Assembly: GCA_003349885.1 (NCBI GenBank) | Contig: QFXC01000013.1 | Coordinates: 620,001-684,000 of the forward strand | Origin: an endosymbiont of Galathealinum brachiosum | GTDB lineage: Bacteria; Pseudomonadota; Gammaproteobacteria; SZUA-229 | Direction: 5' to 3' | Length of the DNA stretch: 64,000 nt | Part shown: positions 1 to 64,000 of the stretch, piece by piece | Position numbering within the stretch: the first letter of the stretch is position 1 | How the letters are laid out: each line of letters starts with the position of its first letter | Position numbers and translations under genes: made by a program | Notes under the pieces: model-generated | What the model was told of the DNA's origin: nothing | The model's database searches: none | What the model saw: only the letters and a program-made list of their open reading frames with translations

Positions 1-1
1 C

Positions 2-922
2 TGCCTCTACACTATTGGCTTACAGTCCAAAGATGTTGTCGCTTGCGCTGTTGATGCTGCCGATCTGGTTCTGACCCTGGGTTATGACATGGTTGAATAT
101 CACCCTAACCTGTGGAATAAGGATGGAAATAAAAACATTATTCATGCCGATTTTTATCCTGCAGAAATAGATGCACACTACCATCCGGAAGTTGAATTAA
201 TTGGTGATATGGCACAAACCATCACCATGTTACTGGATCGAGCAGAACAAGATGGTGGCTTAAGCTTTGACCTGTCACAACAAAAAGCAACACGTGAACA
301 AATGCATGATGAATTGGCTATGTATAAGGATGATGATGCCAATGATGTATTAAAACCTCAGAAAGTTTTATGGGATGCACGTGAGGTGATGGGACCACAT
401 GACATTATGTTGTCAGATGTCGGTGCACATAAAATGTGGGTAGCAAGACATTATCAATGCCATGAACCCAACACCTGCTTAATCCCGAATGGTTTCTGCT
501 CTATGGGTTTCGCATTACCAGGAGCAATTGCCGCTTCGATGGTGCACCCGGATAGACGCATTTTAGCTGTTTGTGGTGATGCTGGCTTTATGATGAATGT
601 GCAGGAAATGGAAACAGCCAGACGTTTAAATGTTAAATGCACTGTCATGGTATGGGAAGACAATGAATATGGTTTAATTGCCTGGAAACAGCAAAGTCAG
701 TTTGGTAAACATACTGACCTCGCATTTGGTAATCCCAACTGGATGCAACTCGCTGAAGCATTTGGCTGGAATGGACATAAAGTAACAAAATCATCTGAAA
801 TTAAAAACACGCTTGAGACGGCACTAAATGAAGACGGCCCAAGCCTGGTACTTATACCTATTGATTATCGTGAAAACATGATACTCACAGAACGTTTAGG
901 TGATATAGCCTGCCCAATTTAA
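2..922 (+). CDS. Acetolactate synthase-like TPP enzyme (5' end outside window)
   Basis: C-terminal part of a thiamine-diphosphate enzyme of the acetolactate synthase family. The frame is open from base 2, so the N-terminal half lies upstream and the ATG at 89 is internal. The TPP-binding domain is complete: GDAGFMMN followed about 27 residues later by EDNEYG fits the GDG-N motif that holds Mg and diphosphate. Members condense two pyruvates to 2-acetolactate; related enzymes use other 2-oxo acids. No IlvN-type regulatory subunit follows. An aldehyde dehydrogenase begins 127 bases downstream on the same strand, which hints at a catabolic role rather than branched-chain synthesis (inference). 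The family is fairly sure, the substrate is not. Confidence 0.8.
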   Translation, partial: CLYTIGLQSKDVVACAVDAADLVLTLGYDMVEYHPNLWNKDGNKNIIHADFYPAEIDAHYHPEVELIGDMAQTITMLLDRAEQDGGLSFDLSQQKATREQMHDELAMYKDDDANDVLKPQKVLWDAREVMGPHDIMLSDVGAHKMWVARHYQCHEPNTCLIPNGFCSMGFALPGAIAASMVHPDRRILAVCGDAGFMMNVQEMETARRLNVKCTVMVWEDNEYGLIAWKQQSQFGKHTDLAFGNPNWMQLAEAFGWNGHKVTKSSEIKNTLETALNEDGPSLVLIPIDYRENMILTERLGDIACPI

Positions 923-1049
923 GGTATAAATTTTTATCTAGTATCGTATCGTCAGCTGAAGAGCTAACTCCTACAAACAATGATTTTTGTAGATATAATC
1001 TTTAGTTAGTAATGATATATAAAATTCATAAATATATAAGGTTTTACAG

Positions 1050-2489
1050 ATGGCTTCGCACTACCAAAATATGATAACCGGTAACATAAAAGCTAGTGGA
1101 AAGCTGGATGTTACCGCACCCTATGATGGTCAGTTAATTGCGACTGTTGATAAAGTCGATAAAAACGCTATTGACCATGCGCTTAATATTGCCAGTGATT
1201 TATATAATGACCGATCAAAATGGTTAAGTGCTGATAAACGTATCGAAATACTCACACGCTTATCTGCTTTAATGGAAGATAACGCTGAACGTTTAATTCT
1301 AATCTCTGCTCAGGAAGGCGGTAAACCTTTAAACGACACAAAAGTAGAAATGGCTCGTGCCATTGACGGTATTAACAACTGCATAGAGTGTATTCGTAAT
1401 AATCATGGTGAAGAGATCCCCATGGGCCTTAATGCAGCATCTATGAATAGGTTAGCTTTTACATCACATGAACCTATTGGCGTTGTGGTTGCGGTTAGCG
1501 CGTTTAACCACCCTATTAATTTAATCGTTCATCAGGTTGGCCCTGCAGTAGCTTCAGGATGCCCTGTAATAATTAAACCCGCAGATGATACTCCTCTTTC
1601 ATGTTATGAATTAGTAAAACTTTTTCACCAGGCCGGTTTACCTGAAGAATGGGCACAAGTTGTAAGCCCAGAAAGTCACGATGTCGCTGAAGCCCTGGTA
1701 ACTGATTCAAGAGTGGGTTTCTTTAGTTTTATTGGCAGCGCCAGAGTCGGATGGATGCTGCGATCAAAACTAGCTCCCGGTGCAAGGTGCGCATTAGAAC
1801 ACGGAGGCGTAGCACCTGTTATTGTAGCCGCTGATGCCGATCTGCAAAGCGCCTTACCTATGCTTGCAAAAGGTGGTTTTTATCATGCAGGACAAGTTTG
1901 CGTATCTGTACAACGTGTATTTGTAGAAAAAGCGATTGCTCGTCAAGTGGCTGAAAAAATAGCCGAACTCGGTAATAAAATGACTGTTGGTGACCCTACA
2001 TCTGCAGATACAGATATTGGCCCAATCATTCGACATTCTGAAACTAATCGTATAAACGAATGGGTAGAAGAAGCTATTAATGCTGGCGCTGAAAGAATAT
2101 CTGGCTCGGGAAAAATATCAGATAGCTGTTATTCTCCTACCGTGTTATTTAATCCACCTGAAAATACATCTGTTACCTGCAAGGAAATTTTTGGACCCGT
2201 GATCTGTGTTTATGAATATGAAGATATTGATGAAGCAATTAAACGCGCCAACTCTCTGGATGTTTCATTTCAGGCAGCCGTCTACACCTCAAATTTAGAT
2301 ACGGCAATGCACGCCTATAAACAACTTAATGCATCAGCAGTTATGGTTAATGATTTCACTGCATTTCGTGTTGACTGGATGCCATTTGCCGGTCTGCGCC
2401 AGTCTGGTATGGGTGTAGGCGGTATACCGCATACCTTTAAGGATATGCAGATTGAAAAGATGATTGTGATTAAATCAGGTAAATTGTAG
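1050..2489 (+). CDS. NAD(P)-dependent aldehyde dehydrogenase family protein
   Basis: A 479-residue enzyme that oxidises an aldehyde to its acid or acyl thioester with NAD(P). Full length for the family. The expected catalytic residues are present: Asn153 in AFNHP, Lys176 in IIKPA, general base Glu250 in LEHGG and nucleophile Cys284 in GQVCVS. The EIFGPV block near residue 380 is also there. The short N-terminus and EHGG in place of ELGG place it nearer to lactaldehyde or phosphonoacetaldehyde dehydrogenase-like enzymes than to betaine aldehyde dehydrogenases; the substrate cannot be read. It follows the TPP enzyme on the same strand and may use its product. It converges with the MscS gene, 18 bases away. 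Confidence 0.85.
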   Translation: MASHYQNMITGNIKASGKLDVTAPYDGQLIATVDKVDKNAIDHALNIASDLYNDRSKWLSADKRIEILTRLSALMEDNAERLILISAQEGGKPLNDTKVEMARAIDGINNCIECIRNNHGEEIPMGLNAASMNRLAFTSHEPIGVVVAVSAFNHPINLIVHQVGPAVASGCPVIIKPADDTPLSCYELVKLFHQAGLPEEWAQVVSPESHDVAEALVTDSRVGFFSFIGSARVGWMLRSKLAPGARCALEHGGVAPVIVAADADLQSALPMLAKGGFYHAGQVCVSVQRVFVEKAIARQVAEKIAELGNKMTVGDPTSADTDIGPIIRHSETNRINEWVEEAINAGAERISGSGKISDSCYSPTVLFNPPENTSVTCKEIFGPVICVYEYEDIDEAIKRANSLDVSFQAAVYTSNLDTAMHAYKQLNASAVMVNDFTAFRVDWMPFAGLRQSGMGVGGIPHTFKDMQIEKMIVIKSGKL

Positions 2490-2507
2490 TTTATCTGGCT
2501 ATTATCA

Positions 2508-3560
2508 CTAAGCCATATTCACATGCGTAATCGGTGTAGCCAATGAGATATCAAATTCCTGTGCCGTTTTCAAAATGCATTCTCGAATAGCCTGCCTGTT
2601 TTTAATTAAAGCTTTTACATCTTTGGTAAAATAATAAACACCCCATTCAATTGCGTGATCACCTGTATTTAATATTCCAATTTCAAATGTATTTTCTTCA
2701 CCCAACTTAATGCCGCAATCACTTTCCAGTCTTTTTTCAGCTTCACTAAACATCTGTCTTACTTTTTCAGCTGTCACATCATAGCCAATTTTAAATGTAA
2801 GCTGCTCTCTTAAACCCTTAGCTGAGGCAAACTTTGATAAATTGTGAATAGTAAATTCCCTTAAGCGTGCATTTTTAATCATGACACGATGATTATTCAC
2901 CAGATTTAAAACTTCTGTATGAAACATCTTGGTTTTAAAAACAACACCAATAAAAGAACCATTATCATCAAGCTCAATAACATCTCCTTCTTCGATCATA
3001 CCGTTATTAAGAAATATCAGGCCACTAATGATATCCGGTGCCCAGGCATTCTGAGTTAATGCCAGAAAGACACCAATAATGCCAATTACACCTCCAGCCT
3101 GTAACAGGCTATTAAATTCAAGTACATTAATGATAGAAATAAGGGCAATGACAAAAATCACTACACCCGTCAGTAAACTTAATAATCGACTGGTATAAGT
3201 TTCTATACTTTTACTCTCACCATTAATATCACGTAATTTGCCATATTTTTTACGTACCCAATAACTAAGAATTTGCTTTGTCAGATAAGATAGATAAATC
3301 AGTACCCATATCGAAACCAGTTTCAATCCAGGGCCGCTATCTATAGTTTCGAGGTAAATATTGCTATAACCATAACTTAGAATAATTAAAAGGTTTAAAG
3401 CCCTGAAAGCCTGAACTTTAAGAATAAATGTAGATTTATCACTCTCTTCTTCCCTGAAAAACAATAAAATACGTTTAGCTAAGACCAGTAATAACAAATT
3501 CAAAGCAATAAGCAGATAGTCAAACAACTCAATACGATCTAAATAACCCTGTAAATCCAT
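2508..3560 (-). CDS. MscS-family small-conductance mechanosensitive channel
   Basis: Inner-membrane channel of the MscS family, which opens under membrane tension to release solutes during osmotic downshift. About four hydrophobic segments precede the pore-lining helix, recognisable by the Gly/Ala pattern of AGGVIGIIGVFLALTQN and then the beta domain (NGMIEEGDVIEL). The C-terminal part continues with a soluble alpha/beta domain. I chose the ATG at 3560 because AAGGG lies 8 to 9 bases upstream; an in-frame ATG at 3581 has no ribosome binding site. It is divergent from the DUF6165 gene. The ions and physiological trigger are not readable from sequence. Confidence 0.8.
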   Translation of the reverse strand: MDLQGYLDRIELFDYLLIALNLLLLVLAKRILLFFREEESDKSTFILKVQAFRALNLLIILSYGYSNIYLETIDSGPGLKLVSIWVLIYLSYLTKQILSYWVRKKYGKLRDINGESKSIETYTSRLLSLLTGVVIFVIALISIINVLEFNSLLQAGGVIGIIGVFLALTQNAWAPDIISGLIFLNNGMIEEGDVIELDDNGSFIGVVFKTKMFHTEVLNLVNNHRVMIKNARLREFTIHNLSKFASAKGLREQLTFKIGYDVTAEKVRQMFSEAEKRLESDCGIKLGEENTFEIGILNTGDHAIEWGVYYFTKDVKALIKNRQAIRECILKTAQEFDISLATPITHVNMA

Positions 3561-3677
3561 GGAAATACCCTTAATAATCATTCATATAGACAGAATATAG
3601 CGTTTTTTAAAAAAATTAAACATCAACGTATATTTACATTTATAATATAGCCAATATTCCACCACAAAATAAACATT

Positions 3678-4070
3678 ATGAAACAAGTACTTATCCCCAT
3701 ATCACCCGGCGAGCTACTGGATAAAATCACCATTCTTGAAATTAAATCAAAATGCATTGAATCTGCCGAAAAAAAAGCCAATGTAGATAAAGAGCTAGCT
3801 ATGTTAAACGAGGTCTGGGCTGATGCTGTGACCGAAGATAGCGATATCAAATCGATGAGATCGGACCTGAAATCAATCAATGAAAAGCTATGGGATATTG
3901 AAGATGATATTCGCGATGAAGAGCGTAATAAACGTTTCGATGCTCGTTTTATTGAATTGGCTCGCAGTGTTTATGTTGTAAATGACCAGCGCGGTGATGC
4001 TAAAAAACGTATAAATGTTTATTTAAAATCTGATATCGTGGAAGAGAAATCTTATCAGGATTACACGTAA
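3678..4070 (+). CDS. DUF6165 family protein
   Basis: A 130-residue charged, mostly helical protein beginning MKQVLIPISPGELLDKITIL, which I recognise as DUF6165. The family has no assigned biochemical function and is usually found among lipopolysaccharide and glycosyltransferase genes, as here. There is no signal peptide or membrane segment, so it is probably cytoplasmic. A methyltransferase starts 9 bases after its stop, suggesting co-transcription. It marks the left edge of the surface-glycan locus. Confidence 0.75.
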   Translation: MKQVLIPISPGELLDKITILEIKSKCIESAEKKANVDKELAMLNEVWADAVTEDSDIKSMRSDLKSINEKLWDIEDDIRDEERNKRFDARFIELARSVYVVNDQRGDAKKRINVYLKSDIVEEKSYQDYT

Positions 4071-4079
4071 TTATTATCT

Positions 4080-4892
4080 ATGCATTCAAAAAAAGAATCT
4101 CTACTTAAACGCTGGCATAGTTTAAAAATAAACCCAAAAGCATGTGAAAAAAAATGGAATCATCAATACTGGAATGATAATGACGGGTTTCGTGTTGTAT
4201 CTTGTATAAAATGCCCCAGTTTTGACTCCAAACAGCAACTCTGTGGGATTAATTACGGCACCCCACTTCGTAAATGTGTGTCTTCCAGCATAGAAGCTCA
4301 TTTTTTTAACAGCCAGAACAAAAATATTTTAGAAGTTGGTTTTGGTCGCTCTAATCTAGCTAAAAATCTTATAAATAGAAGTGGCGGCACCTGGACAGGG
4401 ATAGACCCTAAGCGCCCCAAAAATGAATCGGCTACTATGGGGAAAAGCGGATATGGTCATGCGACACATATTCCTTTTGCTGATCAGACATTTGATAAAA
4501 TATTTGGTATTCAGTCAGTTGAACACTGGCGACAAAATGCAAATAGCGTCCTGAACCCTTCTTCATATCAAGATTGCATTACCGAAATTCATCGTGCATT
4601 AAAACCCGGCGGCAGCATTTATCTCGATGCTCCAATTCATTTTCATGGCAACGAAATGTTTATTATGGGCGATATTGATAAAATAAAATCATTATTCCCT
4701 GATAGTCACTGGAAAAACATTCAAATAGAAAAATGGAGAGAAGACTATCTGCCTCTGGAGCGTTATACACCCTCAGAAAATGAATTTGAAGACTGGGCTG
4801 TTGAAATAACAACCTATCCAGAAAACCAGATTACAGAAGCAAGAAAAAATGGCGTTGTTTGGTTAATAGTCATCACTGCAGAAAAAATTTAA
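4080..4892 (+). CDS. Class I SAM-dependent methyltransferase with Cys-rich N-terminus
   Basis: A 270-residue methyltransferase of the Rossmann class. SAM motif I is ILEVGFGRS at residues 83-91 and the acidic ribose-binding loop is GIDPKRP at 108-114. IHRALKPGGSIYLDAP is the usual post-motif strand. The N-terminus carries Cys22, Cys42, Cys45, Cys55 and Cys66, with CIKC as a CxxC pair, so a structural zinc site is possible. It lies between DUF6165 and a GT4 gene on the same strand, so a sugar or lipid-linked glycan is the likely acceptor (inference). The methylated position is unknown. Confidence 0.75.
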   Translation: MHSKKESLLKRWHSLKINPKACEKKWNHQYWNDNDGFRVVSCIKCPSFDSKQQLCGINYGTPLRKCVSSSIEAHFFNSQNKNILEVGFGRSNLAKNLINRSGGTWTGIDPKRPKNESATMGKSGYGHATHIPFADQTFDKIFGIQSVEHWRQNANSVLNPSSYQDCITEIHRALKPGGSIYLDAPIHFHGNEMFIMGDIDKIKSLFPDSHWKNIQIEKWREDYLPLERYTPSENEFEDWAVEITTYPENQITEARKNGVVWLIVITAEKI

Positions 4893-4954
4893 ACAATAAC
4901 TTTTAACTTACACATAATAATTTTAATGAAAATAAATATAGAGAATACTAGCCA

Positions 4955-6043
4955 ATGAATATCTTAGCTTGTACTTCAGGTGATTGCTCACATAATAGTC
5001 TTCGACCTGAACATGAAATCTATATCAGTCTAGCCAAAGCCGGGCATAACGTTACAATAATTACACATAACAATGAAATTTATAGTAAACGTTTTCTAGA
5101 TCATAATATAAACTTAATTGAGCAACCTATTGTAAAAAAAATCAGCATAAAATCTATTCGCCTGATTAGAAAAATAATTAAAGAACAAAGTATTGATATA
5201 GTTTACGCTACCAACTCAAAATCCATACCTAACACAGCTTTTGCATGTATAGGTCTTCCCGTTAAACTTGTTGTATATAGAGGTACTGCAAGCGGCCTGT
5301 ACTGGCATGATCCGGGTAACTACCTAAGTGTATTGCATCCCAGGGTTGATGGCATCATATGCGTTTCAAAATATGTTTATGATTATGTTTCATCTCTTAA
5401 AATTCTGAAAAACAAAAGCATTACTTATATATACAAAGGACATGATATAAATTGGTATGACAAGCCATCAGCAGATCTAGCAGAGTTTGGTATTGGTCGG
5501 AATGATTTTACTGCTATATGCGTCACTAATGCACGCCCACACAAAGGTATTCATATAGCACTTGAAGCAACTAATAAACTTGCTGATATTAGTAACTTTC
5601 ACCTATTATTGGTTGGCAATGGCATGGACAAAGAACCATATAAAAGCCTGATTAATAATAGTAAAATGAAACAGAGAATTCATCTTGCTGGATATAGAAA
5701 TGATGCACCTGAACTTATTTCAGCGAGCGATATACTGATTCAACCTTCAATTTCAGGGGAAGGTTTACCAAGAGTAGTTCTTGAATCAATGGCATATGGT
5801 ACTCCCGTAGTCGCATCAGCTAACCCGGGCAGCATGGAAATCATTGATGATGGAATAAATGGCTGCATTGTTCCTGTAGGTGATTCAGATGCCATAGCAA
5901 AAACTGTACTCAACCTTTACGAATCACCCGACCTTTTAAAAGCGCTATCCAGTAACAGCCCTAAAGTACTTGAAGATAAAATGTCACACACCAGAACCGT
6001 AGAAGGATATATTAAATATTTTAAATCACTCCTTAATCACTGA
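4955..6043 (+). CDS. Glycosyltransferase family 4 protein
   Basis: A 362-residue GT-B retaining glycosyltransferase. The C-terminal nucleotide-sugar domain has the GT4 EX7E pattern at Glu269 and Glu277 in EGLPRVVLE, followed by AYGTPVVAS. NARPHKGI at the domain boundary is also typical. It would act at the cytoplasmic face of the inner membrane, adding a sugar to a lipid-linked or LPS core acceptor. The donor and linkage are not predictable. Its 3' end overlaps the end of the convergent GT9 gene by 18 bases, so the two stop regions share sequence. Confidence 0.85.
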   Translation: MNILACTSGDCSHNSLRPEHEIYISLAKAGHNVTIITHNNEIYSKRFLDHNINLIEQPIVKKISIKSIRLIRKIIKEQSIDIVYATNSKSIPNTAFACIGLPVKLVVYRGTASGLYWHDPGNYLSVLHPRVDGIICVSKYVYDYVSSLKILKNKSITYIYKGHDINWYDKPSADLAEFGIGRNDFTAICVTNARPHKGIHIALEATNKLADISNFHLLLVGNGMDKEPYKSLINNSKMKQRIHLAGYRNDAPELISASDILIQPSISGEGLPRVVLESMAYGTPVVASANPGSMEIIDDGINGCIVPVGDSDAIAKTVLNLYESPDLLKALSSNSPKVLEDKMSHTRTVEGYIKYFKSLLNH

Positions 6044-7102
6044 TGTTTTATCAGATGAATGTTTAATAACTCGATCAAGCTGTCTACAAACTTCATCTAC
6101 TTCAATCAACTCCATTACACCCGGCTTTTCAATTTTTGTTCCCCAGCGTAAATCATTTACTGATTTATTCAAATACTGTTTAGCTGCAGTTTCAAATTTA
6201 TCAACACAATACTCAAGTGAGTTATAAGGACCGCTACGCTTACTCCAGGTACAGGCATACAAACCAATAACAGGCACACACATGGCATTTGCTATATGTG
6301 CAGGCCCGGAGTCAGGTGACACTACGACTGTAGCTTTGCTTAATAACCCGACTAGTTGTTCAAGCGTATCTTTACCTACAAGGTTCAATGCACTAGTTCT
6401 CATTGAGGCTAATATTTCATTTGCCATTTCAACTTCAATATCCGCCGGCCCGCCACTCAATATGACCTGCATGCTATAATGTTCTACTGCATAATCAGCA
6501 AGTTCAGCATATTTAGACACACTCCAATTACGTAACTTATGGCTTGAGCAAGCAGATATAATCAGTACTTTTTTATCTTTATCAATATATTGTTCAGCAA
6601 ATTTTCTTGCCTTTTCTGTCACTGGAATTTCCCAGCTTGGCTCGTCGAGCTGAAGGCCTAACTCTCTTGCAAATGATAAAAAACCCTGTACCTGATGCTG
6701 TTGATTCTCTCTTGCAACTGAATGATTAATAAATAATTGATGAAAATCTCTAGATCTTGATTTATCCCAGCCAAGTTTAATATCAGCTTTTATACCCAGA
6801 CTGGCAATATTTGCTCGTGCAGCTACCTGCATATGCAATAACACATCAAAATGATCAGATTTCAGAGCATTCCATAATTCACGATAAGCTTTTATTCCCT
6901 TTTTTTTATCAAAAATAATGAAGTTAATACCTTCAATAATATTTAATAATTTATATTCAAACTTTCCACATACCCATGTTATTTCTACACCGGGCCATTG
7001 CTTCTGCATTGCTCTAACCACAGGAATTACATGCGTTACGTCCCCGATAGCAGAGAGACGTAATATACATATTTTTTTATATGACGGTGTAAATTCTAAC
7101 AT
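6026..7102 (-). CDS. Glycosyltransferase family 9 (heptosyltransferase-like)
   Basis: A 358-residue GT-B enzyme of the ADP-heptose:LPS heptosyltransferase family. The N-terminus ILRLSAIGDVTHVIPVVRAM is the family signature, and SPDSGPAHIANAM in the C-terminal domain forms the nucleotide-heptose site. Such enzymes add heptose to the inner core of LPS on the cytoplasmic face. Its order relative to other core genes does not allow assignment to WaaC, WaaF or WaaQ. The WaaE-like GT2 gene lies 5 bases upstream on the same strand, consistent with a small core-assembly operon. Confidence 0.85.
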   Translation of the reverse strand: MLEFTPSYKKICILRLSAIGDVTHVIPVVRAMQKQWPGVEITWVCGKFEYKLLNIIEGINFIIFDKKKGIKAYRELWNALKSDHFDVLLHMQVAARANIASLGIKADIKLGWDKSRSRDFHQLFINHSVARENQQHQVQGFLSFARELGLQLDEPSWEIPVTEKARKFAEQYIDKDKKVLIISACSSHKLRNWSVSKYAELADYAVEHYSMQVILSGGPADIEVEMANEILASMRTSALNLVGKDTLEQLVGLLSKATVVVSPDSGPAHIANAMCVPVIGLYACTWSKRSGPYNSLEYCVDKFETAAKQYLNKSVNDLRWGTKIEKPGVMELIEVDEVCRQLDRVIKHSSDKTSVIKE

Positions 7103-7107
7103 TTAGA

Positions 7108-7866
7108 TTATTTAGAAATATTTTTGAACTTAAGAAAGTTATACTTATTGAATGTATATTGCATTTGTATAACTGATATTAAAAAACCTTGATAACCATC
7201 TAAAAAACCCCGGCGCACTATATAATGCCTGATAAAGGCAAACAGCGTATGGTGAATTATTTCAAATAATCCTACTTTTCGTCCTTTAGCGTAATGACTT
7301 TCAGCCCAGGCTTTTGCGTAGCCATTTCTTTTATCTATATACTCTTCTAGTGACTCAAAAGTATAATGAAACAACTTACCTTCCAAATCAACTTTTTCTG
7401 CGTCTTTACAATCAACCGATTCATGTACAGTCTTATCATTATATGTATAATATTTTTTATTAAATAAACGTACAACTCTATCCGGTTGCCAGCCACTATA
7501 ATAAATAAATTTATTACAAAAGTGAGTCAGTCGATTAATTCGGTAAACGGTCTTTTCATCTAGCCCTGACATACAATCAAGAATTTCATCCCTAAGCTGC
7601 TCACTCACGACCTCATCACAGTCCAGTGATAATACCCAGTCATTAGAAGCTTTATCTACTGCCAGTCTTTTTTGAAGCCCAAAGCCAGACCAGTTGGTAT
7701 TCACAAAAATTTTATCTGTATACTCGGCAACAATATCCAGTGTTTTATCAGTACTACCAGAATCAATAACAATAATTTCATCCACCCATGTAATTGATTC
7801 AAGGCACTGTCTGATTCTACTTTCTTCATTCTTACATATAATGACGACTGATAATTTTACTTTCAT
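7108..7866 (-). CDS. Glycosyltransferase family 2, WaaE/KdtX-like
   Basis: A GT-A glycosyltransferase of about 252 residues. KLSVVIICKNEE at the start, IDSGSTDKT and the metal-binding LDCDE make up the GT2 nucleotide-sugar site. Overall similarity is to the WaaE/KdtX group, which adds glucose to an inner-core heptose. I prefer the ATG at 7866, which puts the fold at the N-terminus; an in-frame ATG at 7899 would add 11 residues, and neither start has a clear Shine-Dalgarno sequence. It precedes the heptosyltransferase-like gene by 5 bases. A paralogue lies on the plus strand at 10021. Confidence 0.8.
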   Translation of the reverse strand: MKVKLSVVIICKNEESRIRQCLESITWVDEIIVIDSGSTDKTLDIVAEYTDKIFVNTNWSGFGLQKRLAVDKASNDWVLSLDCDEVVSEQLRDEILDCMSGLDEKTVYRINRLTHFCNKFIYYSGWQPDRVVRLFNKKYYTYNDKTVHESVDCKDAEKVDLEGKLFHYTFESLEEYIDKRNGYAKAWAESHYAKGRKVGLFEIIHHTLFAFIRHYIVRRGFLDGYQGFLISVIQMQYTFNKYNFLKFKNISK

Positions 7867-7970
7867 ATAACGACCAAGCTGTGGGCACTGCCTTTTCATA
7901 ACTAATTTTTAAAGGGCAAGCAACTTAATGTTCTATACCGCAATGTGATATTCGTATTATACTCATCTCT

Positions 7971-9023
7971 ATGAAAAAATACCTTCTTTTCGCTGAACAG
8001 CTCTATAGTTACCCCATATTACGCCCCATCCAGCAAGCCATTCTTCAGCGTGGTGATCAAGTAGCATGGTATTTACATAAGATTCCAAATTTACTGTCAC
8101 AAGATGATGCTACAGTACTGACAAACGTAGAAGAAGTACAAAAATTCAAACCTGATGCCGTATTTGTGCCCACTAACTGGGTACCTGACTTTTTCCCGGG
8201 GGTTAAAGTCGAAGTTTTTCACGGTTTTAATGTTGGAAAGCGTGCAAATAGCAAGCAGGACCATTTTCGTATTCGTGGTCATTTCGACCTATATTGCACA
8301 CAAGGCCCTGACACAACCATTCCATTTCAGGAACTGGCAAAACATCATGGTTATTTTAGTGTTTCAGAAACAGGATGGTCTAAACTGGATCCAATGTTTA
8401 AGTGTGATGACCCGCAATTATTACGTAGAAAGATAAATACCAGTAAACCCATTATATTTTATGCATCAACCTTTAGTCCAAAACTGACGTCAGCACCTTA
8501 TCTAGCTCCCTATATACAGAAACTTTCAGAGACAGGTCGCTGGCACTGGGTAGTGACAGTTCATCCTAAGTCATTGAAAGAGACTATCGATACATATCGT
8601 AATATGCAGGGAGAAAACTTAACCTTCATTGAGCCAGGTGAAGAGGTCATACCGATGTTAAATGCGGCTGATGCCATGTTATGCGATACGTCGTCAATTT
8701 TTATTGAATTTCTACTATTAAATAAACCCGTAGTAACATATAAGACATCCGTGCCCGGACCACATTTACTAAACATCAATAATCCTGATGATATTGAAAA
8801 TAGCCTGGAAAGAGCATTAAGCAGACCAACTGACTTAATGGGTAATATAGAAACCTACTGTAATAGCATTCACCCCTGCAGGGATGGCAATTCATCTGAA
8901 AGAATCATTCAGGCAACAGAGAATTTTTTAGAACATGAATACAAAAGCATGAAACCTAAACCTTTAAATTTAGGTCGTAAGTTTCAAATGCGTAAAAAAA
9001 TGTCATATTATCGAATAAAATAG
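7971..9023 (+). CDS. CDP-glycerol glycerophosphotransferase-like protein
   Basis: A 350-residue GT-B-like protein resembling the catalytic half of TagF/TarF-type CDP-glycerol glycerophosphotransferases. Recognisable elements are EVFHGFNVGKR near residue 82, TGWSKLDPMF, TVHPKSLKE and the CDTSSIFIEFLLLNKPVV block. In teichoic acid systems these enzymes transfer glycerol phosphate; in Gram-negative glycan loci relatives add polyol phosphates or act as glycosyltransferases. No CDP-glycerol synthesis gene (TagD-like) is visible, so the donor is uncertain. It stands between oppositely oriented genes and is probably transcribed alone. Confidence 0.7.
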   Translation: MKKYLLFAEQLYSYPILRPIQQAILQRGDQVAWYLHKIPNLLSQDDATVLTNVEEVQKFKPDAVFVPTNWVPDFFPGVKVEVFHGFNVGKRANSKQDHFRIRGHFDLYCTQGPDTTIPFQELAKHHGYFSVSETGWSKLDPMFKCDDPQLLRRKINTSKPIIFYASTFSPKLTSAPYLAPYIQKLSETGRWHWVVTVHPKSLKETIDTYRNMQGENLTFIEPGEEVIPMLNAADAMLCDTSSIFIEFLLLNKPVVTYKTSVPGPHLLNINNPDDIENSLERALSRPTDLMGNIETYCNSIHPCRDGNSSERIIQATENFLEHEYKSMKPKPLNLGRKFQMRKKMSYYRIK

Positions 9024-9031
9024 GATCAAAA

Positions 9032-9757
9032 TTATTTCTTAAACCATCTCTTTATTGATCTCGGTAACATTTTCAAGTTGCCTTTTACAGAATATAACTT
9101 ATTCATTTTTGATATATAAGTTTCAGGATGAACAACTGACAAAGGAAAACGAAATTCTTCAGGTGCTGGTAATTTCATCGAATCTAATTTTTCTTTTTTA
9201 ACAAACATGAGTATATTCTGTCGGTACCATACCGGAATAGCCTCATCATTCCAGATCTTCATTCTTATAAAATCAATAAGAACATAATTTTCTTTTTCAA
9301 ATAAATCTACCCAATAATCAGGCCATTGCTCATTTACATGATTAGTTCCACCTTGAAAAGGTATTGCAGCCGAGAACATCACATAATCAGATGCCGTAGT
9401 TAGTGACTGAACAAATTTACTGGCAGTTTCAGGTTTTAGGTGCTCTGCCACCTCCAGAGTAATCGCTAGATCATATTTTTTGTCTAACTTAACGCCTTTT
9501 TCAAAATTAACTTCTGTTAATTCCTCTTCAGAAATTTTAAGAAGATTTTTCTCTACCCAAGCACCCTCCAGCCCTCTTACGTCAGAAACACCTTTTTCTT
9601 TTAATACAGAAAGCCAGGTACCTACACCACAACCGAAATCTACAGCAGACTCTAACTTAGGTAACGCCTCAATCACTAACGATAAGATGTTATTCGCTGC
9701 ATCAATAGTACTTTGATGACGATCTTTGTAAAAATTATGCTTATAGCCTTTTTTCAT
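9032..9757 (-). CDS. Class I SAM-dependent methyltransferase
   Basis: A 241-residue Rossmann methyltransferase. The SAM-binding motif is DFGCGVGTW at residues 40-48, and DLAITLEVAEHL is the usual motif III region. The C-terminal third is basic and rich in aromatic residues. It lies in the glycan locus, so O- or N-methylation of a sugar is plausible but unproven. It converges with the CDP-glycerol transferase-like gene, with 8 bases between the stops. About 260 bases without a gene separate its start from the divergent GT2 gene; that gap probably holds both promoters, though I could not pick a convincing one. Confidence 0.75.
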   Translation of the reverse strand: MKKGYKHNFYKDRHQSTIDAANNILSLVIEALPKLESAVDFGCGVGTWLSVLKEKGVSDVRGLEGAWVEKNLLKISEEELTEVNFEKGVKLDKKYDLAITLEVAEHLKPETASKFVQSLTTASDYVMFSAAIPFQGGTNHVNEQWPDYWVDLFEKENYVLIDFIRMKIWNDEAIPVWYRQNILMFVKKEKLDSMKLPAPEEFRFPLSVVHPETYISKMNKLYSVKGNLKMLPRSIKRWFKK

Positions 9758-10020
9758 ACAATAGTGCCTGTTTTATTTATTCCTGAACTACCTGCTTATT
9801 CTCTCATCAGGTAACAACCTTAAAATCAGGACGAATAATACTATTTCATTGCGATTATTCCTACTTAAATGATACTAAATGAATAATAAGCTTATAAAAC
9901 AGCAGGTTATGAATTAAGTTATCCCTTGAAGATGGATTTATTCCCTATATAATTCAACTAGAAAGGATAATTAGAATTATTATCACATTTGACCAAAAAT
10001 CGTACCCAATTGGACGTACT

Positions 10021-10806
10021 ATGCATACTTTATCAGCAATAATCATAAGCATGAATGAAGAAGACAGAATCACACCTTGCATGGAATCATTAAAAAATTA
10101 TGTTGATGAAATTATTGTATTTGATTCAGGAAGTACAGATAAAACAGTTGATATTGTTAAGCGATATACAGATAAAGTATGGGTTACTGAAACATGGCCA
10201 GGTGATGGATTCCAGAAACAACTGGCTCTTGATCAAGCAAGCTGTGACTGGGTTTTAATGATAGATGCCGATGAATACCTTGATATCGAAATGAAATCAG
10301 CAATCACTGATATTCTGTCACAAGATATGATTACTGAAACAGCTTTCAAGCTCCCCTGGGGGAACATCATTCTTGGCAAGCAACTACGATATGGCAGATC
10401 AGCAAGAGCACCTGTTCGACTATTCAAACGCATAGGATCTCATATTACTCAGGTAGTAGTACATGGCCAGGTAGTAACTGAAGGAAAGATATCGACTATT
10501 AAGAAAGGTTTTCTAATGCATAATTCATTAAGAAACTTTGAGCACCTGTTGGAAAAAAATCGTAGTTACTCATGGGAAACAACACTAAAATATTTTTCTC
10601 AAAAAAAGCGAAGCTTTGGTATAGAAATCGCTGTACTTAGAGCTTTATGGACATTTATCCATATATTCATACTTCGTTTAGGGTTTCTTGACGGGCACAG
10701 AGGCTTATTGATGGCTGTTATGTTTGCTCAAGCATCATTTAATAAATATGCAGGTTTATGGTATTTAGAAAATGAAGAAAAAAATAAAACTAATCCTGAC
10801 CTATAG
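10021..10806 (+). CDS. Glycosyltransferase family 2, WaaE-like (second copy)
   Basis: A 261-residue GT-A enzyme, paralogous in layout to the minus-strand gene ending at 7108. It has the GT2 start LSAIIISMNEE, FDSGSTDKT and MIDADEY as the DxD metal site. The C-terminal part, ending LGFLDGHRGLLMAVMFAQAS, closely parallels the other copy (RGFLDGYQGFLISVIQMQ), which supports a shared WaaE/KdtX-like ancestry. It probably adds a hexose to LPS core or a related acceptor. Its stop lies 2 bases from the end of the convergent polysialyltransferase-like gene. Confidence 0.8.
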   Translation: MHTLSAIIISMNEEDRITPCMESLKNYVDEIIVFDSGSTDKTVDIVKRYTDKVWVTETWPGDGFQKQLALDQASCDWVLMIDADEYLDIEMKSAITDILSQDMITETAFKLPWGNIILGKQLRYGRSARAPVRLFKRIGSHITQVVVHGQVVTEGKISTIKKGFLMHNSLRNFEHLLEKNRSYSWETTLKYFSQKKRSFGIEIAVLRALWTFIHIFILRLGFLDGHRGLLMAVMFAQASFNKYAGLWYLENEEKNKTNPDL

Positions 10807-10808
10807 AT

Positions 10809-11885
10809 TCAATAATCAGACTCTACAATAAAGTTATCATTTATTGTAGCTTCATAACTTGCGTATATCGATTCAACTTTTTCACGTATTATACTATTTT
10901 CCATATTTAGTCTAAATGAAATTATCTTTAACTCATCGCCAAAAATCAGTCTACAGCTATCAAGTGCGGCCGAATAAAATGAAGCCAGCACTATAGGGCG
11001 TGGTCCAATAAATGCTAATTGATATTCAATAGGGTAATCAAATAAAACAACTTTAATACCCAGTTTATTTTTAATTAAATCAAGTTTCTCAGCTGAATCT
11101 CTTCGATGCGCAATATAAATAAGGGGCTTTTGACCGAAATATTTTTTAACTTTACTTAACTGCGTTAAATACTCATCTTGAGTGATAATAGTAATTTCAC
11201 TAAGAGGCGAGCCAATAAAGTAAGCTTCGTCTATAGTCGGAAGAGAATCAACATTTGACCTTAAATAATTAAACTCATTCTTTACAACTCGATCTGTACT
11301 TCGAACAGATATGTCATACGCAGTAAAAAAACAGGCCTTATCCTCTTCCTGTTCTTTAATTCCCTGTATTAATCTTTTACCATAGAGCTTTATTTTTTTT
11401 GAGAGTTTAATATTTGAATTTTTATTAAATCCATTTTTTCGTTTTTCAGATAAGTCTAGCGTGCCATTTCCATCATCTAAAAAAACAAGTTCACGATGTG
11501 GCGTCACATTAATAAAATGATTCATATAGACATAATTTGTGTATCCAACAACAATATACTCAACATCACCGAGATATCTACTTATTTTATTAAGTCTTGG
11601 AACATAAAAAAATGAACGTTTAAAATATTTTGACTGCTGTAGCTTGCCAAATATTGATGTGATATTTTTTAAAAATGGACTACCGAAGAATAAATTTATT
11701 TCATTTAAAGAAACAACATCACACCACTCATCAATTGATTCTGTTAATGCCTGAATTTGTGGCTGGCTTTTTCTATCTGCCATAATTATGACAATACAAT
11801 CATCTTTTGACAACTTAAAGTAATGCTTTGCTTCAATTGCATTTAATAATTGCAACGGAGTTTTAATTAAAAAAACACTTTTCAT
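10809..11885 (-). CDS. Polysialyltransferase / GT52-like protein (tentative)
   Basis: A 358-residue protein starting KSVFLIKTPLQLLNAIEA, resembling the beginning of the GT52 and alpha-2,8-polysialyltransferase group. ELVFLDDGNGT near residue 125 and the late block IVLASFYSAALDSC fit the acceptor and CMP-binding halves of those GT-B enzymes. Such proteins transfer sialic acid or related nonulosonic acids from CMP donors to LPS or capsule. Its position as the last gene of the nonulosonate operon supports a role in attaching that sugar. The assignment rests on pattern and context rather than a clear catalytic motif. Confidence 0.55.
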   Translation of the reverse strand: MKSVFLIKTPLQLLNAIEAKHYFKLSKDDCIVIIMADRKSQPQIQALTESIDEWCDVVSLNEINLFFGSPFLKNITSIFGKLQQSKYFKRSFFYVPRLNKISRYLGDVEYIVVGYTNYVYMNHFINVTPHRELVFLDDGNGTLDLSEKRKNGFNKNSNIKLSKKIKLYGKRLIQGIKEQEEDKACFFTAYDISVRSTDRVVKNEFNYLRSNVDSLPTIDEAYFIGSPLSEITIITQDEYLTQLSKVKKYFGQKPLIYIAHRRDSAEKLDLIKNKLGIKVVLFDYPIEYQLAFIGPRPIVLASFYSAALDSCRLIFGDELKIISFRLNMENSIIREKVESIYASYEATINDNFIVESDY

Positions 11886-11932
11886 TTTTAACTCATTATT
11901 CTTTTAATTATTAGCTCAAATAACTAACTGGT

Positions 11933-12967
11933 TTAATGTTTATTATTACTTTCCATTTTATTAACAATACTTACATAATCGTCTGGCAAACCCATATCAA
12001 TCCAGTAATCATTTATTTCATACGATTTATTAACATAACCCTCATCATTCAACAGTGTAAATAATGTAGGTAAGTCAAAAAACTCATTTTTAGGTACGTG
12101 CTTCAAAACATCAGGACTCAGAACATAAATCCCAGTATTTATATAATAATTATGCTCAGGTTTTTCCTGCAAATTAAGTATATTATTCTGACTATCTATT
12201 TCGATTACACCATAAGGTATCTGATAGCTACTCTTTCTTACGCACATAGTGGCACTTGAATTGTTTTTATTATGATAATCTAGCAACTTTTCATAATCAA
12301 CTGAAGTAATAACGTCACCATTAGTCACAAAGAATGGCTCTTTAATTTCAGTATTAATTAAGCTTAAAGCACCGCCAGTTCCTAATCGTTTTGTCTCTTC
12401 AAGGTATTTAATTTCAACACCCAACTCATAACCATCTTTAAAGTGTTGCCTGATAATTTCAGATTTATAATTAACACTTAAAATAAACTTAGTAAAACCA
12501 TGAGAAATGAACATCTCCATAATATGCTCAAGCATAGGTTTATCACCAACCATCAACATCGGCTTAGGCGTATGTTTTGTCAAATCGCCTAATCTAGTAC
12601 CTAAACCGCCAGCCATAATAACAACCCAATTAGGCTTTAAATCAAACTCTTCATCATCAAGCGTAATAACATCCTGCAAGACCATATTACTATCAACAAT
12701 TGGCATGTGTTTTCTATGAAGTTCTTTTAATTTATGTACAACCTGTTTTCTTGTTGCATTAATATCCATAACAACTGGGTCTTTATTAATAATCTCAAGT
12801 AAATTCGTCTTATCATCTAGTATTGCTCGTCTGATATCACCATCAGTAAGGATACCAACCAGTTTATTAGCATCATCTACCACGGCCAAAAAACCATTAC
12901 CATTGGTATCAATCATTCTGATAGCTTCTTTGAATGTCGACTTACTTGATAGAACTAGGTTTTTCAT
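11933..12967 (-). CDS. CBS-domain nucleotidyltransferase (PtmE-like)
   Basis: A 344-residue protein with two CBS motifs (about residues 1-110) fused to a sugar-1-phosphate nucleotidyltransferase. The NTP site is AGGLGTRLGDLTKHTPKPM at 119-137, and FVTNGDV later provides the metal-binding Asp. The architecture matches PtmE of the Campylobacter legionaminic acid pathway, which makes GDP-glucosamine from GTP and glucosamine-1-phosphate; here the base and sugar are unproven. CBS pairs usually bind adenine nucleotides and may sense energy state. The start overlaps the upstream synthase by 4 bases (ATGA type), indicating translational coupling. Confidence 0.8.
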   Translation of the reverse strand: MKNLVLSSKSTFKEAIRMIDTNGNGFLAVVDDANKLVGILTDGDIRRAILDDKTNLLEIINKDPVVMDINATRKQVVHKLKELHRKHMPIVDSNMVLQDVITLDDEEFDLKPNWVVIMAGGLGTRLGDLTKHTPKPMLMVGDKPMLEHIMEMFISHGFTKFILSVNYKSEIIRQHFKDGYELGVEIKYLEETKRLGTGGALSLINTEIKEPFFVTNGDVITSVDYEKLLDYHNKNNSSATMCVRKSSYQIPYGVIEIDSQNNILNLQEKPEHNYYINTGIYVLSPDVLKHVPKNEFFDLPTLFTLLNDEGYVNKSYEINDYWIDMGLPDDYVSIVNKMESNNKH

Positions 12968-13947
12968 AATATATTCTTTTGAAGAAATGCAGAATCATAT
13001 TCCACATTATATTTTAATGTTTTTCCAATTAAAAGCTGGGGATCATCAATAGCACTCTCATTATCTATCGTTTTCATATTGATGTCATTTTCAGATAAGA
13101 TGCAACCTACCAACAAATCTCTAGCCGCTACTGGTACCTTCTGCCTATTCCTGTAATTTATTTCTTTTTCATTCATAACAAAAAGATGATCGTCGTTTAA
13201 ATCAAGAATTTCGTCAAGATACGTAAGCTTATTAACTATACTTTTTAACTTATCTATCCCTACAGCAGATTGAAAATCAATTCGTTCCTTTCCTTCATTT
13301 ATTGTTATATGTTTTTCAAATACTCTCGCACCTAATGCGTAAGCATACTCATTACTTGTTACTGACATCTCACTGTCATATGATGAATGATCTGCATATC
13401 CAATAGTACAATTAGGATACATACTAACTAACTCTTTTATTCTTCCTAATTTTATGTCATTCAGGTCGGATGGAAATGATTGAAAGCCAACCATTAAAGT
13501 TACATCTCTGCTTTTATGCTTATTAACTAGAAACGCAATTTCATCAAGCGTTCTACCTCCTACACCTAATATTAATGGCACAGAAAATTCATCTAATTTC
13601 GATAATAATTTTTTATCTTTAAATGATACAGAATGTATTTCAACATACCTAACATCAAAGCTAGAAATCAACTCAAAAGCGCCCACATCAATAGGCATTA
13701 AAATAATGTCCAGACCAATACTTTTAGCATGTTCAAAAATTTCTTTCCAGTCATCTATAGAAAACACCCACTTTTTAGCATCTTGATAAGAAGAGTGACG
13801 TGTCGACATAAGTTGATTTAAGTCCATCAAAACTTGAAATTTAATACCTTGTAACCCGGCATTTTTAGCTTCATCAATTAGCTTTAATAAGTATTCTTTA
13901 TCGCCTTCATGATGAAATGCTGTTTCAGCATATATATAAAAACTCAT
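12964..13947 (-). CDS. Second, divergent NeuB-family nonulosonate synthase
   Basis: A 327-residue member of the N-acetylneuraminate synthase family, which condenses phosphoenolpyruvate with a hexosamine to form a nine-carbon sugar. It keeps GIKFQ, GYADHS and FEKHI from the TIM barrel and a C-terminal antifreeze-like SAF region (VPVAARDLLVG, then LLIGKTL). It departs from the usual form: the N-terminal EIGxNHxG motif is replaced by AETAFHHEGD, and the active-site stretch after the EKH motif reads DFQSAVG. A standard synthase is encoded 1.3 kb upstream in the same operon, so this copy probably makes a different product or has altered specificity. The gap to the SpsF-like gene is 3 bases. Confidence 0.75.
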   Translation of the reverse strand: MSFYIYAETAFHHEGDKEYLLKLIDEAKNAGLQGIKFQVLMDLNQLMSTRHSSYQDAKKWVFSIDDWKEIFEHAKSIGLDIILMPIDVGAFELISSFDVRYVEIHSVSFKDKKLLSKLDEFSVPLILGVGGRTLDEIAFLVNKHKSRDVTLMVGFQSFPSDLNDIKLGRIKELVSMYPNCTIGYADHSSYDSEMSVTSNEYAYALGARVFEKHITINEGKERIDFQSAVGIDKLKSIVNKLTYLDEILDLNDDHLFVMNEKEINYRNRQKVPVAARDLLVGCILSENDINMKTIDNESAIDDPQLLIGKTLKYNVEYDSAFLQKNIL

Positions 13948-13950
13948 TAA

Positions 13951-14760
13951 TCACCCAATTTCAAAATAATTTGATTCTTTAATACGCTTATTCATATCTT
14001 CCTGAAACTCATCGAAACTTATTTCTTTTCCATATGGCATCTTTATATTTCCTGATGACTCTATTTTACTATTCGCTATTTTATTCTCATCTATAATTGC
14101 AACAATATCTTTTAAATTGATTTTCAAGGGATTTCCAGAATAATATTCTAAAATGCTTTTTGTTCGATCTAGATCTTTATTGGTATCAACCGTAACGGTG
14201 TAGTTAGAACATGATTTAAGATCTCTAATATTTACAACGCCACATTTAAAATGTTCTGGCTTAAACATATACAGCAACAGATATTCACTTATAGCAGGAT
14301 CAATTAGATCAAAACATTCTTTAACGGCCGTCAACTTCATAACTTCTGCTGTTGCCCCTACTGGAACATCAATAATCCTGGTGTAATCCAGGTCATTTAA
14401 ATTATGAATATTTATTTGTTCTTCTAAATATTCATAAGATGTAAATACGTTGTCACCTGTAATTCTTATAACATTATCAGCACACTCATTATTGCCTACT
14501 GAAATCATCCTCTCGATAACAGCATCAGGAGAGCCTCTATATATCTTGATTTCATTCCTACTAGCTACATCCTCCAAAATATCATCTACAGCTTCATGTG
14601 ATGTGCATAAATATATTTCATTAATATTATTAACTAACTTTAATCTTTGTATCATAAAATCAAGCATTGTGAAGTCTTCAACAACATTTCTTAAAACTTT
14701 TAGCGGAAGCCTCGTTGAGACAGTTCTAGCTATGATGCAGGCAATAGTTTTTTTACTCAT
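13951..14760 (-). CDS. SpsF-like cytidylyltransferase family protein
   Basis: A protein of about 269 residues in the SpsF group (CMP-Kdo synthetase homologues). The N-terminus IACIIARTVSTRLPLKVL has the R-x-x-S-T-R-L-P-x-K nucleotide-binding pattern; RITGDNVFTS provides the later metal-binding Asp. It may activate a nonulosonic acid as its CMP form, as no classical NeuA/LegF is visible in the operon. I chose the ATG at 14760; an upstream TTG at 14778 would add six residues. The ATG overlaps the end of the YhcH-like gene by 8 bases. Confidence 0.7.
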   Translation of the reverse strand: MSKKTIACIIARTVSTRLPLKVLRNVVEDFTMLDFMIQRLKLVNNINEIYLCTSHEAVDDILEDVASRNEIKIYRGSPDAVIERMISVGNNECADNVIRITGDNVFTSYEYLEEQINIHNLNDLDYTRIIDVPVGATAEVMKLTAVKECFDLIDPAISEYLLLYMFKPEHFKCGVVNIRDLKSCSNYTVTVDTNKDLDRTKSILEYYSGNPLKINLKDIVAIIDENKIANSKIESSGNIKMPYGKEISFDEFQEDMNKRIKESNYFEIG

Positions 14761-15244
14761 AGTGAAATACTTTTTCAAATAAATTTAATTTAATTTTAAC
14801 AACCAACTTAACGACATTCGAGCAATCGCAGCCTGCCTTAACCCCAGTTTTATGCACATCTTCAAACATAAACACGCCTGCTTTTCCAGGTTCCAATATA
14901 ATATTTTTTACTTTTTTATCGGAGTTATATAAATAATAATCGTTATCAATATCTGACTCAAAACATTCTAACGAATTATCAAACTTTAATAATTCTATTT
15001 TTTCACAACCATCAAGAACAATATGCACATCAATATATTTTTTGTGCGATTCAAACACGCTTTCAGGCTTTAGAGTGGCATGCATTGCGATGCAAAAAAC
15101 ATCTTCATTTAATATTATTTTTTCAGCTTCACCCAATTCAAGTGTTGTTGCTTTAATTTTACATCTATCGATAAAATCAATAATATTATTATCATCAAAT
15201 AAATTATTTAATAGTCCATCACTTAAACTTACAATATATGCCAT
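14753..15244 (-). CDS. YhcH/YjgK/YiaL family protein (sugar anomerase-like)
   Basis: A 163-residue cupin-like protein of the YhcH (DUF386) family. Family features are HKKYIDVHIVLDG in the middle and GVFMFEDVHKTGV near the end, which supply the metal-binding His and acidic residues. E. coli YhcH (NanQ) is an N-acetylneuraminate anomerase that opens the ring for the aldolase. Here it sits among biosynthetic rather than catabolic genes, suggesting a ring-form role for the nonulosonic acid or its precursor. The ATG at 15244 is preferred over the adjacent GTG at 15247. Confidence 0.75.
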   Translation of the reverse strand: MAYIVSLSDGLLNNLFDDNNIIDFIDRCKIKATTLELGEAEKIILNEDVFCIAMHATLKPESVFESHKKYIDVHIVLDGCEKIELLKFDNSLECFESDIDNDYYLYNSDKKVKNIILEPGKAGVFMFEDVHKTGVKAGCDCSNVVKLVVKIKLNLFEKVFHYE

Positions 15245-15269
15245 CACTTATACCTAACTAATGAACCAG

Positions 15270-16331
15270 TCAATCAAAATCGCTTAATAATAACGTTTTA
15301 TCTTTTTTAGTGTCATTTTTGAACTTACGCCCCAGAACATAATCTATCTCGCCAGGCCTGATACCTGTTCCTGGACGCTTATAAACAAAATCTTCTTTCG
15401 TTAATACATGCCCTTTTCTCACGTCTACGTTTAATGTCGCGCTTCTTCTGAATTTTTCTCTTTTTTCAATTTCTTCAGGGGATAATACTTTATATGAGCT
15501 ACCTAAAGTTCTATATACCTTATTTCCTTCTTCACAAATTATTTTTAGATCCTTTTCATCAGCAGACACTTTATGATCCCAGCCAAACATCTCCTTATCT
15601 AAAGTAAAATGTTTTTCAATTACTTTCACTCCTTTCCCAATTGCCGCTAAAGGCACGGAAAAACCAAGCGTGTGGTCTGAATAACCAATTTCACAATCAT
15701 ATAATGCATTTAATGTGTCTATAAAATTAAGATTAACAATTTCATCTCTAGGTGGATAAATAGATACTGTATGTAATAGAGAGAAGTTATCAAACTTTTT
15801 ACTTTTAAATAAATTATAAACAGCATCAATTTCCTGCAAATCAGCCATGCCTGTTGATATAAGTATAGGCAAACCTGTATCTATTGCAGCTTCAATCATT
15901 TCCAGATTATCCGCATCCATCGAAGCCAGCTTAATAAAACTACTATTTATTTCTTTTAAAAAATAAACGCCATCAGCATCAACAGGTGTACAGCCAAAAT
16001 CAATACCTATATCATCACAATATTTTTTAAAAACACCAAGCTGTTCTTTGTCATTAATAAACTCATCTATCTGCTCTGATACACCATCAAGATTTAATTC
16101 TTTTGTTTCCCATTTATCGATGTTTTCTATTTTTACTGAACCCTCATCTAAATCAGACATATACTGCTCTGTAAACAGGTTTTCTTTAGTAAAATACTGA
16201 AACTTAACTGCATCAGCTCCGCAATCTTTAGCTGACTTTATCATTTTCAAACCGAGCTCTGTATTTCCATTGTGATTACATCCAATTTCAGCAATTATAT
16301 ATGGCTTATTTAATTCTTTAAAAATCATCAT
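15270..16331 (-). CDS. NeuB-family nonulosonate synthase (LegI/PseI/NeuB type)
   Basis: A 353-residue synthase that joins phosphoenolpyruvate to a 6-carbon amino sugar to give a sialic-acid-like product. It has the classical motifs: IAEIGCNHNG, AVKFQYF, IGYSDHTLG and EKHFTLD in the barrel, then a C-terminal SAF domain with RRSATLNVDV and KRPGTGIRPGE. That last motif and the dehydratase and aminotransferase upstream make a legionaminic or pseudaminic acid-type substrate more likely than ManNAc. The start (two adjacent ATGs at 16331 and 16328) overlaps the preceding glycosyltransferase gene, so translation is probably coupled. Confidence 0.85.
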   Translation of the reverse strand: MMIFKELNKPYIIAEIGCNHNGNTELGLKMIKSAKDCGADAVKFQYFTKENLFTEQYMSDLDEGSVKIENIDKWETKELNLDGVSEQIDEFINDKEQLGVFKKYCDDIGIDFGCTPVDADGVYFLKEINSSFIKLASMDADNLEMIEAAIDTGLPILISTGMADLQEIDAVYNLFKSKKFDNFSLLHTVSIYPPRDEIVNLNFIDTLNALYDCEIGYSDHTLGFSVPLAAIGKGVKVIEKHFTLDKEMFGWDHKVSADEKDLKIICEEGNKVYRTLGSSYKVLSPEEIEKREKFRRSATLNVDVRKGHVLTKEDFVYKRPGTGIRPGEIDYVLGRKFKNDTKKDKTLLLSDFD

Positions 16332-17232
16332 ATAACTCTTTCTTTAATTTAATATTTTCCCACCAACAAAATTTATTAGTATTAAATCGTGCATTAATAA
16401 TACTTATATATTTATCTTTACCGATTTCTTCTATAAATCTTTCTAATTCAATCACGTCAGAATATAACTCTTCAAACTCAGCGCATACGTGCCTAAAATA
16501 ATTATAATGTGATTTTTTTATACTAATTCCTTGCGCCAGCCTATCTTCAGTCAGCTTAAAATCAAACCCTACAAATGATTCATCGTGTTGTCTATAGTTT
16601 GCAAAAGTCTTATCTAACTTAAGGCCTTTACCGCCATCAATTAACACTTTTGTAGCTATAAACCAATCAAGTGCGCGTATATCATCAGGAAACATCATAT
16701 CTCTATAATTATATTCAGTTAAATTAATAGCCATACTTCCAAACCCGATATAATTAAATGATTTTATATGTTTCCAATTATCAATATCACGCGGGATGCT
16801 CCTACTACCAAAAAACGACTCTTTACCCAGTCTATTAAGGTTTTTATCCACAATGTAAAAATCATTAAACACAAACGAATAATTATCAATTTTATTTCTT
16901 ATTTCTTTTACCCTGTTGCAATCAACATTCTCATCAAAATCAGAAAATATTAATACATCCGCATTAAGATCATATGATAAATCTATCAGGCGCTTCCTTA
17001 ACTCAATGTGTGTTTGTTTATTTGTTACATCAAACACATGAATAGTTAAGTGATTACTGTTTAAACTTGCTATTTCGCTTCTTATCAACTCTCCATCTGC
17101 TTGATCATTAATGATCAAAACTTCAAAATCAATATCAACCTGACAGAATACAGACTTTAAATAATCATTTAAAAATAGTTTAAACTCTTTACACTCATAC
17201 ATTACCGTCGAATATATGATCTTTTTACTCAT
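16318..17232 (-). CDS. GT2-like glycosyltransferase (GT-A fold)
   Basis: A 304-residue protein resembling family 2 glycosyltransferases. It begins with a strand-turn pattern IIYSTVMYECKEF, then VLIINDQADG and FSDFDENVD, the last serving as the acidic metal-binding site. The later block RALDWFIATKVLIDGG is the usual acceptor-side helix. It is encoded inside the nonulosonate operon between PIG-L and NeuB, sharing a TGATG stop/start with PIG-L. It may transfer the operon's sugar or a neighbouring residue. The sequence is divergent, so the family call is moderate and the donor unknown. Confidence 0.6.
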   Translation of the reverse strand: MSKKIIYSTVMYECKEFKLFLNDYLKSVFCQVDIDFEVLIINDQADGELIRSEIASLNSNHLTIHVFDVTNKQTHIELRKRLIDLSYDLNADVLIFSDFDENVDCNRVKEIRNKIDNYSFVFNDFYIVDKNLNRLGKESFFGSRSIPRDIDNWKHIKSFNYIGFGSMAINLTEYNYRDMMFPDDIRALDWFIATKVLIDGGKGLKLDKTFANYRQHDESFVGFDFKLTEDRLAQGISIKKSHYNYFRHVCAEFEELYSDVIELERFIEEIGKDKYISIINARFNTNKFCWWENIKLKKELYDDF

Positions 17233-17891
17233 CAGCGAATTTCTTTTAATAATACAAAGCTCTCAGCATATTCACATCCAGCCGTGGAGCCTCTCAATGT
17301 TGATAGTGCCTTTAAACCTCTAATGCTTCTTGGAAATGGGTGTTCACCCACTTCACCTTCGTATAACTTCATTATTTCCAATTTCTTTTCAATATGATCT
17401 GTGATATCAACAAATACATTTGGAATATATGCATCTTCTTTTGTGCTGGGAGAGAACTCTGTTTCGCTTAATGTTTCCATCATGTATATTTTTTTAATAT
17501 ACGGGTATCTAAATGATTTAGTACAGCTATAAGCAGCTGAAAAGATTGCCCTATGATCGCTATGAACATCACTTTTAAATGGCAGATAGATTATAGTTGG
17601 TTGTATTTTTTGAATAACTTCTGATATTTTACCTACAAGATCACTAACCGAATATTCATCCACCCGCATAGTATCGAGTCTTAAGTTATGAGTGCTACTA
17701 AAGCCATACTCTTTACTTACTTTTGATATTTCCTCTTCTCTTTTATCATAATTTTCATCTGTAGCATTAAGACTTGTACATATCAACCAATGTATATTGT
17801 CACCTTCAAGTTTATGCTTTAATAGAGCGCCACCACAGCCCAACGTTTCATCGTCTGGATGTACAGCTAATACCAATACTTTATCATTCAT
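17232..17891 (-). CDS. PIG-L family deacetylase
   Basis: A 219-residue zinc-dependent N-deacetylase of the PIG-L/LmbE family. The zinc motif HPDDE is at residues 11-15 in AVHPDDETLGCGG, and the third ligand is in SDVHSDHRA. These enzymes remove N-acetyl groups from GlcNAc-containing molecules. In this operon the likely target is an acetamido group on a sugar nucleotide or on the nonulosonic acid, freeing an amine for a different acyl group. It starts at the TAATG junction with the GNAT gene, so the two are translationally coupled, which supports a deacetylate-then-acylate sequence (inference). Confidence 0.85.
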   Translation of the reverse strand: MNDKVLVLAVHPDDETLGCGGALLKHKLEGDNIHWLICTSLNATDENYDKREEEISKVSKEYGFSSTHNLRLDTMRVDEYSVSDLVGKISEVIQKIQPTIIYLPFKSDVHSDHRAIFSAAYSCTKSFRYPYIKKIYMMETLSETEFSPSTKEDAYIPNVFVDITDHIEKKLEIMKLYEGEVGEHPFPRSIRGLKALSTLRGSTAGCEYAESFVLLKEIR

Positions 17892-18676
17892 TAGAAAACG
17901 TCCGACATTATTAAATCAACCTTAAAATTGCATCCACTCATATGCTCATCAAATATTTTATAACCAAAGGCGTAGTCAAATGACTTCTCATTATCATAAT
18001 CATTACAATCACTTACATATAAATTATATTTTCTATTCTTATCTAATGAATCAAAATAATTATCATGAAAAATCAGATCATGTTCGTTTTCAAATTCTTT
18101 ATATATTACATTTCCATCTTTAATATATTTCATGCCCGGCTTAGATAAACGCCAATTCAACATCAATTCATCATCAAGACTAAACTCAATCTGATTTTTA
18201 CTTTTTTTTGAGCTTTCTCTCGGCAATTTATCACTCGTAAGCTCAACTACACAACCCTGTGTGTCGATTGTCCATCCTAGCCTCTTTTTGAATCCAGGGG
18301 CAGAATTCATGTTAGGAAACCCATAAACTAGAGAATAATTTAATTTTTTAGCTTCCTCATAAACCACATTAGCTTGCTCAATAAACAAACCATGCCTTCT
18401 ATAACTCACATCAACCATAGTCGTCATAGACAATGCAGCCAATATACCTGTCCCATTATATTTCAGCCTTACAGGAATAACGGCATAATGGCCGACTAAA
18501 GCGCCTTCATGATAATACAATGAAACAACAGGGTCACCACAGGGATTCTCAATATAAGCCCACTCCCATAGCTTTTCATCGAGCTCAGCGTTAAAGCTTT
18601 TATGAAACAATTTAATTATTTCTTTTTTATGTTTTTTTAACTCTAATTTATCTGTAATTAATATTTTTTCAAACAT
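17891..18676 (-). CDS. GNAT family N-acyltransferase
   Basis: A 261-residue GNAT protein. The acyl-CoA pyrophosphate loop is YRRHGLF, preceded by the strand MTTMVDVS, and NSAPGFKKRLGW resembles the end of the fold. The C-terminal 100 residues are an extension with no motif I recognise. In this operon it could acylate an amino group of the nonulosonic acid or its precursor with acetyl-CoA or another acyl-CoA. The neighbour upstream is a 3-hydroxyacyl-CoA dehydrogenase (8-base overlap) and downstream a deacetylase (1-base overlap). The acyl donor is not determinable from sequence. Confidence 0.75.
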   Translation of the reverse strand: MFEKILITDKLELKKHKKEIIKLFHKSFNAELDEKLWEWAYIENPCGDPVVSLYYHEGALVGHYAVIPVRLKYNGTGILAALSMTTMVDVSYRRHGLFIEQANVVYEEAKKLNYSLVYGFPNMNSAPGFKKRLGWTIDTQGCVVELTSDKLPRESSKKSKNQIEFSLDDELMLNWRLSKPGMKYIKDGNVIYKEFENEHDLIFHDNYFDSLDKNRKYNLYVSDCNDYDNEKSFDYAFGYKIFDEHMSGCNFKVDLIMSDVF

Positions 18677-19457
18677 CTTCTATTATACTTTTTATCGTTG
18701 TTTTGTTTTTTCTACCCAATATATTTCTTTCTAATGCTTTTTTAAGTGTTTTTGGCATGTATATTGTTTCATCAACCTCTTTAAGGTTGCTTAATATTTT
18801 ATAAGAAACATCAATACCTATAAGATCTATAATAAAAAATATATCTCTACCATCATATAATTTTGAATACACCTGGTTTATTTGCTCTACTCCATAACCA
18901 AATTTTTCTACCAGTTTTAAAGCAGATGAAATCTCATGGAAAAGTATGTAATTCCCTATGTATCCTCTATTTTCATTAACATCAACGACAACATAACCCA
19001 GACTCTCAAACTTACTCACTAAAGAACTTAGATCACCTAATTCTTCCTGCTTCACATTGTTGTTTGACAACTCAATCAAACCCAAACTAATTGGATTAAA
19101 AAAATGCATTCCTAATATCTCTGAAGATATTTCATCTGGTGAGTATGATGATGTATTGGTTAAATACAAACTATTATTATTGAGTCTTATTTTTTCATAA
19201 ATTTCTTTTTTTATCGTTATGTCTTCAACGACGCTTTCAATAGTTGTACAGTTAGGTAATTCATTCAATTCTGCATATAAAACATACTTGCCTTCCCGGG
19301 TATCTCTTAGACTTTTTTTAAGGATTTTTACCTGTCTTAAAAAATCTTTTTCATTAATATCATTTCTACTATATATATTAACTTCACAGCCCGACAAATA
19401 TAATAATGCGGAAATTTGTTTCCCCATCAATCCAAAACCCAAGACATTTATCATCAT
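18669..19457 (-). CDS. Short 3-hydroxyacyl-CoA dehydrogenase-like protein
   Basis: A 262-residue NAD-dependent dehydrogenase of the 3HCDH family: an N-terminal Rossmann fold (INVLGFGLMGKQISALL) and the short C-terminal helical domain ending NILGRKNKT. The catalytic His is in GMHFFNP, and a Glu follows at +11 (IEL), one position nearer than the +12 I recall for mammalian HADH. It lacks an enoyl-CoA hydratase domain. Its place between a PglD-like acetyltransferase and a GNAT gene is unusual for a fatty-acid enzyme; it may supply a 3-hydroxyacyl-CoA for sugar N-acylation, or act on a sugar (inference). A gap of 99 bases separates it from the PglD-like gene. Confidence 0.75.
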   Translation of the reverse strand: MMINVLGFGLMGKQISALLYLSGCEVNIYSRNDINEKDFLRQVKILKKSLRDTREGKYVLYAELNELPNCTTIESVVEDITIKKEIYEKIRLNNNSLYLTNTSSYSPDEISSEILGMHFFNPISLGLIELSNNNVKQEELGDLSSLVSKFESLGYVVVDVNENRGYIGNYILFHEISSALKLVEKFGYGVEQINQVYSKLYDGRDIFFIIDLIGIDVSYKILSNLKEVDETIYMPKTLKKALERNILGRKNKTTIKSIIEDV

Positions 19458-19556
19458 TATTTATTCGCCTATCTTTCTTCACACTTAATCTATATACATT
19501 GCTTATTCTATTTAACTAACCAATAATCATTTATCGATAAGATTTATCTGAATCTC

Positions 19557-20138
19557 TTATTCTTTAATTACTTCACCTGCTTTAATAAAACTATCACAAC
19601 CTATTTCAGCTCCTTCCTTGCAGACAGCATTACTACCAAAAAAAGTGCCTTGTCCTATTTTTGCTCCTCCATTAACAGCAGCACACGTTGATATATGACA
19701 GAAATCGCCAATAATGACTTCATGCTCTATAAGTGCCTTGCTATTTATAATGCAATTATCACCTATTGTTACAGCCGCATTAATTAATGCATCATGCATT
19801 ATAATAGTACCCCGTCCTATTTTTGCCTTACGTGACACATATGCACGAGGAGACACAACATTAGCCAGGCTGGAATTATTAACCTCTAGAATACGGTTAA
19901 TTCTTTTACGTATCGATACTGTTTTTATCTGCCCTACAGTAATCAGAAACTCATTACCTTTTTTGGTCAAACGTTCTATATCATCATCTGTGCCTATGTA
20001 CTGATAACCTGATATTTTTTCACCTATCAGTTCTTTCTTATCTAGAATACCGACTATTTCATATAGATTTTCCTGTTCAATAACATCTATACAAGACTTA
20101 CAATGACCGCCGCCACCAATTAATACTATTTTTTTCAT
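19557..20138 (-). CDS. PglD/NeuD-type sugar O/N-acetyltransferase
   Basis: A 193-residue acetyltransferase with an N-terminal Rossmann-like PglD_N domain (IVLIGGGGHCKSCIDVI) and a left-handed beta helix of hexapeptide repeats from about residue 95. The catalytic His is in IEHEVIIGDFCHIS. PglD acetylates the 4-amino group of UDP-4-amino-4,6-dideoxy-GlcNAc, the product made by a dehydratase and aminotransferase like the two genes directly upstream. NeuD, by contrast, O-acetylates sialic acid. Its ATG overlaps the LegC-like stop by 4 bases. Either LegH-like N-acetylation or NeuD-like O-acetylation is possible; context favours the first. Confidence 0.8.
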   Translation of the reverse strand: MKKIVLIGGGGHCKSCIDVIEQENLYEIVGILDKKELIGEKISGYQYIGTDDDIERLTKKGNEFLITVGQIKTVSIRKRINRILEVNNSSLANVVSPRAYVSRKAKIGRGTIIMHDALINAAVTIGDNCIINSKALIEHEVIIGDFCHISTCAAVNGGAKIGQGTFFGSNAVCKEGAEIGCDSFIKAGEVIKE

Positions 20139-21277
20139 CCCGGCCTTACGCTACTTGGTATATTCACAACACGTGATTCCAGCCATACCGAATTATCCAA
20201 ATCACCACATTGTGCATCTTTATACATATCCAGCTTACTCATTAAGCACCATATTGGTCTCGTCATAACATTTCTAGAGTTAGTCTCTTCAAGAAAGCTG
20301 TCTCTATCTTCTTTAGAATTTAAAATTATTGAGTTAAGCCAGTAGTTAGCTTCACTGTTCACTGGGCTTTTCACGAATGTCATATTTTTAGTTGAAAAAT
20401 AATTTTCATACATCCTTGCAAGCTCATGTTTATTTTTGATAAACACACTTATATTCTCTAGTTGAGCAACCAATAGAGCTGCATTTATATTTGGCATTCG
20501 GTAATTATAGCCAGTCATATCATGTTTATATTCCCACTTATGCGGAACTTTAGCAGTAGTAGTCATATGTTTTATTTTCTTTGCGATCTCTTCATCATCA
20601 GTAACAACGCAACCACCGCCACCTGATGTTATAATTTTATTACCATTAAAACTGAATACACCTAATTTACCAAAAGTACCAGTATGTTTGTCCTTATAAT
20701 AACTACCTAATGATTCAGCAGCATCTTCAACGAGGGAGATATTGTACTTATCACATATTTCTTTAATTTCATCAATTCTGCACGGATGCCCAAATGTATG
20801 CATTGGCACACAGGCTTTAATTGCTTTTCCTGTCTTTTTGTTAATACACGTATCATTTTCTACTATTGCATTTTCTTCTAAAAATACTTTCAATGAAATG
20901 GCCGACATACCCATAGTATCTCGATCTACATCGACAAAAACAGGTATAGCATTACAATAACTAATGGCATTACACGTTGCTACAAACGTCAGGGGCTGGG
21001 TTATAACCTCGTCACCTGATTCTACCCCAACCGCAAGTAGTGAAATATGTAAGGCTGAAGTACCATTTGATGTAGCCACTGCATACCTTGCACCTACAAA
21101 TTCTGCAATAGAACTTTCAAATCGATCAACAAATTCACCTACAGAAGAAACAAACGTTGAATCTATACACTCATTTAAGTATTTCTTTTCATTACCAATA
21201 AATCTTGGCTCATGTAATGGTATAAACTCATCTGTCTTATAAACCGACTTAATAAAATCAATAACATCCTTATACAT
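20135..21277 (-). CDS. LegC-family PLP-dependent sugar aminotransferase
   Basis: A 380-residue DegT/DnrJ/EryC1 aminotransferase. Lys214 in FNGNKIITSGGGG is the PLP Schiff-base residue, and Asp185 in EDAAES holds the pyridine nitrogen. The overall sequence, including the N-terminal PLHEPRFIGNE, resembles LegC, which converts a UDP- or GDP-4-keto-6-deoxy-HexNAc to the 4-amino sugar with glutamate. The dehydratase that would make its substrate is encoded directly upstream, overlapping at TAATG. The product would feed the acetyltransferase that follows. Confidence 0.85.
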   Translation of the reverse strand: MYKDVIDFIKSVYKTDEFIPLHEPRFIGNEKKYLNECIDSTFVSSVGEFVDRFESSIAEFVGARYAVATSNGTSALHISLLAVGVESGDEVITQPLTFVATCNAISYCNAIPVFVDVDRDTMGMSAISLKVFLEENAIVENDTCINKKTGKAIKACVPMHTFGHPCRIDEIKEICDKYNISLVEDAAESLGSYYKDKHTGTFGKLGVFSFNGNKIITSGGGGCVVTDDEEIAKKIKHMTTTAKVPHKWEYKHDMTGYNYRMPNINAALLVAQLENISVFIKNKHELARMYENYFSTKNMTFVKSPVNSEANYWLNSIILNSKEDRDSFLEETNSRNVMTRPIWCLMSKLDMYKDAQCGDLDNSVWLESRVVNIPSSVRPG

Positions 21278-22467
21278 TACATTTTTCCATCAAGATACTT
21301 ACCTGTATCTTTATAGCCAAATTCAGGAATCATTTTGAAAAAAAGATCTACAATATCTTTTTTAGACCATTGTTTATTTTCTTTAAATACTCTTATCGTT
21401 TCTTCAAAATTTTCAAGTAATTTTTGTTCATATTCCAGATCATTCTTTATCACTGCAATGTTCTGGTATTTCTCCATATCTATCGTTTCTTTATCTGTAA
21501 AAAATTCTTCGAAATCTTTTTCACCCGTAGTATCACTAATTGTAAAAAAGCAGGGCCACATACCTTTTTTGGGTAATGTTTTAGCTAGAGTTCTTGCTTC
21601 ATCTTCATCTTCACACAAATAAGGCTCATAGCCTTTTCCCTTCAGATACTCTACTGCAATATCAGCAAATGACATTAAATGCAGATTCTTACTTAATTTT
21701 GGAAAAAATATATCTCTATTTTCCCCAAATAAGCAACTCATTAAACATAACTCACCACTTTCTTGCTGAGTAATAAAGTATCTCTTAATATCTTTCGGCG
21801 CGACTATGGGTTGGTTTTTTTCTATTCTTTGATTAAAACTATGCAGTAGCGAACCATCGCTAAACGCTACATTTGCAAATCTTGCTGTTGATATTTCGAT
21901 GTTTAAAGACTTTCTCATCAGAAACATTTCCATTATCTTTTTACTTGCACCCATCATATTTGCTGGGTTTGCCGCTTTATCAGTGGATACGCAGAAATAC
22001 TTTTTAGCTCCATTATCGATTGATTGCTGTATTGTTTTATCCGTATTAAAAACATTTACATCTATCATGCGCATCAAGGTAAAGGGATCTTTCTCACTTC
22101 TGACATGTTTTAAAGCCGACAGATTAAATACATAATCATATTTACCATCGGATTCAATAAAAGCATCATACTCAATGCTACCAATATCTAACGCTAACGT
22201 CTGAAACTCACCCTCTATATAACCAATTGAACTTCTTAAATCACGAACGAGTTCAACCATATTATTTTCACTAATATCTACAACATGTAATTTTTTTGGG
22301 TTTCTTTTGAAAATTTCTTTAACTACAGCCTGGCCGATCGAGCCAGCACCACCAACCACTAGAAATGTGGACGATGAAATAATCTTTTTAAGCTCGGAAT
22401 CATATTTTTCAATATCTTCGTTGAATAGCTCTTTTTCTCTGCCTATCAAACTTAATATCTGACTCAT
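21277..22467 (-). CDS. LegB-like nucleotide-sugar 4,6-dehydratase
   Basis: A 396-residue extended short-chain dehydrogenase of the FlaA1/WbpM/LegB type. The NAD site is GGAGSIG at residues 39-45. The catalytic region is STDKAANPANMMGASKK at 161-177; Met172 stands where a Tyr is found in PseB-type enzymes, as in WbpM and CapE, and Lys176 follows. It converts a UDP- or GDP-HexNAc to the 4-keto-6-deoxy sugar, the first committed step of the pathway. The N-terminal 30 residues are not a membrane segment, so it is soluble, unlike WbpM. It is the first gene of the operon, transcribed leftward from about 22.5 kb. Confidence 0.85.
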   Translation of the reverse strand: MSQILSLIGREKELFNEDIEKYDSELKKIISSSTFLVVGGAGSIGQAVVKEIFKRNPKKLHVVDISENNMVELVRDLRSSIGYIEGEFQTLALDIGSIEYDAFIESDGKYDYVFNLSALKHVRSEKDPFTLMRMIDVNVFNTDKTIQQSIDNGAKKYFCVSTDKAANPANMMGASKKIMEMFLMRKSLNIEISTARFANVAFSDGSLLHSFNQRIEKNQPIVAPKDIKRYFITQQESGELCLMSCLFGENRDIFFPKLSKNLHLMSFADIAVEYLKGKGYEPYLCEDEDEARTLAKTLPKKGMWPCFFTISDTTGEKDFEEFFTDKETIDMEKYQNIAVIKNDLEYEQKLLENFEETIRVFKENKQWSKKDIVDLFFKMIPEFGYKDTGKYLDGKM

Positions 22468-22517
22468 TTTTACTTACAACCTATTTATTAGATAGTCATT
22501 GCTCACAAGTTATAAAT

Positions 22518-22712
22518 TTATTTTTTTAAATGGTATTCAGCACCACAATACGGGCACTTGCCTTCTCCGTCATCATCTAAAGCAATAAACACCTGTGGAT
22601 GTGAGTTCCATAAACTGGTTCCCGGCATAGGACAATGCACGGGAACGTCATCCTCTGTCACTTCATATTTGTTTTTTTCATTTGGCGTAGATAATTTTTC
22701 CTGAGCTGTCAT
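22518..22712 (-). CDS. Zinc-finger domain protein (zf-CHCC)
   Basis: A 64-residue protein whose C-terminal half has the CHCC zinc-binding pattern: His-Cys in VPVHCP, His in NSHPQVF and CPYCGAEY. The fold is that of the mitochondrial complex I accessory subunit NDUFS6; bacterial members are small and uncharacterised. It is commonly next to ilvE and LPS core genes in gammaproteobacteria, as here. It has no membrane segment. It probably shares the transcript of ilvE, 67 bases upstream. Confidence 0.8.
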   Translation of the reverse strand: MTAQEKLSTPNEKNKYEVTEDDVPVHCPMPGTSLWNSHPQVFIALDDDGEGKCPYCGAEYHLKK

Positions 22713-22779
22713 CGTTATTCTCTTTTGGGCTTTGCAAATTATTTATCATATGCTAAGAATGAGCAGCCTCAAAGCCACC

Positions 22780-23706
22780 CTACTTAACTGTTGTTAACCA
22801 TTTCTTATCTATTTCTTTTCTGCCGTGAACCACATCAAAATATAATGTTTGTAGTTTCTCGGTAATTGGTCCACGTGTACCAGCACCAATCATACGGTTA
22901 TCAACTTCACGTATGGGGGTAACTTCTGCAGCGGTACCTGTAAAGAAAGCTTCATCTGCAATATAAACTTCATCGCGTGTAATGCGCTTTTCAACAATTT
23001 CGATACCCAGTTCATTACAAAATTTGAATATTGTATTTCGTGTAATACCATTAAGTGCAGAAGTTAAATCCGGTGTATAAATAACGCCGTTTTTAACCAG
23101 GAATATATTCTCACCACTTCCTTCCGCTACATAACCTTCAGGGTCGAGAAGCATAGCCTCATCATATCCATCACTAATTGCTTCCTGTAATGCCAGCATA
23201 GAATTAATGTAATGCCCATTCGCTTTCGCTTTTGTCATGCTAATATTTACATGATGGCGCGTATAAGATGAGGTATGTATTCTTAAACCATTTTTCAGAT
23301 TATCTTCACCCAGATATGCGCCCCATTCCCAGGCAGCAACAATCATATGTGTTTTCAAATTATCTGCACGTAATCCCATACCTTCAGAACCATAAAAAGC
23401 CATTGGCCTTATATACGCCGACTCTAGATTATTTTCACGCACCACTAATTTATGCGCTTCATTTATTTCATCTTTACTGTATGGCATATCCATACGCATA
23501 ATATGCGCCGAATCAAACAAACGATCTGTATGCTCCTGTAGACGAAATATTGCAGTACCCTGCTCTGCTTTATAAGCTCGAACTCCTTCAAATACACCCA
23601 TTCCATAATGTAGTGTATGGGTTAAAACATGTACCTTAGCTTCGCGCCAGGGAACCAGTTCCCCGTCAAACCAAATTACACCATCGCGATCGGCCATGGT
23701 TTGCAT
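22780..23706 (-). CDS. ilvE: Branched-chain-amino-acid aminotransferase
   Basis: A 308-residue fold-type IV PLP enzyme that catalyses the last step of valine, leucine and isoleucine synthesis, transferring an amino group from glutamate. Family motifs are the N-terminal IWFDGELVPWREA, the PLP-binding Lys161 in TKAKANGHY, YVAEGSGENIF and FFTGTAAEVTP. The ATG at 23706 is preceded by AGGAG at good spacing, better than an in-frame ATG at 23697. It lies between glnE and the zinc-finger gene. The dehydratase of the same pathway, ilvD, is about 6 kb upstream on this strand. Confidence 0.95.
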   Translation of the reverse strand: MQTMADRDGVIWFDGELVPWREAKVHVLTHTLHYGMGVFEGVRAYKAEQGTAIFRLQEHTDRLFDSAHIMRMDMPYSKDEINEAHKLVVRENNLESAYIRPMAFYGSEGMGLRADNLKTHMIVAAWEWGAYLGEDNLKNGLRIHTSSYTRHHVNISMTKAKANGHYINSMLALQEAISDGYDEAMLLDPEGYVAEGSGENIFLVKNGVIYTPDLTSALNGITRNTIFKFCNELGIEIVEKRITRDEVYIADEAFFTGTAAEVTPIREVDNRMIGAGTRGPITEKLQTLYFDVVHGRKEIDKKWLTTVK

Positions 23707-23756
23707 ACTTCTTACTCCTAAAATTATTTTACCCGTGTTCTTTTAAAATAAGGCTC

Positions 23757-26684
23757 TTATACGACCGACTGTTTTTCAAAAACAACCCGCCAAATTTCTT
23801 TCACATTATCTTTTAATGTCGCTACAGATTCAATTTCTACAACTGAAGTTAACTGCTGCAAGGCACGCTGATGATTACAGGTTCGATATTCTCTATAAGC
23901 ATCATATAAACATTGCGCCTGATCCGAATTCAATAAGTTGCATTCGATCAACTTCATCAATATTTTTCTTGTCGCTGTATACTCAGTAAACTGCTCATAT
24001 TTCGACGCACAACTTAATACGCCATACTGCGCAATAAACTCGATATCAACTAGCCCACCCGCATCCTGCTTCAAATGAAATTGCCCTGTTTCATGCTTTG
24101 TGCCCAAGGCATCACGCATTTTCTCACGCATTTCCACAACATCAGTTGCCAGTGCCGCATTATCTCGCTGACGCATTAAGATTGAACGGCGAATTCTACC
24201 AAATTCTAACGCTAAATGTTCACTTGAACACAAAATACTGGCACGAATCAAAGCCTGATGCTCCCATGTCCACGCTTTTTCATGCTGGTAGAGGTCATAA
24301 GCCTGCACGCTACTGACGAGCATGCCCGCATTGCCATCCGGCCTTAAACGCATATCTATTTCATATAAACGGCCATTTGCTGTTTGCAGACTAAGTAAAT
24401 GTATAACTCTTTGTGCCATACGAGCAAAAAAACTGGTGTTATCTAGCACACGCTCACCGTTCGTCTGCTGCTGCTCTCCCTGACTATCATGCAAAAACAC
24501 GAGATCAAGATCCGAGCTATAACTCAACTCCCTGCCCCCCATTTTTCCATAAGCAACCACAGCCATGCTCGGCAGATATTCCTCCCCATCAATCACACAT
24601 GTGGGCTGCCCGTGTTTAGCTACCATCCAGTCAAGTGCAAGAGACATCACTTTATCCAGTAATATTTCAGCGACATTACTTAACTGCTCACTGACTTCAA
24701 ACACATCTAAAACACCCGCAACATCCATCGCGGCTATCTTCAGTACCTGAGCCTGTTTAAACTTCCTCAGGCTTTCTATTTGCTGCTCTTCATCATCAAC
24801 AACGCGTAATAACAATCCATCTAATTCCTGCTTTAATTTTAAAGCTGTTGGAATTTGATATAAATTTCGAGGATCCAGCAACTCATCTAGCAATACAGGA
24901 TATCGGCTAAGCAGCTGCGCAATCCATGGACTTGCAGCAAATAATGTAATCAGCTGTTTTAGCGCTTCTGGGTATTCATTCAATAGAGAAAGATAAACAC
25001 TTCGTCTTAAAATCGATTGCAGTAATCCTAACAATCGCTTTAGAACCTCTTCTGGATTTGACTGTTCCCTTAAAAACACCAGTAATGTCGGCATTAAAGT
25101 ATCCAGACGTTGCCGCCCGGTTGCTGTCATAGCATTGAGTTGAGATGATTTTTTAAATTGATCAAGTAAGTTATAAACAGCCTTGAAATTAGCCATACCT
25201 GAATTTTCAAGTATAGCTAAAACTTCATCTTCATCCTGCTGGTGTAACCAGATTGAACGAATGGAATTCTCTTCTGTTTTTTCCTGTTCTGCATCATTTT
25301 CTGATTCACTCCCTTGCTCATTTAATAATAAAACAAATGATGCCTGAACGGATGCCCTATGTTTCTCACAATCATCGAATAAACTTTGCCAGCTTTCATA
25401 CCCCATTGCCAACGCCATACTTGCCTGCTGCTCTTTACCATCAGGCAACAGGTGAGTTTGCGCATCCGCATATATTTGCAACCGGTTCTCCAGGCGTCGT
25501 AAAAAATCATAACTGGCTGTTAGTGAATCAGACTCTTTACTATCCAGGTATTCTTTTTCTGCCAGTACTTTAAGCACATCCAGTATGCCGCGTATTTGCA
25601 AATCAGGATCACTACCGCCACGCAATAATTGAAACGTCTGACCGATAAATTCAATTTCACGAATACCACCAGAACCCAGCTTAATATTATTCAGATTACC
25701 CTTACGAAGAATTTCAGCGTTGATCATGGCTTTCATGTCACGAATAGATTCAAACGCACCAAAATCAAGATAACGTCTGTATATAAAGGGTTTAAGCATA
25801 TCCATCACTGCTTCCCCTTCAATCCGATCACCTCCTATCACACGCGCTTTAATCATGGCGTAACGTTCCCAGTCACGACCCTGTGTCTGATAATACTGCT
25901 CAAGCCCGGCCTGACTCATCACCAACGGCCCACTGTCACCATAAGGCCTTAAACGCATATCAACCCGAAAGACAAAACCATCAGCTGTCACATCATTTAA
26001 TGCTTTAATAAAACGCTGTCCCAGACGAATAAAAAACTGACTATTTGCTAATGAGCGTTTACCTGAAATTTCACCCTCTTCTTCAAAACAGAAAATTAAA
26101 TCTATATCTGATGAAAAATTAAGCTCATACCCCCCTAATTTTCCCATGCCTAAAATAACCAGACGTTGCTGCTCTTCTCTGGAATTAAACGGCACGCCCA
26201 ACTGCTCACACTGATCCTGATAAAGTGTCTCCAGCGTTATATCTACAAGACTTTCTGCAAGGTCAGTCAGATTACAAAGCGTTTCTTTAGTATTCGCACT
26301 ATCGGCCAGATCCCGCCACGCAATGCGTAACATTTGTTGCGCCCTGAACAAACGCAACTGCTTCATTAATGCTATATCATTTATTGCAGAATTTTCTTCC
26401 AGACGAAGCATTAAATGCTGACGGTAATCTTCAAGCGTAAAACTTAAATTGAGAAAGTTACCCTGTATTAGATCAAACCAGAGCTGAGGATGACGAATCA
26501 TCGTCAGTGGAATAAATTCACTACAGGCCCAGATTTTTCCCAGCAGGGTTAAATCAGTCTCTTGCTGTGGATTTTGCTCTATTGATTCACATGCTTTTAC
26601 CCAATCCTGCCAGTGTCGCGTTACACGCTCATGCAAAATTTCTGGAACAAGGTTTAAAAGTGATTTTTCTGAATTGACTGTCAC
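23757..26684 (-). CDS. glnE: Bifunctional glutamine synthetase adenylyltransferase/deadenylase
   Basis: A 975-residue cytoplasmic enzyme that adenylylates and deadenylylates glutamine synthetase in response to PII and glutamine. It has the expected two nucleotidyltransferase domains: GMGKLGG at 179-185 with SSDIDL at 191-196 (deadenylase half) and a second AYGKMGGREL with SSDLDL around residue 722 (adenylylase half). Length matches the family. Translation starts at GTG 26684, supported by GAGG in the leader; no better ATG is nearby. ilvE follows after 50 bases. PII and glutamine synthetase genes are not in the window. Confidence 0.95.
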   Translation of the reverse strand: MTVNSEKSLLNLVPEILHERVTRHWQDWVKACESIEQNPQQETDLTLLGKIWACSEFIPLTMIRHPQLWFDLIQGNFLNLSFTLEDYRQHLMLRLEENSAINDIALMKQLRLFRAQQMLRIAWRDLADSANTKETLCNLTDLAESLVDITLETLYQDQCEQLGVPFNSREEQQRLVILGMGKLGGYELNFSSDIDLIFCFEEEGEISGKRSLANSQFFIRLGQRFIKALNDVTADGFVFRVDMRLRPYGDSGPLVMSQAGLEQYYQTQGRDWERYAMIKARVIGGDRIEGEAVMDMLKPFIYRRYLDFGAFESIRDMKAMINAEILRKGNLNNIKLGSGGIREIEFIGQTFQLLRGGSDPDLQIRGILDVLKVLAEKEYLDSKESDSLTASYDFLRRLENRLQIYADAQTHLLPDGKEQQASMALAMGYESWQSLFDDCEKHRASVQASFVLLLNEQGSESENDAEQEKTEENSIRSIWLHQQDEDEVLAILENSGMANFKAVYNLLDQFKKSSQLNAMTATGRQRLDTLMPTLLVFLREQSNPEEVLKRLLGLLQSILRRSVYLSLLNEYPEALKQLITLFAASPWIAQLLSRYPVLLDELLDPRNLYQIPTALKLKQELDGLLLRVVDDEEQQIESLRKFKQAQVLKIAAMDVAGVLDVFEVSEQLSNVAEILLDKVMSLALDWMVAKHGQPTCVIDGEEYLPSMAVVAYGKMGGRELSYSSDLDLVFLHDSQGEQQQTNGERVLDNTSFFARMAQRVIHLLSLQTANGRLYEIDMRLRPDGNAGMLVSSVQAYDLYQHEKAWTWEHQALIRASILCSSEHLALEFGRIRRSILMRQRDNAALATDVVEMREKMRDALGTKHETGQFHLKQDAGGLVDIEFIAQYGVLSCASKYEQFTEYTATRKILMKLIECNLLNSDQAQCLYDAYREYRTCNHQRALQQLTSVVEIESVATLKDNVKEIWRVVFEKQSVV

Positions 26685-26729
26685 GCGTTAACCTCAAATC
26701 TAAATATAATAAATACTTAATACGCAAAA

Positions 26730-26748
26730 CGGGAAGCAAAGCTTCCCG
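26730..26748 (-). terminator. Probable rho-independent terminator after the J-domain gene
   Basis: An inverted repeat CGGGAAGC-AAA-GCTTCCCG. Read on the minus strand it is followed by a short T-rich run (GTTTTGCG), so it would end the transcript from the J-domain gene about 80 bases after its stop. The T tract is short, so efficiency is uncertain. Confidence 0.55.
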
Positions 26749-26792
26749 ATATGCACCCCCGATAAGAACACGGAAGCGAAAATTTGACATAA

Positions 26793-26820
26793 GACTTACG
26801 ACTTACGACTTACGACTTAC
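26793..26820. repeat. Heptamer tandem repeat, four copies of GACTTAC
   Basis: Four perfect tandem copies of GACTTAC, between the J-domain gene and its probable terminator. The same heptamer recurs near 29792, 31721, 31800 and, as GACTAAC, at 45105. Confidence 0.9.
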
Positions 26821-26829
26821 CACTATCAT

Positions 26830-27621
26830 TTACTGCATGCGCTTTGATTTTATCAGCATTTCATAAGCATTTTTGATGTCATGAACAATATCATGTGCTT
26901 CAACTACCTCTACTTCACTAGCACCTTTAGCAACTAACTTGTCAGGATGAAACTTACTCATCATCCTGCGATAAGCCTGTTTAACCTGTTCCTGATTTGC
27001 CCAACGGTTAACACCTAACATTTCATATGAATCTGAAAGACTAAAAACTTTTTTGGACACACTTGCTATCGGCTGATTAGCTACTTTTTTTTCTGCTCTT
27101 ACACGCCTTTCGATACGGGTATAAATAGAATCTGACACATCAAGACGTTTGCACATGCGTTTGATTAGTTTGCTTTCCCTGTCATTCAGACTTGCATCGG
27201 CATATGCCATTTTTAACTGAATTTCTATAAAAACCTGCACGACACTGACACGATGACTGCATTGACGCTTGAAACGCCATAATAAAGTTTCCAGAGTAAA
27301 ATCTTCATGTTTGCCTTCATTAAACAGGCGAATTGCCAGCTGACGTTGTTCTGACGTCAGGTCCAGATGATCCATAACCTGTGTGGCCAACTCAATTTCA
27401 ACGCTTTTAACCCGACCATCACATTTTGCAACATGTCCCATTGCTGCGAAACTGGATATAAAGAAAGCACCCTGCACAGCACCATCATAACCACTGGCTT
27501 CGAGTTTTTCCTGATAGGTTTGCCACCAGCGTGCTAGTGGATCTCTGAAAAGACGCTCTGTTAGTGCGTCAGGGCTAATAGATCGGAAAGTTTGTGTAAC
27601 TACATCGGCTAGGCGTGGCAA
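26830..27621 (-). CDS. TerB-like plus J-domain co-chaperone (DjlA-like)
   Basis: A 263-residue protein with a central helical TerB-like region (about 45-175, containing SSFAAMGHVAKCDGRV) and a C-terminal J domain with HPD at 225-227. This is the order of DjlA, which stimulates DnaK ATPase, but the N-terminal membrane anchor of DjlA is missing: residues 1-45 are polar. It would thus be cytoplasmic. Translation appears to start at TTG 27621: an in-frame stop lies only 15 bases upstream, AGGA is at good spacing, and the next ATG (Met61) would cut into the TerB region. The target client is unknown. Confidence 0.75.
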   Translation of the reverse strand: MPRLADVVTQTFRSISPDALTERLFRDPLARWWQTYQEKLEASGYDGAVQGAFFISSFAAMGHVAKCDGRVKSVEIELATQVMDHLDLTSEQRQLAIRLFNEGKHEDFTLETLLWRFKRQCSHRVSVVQVFIEIQLKMAYADASLNDRESKLIKRMCKRLDVSDSIYTRIERRVRAEKKVANQPIASVSKKVFSLSDSYEMLGVNRWANQEQVKQAYRRMMSKFHPDKLVAKGASEVEVVEAHDIVHDIKNAYEMLIKSKRMQ

Positions 27622-27756
27622 TGTCTTATCCTGCTTTCATCATTTCGTTGTAATAAACAATAGTCCAATAAAAAACAAAGGTAAAGGAAAAAATCAATAA
27701 AAATAGATATTTAGGTGGTTTTGTTAATAATTCACACTAAAAATATCATCTAAAAA

Positions 27757-28323
27757 TCAGAACAACTCAATTTCATCTTCTGTAGTAGCAACCTGATGCA
27801 TTTTTTCCAGCACCTCCATCATGTCTTCCCCGTTAAGAATCGCATCAAACAGAACACGTTCCTTTTCCATTGTGTAACGACTTCGAATCACTTCCTGTAA
27901 AGCGCCCCACTCATGGGGTGAATACAGTCTCGCTGGATCACTCACCAGATCACCCAGTTTGGACAGACTATTAACAACATGATCCATTCTCTGCACCAGC
28001 GTATCATAAAACTGAAACGCAACAATAGCCTGCTGCATCTTACTTGAGACCTGCTGACAGTTATCAACTACTATTTGTTGATCACTTTCATCCACATTAT
28101 ATTTCTCAAATAAACCTGATGTGCCTAATTCGATTGCTTTTATACTCCCCGCCATACTGGTAAAAGAGTCGGTCAGAGTATTCACTGAATTTGAGCCGTC
28201 TTTTAATGAAAACTCTACCTGAGCTGCCGCCAGTTTTAGCATCAGCACAGTTTCTTTTACCTGACTCCAGTCAAGGTCGGGATGATTAGCTGTAGAACTT
28301 GAATTTTTTTTGATCTCAGACAT
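27757..28323 (-). CDS. Small helical protein with CheZ-like D-x3-Q motif
   Basis: A 188-residue protein, predicted mostly helical, with no signal peptide. In the middle is AFQFYDTLVQRM, with Asp107 and Gln111. CheZ uses Asp-x3-Gln in a comparable QFQDLTGQ helix to dephosphorylate CheY, so this may be a response-regulator phosphatase or an inactive relative (inference). The acidic C-terminal end, EDEIELF, could serve as a docking tail, as CheZ has one that binds CheY. Its nearest signalling neighbours are the chemoreceptor at 31837 and the regulators after 39027. Similar proteins are usually annotated hypothetical. Confidence 0.55.
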   Translation of the reverse strand: MSEIKKNSSSTANHPDLDWSQVKETVLMLKLAAAQVEFSLKDGSNSVNTLTDSFTSMAGSIKAIELGTSGLFEKYNVDESDQQIVVDNCQQVSSKMQQAIVAFQFYDTLVQRMDHVVNSLSKLGDLVSDPARLYSPHEWGALQEVIRSRYTMEKERVLFDAILNGEDMMEVLEKMHQVATTEDEIELF

Positions 28324-28506
28324 TTATTATATCTCTTAACTTTAAAAAAGACGGTATACATCTGAGTGTAGATCAAACATTTAACAATATAATGAAAATG
28401 ATTCAACTCGCCTTAAAAAAGACTTAACGACAAATATTTAAGTACAGACAAGACGAGAAAAAACACTAAAAAATAATATTCAGCCCCAGGTATAACAAAC
28501 TCAGAC

Positions 28507-29697
28507 TTATACAGGTTTAACCGTGGAAGCAGCCAACCTTGCTCTGCCACGAGCCTCATCTATTGAGCTACCACTTGAGACTGCAACACCCATACGACGT
28601 TTTTCAAATGCTTCAGGTTTTCCGAACAAACGAATTTCCGTTGAAGGTACACTTAATGCTTTTTCTATATTATCAAAAGAAATAGCCTTTGCATTTTTAC
28701 CACCATATATAACAGCACTTGCACCATCACATCGTAAACTGGTGTCCACGGGCAAGCCGAGCACGGCACGTGCATGTAATGCAAATTCAGATTGCCATTG
28801 AGTTATGATTGTTACCAGACCGGTATCATGGGGTCTTGGGCTTACTTCACTAAAATAAACCTCATCACCTTTTATAAACAGTTCAACACCAAATAAACCA
28901 CGACCACCCAGGGCTGTGGTCACTTTTTCTGCAATATCTCTGGATTTTTCTAATGCGCTTTCTGACATAGGGTGAGGTTGCCAGCTCTCAACATAATCAC
29001 CATTTTTTTGAATATGGCCAACAGGTGCGCAGAAATGCGTTTCAATTTCATCATCAGAATTTAGCGCTCTAACCGTTAACTGGGTAATTTCATAATCAAA
29101 ATCGACTACACCCTCAACAATGACTCTGCCATGATTAACCCTGCCCGCATCCATAGCATATTGCCATGCGGCCTCCACATCACTTTCAGACTCCAGTCGT
29201 GATTGCCCCTTACCTGACGAAGACATCACCGGTTTTATAATGCAGGGAAAACCTATCAGTTTTGCTGCCTGCTGTAACTCTTCAAAACTATCAGCAAAAA
29301 TATAATCAGATGTTTCAAGCTTTAAATCTTCTGCCGCCAACCGACGAATACCTTCACGATTCATAGTAAGCTGAGTAGCACGTGCAGTAGGAATAACTTC
29401 AGCCAGACCTTCTTCTTCAATTACTGCCAGCATATCAGTAACTATCGCCTCTATTTCTGGCACAATTAAATCTGGACGCTCTTTTTTAACCAGCGCTTTT
29501 AACGCATCACCATCGGTCATATCAATAACATAGGAACGATGCGCAACCTGATGTCCCGGTGCATTTTCATAACGATCAACAGCGATCACTTCAATACCGA
29601 AACGCTGTAACTCGATAATAACTTCTTTACCAAGTTCACCAGAGCCCAGCAACATAACTTTTGTTGCTGTCGTGGATAATGGAGTTCCTATTTTCAT
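28507..29697 (-). CDS. purT: Formate-dependent GAR transformylase
   Basis: A 396-residue ATP-grasp enzyme that formylates glycinamide ribonucleotide with formate and ATP in purine synthesis, an alternative to folate-dependent PurN. The N-terminal Rossmann-like part has [13 protein letters not shown]; the ATP-grasp part has [13 protein letters not shown] and the metal site [10 protein letters not shown]. The length and order are those of E. coli PurT. It lies between ilvD and the CheZ-like gene on the same strand with gaps of more than 100 bases, so it is probably its own unit. Confidence 0.95.
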
Positions 29698-29791
29698 ATT
29701 TAACCTTTAAACAGATGCTTTTGAAAATAATCGTACGCCAGAATCTAAAGCTGACCCTTGTTTGGGGAGCTGGCTTTTGACTTTTTGTTTT

Positions 29792-29805
29792 GACTTACGA
29801 CTTCT
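29792..29805. repeat. Heptamer repeat remnant (GACTTAC GACTTCT)
   Basis: Two tandem heptamers, the second degenerate, between ilvD and purT. Same family as the arrays near 26.8 and 31.7 kb. Confidence 0.6.
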
Positions 29806-29819
29806 GACTATCTTTTTAT

Positions 29820-31667
29820 TTATTTTTCCAATTGAGAAACATCTCGCACCGCACCACGCGCCGCACTGGTCGTCATCGCTGCATATGCTTTAAGCGCGTT
29901 GCTTACAACTCGCTCACGCCCAACCGGCTTCCATGCATCTTTTCCTTTTGCATCCATCCTGGTTCTACGTTGAGATAATTCATCGTCTGAAATCGCTAAA
30001 TTAATCGTTCGATTTGGAATATCGATTTCTATTTTATCGCCTTCTTCAACCAGACCAATCGCACCACCTTCCGCGGCTTCCGGCGAAGCATGCCCAATTG
30101 ATAAACCAGATGTTCCACCGGAGAATCGGCCATCAGTTAATAATGCACAGGCCTTACCCAGGCCTTTTGATTTCAGATAAGAAGTTGGGTACAACATCTC
30201 CTGCATACCCGGACCACCCTTGGGGCCTTCATAACGAATAATAACCACATCTCCTGCAATAACTTTATCATCTAAAATAGTGGCTACCGCATCATCCTGA
30301 GATTCAAAAATGCGTGCTTTTCCGGTAAAGGTTAAATTATCTTCATCTACACCTGCGGTTTTAACAATACAACCCAGCTCGGCAATATTGCCAAAGAGAA
30401 CAGCCAGACCACCATCGAGTGAATAGGCATTTTCCAGATTATGAATACAACCATTGGCACGATCAGTATCTAATGGCCAGACTTTTTCCTGAGAAAAAGC
30501 CTGTTGTGTCGGCACATTACCCGGCGCAGCTGAAAAAAGTTTTTTAGCCGCGTCATCATCCGATACAGCGATATCCCATTTTGCTAATGCATCCGCCATG
30601 CTGGCGCTATGCACCGTAGGCAGTTCGGTATGCAAACAATCTGCACGGTCTAGTTCACCTAGTATACCCATCACACCACCGGCACGATGAACATCTTCCA
30701 TATGATATTTCTGTGTTGCCGGTGCAACCTTACAGAGATTAGGCACTTTACGTGAAAGACGATCAATATCATCCATAGTGAAATTCACTTCACCTTCCTG
30801 TGCAGCCGCCAGTAAATGCAACACCGTATTGGTTGAACCACCCATAGCAATATCAAGACACATAGCGTTTTCAAACGCTTTAAAATTCGCAATCGAGCGA
30901 GGCAGCATATCGTAGTTATCATTTTCATAATGATCTCTGGTTATCGCCACAATACGTCGACCTGCTTCTAAAAATAACTCTTCACGATACGCATGAGTTG
31001 CTAGCAATGACCCGTTACCAGGCAAAGACAACCCTAAGGCTTCTGTCAAACAGTTCATTGAGTTTGCTGTAAACATACCCGAACAGGATCCACAGGTTGG
31101 ACAGGCTGAACGCTCTACCTGCGCTACGATTTCATCAGACTGGTTATCATCTGCGGCCATGACCATGGCATCCACTAAATCTAAATGCACTTCTTCACCC
31201 AGCATTTCTGATTTACCCGATTCCATTGGCCCACCGGAAACAAAAATAACCGGTATATTTAAACGCATTGAAGCCAGTAACATGCCCGGAGTAATTTTGT
31301 CGCAATTTGATATACAGACAATGGCATCTGCACAGTGCGCATTCACCATATACTCAACTGAATCCGCAATAATTTCCCGCGAAGGCAATGAATACAACAT
31401 GCCACCATGACCCATGGCAATACCGTCATCAACAGCAATAGTATTAAACTCTTTTGCAATACCGCCGGCTTTTTCTACTTCACGCGCTACCAGCTGCCCC
31501 ATATCTTTTAAATGCACATGACCGGGAACAAACTGGGTAAATGAATTAGCAATCGCAATAATCGGTTTTTCAAAGTCCCCATCTTTCATACCTGTGGCAC
31601 GCCATAGCGCACGGGCACCTGCCATGTTTCGACCATGGGTTGACGTTCGAGAGCGATAAACTGGCAT
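29820..31667 (-). CDS. ilvD: Dihydroxy-acid dehydratase
   Basis: A 615-residue iron-sulfur enzyme that dehydrates 2,3-dihydroxy acids to 2-oxo acids in isoleucine and valine synthesis. Cluster-binding cysteines are visible in [12 protein letters not shown] and [11 protein letters not shown], and the C-terminal [11 protein letters not shown] and [10 protein letters not shown] are family signatures. The ATG at 31667 is preceded by AAGGTC. It is the long (E. coli type) form. It lies alone between heptamer-rich intergenic regions and completes the branched-chain pathway with ilvE further along this strand. Confidence 0.95.
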
Positions 31668-31720
31668 TTTGAGACCTTTTATTAATTTAATTGAAGACTG
31701 ATATTGTAAATGAATAACCT

Positions 31721-31755
31721 ATAAGTCGTAAGTCATAAGTCACAAGTCGTAAGTC
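31721..31755. repeat. Heptamer array, five units of (G/A)(T/C)AAGTC
   Basis: Five tandem heptamers, the reverse complement of GACTTAC with small changes. It faces a matching array (31800-31827) across the terminator at 31771-31795, so the two arrays can pair. Confidence 0.85.
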
Positions 31756-31770
31756 TAAAACACAAAAAAA

Positions 31771-31795
31771 GCGGGCTCTCCATTGGAGGGCCCGC
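31771..31795. terminator. Strong bidirectional terminator between the chemoreceptor gene and ilvD
   Basis: An 11-bp stem GCGGGCTCTCC / GGAGGGCCCGC with one wobble pair and an ATT loop, flanked by a run of A on the left and of T on the right. On the minus strand it ends the chemoreceptor transcript, about 40 bases after that gene's stop. Confidence 0.85.
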
Positions 31796-31799
31796 TTTT

Positions 31800-31827
31800 G
31801 ACTTAAGACTGTAGACTTCTGACTTAC
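31800..31827. repeat. Heptamer array, four units of GACTNNN
   Basis: Four units: GACTTAA, GACTGTA, GACTTCT and GACTTAC. It is in inverted orientation to the array at 31721-31755. Confidence 0.8.
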
Positions 31828-31836
31828 GACTGCTCT

Positions 31837-33468
31837 TTAAATCTTGAGCCTGGAAATAACGTGTTTAAGCTCCTCAGCTACATTGCGTAAATCTTCCGAT
31901 GTTTCCGCCATATGAGTCGCACCATCTGAAGAAACTTCAGCACCCTGCGAAATACTCACAATACTGCGATTAATTTCTTCAGCCACTGCATTTTGCTCTT
32001 CTGCCGAGCTTGCAATCAGGGTATTCATATCATTAATATTAGTAACGGATGAAGTAATACTGGTTAACACTTCTCCTGCACGTGCTGCTGTATCTCGAGT
32101 TACATCAGCCTGTGAACGACTCTGATTCATTGCTTCAACAGCCTGCTGAGCACCACTTTGCAGCTTTTCAATCATACTTTGAATTTCTTCTGTTGATGTT
32201 TGAGTACGCTGCGCCAGAACCCGCACTTCATCTGCAACAACGGCAAAACCTCGACCCTGCTCACCCGCACGAGCCGCTTCTATTGCCGCATTTAACGCCA
32301 ATAGATTTGTTTGTTCTGCAATACCACGAATAACATCCAGTACCGAACCTATTTCTACCGAATCATTTTCCAGGGCATGAATAACATCCGCTGCTCTTTC
32401 TACCTGCTGTACTAATTTCGAAATTGCACTAATAGATTCATTAACAACACTCTGCCCGGTATTAACTTCGCTATTTGCCTGATTAGCCGAGTCTGCTGCA
32501 AGCTGTGCATTTTGCGCAACTTCATGCACCGTTGCAGTCATTTCATTCATCGCAGTCGCCACCTGGTCAGTTTCCATCCGCTGTTGACCCATCGCCTGAC
32601 TAGACTGTTCTGTACTATGCGCCATTTCTTCTGCTGAAGTTGAAAGTTTGTATACCGACTGGTTAATCTGATTAACGATATTACCGATATCATCTCTTAA
32701 TATTGATGCACTATCGGCTACCTGACCTAATTCATCAGCCGAGTCGACTGTTATCTCATGAGTAAAATCTCCCGATGCCATTAATGACAAATCCTGAGCC
32801 ACTGCCTGCGCAGGTACAACAATGATTTTTCTAACCATAATCAGGAATACTAAAAATGCAGCCACAACAGAGATAATGAGTGAAATTACGGTAATTTCCA
32901 CACCTTCCATAGCATGCTGTTCACTTCTCGCTATAATTCTCCTTACACTTGCCCCTAATTGCTCCGATACAACTTCTAGCATTTTAGTGGTTTTCTGGTC
33001 GATGCCTTTTACAGATTTATCTCCCACTTTATAGTCATAACCCGAGCTTACAAAAATCTCCAACCCTTTTTTATATAACGGCAAAAGATGAGCGTGCTCT
33101 GCTTTAACTTTACTCAAACTCTGCTCAATCTTGGCATCATGCACATCGGCACTTAACAGATCAATTTCATGCTGTACATTTTCATGTTTTTTTAAAAATT
33201 TTCCCCAGTATTTTTTTCTCTGTGAGTCTTCATGCCCCCTTATCAGCACATTTTTCCAGTCCTGAACCTGGGATCTAAAACCCACCGAAATATCAGTAAA
33301 TTCCGCTTCAACTTTCAATGCATGATGTATAGCATCTGACATTTCCTGCTTTACAACCCACCCACTATAAACACCATAAACAGTTGCAGCCAGAACAAGG
33401 GAGGTTCCAAAACCGGTAATCATAAGTAATTTATTGCGAATGCTTGAACAGATATATTTCTTTATCAC
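31837..33468 (-). CDS. Methyl-accepting chemotaxis protein
   Basis: A transmembrane chemoreceptor of about 543 residues. A first membrane segment ([20 protein letters not shown]) is followed by a periplasmic helical sensor of about 150 residues, a second segment ([20 protein letters not shown]), a HAMP linker and the cytoplasmic signalling hairpin with its near-invariant tip [19 protein letters not shown]. The ligand is not predictable. I chose the GTG at 33468 because it leaves a short basic N-terminus and GAGA lies upstream; GTG 33480 or TTG 33555 are alternatives. No cheA or cheW is present nearby. A strong terminator follows. Confidence 0.85.
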
Positions 33469-33646
33469 TTTGTTTCTCACTTTATTTAGAGCGAACGACC
33501 CTGCAATGATCTTTTCAGCTTTAAGTATTGTTATAGCAAAGATATCGACAAACAACAGAAAGACTTTAGCGAAATTATTTATTCATAAACAGTCTTATGA
33601 TTGATTTTATAAATGAAATTAGCTCAGATTCAGCTACAATCAGCCC

Positions 33647-34594
33647 ATGACACTAACAGAATTAAAATATATCGTTGCGGTCGCGCAATACAAACACTTT
33701 GGTAAAGCTGCTAAAGCCTGCTTCGTTAGCCAGCCGACGTTAAGTCTGGGTATCAAAAAACTTGAAGAAGAATTAGAGCTGAGTATTTTTGAACGTGAAG
33801 CCCGTAATGAATTACGCATTACCGAACAAGGTGCACAAATTATAGAGCAGGCTCAAAAGGTCCTGGATCAGGCATCACACCTGAAAACGCTGGCTCAGGC
33901 CCATCAGGATCCATTAGCAGCGCCCCTAAGACTCGGAGCCATATATACAATTGCTCCCTATTTATTACCTGAACTCATTCCGCGTCTGCATAAACGCGCA
34001 CCACAAATGCAATTACGACTGGAAGAAAATTTCACAGCAGTACTTTCCGAACAATTAAAACAGGGCAAACTCGATGTCATACTTATTGCCCTGCCATTTA
34101 ATGAAGCAGGCGTAATGACACAGGCTGTATATGACGAACCGTTTGAAGCAGTTATACCTGTCAGCCACCACTGGCAAGACCGTCAACAGATAAAAGCAAA
34201 TGAACTGGCTCAGGAAAATCTGTTGTTACTCGGCCCCGGGCATTGTTTTCGTGACCAGGTATTGCAGGCTTGCCCTGACTGCAGCTCATCCAGTAATTTA
34301 CAGGAAAGTCTGGCAGGAGGGTCACTGGAAACTATTCGCCATATGGTGGCAAGCGGCACGGGCATTACGGTACTTCCTTCCAGTTCAAAGCAAAAAGCAA
34401 CAAACAATCCGTTAATAAAAATGATCCCTTTTATTAACCCAGCACCACAACGTCGCGTTGCCCTGGCCTGGCGTAAGGGGTTTACCCGACCTGAAGCAAT
34501 TGAAGTATTACGTCAGCAAATTCTAAAATGCTCTCTTAGTGGCGTAAATATGCTGACTGAAGAAACAACCCAGACAAATAAACAACGACTGTGA
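33647..34594 (+). CDS. oxyR: OxyR, hydrogen peroxide-sensing LysR regulator
   Basis: A 315-residue LysR-type regulator. The N-terminal winged helix reads LKYIVAVAQYKHFGKAAKAC followed by SQPTLS. The redox pair is conserved: Cys200 in GHCFRDQ and Cys209, nine residues apart, equivalent to Cys199 and Cys208 of E. coli OxyR; a third cysteine is at 212. Oxidation to a disulfide would activate antioxidant genes. It overlaps argE by 4 bases (GTGA), so it is translated in one unit with arginine genes, which is unusual. It is divergent from the chemoreceptor gene. Confidence 0.9.
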   Translation: MTLTELKYIVAVAQYKHFGKAAKACFVSQPTLSLGIKKLEEELELSIFEREARNELRITEQGAQIIEQAQKVLDQASHLKTLAQAHQDPLAAPLRLGAIYTIAPYLLPELIPRLHKRAPQMQLRLEENFTAVLSEQLKQGKLDVILIALPFNEAGVMTQAVYDEPFEAVIPVSHHWQDRQQIKANELAQENLLLLGPGHCFRDQVLQACPDCSSSSNLQESLAGGSLETIRHMVASGTGITVLPSSSKQKATNNPLIKMIPFINPAPQRRVALAWRKGFTRPEAIEVLRQQILKCSLSGVNMLTEETTQTNKQRL

Positions 34595-35748
34595 ATAAAG
34601 CCAACTCTAAACCCGATACACTGACAATGATTCAGCAACTCATTGCTACGCCATCTGTAAGCTGCGTTGACCCCAAAATTGATCAGAGCAACTTACCGGT
34701 AATACACCTGTTAGCAAACTGGTTAAATGAACTAGGGTTTAAAGTTGAGGAGCTTGCAGTTGCAAACGGTAAAGCCAATCTTATAGCCACTCTGGGCTCA
34801 GGGTCAGGTGGTCTCATTCTGGCCGGGCATACAGATACGGTTCCATATGATGAAAATCACTGGCAACACAACCCTTTTAAGTTAACTGAAAAAGATGGAA
34901 AGTTTTATGGTCTGGGCACATCAGACATGAAAGCCTTTCTAGCGCTCGCCATTGAAGCAGCAATTAGTTTTGAGAAAAAAGAATATAAACAACCGCTCAT
35001 AATACTCGCAACATCTGACGAAGAAACCACAATGGCCGGAGCGAAAGCTCTCGTCGATGCTGGAAAACCCGCCGCTCGTTACGCAGTTATTGGTGAGCCA
35101 ACAGGCATGAAACCCATTCGTATGCATAAAGGCATTATGATGGAGGCGATTCGTATTACCGGCCTTGCGGGACATTCAAGCAACCCTGCCTATGGACATA
35201 ATGCTTTAGAAGCCATGCATAAAGTCATAGCCGAATTAATGTTATGGCGGGATGAATTACAACAGCAATACACCAATCACTTATTTGAAGTACCCGTACC
35301 AACCATGAATTTTGGGCATATACACGGAGGCGATAATCCAAATCGAATTTGTGGTACCTGTGAGCTGCATATTGATATTCGCCCCTTACCGGGTATGACG
35401 CTAGAGAACTTACGCACCGAGTTAAAACAGCGCCTGCAAAAAGTGATGCCCGCTCATGGCTTTACACTGGAGGTTCTACCTTTATTCTCTGGTATTCCTT
35501 CAATGGAAACGCCAACTGAATCTGCATTAGTCAAAGCAGCAGAAAAACTCACTGGTCATATTGCAGGTAGTGTCGCGTTTGGAACTGAGGCACCTTATTT
35601 GACTGAAATGGGCATAGACACTATTGTATTGGGGCCGGGTGATATTGCACAGGCCCACCAACCGGATGAATATTTAGATATTGATCGGATTGAACCGACA
35701 GTAGATATACTGAAAAAACTGATACATAAGTTTTGTATTCAGGCTTAA
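34591..35748 (+). CDS. argE: Acetylornithine deacetylase
   Basis: A 385-residue zinc peptidase of the M20 family that hydrolyses N-acetylornithine to ornithine and acetate. Metal-site residues are His80 and Asp82 in GHTDTVP, Asp112 in GTSDMKA and the Glu144-Glu145 pair in SDEETTM. It starts with GTG inside the oxyR stop, so it is translationally coupled. argA follows after 84 bases. Having both ArgE and the classical ArgA indicates the linear arginine pathway without acetyl recycling (known pathway logic). Confidence 0.9.
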   Translation: MNKANSKPDTLTMIQQLIATPSVSCVDPKIDQSNLPVIHLLANWLNELGFKVEELAVANGKANLIATLGSGSGGLILAGHTDTVPYDENHWQHNPFKLTEKDGKFYGLGTSDMKAFLALAIEAAISFEKKEYKQPLIILATSDEETTMAGAKALVDAGKPAARYAVIGEPTGMKPIRMHKGIMMEAIRITGLAGHSSNPAYGHNALEAMHKVIAELMLWRDELQQQYTNHLFEVPVPTMNFGHIHGGDNPNRICGTCELHIDIRPLPGMTLENLRTELKQRLQKVMPAHGFTLEVLPLFSGIPSMETPTESALVKAAEKLTGHIAGSVAFGTEAPYLTEMGIDTIVLGPGDIAQAHQPDEYLDIDRIEPTVDILKKLIHKFCIQA

Positions 35749-35832
35749 ATATGTGCAGAGTCAGTTGCACTGCCATGGCACACCTCCATCGGGGAAGAGC
35801 TGAACAAAACAAACTGGAAAAATTAACCAACA

Positions 35833-37143
35833 ATGACATCAAATAAACAACAATACGTAGACTGGTTCCGTGGATCTTCACCTTATATTCATAGCCATCG
35901 CGGGCGCACGTTTGTTATTTATATTTCAGGCGAAACTATCACTCACGATGGTTTCCCCCATTTAATTCATGATATCGCTCTACTTAATAGTCTTGGCGTA
36001 AAACTGGTGCTGGTTCATGGTGCACGCCCACAAATAAAACAACAGCTTGAAACATTGAAAATTAAATCTGATTTTCACAATGGCTGGCGCATCACACCCG
36101 CTAAAATACTACCCGGCATTGAGCAGGCAGTCGGACAGGTTCGAGTAAATATAGAAACACATTTATCTAAGGGGCTAATTAATACTCCCATGGCCGGTGC
36201 TGCATTAAGCGTTATCTCCGGAAACTTTGTAACAGCCAGACCCTATGGAGTTAGACAGGGCATAGATTTTGGTTTTACAGGTGACATTAGAAAAGTTAAT
36301 ACCAATGCAATTCAGCAACAACTCTCGCTGAATAATATTGTATTACTCTCACCCATAGCCTATTCACCCAGCGGTGAGGCATTTAATTGCCGCGCTGAAG
36401 ATGTGGCCACTGCAGCAGCAAGTGCATTAGGCGCTGACAAGCTCATTTTTATGATGCCCGCAGCAGGCGTACAAAATGAACAGAAAAAAATTGTGCATCA
36501 GTTAAGCCTGACAGAAGCAGAATCACTTTCAGAAAAAAATAACAATGACGAAATCACTCAGCTACATCTTTGCAGCGCAGTTAATGCCTGTAAAAAAGGT
36601 GTTCGCAGAGCGCATTTAATCAGCCATGAAACAGATGGCGCATTACTGCTTGAACTATATACTAGAGACGGCAGTGGCACGATGATCACCACAGACACCT
36701 ATGAAGGGTTACGTCAGGCCAATATAAATGATGTCGGCGGCATACTAGAATTGATTCAACCCCTGGAACAACAGAATGTTCTAGCTCACCGCTCACGCGA
36801 ACAACTCGAACTTGAAATTGAACAGTTTACCGTTATAGAACGTGATGGAATGATCATCGCCTGTGCAGCACTTTATCCTTACGATAATCACTGTGCTGAA
36901 CTAGCATGTGTAGCCGTTCATAACGACTACCAGAAACAGGGACGTGCTGGTGAATTAATACAACACGTTCAACAACAATGCAGACATAATCATATAAACC
37001 AGTTATTTATACTAACCACTCATACTGCACACTGGTTTATAGAAAAGGGTTTTATCGAAGGCGATTTAAAGCAGATACCTATTCAACGCAGAGATATGTA
37101 TAACGCACAAAGAAACTCTAAGATATATATTAAAAATTTATAA
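35833..37143 (+). CDS. argA: N-acetylglutamate synthase
   Basis: A 436-residue enzyme for the first step of arginine synthesis, acetylating glutamate with acetyl-CoA. The N-terminal amino-acid-kinase fold (VLVHGARPQI near residue 57) is the arginine-sensing part, and the C-terminal GNAT domain has LACVAVHNDYQKQGRAGELI, whose QKQGRA loop binds acetyl-CoA. This is the classical two-domain ArgA, normally inhibited by arginine. It follows argE on the same strand. A histidine kinase gene begins 18 bases after its stop. Confidence 0.95.
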   Translation: MTSNKQQYVDWFRGSSPYIHSHRGRTFVIYISGETITHDGFPHLIHDIALLNSLGVKLVLVHGARPQIKQQLETLKIKSDFHNGWRITPAKILPGIEQAVGQVRVNIETHLSKGLINTPMAGAALSVISGNFVTARPYGVRQGIDFGFTGDIRKVNTNAIQQQLSLNNIVLLSPIAYSPSGEAFNCRAEDVATAAASALGADKLIFMMPAAGVQNEQKKIVHQLSLTEAESLSEKNNNDEITQLHLCSAVNACKKGVRRAHLISHETDGALLLELYTRDGSGTMITTDTYEGLRQANINDVGGILELIQPLEQQNVLAHRSREQLELEIEQFTVIERDGMIIACAALYPYDNHCAELACVAVHNDYQKQGRAGELIQHVQQQCRHNHINQLFILTTHTAHWFIEKGFIEGDLKQIPIQRRDMYNAQRNSKIYIKNL

Positions 37144-37161
37144 TCGGATCACAGCTAGTTC

Positions 37162-38718
37162 ATGCATCGTTTCTACAGCCTCATTAATGATTTAAAACAC
37201 GACCAACACGGTCAACACATCCGATTATTACTGATAGCCAGTTATGCTATTATTTTCTGCATTCTGTTCGCAGCCATGGCTATTACCTATAAAACTGGTT
37301 CAGAAATTATTTCATTAGGTACAGAAACACATAAAAACAGCCACCCTGTCACTTTACAGATGATCACATTAAAGTTAACTATAAATGAAAGCAATCAGTT
37401 AATTAACACCTGGCTGGCAAAACCCAATAAGGAAATGCTGGGGGCTTATAAAAAATCAAATAACCGATTAAATACCGAGTTAAAAAAACTAATATCATTA
37501 TCCAAAAACAATACCCCTCTCATAAACTCGCTTTCAAAAAACATAAAAGAAAATCAGGATTTTATAAAAAAATCACAACTTATTACTAATAACTTCGAAC
37601 ACTGGAACAATGCCAGAAAAATAATTCAAAACTATTTATCCATAGACGAAACCATAGATCAACTAATTCGTGATCACACCATTATTTCACAGAAAAATAG
37701 TCGAACATTAAATAATAAATTATCACAAATTATTAATGTCAATATCGGTATCATGTTATTCGCATTGTTATTTGGCCTGATCATCATATTTAAAATAAGC
37801 AAACATGTAGTTAACTTGCTCGAAGAACTTAATAAAAACCGTGAAGCAGCAGACTCAGCAAGAGGCATTGCTGAACAGAAATCACTAGAACTTGATAATA
37901 CCAGTCGAGTTTTAATTAAAACCAATCGAAATCTGGTTGATTCTATTGAAAACCTCAACAACACGCGTGACCAGTTGGTACAAAATGAAAAAATGGCATC
38001 TCTGGGAGAGCTGGTTGCAGGTGTTGCGCATGAAATAAATACACCCGTTGGTATTGGCGTTACAGCAGCCTCACACTTACAGGATTCTGTTCATGTTTTT
38101 TCTAAAAAGTTCGAAAATGGAAAAATAACTAAAACCGAATTTTCAGATTTTTTACACGATGCAAATGAAGGCAGTAATATTTTATTACGAAACCTTGAAC
38201 GAGCAGCAAAACTTATCCGAAGCTTCAAACAAATTGCTGTCGACCAGACGTCTGAAGACAGACGATGCTTCAATATAAAAGAAACAATAGAAGAAACTTT
38301 ACTCAGCCTACACCCTAAAATAAAAGTAACTAAAATTAAAACCCATCTTGAATGCCCGGACGATTTAGAAATAGATAGTTTCCCGGGATCATATTCTCAG
38401 GTTATGAGTAACTTAATCACAAACTCATTAATTCATGGATTCAATAATGGTGATGAAGGAAATATCAATATAACCATATTAAAAATAGACAATCACATTC
38501 AGATAACTTACTGCGATGACGGATTTGGCATTTCAGATGAAAACAGAAAAAAAGCATTCGACCCATTTTTTACTACACGCAGAGGAAGAGGTGGCAGTGG
38601 TTTAGGTTTACATCTGGTTTATAATATAATTACACAACAATTGAAGGGTGAAATATCAATATCAAACATTAAAACAGGGCTTTGTTTTGATATTAAATTG
38701 CCCGTCATATCACCCTGA
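37162..38718 (+). CDS. Membrane sensor histidine kinase
   Basis: A 518-residue kinase: membrane segment at about 22-45, a periplasmic helical region of some 150 residues, a second segment (MLFALLFGLIIIF), a coiled coil, then the kinase core. The phospho-accepting His290 is in GVAHEINTPVG, the type often seen in large hybrid-like kinases. ATP-binding boxes are DDGFGI, FDPFFTT and GSGLGLHL. There is no HAMP signature I can recognise. Close to argA (18 bases), it leads a block of phosphorelay and cyclic-di-GMP genes; its partner is most likely the HD-GYP regulator after the 308-base gap. Confidence 0.85.
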   Translation: MHRFYSLINDLKHDQHGQHIRLLLIASYAIIFCILFAAMAITYKTGSEIISLGTETHKNSHPVTLQMITLKLTINESNQLINTWLAKPNKEMLGAYKKSNNRLNTELKKLISLSKNNTPLINSLSKNIKENQDFIKKSQLITNNFEHWNNARKIIQNYLSIDETIDQLIRDHTIISQKNSRTLNNKLSQIINVNIGIMLFALLFGLIIIFKISKHVVNLLEELNKNREAADSARGIAEQKSLELDNTSRVLIKTNRNLVDSIENLNNTRDQLVQNEKMASLGELVAGVAHEINTPVGIGVTAASHLQDSVHVFSKKFENGKITKTEFSDFLHDANEGSNILLRNLERAAKLIRSFKQIAVDQTSEDRRCFNIKETIEETLLSLHPKIKVTKIKTHLECPDDLEIDSFPGSYSQVMSNLITNSLIHGFNNGDEGNINITILKIDNHIQITYCDDGFGISDENRKKAFDPFFTTRRGRGGSGLGLHLVYNIITQQLKGEISISNIKTGLCFDIKLPVISP

Positions 38719-39026
38719 AACCACCATCAATAAATGTTTTCTATAACCTCATTCACTCCTTACGCCTGTCAGTACGCATTGTAAATGATTAGCACTTTTC
38801 AATATGGTTGTGGTAGTCTCGAATAAACATCTCTAAATATATAGAGAAACACTTAAATACAAACATTTAATCACCCGTTTGGGTTAATAAATGTCACCAC
38901 ACTACAAGTTTGTCCTGTTTTATTTATTATGGGCGCCGGAAAATGGAAGTACCGATAAAAATAATTTTTCACCTTTTTGTACCGGGATGGTCAGCAAGGT
39001 ATTTTGACACGGTGTAAGCAGTAACA
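38719..39026. other. 308-base gap without a convincing gene
   Basis: Between the kinase and the HD-GYP regulator. It holds a weak palindrome TCTCTA-N6-TAGAGA at 38830-38847 and a 38-codon frame from 38891 that lacks a ribosome binding site and family resemblance. It probably contains the leader and promoter of the next gene; I saw no riboswitch consensus. Confidence 0.5.
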
Positions 39027-40601
39027 ATGTCCGATGATATTTTTGAGTTTATTGATGACAACGAAGTAACGCATCAAGAAAACAATCCAGACGGTGATTC
39101 TACTCATTCCAGTTCAAGCTGGAAAATCCTCATAGCAGATGACGAACCATCTATACATGAAATAACTACACTCGCACTGAAAGACATTCGGTATGAAAAT
39201 AAACCGATTACATTTTTGCACGCATATACCGGCAAGCAGGCCATAGAAATACTCAAACAAAATCCGGACACAGCCCTTCTATTGCTTGATGTTGTTATGG
39301 AAACGGATGACTCCGGTCTCGCTGCTGTTGAGGTGATTCGTAATCAGTTAAATAATCAATCGGTACGTATTATTTTACGTACCGGGCAACCTGGAAGTGC
39401 ACCGGAACTTGATGTAATACAGAAATATGACATAAATGATTACAAGGAAAAAACAGAGCTTACATCAAAAAAATTATTCACAACTGTTTACACTGCTTTA
39501 CGCAGTTACAATGACATAATTCGCCTTGAACAAAGCAGACAGGGTTTAGAAAAAATAATTAATGCAACTGCTGATATTTTTCGACAGCAATCGATGGAAA
39601 AGCTTGTTTCTGGTGTGCTCATGCAGGTTATGTCAATCATCGGCATCGATGAAAGCGCATTTTACGGTCACTCCTCCAGTTTTATCGGCCATAAAAACAA
39701 ACAGCTAGATACAAATGATGCCAATAATATGATTATAATTTCTGGCACAGGAAAGTTTGAAGACCAGATCAATCGACCTGTTAATCAAACACTCACTCCA
39801 GACATTATTCACCATATAAATATTGCTTATCAAGAAAAGCACAATGTATTTACTGATGATAGCTGCATTGTATACCTTAGAAATAATAGTCTGATTTATA
39901 TAGATGGTTACAAAAAATTAAACAAAATAGAACAATCATTACTTGATATTTTTAGCGCCAATGTCACCGTTGCTTTTGAAAATGTAGAATTGAATGAAGA
40001 AATTCTTGAGACCCAGAAAGAAGTTATCTTCACTCTGGGCTCAACAACCGAATTCCGCTCTAATGAAACAGGAAATCATATTGCTCGTGTTTCTGAAATG
40101 TCCAGAAAACTGGCTAAACTGGCCGGTCTACCTGAAGAAGAAGCTGAGTTAATACGTCTGGCCTCACCTATGCATGATGTGGGGAAAATAGGTATCCCAG
40201 ACAATATTCTTTTGAAACCCGAAAAGCTAACTGATGATGAATTTGAAGTAATGAAAACTCACACCACCATTGGTTATGATTTACTTAAACACTCATCTCG
40301 CCCTATATTTCAGGCTGCAGCTACAATCGCGTATCAACATCAGGAAAAATGGGATGGAAGTGGTTACCCACAGGGGTTAAGTGGACGGGACATACATATA
40401 TTTGGGCGCATTATTTCTATTGTTGATGTATTTGATGCTCTTTCGAGCTCTCGCTGTTACAAAGACGCATGGTCAGAAAGTGACATTAAAAAATATTTTT
40501 CTGATCAGAAAAACAAGCACTTTGACCCCGAACTGGTTGATATCTTTATAAATAACTTTGAAAGCTTTGCTGACTTTAGAAAAGAGCTTGGTGACGACTG
40601 A
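39027..40601 (+). CDS. Response regulator with HD-GYP domain (cyclic-di-GMP phosphodiesterase-like)
   Basis: A 524-residue protein in three parts: a receiver domain (Asp38-Asp39, phospho-acceptor Asp88 in LLLLDVVME), a DUF3369-type region (about 170-325) and an HD-GYP domain. The HD pair is His383-Asp384 in HDVGKIGI and the GYP motif is at 446-448 in GSGYPQG. HD-GYP enzymes hydrolyse cyclic-di-GMP; with both motifs intact this one is probably active. The kinase upstream, or another, would control it by phosphorylation. It lowers cyclic-di-GMP, which generally favours motility over attachment. Confidence 0.9.
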   Translation: MSDDIFEFIDDNEVTHQENNPDGDSTHSSSSWKILIADDEPSIHEITTLALKDIRYENKPITFLHAYTGKQAIEILKQNPDTALLLLDVVMETDDSGLAAVEVIRNQLNNQSVRIILRTGQPGSAPELDVIQKYDINDYKEKTELTSKKLFTTVYTALRSYNDIIRLEQSRQGLEKIINATADIFRQQSMEKLVSGVLMQVMSIIGIDESAFYGHSSSFIGHKNKQLDTNDANNMIIISGTGKFEDQINRPVNQTLTPDIIHHINIAYQEKHNVFTDDSCIVYLRNNSLIYIDGYKKLNKIEQSLLDIFSANVTVAFENVELNEEILETQKEVIFTLGSTTEFRSNETGNHIARVSEMSRKLAKLAGLPEEEAELIRLASPMHDVGKIGIPDNILLKPEKLTDDEFEVMKTHTTIGYDLLKHSSRPIFQAAATIAYQHQEKWDGSGYPQGLSGRDIHIFGRIISIVDVFDALSSSRCYKDAWSESDIKKYFSDQKNKHFDPELVDIFINNFESFADFRKELGDD

Positions 40602-40677
40602 TCGATACCTGTCTTATGGACTATAATCTATAACTCTAAACATTTAATCAGACAAACAGTTATAGCAGGTTAATACA

Positions 40678-41544
40678 ATGAGCTCTCCTTCTACAGAACC
40701 TGACATGAATGAGGCAGAATTAACAAAACTTATTCGTAACTATAACATTCCACCCCAACCACACATTCTCGCTGAAATTCAAAATGCCGATGATAACCTG
40801 AACACTATTGCTGACATCATCAGTCAGGATGTAGCGCTATCATCAGGTTTATTACAAACTATAAATTCATCATATTACGGCCTGGCTAATCACATCACCT
40901 CTATACAGCAGGCCGCAATGCTACTTGGATTAAAAGCGGTTAAGAATATAGTCAACTGCCAGTTACTTCATGCACAGGCTGGAAACTATCAGAACAAGGA
41001 CCTGTCAGACTTCTGGCAAACAGCGAATGATGTTGCAAACACGGCTGCTACACTGGTGCATATACTTGGTTTTGGCTCTACTGATGAAGCCTATACACTC
41101 GGCTTATTCCATAACTGCGGCATACCTATTTTAATGGATAAACACGAAGATTATCTTGCCACTATACAATCCGCATATAACGCTACCGATAAACGGATTA
41201 CTCAAATTGAAAATGAAAACTACTCTACAAATCATGCTGTTCTTGGATATATGGTTTCACGCGCCTGGAAACTACCTGAACACCTGCGTATAGCAATACG
41301 CGACCATCATAATTTTGAACGTTTGAGTTTTAAACAAAATGATTACAGCACTGAAGCAGATACTATTTTAGCCATATTAAAAATGTCTGAGCATATTTCT
41401 CATGTGCATGCAGTACTGGGTAAAGACCATGAAGATAACGAATGGAAATCAATTAAAACCGGTATTTTTGATTTCCTGGGAATCAGTGAGCCCGATTTTG
41501 AAGACATCTCTGATTCGGTTATTGAAAAATTAAATATGTATTAA
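40678..41544 (+). CDS. HDOD domain protein
   Basis: A 288-residue protein consisting mainly of an HDOD domain, a non-catalytic relative of the HD superfamily used as a signalling scaffold. Typical stretches are IADIISQDVALSSGLLQTINS and AAMLLGLKAVKNIV, followed by LGLFHNCGIPIL, where an HD pair would be in active enzymes. It lies between the HD-GYP regulator and a CheY-like protein, all in one direction, implying a shared pathway. The output is unknown. Confidence 0.85.
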   Translation: MSSPSTEPDMNEAELTKLIRNYNIPPQPHILAEIQNADDNLNTIADIISQDVALSSGLLQTINSSYYGLANHITSIQQAAMLLGLKAVKNIVNCQLLHAQAGNYQNKDLSDFWQTANDVANTAATLVHILGFGSTDEAYTLGLFHNCGIPILMDKHEDYLATIQSAYNATDKRITQIENENYSTNHAVLGYMVSRAWKLPEHLRIAIRDHHNFERLSFKQNDYSTEADTILAILKMSEHISHVHAVLGKDHEDNEWKSIKTGIFDFLGISEPDFEDISDSVIEKLNMY

Positions 41545-41570
41545 ATCAATTGAGATAAACAACTCTGCTT

Positions 41571-41957
41571 ATGACGAAAAACAAATCAGACTACACAGTA
41601 TTATCCATTGATGATTCTGACATTTTAACTGCTTTAATGAAAACCTTAATGGAAGATGAAGGTTATACTTTTTACTCTACTGAAAGTGCAGCTGAAGCCA
41701 TTAAACTGATAAACAAACATCATTTCGACATTATATTAATGGACATAGAAATGCCTGGCATAACCGGAGTTGAATTATTAAAAGCATTAAACAACAAGAA
41801 ATTATTACAGAAAACAAAAGTCATTATGCTCACAGCAAAATCAGATCCTGACTCTATCAGTGAATGCATTCAACTTGGAGCCGCCGGTTATATTCTCAAA
41901 CCATTTCAGCACGATGACATCAAAACACGTGTATGGAAATATTTACAGGAAATCTAA
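41571..41957 (+). CDS. Single-domain response regulator (CheY-like)
   Basis: A 128-residue stand-alone receiver. The acidic pair is Asp14-Asp15, the phospho-acceptor Asp58 in LMDIEMPG, Thr88 in VIMLTAK and Lys110 in YILKPF, so the phosphorylation site is complete. With no output domain it would work by protein contact or in a phosphorelay. It is the last gene of the plus-strand signalling group. Its stop overlaps the stop of the convergent HDOD-GAF gene by 4 bases. Confidence 0.9.
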   Translation: MTKNKSDYTVLSIDDSDILTALMKTLMEDEGYTFYSTESAAEAIKLINKHHFDIILMDIEMPGITGVELLKALNNKKLLQKTKVIMLTAKSDPDSISECIQLGAAGYILKPFQHDDIKTRVWKYLQEI

Positions 41958-43735
41958 TTTTTATCAGATTTGTTTTTGGCCGATTGCATTATACCTTTAG
42001 CTAACAAACGACAAACTCCCTGAAACTGTGAAAATTCTGCCTGAGTCAATTCTCCTTTCACTTTATCAGCATACATCAGTCCCATAGCATGATTATTTAC
42101 AAAAATAGACATTGCAAAAAAACTTCTCACACCAATTGCCAGCTTTACCGTTTCAGGAATAAAGTTCCAGTATTTACCAGCATTTGATTCATTCAAAAAT
42201 AAATTCCTGCTTTTCTCCATCAATAACTTAAAAACATGGGGTTTATTAATCGGTATTTTAAAATTATTGATAGCCAAATCATCTGAAACCTGAGCAGAAT
42301 AACGAGATACCATCATTTCTTTACCCGGTAATTTAATAGCAAAAACGCATCTTTGCACACCGCATAATAAACAAGTTTTAACCGCATACTCAATAAGGTC
42401 ATGAGCTGGTTTTGCCTGCGCGACCATTTCCTGAAAACATTTAATTGATGCCGCAAGATCCTTGCTAATTGCAGCAGTTTTTTTATTTTCAGGTATAGAC
42501 CCGGACTTTACTTTTTTAACTTCTACTGGCTTTAATTTGTTCACAGGTAGATCAGAAGGAGATTTTTCTATTTCCCGAGAACTGATACGTGTTTTCTCTT
42601 CCTGTTCAGCCGCTACTTTTCTGGCTTTTATTTTTTCTAATATTACATCCCTTGCTGCTGATGTTTTAATTTCAGGCTTATCTATTGACTTGACATTATC
42701 TTTCCCGACATCTGCTCTCTTTACTTTTTTCTTAACTTCATTTTCTGTCTTTATTTTATCTTTACTATGCGTTTTATTTATAACACTTTTAATTTCATCT
42801 GCTTGCTCATGATTATTTTTATTCTGCTCTTCATTACTTAATATAAATTGAGGATATTTATATTTGTCATCCGCTAGTTGAAACAGAAGTTTTGCCGGCG
42901 CAGCATATCCTTTACCTATAAGAGTGTCATTTACATTAACCGCATTAAGGTGCAATCGGCGTTCAATTTCACCTTCTGCCCTCCCTTTGTATTTCGCAAT
43001 TCGTTTAATAATCTCCGTTGCATCTTTTCCATACCAGTTTAAAGCGACAATTCTACTCATCTCCGAAGACAAAGACACTCCGGTAGCTAAGGTAAAATCA
43101 TCCTGTCTGGTAGTCAGACCAAGTGTTGCCATTTCAGGTAAATTCCATGCAGCCGACAGTTTAGCCCCTAACTCTCGCATACCACACCCCAGCACAGCTT
43201 TTGCAGCCTGCTCATAGTTCTGTTTTTTTACATAACATAATTCTTCTATTTTAGGCATTACATCATCGCCATAACACCAGAGCAATAATTCGGTAATACT
43301 TTGCAGCAATGTCGCCAGTTGAGTTTCTTCCGTTTCGGCTACATTTCGCTGTTGCGCCCATTCTTTTGCCTGTAAAGAGGCGTGACATGCAAGCCCCAAA
43401 ACACGCATATATCCCTGACTGTTTTTGTCTGACAAATTAAGATTTTCAAGCAATGGCGTTTCATTAAGAAAGCTCTGAAAAGCGGCCTGTCCTAAATGAG
43501 ATAATGCATTACCCATTGTCGTTAACGGGTTTTTCCCCGACTTTTCACGCTGAGTATTAACATGACAAAAAATTTGCGCACTAAAACCAGCATCATAAAC
43601 AATCGGGCCTGAGTATTGAGTAATCGATAACTGTGTCTGATCGATCAATGCCTGTACATCTGTTTTTGTACGTTTCAAAACAGGTAAGGATTTACCTGAT
43701 AAGAATGACAGCCATTGCTCAAGGCCTTGCTGCAT
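41954..43735 (-). CDS. HDOD protein with charged linker and C-terminal GAF-like domain
   Basis: A 593-residue protein. The N-terminal 300 residues look like an HDOD domain (GNALSHLGQAAFQSFL, YEQAAKAVLGCGMRELGAKL). Residues about 305-425 are rich in Lys and Glu with little hydrophobic content, probably disordered. The C-terminal 170 residues resemble a GAF domain, with LIEYAVKTCLLCG, RSFFAMSIFVNNHAMGLMYAD and FQGVCRLLAKGI. It would sense a small molecule or partner and relay through the HDOD part (inference). It faces the response-regulator gene and may belong to the same circuit. Confidence 0.7.
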   Translation of the reverse strand: MQQGLEQWLSFLSGKSLPVLKRTKTDVQALIDQTQLSITQYSGPIVYDAGFSAQIFCHVNTQREKSGKNPLTTMGNALSHLGQAAFQSFLNETPLLENLNLSDKNSQGYMRVLGLACHASLQAKEWAQQRNVAETEETQLATLLQSITELLLWCYGDDVMPKIEELCYVKKQNYEQAAKAVLGCGMRELGAKLSAAWNLPEMATLGLTTRQDDFTLATGVSLSSEMSRIVALNWYGKDATEIIKRIAKYKGRAEGEIERRLHLNAVNVNDTLIGKGYAAPAKLLFQLADDKYKYPQFILSNEEQNKNNHEQADEIKSVINKTHSKDKIKTENEVKKKVKRADVGKDNVKSIDKPEIKTSAARDVILEKIKARKVAAEQEEKTRISSREIEKSPSDLPVNKLKPVEVKKVKSGSIPENKKTAAISKDLAASIKCFQEMVAQAKPAHDLIEYAVKTCLLCGVQRCVFAIKLPGKEMMVSRYSAQVSDDLAINNFKIPINKPHVFKLLMEKSRNLFLNESNAGKYWNFIPETVKLAIGVRSFFAMSIFVNNHAMGLMYADKVKGELTQAEFSQFQGVCRLLAKGIMQSAKNKSDKN

Positions 43736-43920
43736 AGTTAATATCCTGAATCTGAAAGAATGAATAGTTTAGATTTATACTAACTAAGTATAGGGTATCT
43801 TTATTATTTCTGATCAAACTATTGATAGCATTAATTAGATTTAATCCGGCTAACACTAATATTTTATAGCTCGCCTCGCTATGTTAATATCTGGTAAAAA
43901 TATAGAGTTATTTAATCTTT

Positions 43921-45093
43921 GTGACAACTTCTCTCTCAACCATGATTCGCCTGCGTGCCATTCAAAATAAGACTAGAAAGTTATTTGAAGGCATGAACGA
44001 TATTCAGTATAGACTGCAATATCACCACGACCTAAGCCCGGCTGGCTGGTATCTGAGTCATGGTATATTTATTGAAAACTACTGGTTACACGAGGTAATT
44101 CAGGGAGACAATCAGTTTACTGAAGACAAATCTCTGTTTTTAGCCAGAAACTGCCCTGTACCCCAACGAGGCCCTCGCCTACCCGAACTAAAAGCAACCG
44201 TAGAAACCATATTAGAACAACAGGACAACAACGATCTGTTGCTCATGGAAAAAGCCCCCCCTCTAAGTGATCACCCACTATTCAAAGACGAGTATATTGA
44301 GAATTTTATAATTCAGCATTATGCTCGTCATTATGAATCTATCTGTATGGTACTGAACCAGATTGCCCTGAAAAAACACTATAAAGACAAAAAGGATCAC
44401 CCTTACACCCCCCAAGTGCCTTTAAAGTCACTTGCCCTGATAAAAAATATCACTCAAATAAAAAAAGGCACTTACCCTGTTGGCGGCGAGTTACCTTTTT
44501 CATATGACAATGAGTTACCTGCACATGAAATACAGCTGGATGATTTTTTTATTGCCAATACACCCGTAACAAATGCTCAGTATTTACTTTTTATAGAAAA
44601 CAGAGGTTACAGCAGTAAGGAATTCTGGAGTGAATCAGGCTGGCAATGGCGTGAAAAAAACAATATACAACACCCGGAACACTGGAGCAGAGACAATAAT
44701 GAACAATGGTACGGCATAAATAACCTCGGCCCTTTTGATCTGAATGCAAATGATTCGGTATACGGAATAAGTCATTTCGAAGCCAGTGCTTTTGCAAGGT
44801 GGGCCGGCGCCCGACTCCCTCACGAGCATGAGTGGGAAACGGCTGCACGACTTGAACTGATAAAAAATACAACCAATGTCTGGGAATGGTGTGAAAACAC
44901 GCTTTATCCTTATGATGGATTTAAAGATTTTCCATATGAAGAATCATCATTAGAATGCTTTGATAACAAACACTACGTTTTAAAAGGAGCATCTGTATTT
45001 ACCCGTCATGAAATCAAACGGGCATCATTCAGAAACCACTACCTTGCCCATCAAAGACATATATTCGCTGGTCTACGACTGGTATTTGATTAA
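43921..45093 (+). CDS. EgtB-like nonheme iron enzyme (DinB plus FGE-sulfatase domains)
   Basis: A 390-residue protein with an N-terminal DinB-like four-helix bundle and a C-terminal formylglycine-generating-enzyme fold. The iron triad of sulfoxide synthases is conserved: His47 in YLSHGIF and His133/His137 in IQHYARHYE (HX3HXE). EgtB joins a thiol substrate to hergercynine in ergothioneine synthesis; a related family makes ovothiol. No EgtD-type histidine methyltransferase gene is in the window, so the substrate is uncertain. The start is taken as GTG 43921; ATG 43942 is an alternative and neither has a good ribosome binding site. It precedes nadC. Confidence 0.75.
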   Translation: MTTSLSTMIRLRAIQNKTRKLFEGMNDIQYRLQYHHDLSPAGWYLSHGIFIENYWLHEVIQGDNQFTEDKSLFLARNCPVPQRGPRLPELKATVETILEQQDNNDLLLMEKAPPLSDHPLFKDEYIENFIIQHYARHYESICMVLNQIALKKHYKDKKDHPYTPQVPLKSLALIKNITQIKKGTYPVGGELPFSYDNELPAHEIQLDDFFIANTPVTNAQYLLFIENRGYSSKEFWSESGWQWREKNNIQHPEHWSRDNNEQWYGINNLGPFDLNANDSVYGISHFEASAFARWAGARLPHEHEWETAARLELIKNTTNVWEWCENTLYPYDGFKDFPYEESSLECFDNKHYVLKGASVFTRHEIKRASFRNHYLAHQRHIFAGLRLVFD

Positions 45094-45104
45094 ATAAGCC
45101 GTAC

Positions 45105-45152
45105 ACTAACGACTAACGACTAACGACTAACGACTAACGACTAACGACTAAC
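45105..45152. repeat. Heptamer tandem repeat, six copies of GACTAAC
   Basis: Six perfect copies of GACTAAC (45111-45152) preceded by a partial copy. It fills the gap between the EgtB-like gene and nadC and ends 2 bases before the nadC ATG. A one-base variant of the GACTTAC arrays elsewhere in the window. Confidence 0.9.
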
Positions 45153-45154
45153 AT

Positions 45155-45985
45155 ATGCATGTACCCCACAGTTATATAGAAGAAAGTGTACACATCGCCC
45201 TTACTGAAGACATAGGCAATGGAGATGTCACTGCTAAACTCATACCTGAAGATGACTTTAGCCTGGCAACAGTTATTAGTCGTGAAGATGCAACCATTTG
45301 TGGAATAGACTGGTTTGAAGAGGTATTTGCCCAGCTTGATTCTCAGATATTTATTGAGTGGGATGTAGATGACGGAGACACGGTTAAAGCCGGACAACAA
45401 ATTTGTTCTTTAAGCGGATCTACTCGAGCTCTTTTAACCGGTGAACGTAGCGCTTTAAATTTTTTACAGACATTATCCAGCACGGCGACTAAAGCAGCTG
45501 AATATGCTGCGGCAATTAAAGATACCAATGTAAAAGTACTGGACACTCGAAAAACTATACCCGGTTTACGTTTAGCTCAAAAGTACGCTGTTAGCTGTGG
45601 TGGCGGACACAATCATCGAGTTGGATTATTCGACGCTATTCTAATTAAAGAAAATCACATTCTTGCAGCTGGTGGCATACCTGAAGCTGTTGAAGCGGCA
45701 CGTTTTCATAACCCTGATTTAATGATAGAAGTTGAAGTAGAAAATTTGGACGAGCTTCAGTTAGCTTTAAATGAAAACGTCGATCGTATTATGCTGGATA
45801 ACTTTGATTTAGATTCACTCACTCAGGCCGTTAAAATAAATAACCATAAAACTGAGCTTGAAGCCTCGGGTAATGTCACGCTTAAAACAATCAGTGCTAT
45901 TGCCAGAACAGGTGTTGATTATATTTCTACTGGCGCATTGACCAAGGACATTAAAGCACTGGATTTATCCATGCGTTTTTCATGA
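45155..45985 (+). CDS. nadC: Nicotinate-nucleotide pyrophosphorylase
   Basis: A 276-residue enzyme of NAD synthesis that converts quinolinate and PRPP to nicotinate mononucleotide. Family motifs include ALTEDIGNGDVT at the start, the RxALLxGER-like TRALLTGERSALNFLQ, DTRKTIPGLR and KENHI. The N-terminus aligns well with the family at ATG 45155, although the heptamer array runs right up to it and leaves no Shine-Dalgarno sequence. The acyltransferase gene overlaps its end by 4 bases. Confidence 0.95.
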   Translation: MHVPHSYIEESVHIALTEDIGNGDVTAKLIPEDDFSLATVISREDATICGIDWFEEVFAQLDSQIFIEWDVDDGDTVKAGQQICSLSGSTRALLTGERSALNFLQTLSSTATKAAEYAAAIKDTNVKVLDTRKTIPGLRLAQKYAVSCGGGHNHRVGLFDAILIKENHILAAGGIPEAVEAARFHNPDLMIEVEVENLDELQLALNENVDRIMLDNFDLDSLTQAVKINNHKTELEASGNVTLKTISAIARTGVDYISTGALTKDIKALDLSMRFS

Positions 45986-46737
45986 AATCATTAATATTAA
46001 GCTGGAAATTATTCCGCATTAGTCTGCATTTATTTTCTGGCATAACACTTACATTATTATTTGTACGTAATGGTATACATAATTCCAGCACCGCTTCTCG
46101 CCTTTTCATCTGGTGGAATGATCGTTTATGCCAGATATTTAAAGCCCGCATATCAATAAGTGGCGAAATGAATCAGGAAGCCACACTTTACGTTATGAAT
46201 CACATTTCATGGTTCGACATCCCTGCACTGGCCTCGCAGAAACCTCTACACTTTTTATCTAAAGCAGAAGTCAAATCATGGCCATTAATTGGCCGCTTCA
46301 CTGAAAGAGCAGGCACATTATTTATTCAACGAGGTGCAGCAGGCGCAGCAGAGAACTCCCTCAATGAAATCACTCAATGCCTTGAAGCGGGTGGCAGTGT
46401 TGTCATATTTCCTGAAGGCACCACAACCGATGGATCAGGCTTAAGAAAATTTCATAGTCGTTTATTACAGGCCGCTATAGATGCGCGGGTAAAAATTCAA
46501 CCCATTGCTTTACGCTACCCGTATAAAGAAGGAATAAACCCACACGTTCCTTACATAGATGAACTAACATTTATGGACTCCGTCATGGGTTTAACAAAAT
46601 CTAAACCTTTAAATGTAGAGCTACATTTCCTACAGTCAATAGACCATCACCTAAGCAACAATAACGACATGTCAAACAAGCAACTTGCCTTACTAGCAAG
46701 ACAGGCTATTGCCAGCAAACTAAAAATAAAAACCTGA
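45982..46737 (+). CDS. 1-acyl-sn-glycerol-3-phosphate acyltransferase-like protein
   Basis: A 251-residue membrane-associated acyltransferase of the PlsC family. The catalytic HX4D is His74-Asp79 in NHISWFDIPA, and FPEGTTTDGSGLRKFH is the glycerol-phosphate binding motif. An N-terminal hydrophobic stretch (about 11-28) anchors it. It would acylate lysophosphatidate or a related lysolipid, such as an ornithine lipid. The ATG overlaps the nadC stop (ATGA), so translation is coupled although the pathways differ. Confidence 0.85.
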   Translation: MKSLILSWKLFRISLHLFSGITLTLLFVRNGIHNSSTASRLFIWWNDRLCQIFKARISISGEMNQEATLYVMNHISWFDIPALASQKPLHFLSKAEVKSWPLIGRFTERAGTLFIQRGAAGAAENSLNEITQCLEAGGSVVIFPEGTTTDGSGLRKFHSRLLQAAIDARVKIQPIALRYPYKEGINPHVPYIDELTFMDSVMGLTKSKPLNVELHFLQSIDHHLSNNNDMSNKQLALLARQAIASKLKIKT

Positions 46738-46759
46738 ATATTTTTTAGATTAACACAGC

Positions 46760-47554
46760 CTAAGCATCTTGTTTAAATCTAGAGATAAAAAATAGAGCTA
46801 CCGATGCAAGTACGATAGATGGCCCAGCAGGCGTATCCCATTGCATCGACGCAAACACACCACCCAACACTGAAAACAAACCAAACACAATAGCTGCTAT
46901 CGCCATTGACTCAGGTGATTTAGAAAAACGTCTGGCACTGGCCGCTGGGATTATCAGTAAAGCTGTAATTAAAATAATACCCACAATCTTCATTGCGACA
47001 GCAACCACTACAGCCATCAATAACATAAAAATTAACCGTACTCGATCAACCGCAACACCTTCGCTACGTGCCAGCTCTTCATGTACGGCTACAGCAAGTA
47101 TTGACTGCCATAACCAGCCGATAAACATTAATACCAGCAAACATACTCCGCTAAGCCATATCAGATATGCCCAGCTAACTGAAAGAATATCACCGAACAG
47201 GTAAGCCATTAAATCTACGCGCTGCCCCTGTGACTGCATAATGGCTAACATCACCAGACCTGCAGCCAATGCACCATGTGACAAAATCCCCAGAATCGCA
47301 TCACTGGACAAATCTTTTTTAGCCTGCAAACGTATTAGTAAATAACTCAGAACAACACCAATCAACATAACTCCGATTAACGGATTTACATCAAACATAA
47401 TCGCTAATGATGTACCCAATAAAGCGGAGTGAGCCAGTGCATCACCAAAATATGCCATGCGACGCCATACCACAACACAACCCAGAGGACCTGATACCAG
47501 TACAACGAGTAAACCCGCCAGTAATGCACGAAGAATAAAGTCATCAATGATCAT
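46760..47554 (-). CDS. znuB: Zinc ABC transporter permease
   Basis: A 264-residue integral membrane protein of the ABC-3 family (ZnuB/MntB type) with about eight hydrophobic segments. GPLGCVVVWRRMAYFGDALAHSALLG is split here into its recognisable parts: GCVVVWRRM and FGDALAHSALLG, the cytoplasmic loop contacting the ATPase. I chose the ATG at 47554, preceded by GAAGG inside znuC, over a GTG at 47596. It overlaps znuC by 11 bases. With ZnuC and the divergently encoded ZnuA it forms a high-affinity zinc importer. Confidence 0.9.
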   Translation of the reverse strand: MIIDDFILRALLAGLLVVLVSGPLGCVVVWRRMAYFGDALAHSALLGTSLAIMFDVNPLIGVMLIGVVLSYLLIRLQAKKDLSSDAILGILSHGALAAGLVMLAIMQSQGQRVDLMAYLFGDILSVSWAYLIWLSGVCLLVLMFIGWLWQSILAVAVHEELARSEGVAVDRVRLIFMLLMAVVVAVAMKIVGIILITALLIIPAASARRFSKSPESMAIAAIVFGLFSVLGGVFASMQWDTPAGPSIVLASVALFFISRFKQDA

Positions 47555-48311
47555 GATTACAACCTTCATGATGCTGATGCTCAACCACATCACCACTTAA
47601 ATCATGTGAGTGATTATGATTATGGGTATAAACGGCAATTCCATCTAAGGATGCACCAAATAGTTTAAGATACTCAGGGTGTTTACTAACTGCCTCAGGA
47701 TGACCTGAGCAACATATGTGCGTATTAAGACAAAGCACCTGATCGGTAGCTTCCATAACCAGATGCAGATCATGTGAAACCATTAATACACCGCAGCCAA
47801 ACTCATCTCGTATACTGGAAATTAGCTGATACAACTGTTGCTGCCCATTAATATCAACACCCTGCGCGGGTTCATCCAGCACCAGTAAATCAGGTTTACG
47901 TAATAACGCACGGGTTAACAATATTCGCTGAAACTCGCCACCAGAAACCGACTGCAATGGCTGATCCAATAATGAGACAATACCGAGTGTAGAAGCCATA
48001 TACCCCATTTCATTGGCATCAGCTTCTATCCCCATTTTCAAAAATCGCCTGACACTCATTGGTAAAGTTGCATCAATATGCATTTTTTGTGGCACATAAC
48101 CAATAACCAGATCAGGTTTCTTCTGCAACTTTCCCTGGTCAGCTTTAAGCAAACCCAGCAACACCCTGACCAGAGATGTTTTTCCTGAGCCATTAGGTCC
48201 AACCAGCGTCAGTATCTCTGCTGATTTGATACTCAGACTAATATTCTCCAGAATCTGGCGCTGATTAATTTGCAGACCAATATTCTCAGCTTTTAATAAA
48301 AATGAACTCAT
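47544..48311 (-). CDS. znuC: Zinc ABC transporter ATPase
   Basis: A 255-residue ABC ATPase. Walker A is GPNGSGKT at residues 38-45, the signature is SVSGGEFQRILLTRALL and Walker B is DLLVLDEPAQGVD. The last 30 residues are His-rich (THNHNHSHD, HQHHEGCNHDH), typical of zinc-system components and possibly zinc-sensing. It pairs with ZnuB, which overlaps it. The promoter must lie in the 76 bases between it and znuA; I saw no clear Zur palindrome there. Confidence 0.92.
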   Translation of the reverse strand: MSSFLLKAENIGLQINQRQILENISLSIKSAEILTLVGPNGSGKTSLVRVLLGLLKADQGKLQKKPDLVIGYVPQKMHIDATLPMSVRRFLKMGIEADANEMGYMASTLGIVSLLDQPLQSVSGGEFQRILLTRALLRKPDLLVLDEPAQGVDINGQQQLYQLISSIRDEFGCGVLMVSHDLHLVMEATDQVLCLNTHICCSGHPEAVSKHPEYLKLFGASLDGIAVYTHNHNHSHDLSGDVVEHQHHEGCNHDH

Positions 48312-48387
48312 TACACCCTTTGATTGACCGAAAATTTATGACCTGTAAACTACCAACGAAAGAAGCAACCTACAATAGCATAATTTG

Positions 48388-49302
48388 ATGTTTATCCGTT
48401 ACCTGACCAGAGCATTCTACAAGTCGACCACATTCAGCCTGCTTTTGTTTTTAATGGCTACAAATAGCTATGCTAAACCAGCTGAAATCCTGGTCAGTAT
48501 CAAACCACTACATTCCCTTGTTAGTAATATAACCGATGGTATTAATCAGACCCAGCTCTTGTTAACACATCAACAATCACCACATCACTTTCAGTTATTA
48601 CCGTCTCAAAAACGCCTGATAAATAAAGCAAATATTTTTTTCTATAGCAGCGACAATGTTGAAACATTTGTTCCCGCTTTAAAGAACACCACTCAACATT
48701 TACAGTTTGTCCAGCTCAGCCTTATCCCGGACATAAATGCTTTAAACGTTCGTGGTTTTCATTCCCACGATACACATACCCCAGGCGAAGTTGATGGACA
48801 TATCTGGCTATCAATTAATAACGCTAAAATAATAAGCCGGCACATAACACAAATATTAAGTAAACACTCACCTGAAAATGCCACTCACTATCAAAAAAAC
48901 CTAAACCATTTATTATTAAAGCTGGATAAACTTAAACAGACCAATCAGCTAAAACTAAACAAATATAAAGATAATTCCTATCTTGTTTATCATGATGCTT
49001 ATCAGTACTTTGAAGATGAAAACCAGTTAACCGGTGCTCACTTCATTACAACCGACCCCGAACACAAACCAGGAATTAAACGGGTCAGGGAATTACGAAA
49101 ATTAATTGATGACGAAAAAATTCAATGTATTTTCTATGAACCGCCCAATATACCGGCATTACTATATACACTGACAGAAAATAAATCAGTTAAACTATCC
49201 GCTATTGATCCTGCAGGTTTACATATACATATGGGTAAACAGCACTATTTTCAGCTATTACAACAAACCGCTTCAGCACTCAGTAACTGCCTTAGCCAAT
49301 AA
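48388..49302 (+). CDS. znuA: Zinc ABC transporter substrate-binding protein
   Basis: A 304-residue periplasmic protein with a signal peptide (STTFSLLLFLMATNSYA). Zinc ligands are expected in SPHHF near 66-67, DGHIW, the YHDAY region and DPAGLH toward the end. Unlike many ZnuA proteins the central His-rich loop is short (FHSHDTHTPGE). The ATG at 48388 is used; the TTG just before it is less likely. It is divergent from znuCB and delivers zinc to it. The PilZ-like gene follows 10 bases after its stop. Confidence 0.9.
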   Translation: MFIRYLTRAFYKSTTFSLLLFLMATNSYAKPAEILVSIKPLHSLVSNITDGINQTQLLLTHQQSPHHFQLLPSQKRLINKANIFFYSSDNVETFVPALKNTTQHLQFVQLSLIPDINALNVRGFHSHDTHTPGEVDGHIWLSINNAKIISRHITQILSKHSPENATHYQKNLNHLLLKLDKLKQTNQLKLNKYKDNSYLVYHDAYQYFEDENQLTGAHFITTDPEHKPGIKRVRELRKLIDDEKIQCIFYEPPNIPALLYTLTENKSVKLSAIDPAGLHIHMGKQHYFQLLQQTASALSNCLSQ

Positions 49303-49312
49303 GGAAATAAAA

Positions 49313-49642
49313 ATGCAGCAACGTGAAATAAGAACCCTGGTCGATAACAGCTCAGTTCAGCTCGAAAGAGAATCTGATAAGCAGACAGACAAAGAATACA
49401 AAGTGCTCAACATAAGTCGTGGAGGTTTATGTTTTGAAAGCAAAACGGATGAGTTCCAATTAAATGAAGTCATTAAACTCAATCTCACTATCGATAAACA
49501 TTCTATTCATAAAGCGAATGGACGAGTATGTTATTGCAATGATTGCAGCGGGGAGAACCCTACTGCATATGGTCTGAGTTTTTTAGATAAATTTATTGAT
49601 ACCGACGTGCTGCGTGGGAAACCACAACCGGACAAAACATAG
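49313..49642 (+). CDS. PilZ-domain protein
   Basis: A 109-residue protein with PilZ features: NISRGGLCFES in the position of the D/N-x-S-x-x-G motif and the later ANGRVCYCN strand. The N-terminal arginines are in QQREIR, an imperfect match to RxxxR, so cyclic-di-GMP binding is uncertain. The start at 49313 is supported by AAGGA 8 bases upstream. It sits 10 bases after znuA and is followed by a terminator, so it may be co-transcribed with znuA. Confidence 0.7.
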   Translation: MQQREIRTLVDNSSVQLERESDKQTDKEYKVLNISRGGLCFESKTDEFQLNEVIKLNLTIDKHSIHKANGRVCYCNDCSGENPTAYGLSFLDKFIDTDVLRGKPQPDKT

Positions 49643-49676
49643 CAGATAATAAAAACTGAGTCGTAAAAACAAAAAA

Positions 49677-49700
49677 GCCCGCTTTATAAGCGGGCTTTTT
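49677..49700 (+). terminator. Rho-independent terminator after the PilZ gene
   Basis: An 8-bp stem GCCCGCTT / AAGCGGGC with a TAT loop, then TTTTT. It would end the znuA-pilZ transcript and works in both directions because of the A run on the left. Confidence 0.85.
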
Positions 49701-49737
49701 ATGGAATAAAAAAAGCGGGACTACTCCTTGTCCCTAT

Positions 49738-49753
49738 GCATCAGCGTGGTTGC
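49738..49753. repeat. 16-bp direct repeat, copy 1
   Basis: Sequence GCATCAGCGTGGTTGC. An identical copy is at 49966-49981, and the two bracket the 75-bp duplication. Confidence 0.85.
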
Positions 49754-49812
49754 ATTATTAAAACTGGTAAAAACAGTTTTCAGTTAAACATCTTGTTTAG
49801 CTGTGAAAAAGT

Positions 49813-49886
49813 CAGCATGTTTCTGGCATGCTTTATCAGGTCTCGTACCCGACGTTGTAAAAAGAGCGACGCCATTTCAGGCATCT
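49813..49886. repeat. Duplicated unit of about 75 bp, copy 1
   Basis: Begins with an inverted repeat CAGCATG-N6-GCATGC-like, then a shared block beginning TTTATCAGGTCTCGTACCCG, and ends GGCATCT. It is nearly identical to the unit at 49889-49963. Confidence 0.85.
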
Positions 49887-49888
49887 AT

Positions 49889-49963
49889 CAGCATGTTTTC
49901 TGACATGCTTTATCAGGTCTCGTACCCGACGTTGTAAAAAGAGCGATGCTATTCCATGCATCT
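49889..49963. repeat. Duplicated unit of about 75 bp, copy 2
   Basis: Direct repeat of the preceding unit, with a few substitutions and one inserted T in the first loop. Changes in the left and right arms are partly compensatory, for example GGCATG to GACATG. Confidence 0.85.
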
Positions 49964-49965
49964 AA

Positions 49966-49981
49966 GCATCAGCGTGGTTGC
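49966..49981. repeat. 16-bp direct repeat, copy 2
   Basis: Identical to 49738-49753. Confidence 0.85.
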
Positions 49982-50440
49982 TTTATAAAATCTTAAATTC
50001 AATTCCGGTTGTAGCTCTGTAACTTTTTAAAGGTTTAACTAATTCAGTATCACCTTAATGCCTGTATATATTGCAGGGGCTGTGCCAATAATATTTTTTA
50101 TATATTATTCAATGAGTTAGATAAATATCGTTATTGATATAGCTCAAATACCATTGCATCATGCAACGCTTTTGCAAGTTGCAATATGCATCTTGCAACA
50201 TCTGTGAGGTTCGTTTATTCATTTAATTAACTATTTATAGATATAGCACAGAGCTTTAAAAAGGCTTTCACAAAAAGTACCGTTTAATCTATTCGATTAC
50301 TGATTGCGACGAACGGTTGTTTTATCAATTGTTCTGAAATATCTACTTCGTAGCGCTCTTGATGGTACCCATAAGGGGACAGGGCGCCAAAAGACGGCGG
50401 TCTTTCCCCGAGGGAGATGTGCCAAAACAAGGCAAAAAAA

Positions 50441-50462
50441 AGCCTGATCGTAAGATCAGGCT
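50441..50462. terminator. Bidirectional rho-independent terminator
   Basis: A perfect 9-bp stem AGCCTGATC / GATCAGGCT with a GTAA loop, flanked by eight A on the left and six T on the right. On the minus strand it is a terminator for groESL, about 150 bases after the groEL stop. Confidence 0.8.
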
Positions 50463-50488
50463 TTTTTGAGAATAGTGCAGGAAAACAC

Positions 50489-50610
50489 TAGTCATTGCTC
50501 AGGTTGTCTCAGCAGTGTTTCAGATCAAGGCGAAAAAAGTGAGCCTACAACTGTAGGTGATCATTTTTTAACGCAGAGCTGAAGCGCTGATGAGGTAAGC
50601 TGATCAATGA

Positions 50611-50613
<3 letters not shown>
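50489..50613. repeat. Imperfect palindromic element of about 125 bp
   Basis: The ends TAGTCATTG and CAATGACTA are exact inverse complements and the arms match over much of their length (for example TTTCAG...AAGGCG and its counterpart). The centre is CCTACA-AC-TGTAGG. The right end includes the groEL stop codon. The layout is that of a small non-autonomous repeat element. Confidence 0.7.
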
Positions 50614-52287
<1,674 letters not shown>

Positions 52288-52361
52288 TTAATTATGTAGG
52301 TTCGACTTTTTTTCGAACGGGGGTGTATATAACCTGGCGCGACTAATCGCTACCAAAGCTT

Positions 52362-52652
52362 TTAGCCTTCAAACACACCTAATATGTCTTCTTCACGCAT
52401 AATCAGCACTTCATCACCGTCAAGCTTGATTTCAGTACCCGCGTATTTACCAAATAAAATCTGGTCACCGGCCTTAACGTCTAAAGGACGCACATCACCG
52501 TTGCTTGTTACCTTGCCATTACCTACAGCTAGAACTTCACCACGTGAAGGTTTTTCAGTTGCTGAATCAGGAATTAAGATACCACCAGCACTGGTTGTTT
52601 CTTCTGCCATACGTTTTACGACCACGCGGTCCTGTAATGGGCGAATATTCAT
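52362..52652 (-). CDS. groS: Co-chaperonin GroES
   Basis: A 96-residue heptameric lid of GroEL. The family start [14 protein letters not shown], the mobile loop region [15 protein letters not shown] and the C-terminal GVFEG-type end are present. GAGGA lies 9 bases before the ATG. It is the first gene of the groESL operon and is preceded by a perfect CIRCE element and a sigma-70-like promoter. Confidence 0.98.
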
Positions 52653-52674
52653 TAGATTTTATCCTCGTTAATTT

Positions 52675-52701
52675 TTAGCACTCGGGCTTTGCGAGTGCTA
52701 A
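52675..52701. promoter_or_regulatory. CIRCE operator (HrcA site) upstream of groES
   Basis: A perfect inverted repeat TTAGCACTC-N9-GAGTGCTAA, the classical CIRCE sequence bound by the HrcA repressor. It lies at and just after the expected transcription start of groESL. hrcA itself is not in the window. Confidence 0.97.
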
Positions 52702-52728
52702 TGATAGTCATGAGACGTGCTGAGTCAA
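52701..52728 (-). promoter_or_regulatory. Sigma-70-like promoter of groESL
   Basis: On the minus strand TTGACT (52728-52723) is followed after 16 bases by TATCAT (52706-52701), whose last base touches the CIRCE element. HrcA bound at CIRCE would block initiation. A sigma-32 promoter was not recognised. Confidence 0.75.
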
Positions 52729-52758
52729 GCTCACCATCATTAATACATGATATATGTA

Positions 52759-53196
52759 TCAATCTTCCCGGCGGTATTCGCCTTCAATGGTATTCGAGCT
52801 CTCAGTACTCCTGTGTTCTTGATGAACCGTATATGAGGATTTGATTGTAGATTTCAAGAGTATTTGTTGAATAATTGCACGGCGGGTAAAAGGCAGCAAA
52901 CAGACAAAACCAATAAAATCAGTAAAAAAGCCCGGTGTAATCAATAATGCACCCCCAACAGCCAGAAACAGTCCCTCCATCATTTCCATAGCGGGAACCT
53001 GCCCCTGAGACATCGCCTGATTAGCTCGCATTAACGTGCTGATACCCTGCTGGCGCAACAGATTAACACCAATGGTCGCTGTCAGCACAACCAGTAAAAT
53101 AGTCCAGCCAGCGCCTATATGACTACCCACTTCAATTAACAGATACACTTCCAAAATAGGTATTATTAAAAACAATACCGGCCATATTCTAAGCAT
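52759..53196 (-). CDS. fxsA: FxsA family membrane protein
   Basis: A 145-residue inner-membrane protein with hydrophobic segments at the N-terminus (RIWPVLFLIIPILEVYLLIEV), the middle and about residue 80-100 (LFLAVGGALLITPGFFTDFIG, the family's best-conserved stretch). In E. coli FxsA overproduction lessens phage T7 exclusion by the F plasmid; the normal role is not established. Next to groES in this direction, as in many gammaproteobacteria. Confidence 0.85.
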   Translation of the reverse strand: MLRIWPVLFLIIPILEVYLLIEVGSHIGAGWTILLVVLTATIGVNLLRQQGISTLMRANQAMSQGQVPAMEMMEGLFLAVGGALLITPGFFTDFIGFVCLLPFTRRAIIQQILLKSTIKSSYTVHQEHRSTESSNTIEGEYRRED

Positions 53197-53376
53197 GTTG
53201 TTCTCTCTAAATTAAGCACACAGCTTGCACTGCCCACATAAAAACTTTAATGTTCACACCAGTTAAGCGCACCTTAAGCAATAAATAATAATATATGTTT
53301 AACTGGACTACTTTTTAAGAACTTCTACACATTATAAAGTTCTAACCTACACAATTTATAATCGGGTAATTTCACA

Positions 53377-55254
53377 ATGCATTTAAAACTACCACGTTTT
53401 TTCCATTTTTCACTGTTATGGCTATCACTATTACTTCAGTCATTAGTTATACAGCCCGCACTTGCCGAAAACCCGTTCAGCTCACTTGGCGATGATGATA
53501 GCGGCATTAGCCTGGGCGGTGGTGATGACGAAATACTTGAACCCGATCAGGCATTTGCACTAAAAACCTGGTCTGAAAATGGCCGTATATTTGCTGAATG
53601 GCTAATCGCTGACGGTCATTATATGTATCGCGATAAGACCAAAATAACTGCGGCAGACAACAGCTCATTCACCACATCTAATTATGTTATCGATGCAGGT
53701 GAACTCAAACACGACGAATTCTTTGGTGATATCTACGTATTTCATCATACGGCCAAAGCATCTTTAGCCATTGATAATGCTCAAGATGGTGTCAAAAATA
53801 CCAGTTTCAAGGTTAAGTATCAGGGTTGCTCTGAAATTTCCGGCATTTGTTACCCTCCCATCACCAAGACAATCACGTTAGATATCAGCCCAATTTCAGA
53901 TCTGGCAGCCAGCACTTTAGACAGCTCAACAAATGCTGCACCTATTTCAGAACAGGATCAAATTGCTGATTTACTAAAAAATAGCAGTGTGTGGCTTAGC
54001 CTTATCACTTTATTCGGTATTGGTTTATTACTGGCCTTCACGCCTTGTGTTTTCCCGATGATTCCTATTCTATCCAGCATTATTGTTGGTCAGGGTACAA
54101 AAACCAGCACGGGACGCAGTTTCTCATTATCCGTTTCATATGTTTTAGGTATGGCGTTAATTAATTCTGCTGCCGGCGTTGCAGCGGCATTAACCGGTGA
54201 AAGCCTGGCCGTTATGCTGCAAACACCCTGGATACTCGCCAGTTTTGCTGGTGTTTTTGTTCTTCTGTCACTGGCCATGTTTGGCTTTTACGAATTACAG
54301 ATGCCCGGTTTCATTCAGAACCGTTTGACCGCTGTTAGTAATAACCAGAAAAGCGGTTCTTTAAGTGGTGCTTTCGTAATGGGCCTGTTATCTGCCGTTA
54401 TTGTTGGCCCCTGTGTAGCAGCGCCCATGTTCGGAGTATTATTATTTATTTCTCAAACAGGCGACCCGGTATTTGGCGGTATTGCACTGTTCTCCCTGAG
54501 CCTGGGTATGGGTGCTCCACTTATTGCCATTGGCACATCAGCAGGTAAGTTGTTACCTAAAGCAGGGGTATGGATGGACGCCGTTAAAGCTGTATTTGGC
54601 GTATCACTATTAATGGTTGCCATCTGGATGATTCGTAGCATTGTTTCTGATCAGGTTGTGATGATACTTAGCGGAACATTACTGATTGTCTGCGCCGTTT
54701 ATATGGGCGCACTTGATGGTTTAAAAGCAGAGGCCACAGGCTGGACTCGATTCTGGAAAGGCACAGGTCTGGTTATATTTATTTACGGTATCATTTTAAT
54801 GTTTGGTGCAGCAGCAGGAAGCGCCAGTTTACTTACACCTTTAAAAGGCGTCATTAGCAGCAATGGCACACATGCCAGCGAACAGCATTTACAGTTCAAA
54901 AAGATTAAAGGCGTTGACGGTTTAAACAAAGCACTGGCAGAGGCCAAAGCACAAAACAAAACCGTCATGTTAGATTTTTATGCTGACTGGTGTGTGTCGT
55001 GCAAAGAGATGGAAAGCCTGACTTTCACCGATCCGAAAGTACAAAGCACTTTATCAAATACGGTTTTATTGCAGGCTGATGTAACCGCTAATGATGAAGC
55101 TGACAAGTCACTTTATAAACATTTTAAAATCATCGGCCCTCCAGCCATTATTTTTTATAACACACAGGGCGATGAACTTAAACCTTATCAGGTTGTAGGC
55201 TACATGCCTGCTGAAAAGTTTAACACTCATATAAAACAGGCTTTTAACCTTTAA
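53377..55254 (+). CDS. dsbD: Thiol:disulfide interchange protein DsbD
   Basis: A 625-residue inner-membrane protein that passes electrons from cytoplasmic thioredoxin to periplasmic thiol enzymes. It has a signal peptide ending near QPALA, a periplasmic domain with Cys151 and Cys158, an eight-segment membrane part with Cys224 (TPCVFPM) and Cys346 (GPCVAAP), and a thioredoxin-like domain with CVSC at 539-542. All six redox cysteines are present. A TlpA-like protein, a likely client, is encoded 124 bases downstream on the same strand. Confidence 0.95.
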   Translation: MHLKLPRFFHFSLLWLSLLLQSLVIQPALAENPFSSLGDDDSGISLGGGDDEILEPDQAFALKTWSENGRIFAEWLIADGHYMYRDKTKITAADNSSFTTSNYVIDAGELKHDEFFGDIYVFHHTAKASLAIDNAQDGVKNTSFKVKYQGCSEISGICYPPITKTITLDISPISDLAASTLDSSTNAAPISEQDQIADLLKNSSVWLSLITLFGIGLLLAFTPCVFPMIPILSSIIVGQGTKTSTGRSFSLSVSYVLGMALINSAAGVAAALTGESLAVMLQTPWILASFAGVFVLLSLAMFGFYELQMPGFIQNRLTAVSNNQKSGSLSGAFVMGLLSAVIVGPCVAAPMFGVLLFISQTGDPVFGGIALFSLSLGMGAPLIAIGTSAGKLLPKAGVWMDAVKAVFGVSLLMVAIWMIRSIVSDQVVMILSGTLLIVCAVYMGALDGLKAEATGWTRFWKGTGLVIFIYGIILMFGAAAGSASLLTPLKGVISSNGTHASEQHLQFKKIKGVDGLNKALAEAKAQNKTVMLDFYADWCVSCKEMESLTFTDPKVQSTLSNTVLLQADVTANDEADKSLYKHFKIIGPPAIIFYNTQGDELKPYQVVGYMPAEKFNTHIKQAFNL

Positions 55255-55259
55255 ACCAT

Positions 55260-55350
55260 ATGACACAGAGGCACTGAGCACACAGAAATTTTATGCCTTA
55301 AACGATATACGTTTAAGGCAATAACTATTTTTCTCCGTGACATCTGCGGC
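55260..55350. repeat. Degenerate CACAGAG-type palindrome with inner hairpin
   Basis: Left arm starts TGACACAGAGGCACTGAG and the right arm TTTTCTCCGTGAC; they pair imperfectly. The core is an exact 11-bp stem TGCCTTAAACG / CGTTTAAGGCA (55294-55320). It resembles the better-preserved element before prmA and lies between dsbD and the TlpA-like gene. Confidence 0.6.
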
Positions 55351-55378
55351 AACATTTTTAAGAAGACAGTATTTAATT

Positions 55379-55936
55379 ATGAAAAACATCCTCCCCTTTT
55401 TACTCGTTATTATTATCGCTGGTGGTGCTGGTTTTGGTTTTCAGCGTTACCTGCAAAATGAAAAACGTGATTTAGCCCCCATCATCCCAAAAGCAGTTAA
55501 CAGTGATGTCATTGGCACTCAACGCCCAACATTTTCATTAGAAGATCTCGAAGGAAAAACGCGCAATATAGACGAGTGGAACGGCAAAGTCGTATTGGTT
55601 AATTTCTGGGCCACCTGGTGCCCCCCCTGTAAAAAAGAAATGCCCGCATTTATCGAGTTACATGAAAAATATCAATCACAGGGCTTTGAGGTTATTGGTA
55701 TAGCACTAGATGATGAAGATTCAGTACAGGATTTTGTAGACACATTAGGCGTTAACTACACCGTTGTTGCAGCTGAACATGCGGGGCTGGAATTATCACG
55801 ACTATATGGTAATCGTATAGGCGCATTGCCTTTTTCTGTTTTTGTCGGGCGTGATGGAAAAATTGAATTAACTCAGGCGGGTGAACTTTCTAAAGAGCAT
55901 GTAGAAGAAATAATTAAACCTATGTTAGCCTTATAA
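55379..55936 (+). CDS. TlpA/ResA-like thioredoxin family protein
   Basis: A 185-residue membrane-anchored periplasmic thiol-disulfide oxidoreductase. The N-terminal segment ILPFLLVIIIAGGAGFGF is an uncleaved anchor or signal, and the active site is WCPPC with Cys81 and Cys84. The fold is the peroxiredoxin-like thioredoxin with VVLVNFWATWC. Such proteins reduce cytochrome c or other apoproteins and are re-reduced by DsbD, encoded directly upstream. I chose ATG 55379 over a GTG at 55337. The active-site codons contain seven C in a row. Confidence 0.85.
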   Translation: MKNILPFLLVIIIAGGAGFGFQRYLQNEKRDLAPIIPKAVNSDVIGTQRPTFSLEDLEGKTRNIDEWNGKVVLVNFWATWCPPCKKEMPAFIELHEKYQSQGFEVIGIALDDEDSVQDFVDTLGVNYTVVAAEHAGLELSRLYGNRIGALPFSVFVGRDGKIELTQAGELSKEHVEEIIKPMLAL

Positions 55937-56193
55937 AGCATTTTCTTTGAAGCGAACCCAAACCACGTCTTACACCTGACAAAGCACGAACATCAATTAC
56001 AGCACCATCAAACACCGGTAACGACATGAAATTCCTGCTATATAAAAACGTCTATGATATGTATACTTATTAATTCAATCCTTACATCACGAGCAATTTC
56101 TGATAGTCTGGATTTTATGCCAGTATCACTGTATTGTTTAATTTTCATTCTTAATAAATAAGATTTAATGTTGTCTTAGGTCACTCAACATAC

Positions 56194-58659
56194 ATGCATA
56201 AACTTATTAGTAAACTTTCATATTATATCCTGATAATCATAATATTAAGCGCATGCTCTCATAAGAGCGCAGTAGAGACTGAGCCGTATACAAACAATGG
56301 AACATTAGATAAATTATTTTTAAATCAACAATCGTTAAATGATTTATTACTCACACAATCGCATGAAAATGACCCAGGCAAAGACACAAGAATGCTACGC
56401 CGCATCCAACGTCTGGATAATAAAATTAGAAACCATAATGATTTTACAGACAAAGAAAATGAGGCACTTACTTCTGAACATAATGCGCACTTATTGCTTT
56501 TAGAAATAGAAGAAGAACAGTTATATTTAATCAATAATTTCAATGATATCCTTATCAGGGACAATAAACGGAAGCAAATAAAAAGCAGGCAAGCTCCTAA
56601 AAAGCGTTCAAAAAAACCCCGTAAAATGGCTAAAAAATCCGGATCATTAGCATCAGGAAATGATCTTACTGATTTAATGGATGCAAATGATCCGTTTTCA
56701 TCCATCGACTCGAAAAAATCATCTAATAAAAAACCTAAACCCACAAATGATATTATCAAACGTTTTCCCACAATTGAATCTCCTGATGAGGTGCTAAGCG
56801 GTGATTCAATATCGGTACTAATTTCACTAACTGAAGATTTAATTACACCAACAGTAAAAATAACTCAGGGTAACGCAGACACAAAAGGGCGTTTAAAATT
56901 ATCTTTGCCGGCTCAACCAGAAGATACTAACTGGGAGATTGATGTCGTTTTATCTGCATCAGGTTTTACTTTTAATAGCCCTAACAAAGCAACAATAATA
57001 CTACCTAAAAATGGTGATTCAACACCCGCCATGTTTCAGCTAACAGTAAAAAACAATCAGGTAATATCATCGCAACGCCAGTTATATGCAACTTTCTGGT
57101 ATAAGGGACAATATATAGCAAGGGTTATGAAACCCATTATAGTTAATCAGGCAAACCAAAAAGCTTCACAAACCTGTGCAGCTAATGCTGCGTTATCCGC
57201 TGAATCACAGTCTATGATGCAACATTCAGAAAGAGTGAATTTAAAGACAGACTACAGAGCTTCAGACCTGACTATTTATATGCGTAGAGATTGGGACTCC
57301 TGCTCTTCGAACGATTATTTCATTACGCTTTCTTCACCTCATATAGATATTCATCATGAACGCATTAATTTATCTGAAGATATAGGTAAATGGTTGATAC
57401 CTAAATACAGGGCTTTCTCCAAAAAAGGCCGGGGCATCAGTTTTCAAACCAGAGATAACTCTTCTCAGACATCAAGCAAAGACCAGTTATTAGGTTTCGG
57501 TAAACTTATATACAAAAAATTTGCCCCTAAAAGCTTTAAGTCTGTATATAGTGAATTACAAACAAAACTGGGTAGTGACTTTAAAAGCATAAAAATATAT
57601 ACCGATGACCCTGGCATCCCATGGGAGCTAATGGTTCCAGATAAAAATGATAATTTTATTGGTATTAAACATACAGTTGGGCGCTGGATTATTCCTAAAT
57701 CGGCCAGTAACTTCACCAGTCCGGAACAAAATCTAACGATTAACGGGATACGTTTAATTGTTCCGAAATACTCAGGAAGCCTTGCATTAAATGCAACCAC
57801 CAATGAGGCTTTACATATATATAAATTACCCTGGAAAAACAACACTGAAATAATTAAAGCTGACTATGACTCATTTAAAAAATCACTTCAGAAAACAGAA
57901 CCTGTCATTATTCATTATGCAGGACATGGTTACACCACACACGAAAATGAAGAAGGTATTTCAGAATACGGATTAATACTTGAAGATGAAAACTTACGTG
58001 CATTAAACTGGCGCGGATTACTGAGCGACCAAACCAACCGTTCGTTAGTTTTTTTTAATGCCTGCGATGTTGGGCAGGCAGGAAAAGCTGCTGGCTTTAT
58101 CGATGGGTGGTCAACTACACTTGCTGATACAGGTAGTTCTGGCTTTATTTCAAGCTTATGGGAATTAGGTGATCAGGGTGCATCTGAATTCTCTAAGCGT
58201 TTTTATGATGACATTAAAAACCAGTTTAAAACAAACGGTAAAGCATCGATAGCCGCTGCAATGAAAACAGCAAGACAGGCATTTATTGAAAGTGGTAACC
58301 CTACATATCTGGCATATGTTTTTTATGGTGATCCGGAACTTGTAATAGAACAGGCGCCTGAAAACAAAAAATCAGATAAATCTGTTATAAGGCGTAATCA
58401 TCCACAATTCTATCGCATTTATAATCGTGAACTGCGTAAAAATCCGGACTTACAGGGTAAAATTAAATTGCAGATTACAATTTCACCTAATGGTCGTGTT
58501 GCGAATGTAAGTATTGTATTATCTGAATTTAATTCAAATCAATTTACAAAAAGACTACTAAGAAGATTGAAACATTTAAAGTTTGATTCTGCCGATAACT
58601 TAAAGTCGAGGATTGTTTTTCATACTTTTAATTTTCATCCCGAAAACAAAGCATTTTAA
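56194..58659 (+). CDS. CHAT-domain lipoprotein with AgmX/TonB-like C-terminus
   Basis: An 821-residue protein. The N-terminus is a lipoprotein signal with lipobox LSAC. Residues about 135-185 are basic and Ser/Lys-rich. The middle part looks like beta-structured material. Then comes a caspase-like CHAT domain with the catalytic pair His578 in YAGHGY and Cys624 in FFNACDVG. The last 110 residues (NRELRKNPDLQGKIKLQITI, then VANVSIVLSE) resemble the AgmX/PglI or TonB C-terminal fold. CHAT enzymes are cysteine proteases, several in defence or cell-death systems; this one would be outside the cytoplasm. I know no described system of this make-up. The convergent neighbour is also exported. Confidence 0.75.
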   Translation: MHKLISKLSYYILIIIILSACSHKSAVETEPYTNNGTLDKLFLNQQSLNDLLLTQSHENDPGKDTRMLRRIQRLDNKIRNHNDFTDKENEALTSEHNAHLLLLEIEEEQLYLINNFNDILIRDNKRKQIKSRQAPKKRSKKPRKMAKKSGSLASGNDLTDLMDANDPFSSIDSKKSSNKKPKPTNDIIKRFPTIESPDEVLSGDSISVLISLTEDLITPTVKITQGNADTKGRLKLSLPAQPEDTNWEIDVVLSASGFTFNSPNKATIILPKNGDSTPAMFQLTVKNNQVISSQRQLYATFWYKGQYIARVMKPIIVNQANQKASQTCAANAALSAESQSMMQHSERVNLKTDYRASDLTIYMRRDWDSCSSNDYFITLSSPHIDIHHERINLSEDIGKWLIPKYRAFSKKGRGISFQTRDNSSQTSSKDQLLGFGKLIYKKFAPKSFKSVYSELQTKLGSDFKSIKIYTDDPGIPWELMVPDKNDNFIGIKHTVGRWIIPKSASNFTSPEQNLTINGIRLIVPKYSGSLALNATTNEALHIYKLPWKNNTEIIKADYDSFKKSLQKTEPVIIHYAGHGYTTHENEEGISEYGLILEDENLRALNWRGLLSDQTNRSLVFFNACDVGQAGKAAGFIDGWSTTLADTGSSGFISSLWELGDQGASEFSKRFYDDIKNQFKTNGKASIAAAMKTARQAFIESGNPTYLAYVFYGDPELVIEQAPENKKSDKSVIRRNHPQFYRIYNRELRKNPDLQGKIKLQITISPNGRVANVSIVLSEFNSNQFTKRLLRRLKHLKFDSADNLKSRIVFHTFNFHPENKAF

Positions 58660-58734
58660 GGACAATATGTTTTACAGACTAACGTAATTTTTTGTTAATC
58701 ATTCTTCTAGCTAACAACCGTCATCCATAAAAAA

Positions 58735-58760
58735 ACCGGCATCTAAAAAAAGATACCGGT
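58735..58760. terminator. Bidirectional terminator between two convergent genes
   Basis: A 10-bp stem ACCGGCATCT / AGATACCGGT with one mismatch and an A-rich loop of six. It lies between the CHAT gene and the convergent exported protein and could serve both. Confidence 0.7.
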
Positions 58761-58784
58761 CCAGTTGTATTACTAATTATTATT

Positions 58785-60800
58785 TTATTTTCTTACTTCA
58801 ATCTCATGTATACCCACTTGAGAAGCATAATTTGGCGCACCCATTTTAATGTAAATTTTCGATGTATTTACATTAAGGTAAACCGTATCACTTCCGCGAG
58901 TTACACTCATTGATCCTGTCATATTAGCCCAGCTACCATTTACCAGTGCATACACAGTGAAGCTACTTGGCAGCATGCTGCTCTGCCAGTGAATCGTGAC
59001 CTCATTTACTTCCTGCGTACCGCCCCAGGTAAGATAAACTTTTTCATCTGCCGGATTCCAGTAACTAATATAATCACTCATCCAGTAATTATTAAAGCTT
59101 TCGTCACCATCATTAATCTTTGATGCACTGTAATAAGACATATAAGTGCTACTTGCTGAAACCGATGCATTAGGTGCAATATTTTCACCAATGACCGGAT
59201 TAATTGTCACCTTAACAGTAGCTGTCGATTTAGCTCCATCACTATCAGTAATACTGGCGGTTATGGTATGAGAACCAGCCGTTAGACTCGCATTAATTGT
59301 CGCACCCTGCCCCATACTGCCATCAATATTTGAGCTCCATTTAACATTGCCACTAATCGCTCCATCTTCATTATCTGAAGCAGTCGCTGTAAAGGAATTC
59401 ATTTCACCCGCTGTTGAAGTCGCACCCGATGATGGCGAATCTATTGCAACAGAAGGCGCTGTATTGGTAGGTGAAGTTGTGCCACCATCAGTACCTCCAC
59501 CCGTACCATCATCCGTACTACCAGCATTATCGCCACTTCCCAACTCACGTGGTACAGGAGAGTTTTGATCCATTAACTGAGGCATCATCGCCATTAACTG
59601 ATCCAGGGTAAATGGCGTGAAGCCACCTTCCACTAACTGTATCATTGCCGTCAACATGCCTCCGGCTGGTGCCCATTGGTGTATCTGTGCGCCACTAACC
59701 ATAGATTTAAAGAAACTAAACCCATACTCATTCATCTGCCCATCAGCACCAATAATCAACCCCATAAATTGCCCGAACAGAGCATTGGCCGGTGCACTGG
59801 AGTCCGGTGCGGGTGGCAAGGTCTGGTCATACGCAGGTAACACACCAATCGTAAAACCTTTTATAGAAGCATACATATTGTAATGGGCCTGTGCAGCATG
59901 TAGCTGCTCACTTGCATCACGCGGTGTACACTGCCAGTCCCACCATGCACAGGTTTTTTCCGGTATCTGTATTTTCCCAAGGAACATCAGGTCCATCATG
60001 CTCTTTTGAGTTTCACCATCAACCTGAGATAATGCAGACATAAAATTTCCCGCAGCCGTTACGTTTGCAAAGACGGCTGAAAAGACATCTTCTGTTGCAA
60101 TCTCATTTCCATCATCACTATCATCAACCGTTCCCATATTGGCAAAGGCACGCGTGAATGGCGTACTTCCCTGCAATACCTGTTCAGCATTCTGATCTAA
60201 CAGTTTTGTCACATTTACCGTCGTTTCATTTTTGCATTGCATACCGGCACTTAAGCTGCCATACAAGTCATCATCTATCTTGGCAAACAGGAAGTTTTTC
60301 ATATTGCTGTGATTTAATGCCATTTGGGTTAATGCTTCACCTAACTCACACCCCTGACTGGTTCCATCACCGGTTTGCTCCATATAATAACCAACCTGTC
60401 TAAGCAGGCCCGGGTTTTTATCCATCACATCAATCATAAAACTTAACATGCCATCATTGGCATTGGCACAGGCCATCATTTCGAGTGTCAGGTCAGGATT
60501 TTCAAGAATCTTGGAGAAAAATGAACCGGCCATTTTGTCCAGATCAGGACAAAACATACCAAAAAAAGGCATCGATTTGCAGAAACCATTCATGAAGTTT
60601 GCGACGCTATAAGCCATTAAACCCATATCTGACATCATATTCGTTATGCCAGATGAACATGCATTGGGATTATCTAAATCGATCGCCTGAGATGTAGCCG
60701 GGATTGCTGCGCCAAGTGTTATAGCAAATGCAGCCCCTCTAAAGCTCTTCTTTAATCCATCCATGTTAAGTTTTACTACTCCGAATAAGTCTTTTTTCAT
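58785..60800 (-). CDS. Exported protein with Ig-like and discoidin-like domains
   Basis: A 671-residue protein with a Sec signal (KKSFRGAAFAITLGAAIPATSQA). Residues about 45-430 have no family I recognise and contain many Met, Ala and Cys. A Gly/Thr/Asp linker follows (about 430-445), an Ig-like or PKD-like domain (about 446-540, with SFTATASDNEDG), and a C-terminal F5/8 type C (discoidin-like) domain (540-671, with NDGDESFNNYW and EIEVRK). The last domain usually binds carbohydrate. The ATG at 60800 is preferred, with AGAGA 8 bases upstream; a more distant ATG at 60944 would add a different hydrophobic leader. Its function is unknown. Confidence 0.65.
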   Translation of the reverse strand: MKKDLFGVVKLNMDGLKKSFRGAAFAITLGAAIPATSQAIDLDNPNACSSGITNMMSDMGLMAYSVANFMNGFCKSMPFFGMFCPDLDKMAGSFFSKILENPDLTLEMMACANANDGMLSFMIDVMDKNPGLLRQVGYYMEQTGDGTSQGCELGEALTQMALNHSNMKNFLFAKIDDDLYGSLSAGMQCKNETTVNVTKLLDQNAEQVLQGSTPFTRAFANMGTVDDSDDGNEIATEDVFSAVFANVTAAGNFMSALSQVDGETQKSMMDLMFLGKIQIPEKTCAWWDWQCTPRDASEQLHAAQAHYNMYASIKGFTIGVLPAYDQTLPPAPDSSAPANALFGQFMGLIIGADGQMNEYGFSFFKSMVSGAQIHQWAPAGGMLTAMIQLVEGGFTPFTLDQLMAMMPQLMDQNSPVPRELGSGDNAGSTDDGTGGGTDGGTTSPTNTAPSVAIDSPSSGATSTAGEMNSFTATASDNEDGAISGNVKWSSNIDGSMGQGATINASLTAGSHTITASITDSDGAKSTATVKVTINPVIGENIAPNASVSASSTYMSYYSASKINDGDESFNNYWMSDYISYWNPADEKVYLTWGGTQEVNEVTIHWQSSMLPSSFTVYALVNGSWANMTGSMSVTRGSDTVYLNVNTSKIYIKMGAPNYASQVGIHEIEVRK

Positions 60801-61235
60801 ATCATTATTCTCTTTTTTATTATTTTTATAAATATTTTTATAATAAATGCATTCCCACAGGCATTTACTATCCACGCATGGGCATATAAACATAATTAAT
60901 ATAAGCAAATCAACCAATAATTTCAGTAACTTACAAAATAACATATTTAAATTGTGCTTTTATATTTCAATTTTATAATTTTATAATATATTGTCATTTA
61001 TTATAAGGTTTATACTTTTAGCTATAGAAATTATAGACATAGGTCTAACTCGACAAGTCACACTTTAAATACCGCTGGTACTTTTAGATCGTGTGAAATG
61101 CATCAAAATTATGAGCAAAAAATGTGGCGATCTTCATTGAATTTGCAGGGAATGGGTTAAATTTTGTAGACATCGTCATTAATTAGTTGCACAATTCACC
61201 CTTAACGAATACTGCGATAACAAAAAAACTTCTTT
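60801..61235. other. AT-rich gap between divergent genes
   Basis: About 435 very AT-rich bases without a supported gene. It must hold the promoter of the exported protein on one side and of aroQ on the other; I could not point to clear boxes. Confidence 0.5.
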
Positions 61236-61691
61236 ATGGCACAAATACTTGTCTTAAATGGCCCAAATTTAAACCTGCTTGGTACTCGAGAGCCGGAATA
61301 TTACGGCAGTAAAACCTTAAGCGAGATCATTAAAGAACTAACATCGCATGCGAAAACCTTAGGGCATTCAATTGCTCACTTACAAAGCAATCAGGAACAC
61401 CAGTTAATAGAGCGCATTCACACCGCACAATCTGACGGCACTGAATTCATTATTATTAACCCCGCAGCATTTACACATACCAGTGTGGCATTGCGTGATG
61501 CTTTGAGTGGAGTAAAAATCCCCTTCATCGAAATGCATTTATCCAATGTGCATGCCCGTGAAGAGTTTCGTAAACAATCTTATTTTTCTGATATTGCGCT
61601 GGGCGTAATTTCAGGCTTAGGTGCGCAGGGATATCAACTTGCTCTGCTTGCTGCAAACGAACATTTAACTGCTCAGTCTTCCCCTGAATAG
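61236..61691 (+). CDS. aroQ: 3-dehydroquinate dehydratase, type II
   Basis: A 151-residue dodecameric enzyme of the shikimate pathway that dehydrates 3-dehydroquinate. Motifs are [20 protein letters not shown] with the active-site Tyr, [22 protein letters not shown] and [14 protein letters not shown] with the catalytic His. The typical aroQ-accB-accC order follows, so it is probably in the same transcript as the two genes after it. Confidence 0.97.
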
Positions 61692-61724
61692 TTAAATCAA
61701 TATTTAAACAAACATAAAAGGTGT

Positions 61725-62186
61725 ATGACCCAGATGGATATACGCAAAATTAAAAAATTGATTGAGCTACTGGACGAGTCCGGTGTCGCTGAAATCGAAA
61801 TAAAAGAAGGCGAAGAATCTGTTCGCATCTCTCGCCAACAAAATGTTATCGCTGCTCCTGCTCCAGTCGCTGCTGCACCAGTTGTTGCTCCAGTTGCTAC
61901 TGCACCTGTTGCTGCTCCAACTGAAGAAGCTGCTGTAGAACCTGAAATTTCAGGCCATCAGATAACGTCGCCTATGGTTGGCACATTTTATCGCTCAGCA
62001 TCACCCGGTGCTGCGGTATTCACTGATGTTGGCCAGACCGTTTCTGAAGGCGACACACTTTGCATTATTGAAGCAATGAAAATCCTTAACCAAATTGAAG
62101 CTGACAAGTCTGGCAAAGTTAAAGCCATTCTGGTTGAAAACGGTCAGCCTGTTGAGTTTGGTCAACCTCTCTTTATTATTGAATAG
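61725..62186 (+). CDS. accB: Biotin carboxyl carrier protein of acetyl-CoA carboxylase
   Basis: A 153-residue protein that carries biotin between the carboxylase and transferase parts of acetyl-CoA carboxylase in fatty-acid synthesis. The biotin site is Lys119 in EAMKI. Residues about 42-70 are the usual Ala/Pro/Val linker. It is preceded by aroQ (33 bases) and followed by accC (9 bases). Confidence 0.97.
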
Positions 62187-62195
62187 TCCAGTATC

Positions 62196-63542
62196 ATGAT
62201 AGAAAAAGTAGTTATAGCTAACCGGGGTGAAATAGCCCTGCGTATTTTACGAGCCTGTCGTGAAATGGACATTAAAACTGTTGCCATTCATTCTGAAGCA
62301 GATCGTGATTTGAAACATGTGCGCCTTGCTGATGAATCAGTTTGTATCGGCCCCGCACCTTCCGATCAAAGTTACTTAAATATCCCCGCTATTATTAGTG
62401 CGGCTGAAGTAACTGATGCCATGGCAATTCACCCGGGTTATGGTTTCTTATCTGAAAATGCTGACTTTGCAGAACGCGTAGAAGACAGTGGTTTTATTTT
62501 CATTGGCCCTAAAGCAGACTCAATTCGTATTATGGGTGACAAAGTTCAGGCAATTGCAGCCATGCAAAAAGCCGGTGTTCCCTGTGTTCCTGGTTCTGAT
62601 GGCGCAATTAATGAAGACAATAAAGAAGAAAACATGCGCATTGCCAAAGAAATTGGCTACCCGATTATTATAAAAGCATCGGGCGGCGGCGGTGGTCGTG
62701 GCATGCGTGTTGTACACACTGAAAGCGCTTTAATCAGCTCAATTTCTTTAACGAAAGCTGAAGCGGGTGCTGCATTTGGTAATGATGAAGTTTATATGGA
62801 AAAATATCTGGAGCATCCTCGCCATGTGGAAATTCAGGTTCTTTCAGATGGACAGGGCAATGCAGTTCATTTAGGCGAGCGTGATTGCTCCATGCAACGT
62901 CGCAACCAGAAAGTGGTTGAAGAAGCACCTGCACCTGGTATTACTGAAGAAGTTCGAAATAAAATTGGTGCGGTTTGCGTAAATGCATGCAATGAAATTA
63001 ACTATCGTGGCGCCGGCACATTTGAATTTTTATTCGAAGATGGCGAATTTTATTTCATCGAAATGAATACACGTGTTCAGGTTGAACACCCTGTAACAGA
63101 AATGATTACCGGTGTAGATATTGTTAAAGAACAATTATTTATTGCCGCTGGTGAACCCTTACGCATTAAGCAGGAAGATGTGAAAATAACGGGCCATGCT
63201 ATTGAATGTCGTATCAATGCAGAACATCACAAAACGTTTATTCCTTCACCTGGCTTAATTACTCGATACCACCCACCGGGTGGCCCGGGTGTTCGCGTTG
63301 AGTCACACATTTATGCTGGCTACAGAGTTCCGCCACATTACGATTCAATGATCGGTAAATTGATTTGTCACGGTGATACACGTGATGTTGCTATTGCTCG
63401 TATGCAGGGTGCATTATCTGAAATGGTAATTGACGGTATCAATACCAGCACAAAATTACAGATGAGTATTATGCAGGATGCAAACTTTCAGGCTGGTGGT
63501 GCAAATATTCACTATCTTGAAAAGAAACTGGAAAAACCTTAA
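62196..63542 (+). CDS. accC: Biotin carboxylase subunit of acetyl-CoA carboxylase
   Basis: A 448-residue ATP-grasp enzyme that carboxylates the biotin on AccB with bicarbonate and ATP. It starts [16 protein letters not shown] and has the glycine-rich ATP loop [14 protein letters not shown] and the active-site [10 protein letters not shown]. It follows accB directly, and the subunit pair is normally co-regulated. prmA comes next, as in many gammaproteobacteria. Confidence 0.97.
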
Positions 63543-63549
63543 AACCATT

Positions 63550-63626
63550 GCCACAGAGACGCAGAGAACACAGAGTTAATTAAAATAAAAAACTCTTTTT
63601 CTCTGTGAACTCCGTGTCTCTGTGGC
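63550..63626. repeat. CACAGAG palindromic repeat before prmA
   Basis: Left arm 63550-63575 (GCCACAGAGACGCAGAG and on) and right arm 63601-63626 are inverse complements at 22 of 26 positions, separated by an AT-rich spacer. It lies between accC and prmA, 7 bases before the prmA ATG. The degenerate copy near 55.3 kb shares the motif. Confidence 0.85.
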
Positions 63627-63633
63627 GAGCATC

Positions 63634-64000
63634 ATGCCCTGGATTCAATTAATACTTCAAACCGATAAAGCCAATAACGATAAAGCCGAAGAGACTTTAC
63701 TCGATGCCGGCGCACTTTCTGTTACTTTTAAAGATGCAGAAGATAATCCTGTACTAGAACCTCTTCCCGGTGAAACACCTTTGTGGGATAAAATTATTCT
63801 TACGGGCTTATTCGAAGCTGATATCAATACCGAATCTTTAAAATCACAAATACTATCTCAACTTGGCGAACAGACATCACTCAAACTCGAAGCACTGGAA
63901 GATAAAGACTGGGTTCGTGCATGGATGGATGATTACAAACCTATGCAGTTTGGAAATCGTTTATGGGTTTGCCCTAAACATTTACCACCGCCACAAGCCG
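63634..64000 (+). CDS. prmA: Ribosomal protein L11 methyltransferase (3' end outside window)
   Basis: The first 122 codons of a protein that trimethylates ribosomal protein L11. The visible part is the N-terminal substrate-recognition domain, beginning MPWIQLILQTDKANND and containing LEDKDWVRAWMDDYKP, typical of PrmA; the SAM-binding domain is beyond the window. It follows accC, the usual place for prmA. Confidence 0.9.
   Translation, partial: MPWIQLILQTDKANNDKAEETLLDAGALSVTFKDAEDNPVLEPLPGETPLWDKIILTGLFEADINTESLKSQILSQLGEQTSLKLEALEDKDWVRAWMDDYKPMQFGNRLWVCPKHLPPPQA

Follow-up and report, generated by a model that had tools for sequence, protein, structure and literature searches.

What does a nonulosonic acid (NulO) operon make, and by which route, when a PIG-L-type deacetylase, a GNAT acyltransferase and a 3-hydroxyacyl-CoA dehydrogenase (HCDH) are inserted ahead of its NeuB genes? 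The operon in question occupies positions 10809-22467 on the minus strand of the window (the entire 64-kb stretch of DNA analysed), and in order of transcription its 13 co-directional ORFs are LegB, LegC, NeuD, HCDH, GNAT, PIG-L, GT2, NeuB1, YhcH, SpsF, NeuB2, CBS-NTP and GT. A preliminary description of thirteen mostly overlapping minus-strand genes, with PIG-L, GNAT and the dehydrogenase consecutive, is borne out in place, strand, order and family matches, and 8 of the 12 junctions overlap. With overlaps given as negative values, the junctions are -1 (LegB/LegC), -4 (LegC/NeuD), +99 (NeuD/HCDH), -8 (HCDH/GNAT), -1 (GNAT/PIG-L), -1 (PIG-L/GT2), -14 (GT2/NeuB1), +22 (NeuB1/YhcH), -26 from the TTG start of SpsF or about -8 if an internal ATG is used (YhcH/SpsF), +3 (SpsF/NeuB2), -4 (NeuB2/CBS-NTP) and +47 bases (CBS-NTP/GT). 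The operon has a GC content of 31.6%, as compared to 39.3% in the rest of the window, and by its AT-rich composition looks horizontally acquired. Promoter and terminator scans gave the same result as shuffled sequences.

The front end is of the legionaminic type. LegB (21277-22467) is a LegB/PglF/SpsM-like NDP-GlcNAc 4,6-dehydratase, 72-76% identical to the first genes of Leg-type operons, and contains STDKAANPANMMGASK, the T-(x)9-M-(x)3-K triad known from SpsM; a Polysacc_synt_2 match (7.9e-47) is among the family assignments of the operon. It is followed by a LegC family aminotransferase (20135-21277; TIGR04181, 555.7 bits, cut-off 420) and a NeuD/PglD/LegH hexapeptide N-acyltransferase (19557-20138; TIGR03570, 176.4 bits, cut-off 160.8), in agreement with the LegB/LegC/PglD-like front end recognised at the outset. 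The canonical Leg set of dehydratase, aminotransferase and LegH acyltransferase is hence present, while the pseudaminic set is not: PseB reaches 73 of the 408 bits required, PseC 245 of 424, and PseG is absent.

Next to this front end, the operon encodes what is supported, on gene content and context, as a real module for removing an N-acetyl group and adding another acyl, because PIG-L genes beside an N-acyl-installing gene recur in nonulosonate operons. The PIG-L/LmbE de-N-acetylase (17232-17891; PF02585 over cut-off, 1.8e-20) has the AxHPDDE motif and the HxDH motif as HSDH, and directly adjoins, within the NeuB operon, the GNAT N-acyltransferase (17891-18676; Acetyltransf_9, 3.7e-11; PF13527, 43.6 bits, cut-off 25). 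Relatives of PIG-L (32-70% identical) occur in Leg or Pse operons of gammaproteobacteria, rhizobia, one cyanobacterium and one archaeon, the 70% being reached in the Leg operon L095. The acyl installer beside them is usually a formyltransferase, as in the NulO operons L094, L095, L125 (Synechococcus) and L131 (the archaeon Halorussus), and once a GNAT related to that of the window, near PIG-L in the NeuB operon L120 of Sinorhizobium mexicanum (38% identity over 119 residues, with the block AALSMTTM). Among 69 non-redundant IMG/VR loci with PIG-L, 37 of which contain NeuB, PIG-L directly adjoins a formyltransferase in 26 and any acyl installer in 35, against 5.0 and 8.7 expected from the other genes of the same loci, a comparison by which chance adjacency is rejected. 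PIG-L genes of this family are also found in polysaccharide loci without NulO genes. A search for the gene order in other genomes, as suggested in the preliminary description, thus recovered PIG-L with an acyl installer repeatedly, but PIG-L, GNAT and HCDH together in no second locus among gammaproteobacterial and phylum genomes, plasmids and genome contigs; this and the loci without NulO genes speak against the scheme favoured below.

Chemistry has revealed nonulosonic acids whose N-5 bears a group other than acetyl. As the N-5 nitrogen derives from GlcNAc, the acetyl must come off first, and the literature found on such nonulosonic acids names no enzyme for removing this GlcNAc-derived group. 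The recurring pairs of PIG-L with a formyltransferase or GNAT offer a concrete candidate for the N-5 deacetylation step. Halorubrum sp. PV6, a related haloarchaeon, carries 5-N-formyl-legionaminic acid, and the formyltransferase of its operon adjoins legG (PMC6137143); synthesis of this sugar requires an acyl exchange of this kind.

Downstream of the module, the synthase part of the operon departs from known pathways. A GT2-like gene (16318-17232) adjoins NeuB1 (15270-16331), a nonulosonate synthase-like protein with the variant motifs KLASMD and GWDHxxSAD and a conserved SAF RPGTGI; NeuB1 matches PF03102 (1e-65), yet remains below the NeuB and PseI equivalog cut-offs. A relative of the GT2-like gene adjoins a related NeuB in L083, the other operon without LegG. 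Searches of plasmids, of IMG/VR and of 53 further genomes from the order turned up no additional pairing of GT2 and NeuB1, and the link rests on two genomes, that of the window and the distant G072. The YhcH/NanQ (DUF386) gene (14753-15247; PF04074, 7.1e-22; TIGR00022 over and NF040884 under cut-off), an addition to the preliminary description, encodes an anomerase relative and candidate nonulosonate anomerase; YhcH activity has been described (PMC8141875). Then follow an SpsF-like CTP_transf_3 protein (13951-14778), NeuB2 (12964-13947), a CBS-domain sugar-1-phosphate nucleotidyltransferase assigned to the PtmE type by family match (11933-12967), and a probable glycosyltransferase (10809-11885) that resembles GT52/polysialyltransferase families by eye only and has no family or PDB match. 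Both NeuB-type synthases initially recognised are detected, the second of which (3e-31) is better described as a divergent paralogue that lacks the SAF RPGTGI and forms a cassette with SpsF and CBS-NTP. The SpsF-like protein is the sole candidate CMP-nonulosonate synthetase of the genome, which has no canonical NeuA; the only other matches are of KdsB type and a weak third one, probably GlmU, beside the ATP synthase genes.

For the step before NeuB1, LegG/NeuC and PseG are missing from a genome that is 99.5% complete, which speaks against the scheme favoured below. No PF02350 match exceeds the cut-off here, whereas it does in all 16 other LegC genomes, and TIGR03590 detects no PseG/SpsG, although the B. 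subtilis control scores positive. A LegG hidden elsewhere was considered and rejected, the only candidate being a protein that resembles glycerophosphotransferases (window 7971-9023), whose PF02350 match of 28 bits is sub-threshold; nor does the genome hold a PseG/SpsG that could substitute for it. In the absence of LegG/NeuC, PseG/SpsG and canonical NeuA, this is therefore not the standard legionaminic pathway, and the assumption of a standard Leg or Pse route falls. Either an enzyme not yet recognised fills the hydrolase gap, or the 3-hydroxyacyl group is placed on a hexosamine.

In the latter case, LegB, LegC and NeuD would make a hexosamine, for instance bacillosamine with an N-(S)-3-hydroxybutyryl group (QuiNAc4NHb), and the NeuB proteins would serve another ulosonic acid. 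The front end is the same as that for bacillosamine and would need no LegG, consistent with a genome that lacks LegG and PseG, and sets of formyltransferase, PIG-L and aminotransferase without NeuB exist. (S)-3-hydroxybutyryl amides of marine bacteria occur on a nonulosonic acid, in favour of the exchange on the NulO, as well as on bacillosamine, the latter in Pseudoalteromonas, and Plesiomonas has QuiNAc4N with (S)-3-hydroxybutanoyl (PMC3210612). We nevertheless consider the hexosamine unlikely: HCDH, GNAT and PIG-L are tightly coupled to GT2 and NeuB1 by overlaps of 1 to 14 bases, the nearest PIG-L and GNAT relatives reside in NeuB/NeuC operons, and acylation of the free 4-amine of bacillosamine requires no deacetylase.

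The nature of the acyl group depends on HCDH (18669-19457), a short stand-alone protein of 262 aa with 3HCDH_N (1.5e-16) and 3HCDH (3e-7) matches over cut-off. All five catalytic residues (Ser/His/Asn/Glu/Asn) are conserved as in (S)-specific 3-hydroxyacyl-CoA dehydrogenases, and we predict an (S)-3-hydroxybutyryl amide as the product group because HCDH keeps these residues; a YSRND stretch may hint at a preference for NADP. Structure predictions were poor (pLDDT 53 for HCDH and 35 for GT2). Close relatives are scarce: across 369 gammaproteobacterial genomes only 25-34% identity is reached, nearly always within long FadB-size frames, 398 phylum genomes (at E 1e-17) and plasmids yielded none, genome contigs hold four distant ones, and IMG/VR holds two. 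Alternatively, the GNAT may transfer plain acetyl or another acyl, with HCDH unrelated to acyl supply, for example in sugar beta-hydroxy acid redox, and the three genes sharing no joint path. The 3HCDH superfamily includes sugar-acid dehydrogenases, e.g. L-gulonate 3-dehydrogenase, and HCDH is a short protein whose nearest relatives share only 28-31% identity with it; one residue is missing between its His and Glu, and it is paired with the module in no other locus found. The complete acyl-CoA dehydrogenase residues, best PDB matches that are 3-hydroxybutyryl-CoA dehydrogenases, and an archaeal polysaccharide-type locus with a hexapeptide acyltransferase, a thiolase and an HCDH-Zn-ribbon fusion in a row make this quite improbable. 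A further possibility, that the genes were acquired incompletely or have decayed, with LegG lost and no product made, would fit the missing hydrolysing epimerase and PseG, the low GC and the lack of the GT2 gene in the 53 other genomes, but is highly unlikely, as each of the 13 frames is open and coupled and G072, which likewise lacks both LegG and PseG, has LegC/NeuD and a GT2-like gene beside a NeuB of the same variant type, a combination in favour of a variant that is maintained.

We thus favour, with a probability of about one half, that the operon produces a CMP-activated legionaminic-type (D-configured) nonulosonic acid, a nine-carbon surface sugar akin to sialic acid, with an exchanged N-acyl group, for which we infer reactions, acyl and position as follows. 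LegB, LegC and NeuD would generate an NDP-2,4-di-N-acyl-2,4,6-trideoxyglucose. PIG-L would remove an N-acetyl, most likely the GlcNAc-derived one (N-2 in the hexose, N-5 in the resulting NulO), the GNAT would re-acylate the freed amine, and HCDH would supply the (S)-3-hydroxyacyl-CoA donor from a 3-ketoacyl-CoA such as acetoacetyl-CoA. For hydrolysis and 2-epimerisation before NeuB1, the GT2-like protein is the best candidate by position. NeuB1 would then condense the released sugar with PEP, YhcH equilibrate the anomers and the SpsF-like protein form CMP-NulO, with the last gene as candidate transferase. Of the deacetylation and re-acylation with a 3-hydroxyacyl group proposed earlier, the recurring PIG-L pairs and the catalytic residues of HCDH speak for the scheme, while the 3-hydroxyacyl identity of the group and its location on a nonulosonate are predictions. 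More tentatively, and with considerable doubt, the GT2-like protein with the variant NeuB1 (ASMD/GWDH) may perform NDP-sugar release and/or epimerisation without LegG/NeuC and PseG, or NeuB1 may accept a gluco-configured sugar, the product being N-(S)-3-hydroxyacylated through the deacetylase-GNAT-dehydrogenase cassette. If the operon is active without LegG or PseG, the NeuB substrate would also be formed in a way not recognised so far.

Compared to the legionaminic pathway (LegB, LegC, LegH, LegG, LegI and LegF), which is of the UDP type in Legionella and in B. subtilis but of the GDP type in Campylobacter, the operon shares LegB, LegC, LegH/NeuD, a LegI/NeuB homologue and, as many Leg operons, CBS-NTP, and with B. 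subtilis sps an SpsF-like cytidylyltransferase (PMC7439481). It differs in the variant NeuB1, the additional NeuB2, the inserted PIG-L, GNAT and HCDH, and a genome without LegG and SpsG/PseG; with this set, it appears to use no hydrolysing epimerase of known pathways. HCDH shares family and catalytic residues with Hbd (4kuh/4r1n), but is a sequence-distant protein of 262 aa encoded in a sugar operon. According to the accessible text on Acinetobacter psaG/H and lgaH/I (Pse/Leg) and on FdhC/QdhC, these systems place a 3-hydroxybutanoyl amide, the type predicted here, on a deoxyamino sugar, in Acinetobacter via exchanged 4-N (N-7) acyltransferase genes; the configuration given there is (R) for Acinetobacter K93 and the FdhC/QdhC products, as opposed to the (S) predicted here. 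That text mentions no dedicated dehydrogenase or deacetylase for psaG/H and FdhC/QdhC, which counts against our favoured explanation. Halorubrum sp. PV6 (PMC6137143) has a formyltransferase and LegG where this operon has GNAT and HCDH and no LegG, but both combine NulO genes with an installer of a non-acetyl N-acyl group, here a predicted one, and the comparable Halorussus operon contains PIG-L, as here.

We propose that the operon, which failed the tests for membership in the canonical legionaminic (Leg) and pseudaminic acid pathways, is best filed as a variant of nonulosonic acid (NulO) biosynthesis with an acyl-exchange cassette, i.e. the de-N-acetylase PIG-L plus an N-acyl installer, and an unexplained hydrolase/epimerase step. 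Its 13 minus-strand ORFs (window 10809-22467) were recovered as in the preliminary description, with 8 of the 12 junctions overlapping and the only sizeable gaps located between NeuD and the dehydrogenase (99 bases) and ahead of the last gene (47 bases). In order of transcription, they encode a Polysacc_synt_2 dehydratase with the triad T-(x)9-M-(x)3-K that has been described in SpsM (PMC7439481), a LegC aminotransferase exceeding the TIGR04181 cut-off, a NeuD/PglD acyltransferase also scoring above cut-off, a 3-hydroxyacyl-CoA dehydrogenase (HCDH), a GNAT (Acetyltransf_9), PIG-L, a GT2-like protein, the synthase NeuB1, a YhcH/DUF386 protein (14753-15247), an SpsF-like cytidylyltransferase, the divergent synthase NeuB2, a CBS-NTP transferase and, last, a protein that matched no family. 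Neu5Ac anomerase activity has been demonstrated in the YhcH/DUF386 family (PMC8141875), and this YhcH/NanQ-type relative, of a type known from sialic acid catabolism, here sits inside a biosynthetic NulO operon. The operon has a GC content of 31.6%, compared to 39.3% in the remaining window, is flanked by ilvE/glnE on one side and LPS-type glycosyltransferase genes on the other, and a profile search found no copy of GT2 in 53 other genomes of the same order; it fits a horizontally acquired surface-sugar locus. Just outside it (9032-9757) lies a gene for a methyltransferase weakly similar to TIGR03587, a pseudaminic-acid-associated methylase model.

No protein in the window's genome (99.5% complete) exceeds the Epimerase_2 cut-off, which is exceeded in all 16 other LegC genomes searched, and none corresponds to PseG/SpsG, the same model matching in B. 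subtilis. In one of these 16, G072, the Epimerase_2 match is a non-hydrolysing WecB only, adjoining an FnlB-like gene, and PseG is likewise not found. G072 also has LegC and NeuD, plus a GT2-like gene and a NeuB in which the atypical ASMD and GWDH motifs of NeuB1 recur. Hence, two distant genomes share the GT2-like gene, the variant NeuB1 and the lack of known hydrolases, a correlation from two genomes rather than proof. A normal NeuA was not found in the window's genome either, the SpsF-like protein being the sole candidate for this role; in B. subtilis, Leg transfer requires spsF (PMC7439481). The arrangement of a divergent NeuB paralogue followed by an SpsF-like cytidylyltransferase, with a CBS-NTP gene adjoining (NeuB2/SpsF at window 12964-14778), recurs in L074 (750-2569), L075 (8504-10293) and L077 (5353-8102), and occurs also inside operons that have normal NeuB and NeuC.

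The preliminary reading of PIG-L, GNAT and HCDH, in which an N-acetyl group is removed and another acyl group added, with the dehydrogenase making or selecting the 3-hydroxyacyl-CoA, is plausible: the deacetylase/acyl-installer half gains independent comparative support, and the evidence for the dehydrogenase half consists of residue conservation and position. The PIG-L motifs AxHPDDE and HSDH are intact, and HCDH keeps the family's Ser, His, Asn, Glu and Asn, all invariant columns in an alignment with distant relatives. Among LegC surroundings compared from 24 gammaproteobacterial genomes, two operons contain PIG-L (L095 and L094, 70% and 45% identical to that of the window), each with a NeuC/LegG gene followed by a formyltransferase gene that PIG-L overlaps. 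On an Ensifer adhaerens plasmid, a PIG-L 61% identical to the window's adjoins NeuC and NeuB in a Leg operon (L119, 14676-16587), where an ATP-grasp ligase gene follows NeuB, perhaps a third re-acylation route yielding an amino-acyl amide. Family members also occur with a GNAT sharing the block AALSMTTM with the window's in a Sinorhizobium mexicanum plasmid Leg operon, with a formyltransferase in a pseudaminic-type operon of a Synechococcus plasmid, and between neuC and neuB in the haloarchaeon Halorussus, together with two formyltransferase genes. In 69 non-redundant IMG/VR loci, retrieved with an alignment of NulO-associated PIG-L proteins, NeuB lies within about 5 kb of PIG-L in 37, a share biased by that query. 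Directly adjoining PIG-L are a formyltransferase in 26 loci (5.0 expected) and some acyl installer in 35 (8.7 expected), expectations being derived internally, by taking other genes within these loci; neither count was reached in any of 20,000 simulations. Virus-classified IMG/VR contigs (L139-L218; e.g. L157, L163, L169, L177, L205, L207) carry compact NeuB, short formyltransferase and PIG-L modules, often with a GNAT, and phages may use these to alter surface sugars. On plasmids of Labrenzia and Sulfitobacter (L121 and L127), genes for a formyltransferase, PIG-L, an aminotransferase and a sugar transferase are grouped with no NeuB among them, which suggests that this acyl exchange is also made on hexosamines.

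Since N-5 of a nonulosonic acid is the GlcNAc nitrogen, which arrives acetylated, a non-acetyl substituent there requires deacetylation and re-acylation. PIG-L/formyltransferase pairs would explain products such as 5-N-formyl-legionaminic acid, borne by Halorubrum sp. PV6, for which a formyltransferase gene near legG was named and a deacetylase was not (PMC6137143). A full-text search of a collection of open-access papers returned none on PIG-L with a formyltransferase in polysaccharide deacetylation. Where PIG-L/formyltransferase pairs have the formyltransferase, the window operon has GNAT plus HCDH. Given the specificity of HCDH enzymes for the (S) form of 3-hydroxyacyl-CoA, an (S)-3-hydroxyacyl amide is predicted, in the simplest case (S)-3-hydroxybutyryl; in marine bacteria, this group has been reported on bacillosamine as well as on a nonulosonic acid (PMC3210612). 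A polysaccharide-type locus on a Methanomicrobiaceae archaeon contig (L035, 335-3574) has a hexapeptide acyltransferase, a thiolase and an HCDH in a row, the latter fused to a Zn-ribbon acyl-CoA-binding-like domain, and hints, as a second, independent sign, at 3-hydroxyacyl-CoA being made for surface sugars. The proposed route differs from the Acinetobacter 3-hydroxybutanoyl systems, in which two paired acyltransferase genes are exchanged and N-7 is the site of action, and from FdhC/QdhC, which are transferases for other sugars; in the descriptions examined, a deacetylase or a dedicated dehydrogenase is mentioned for neither.
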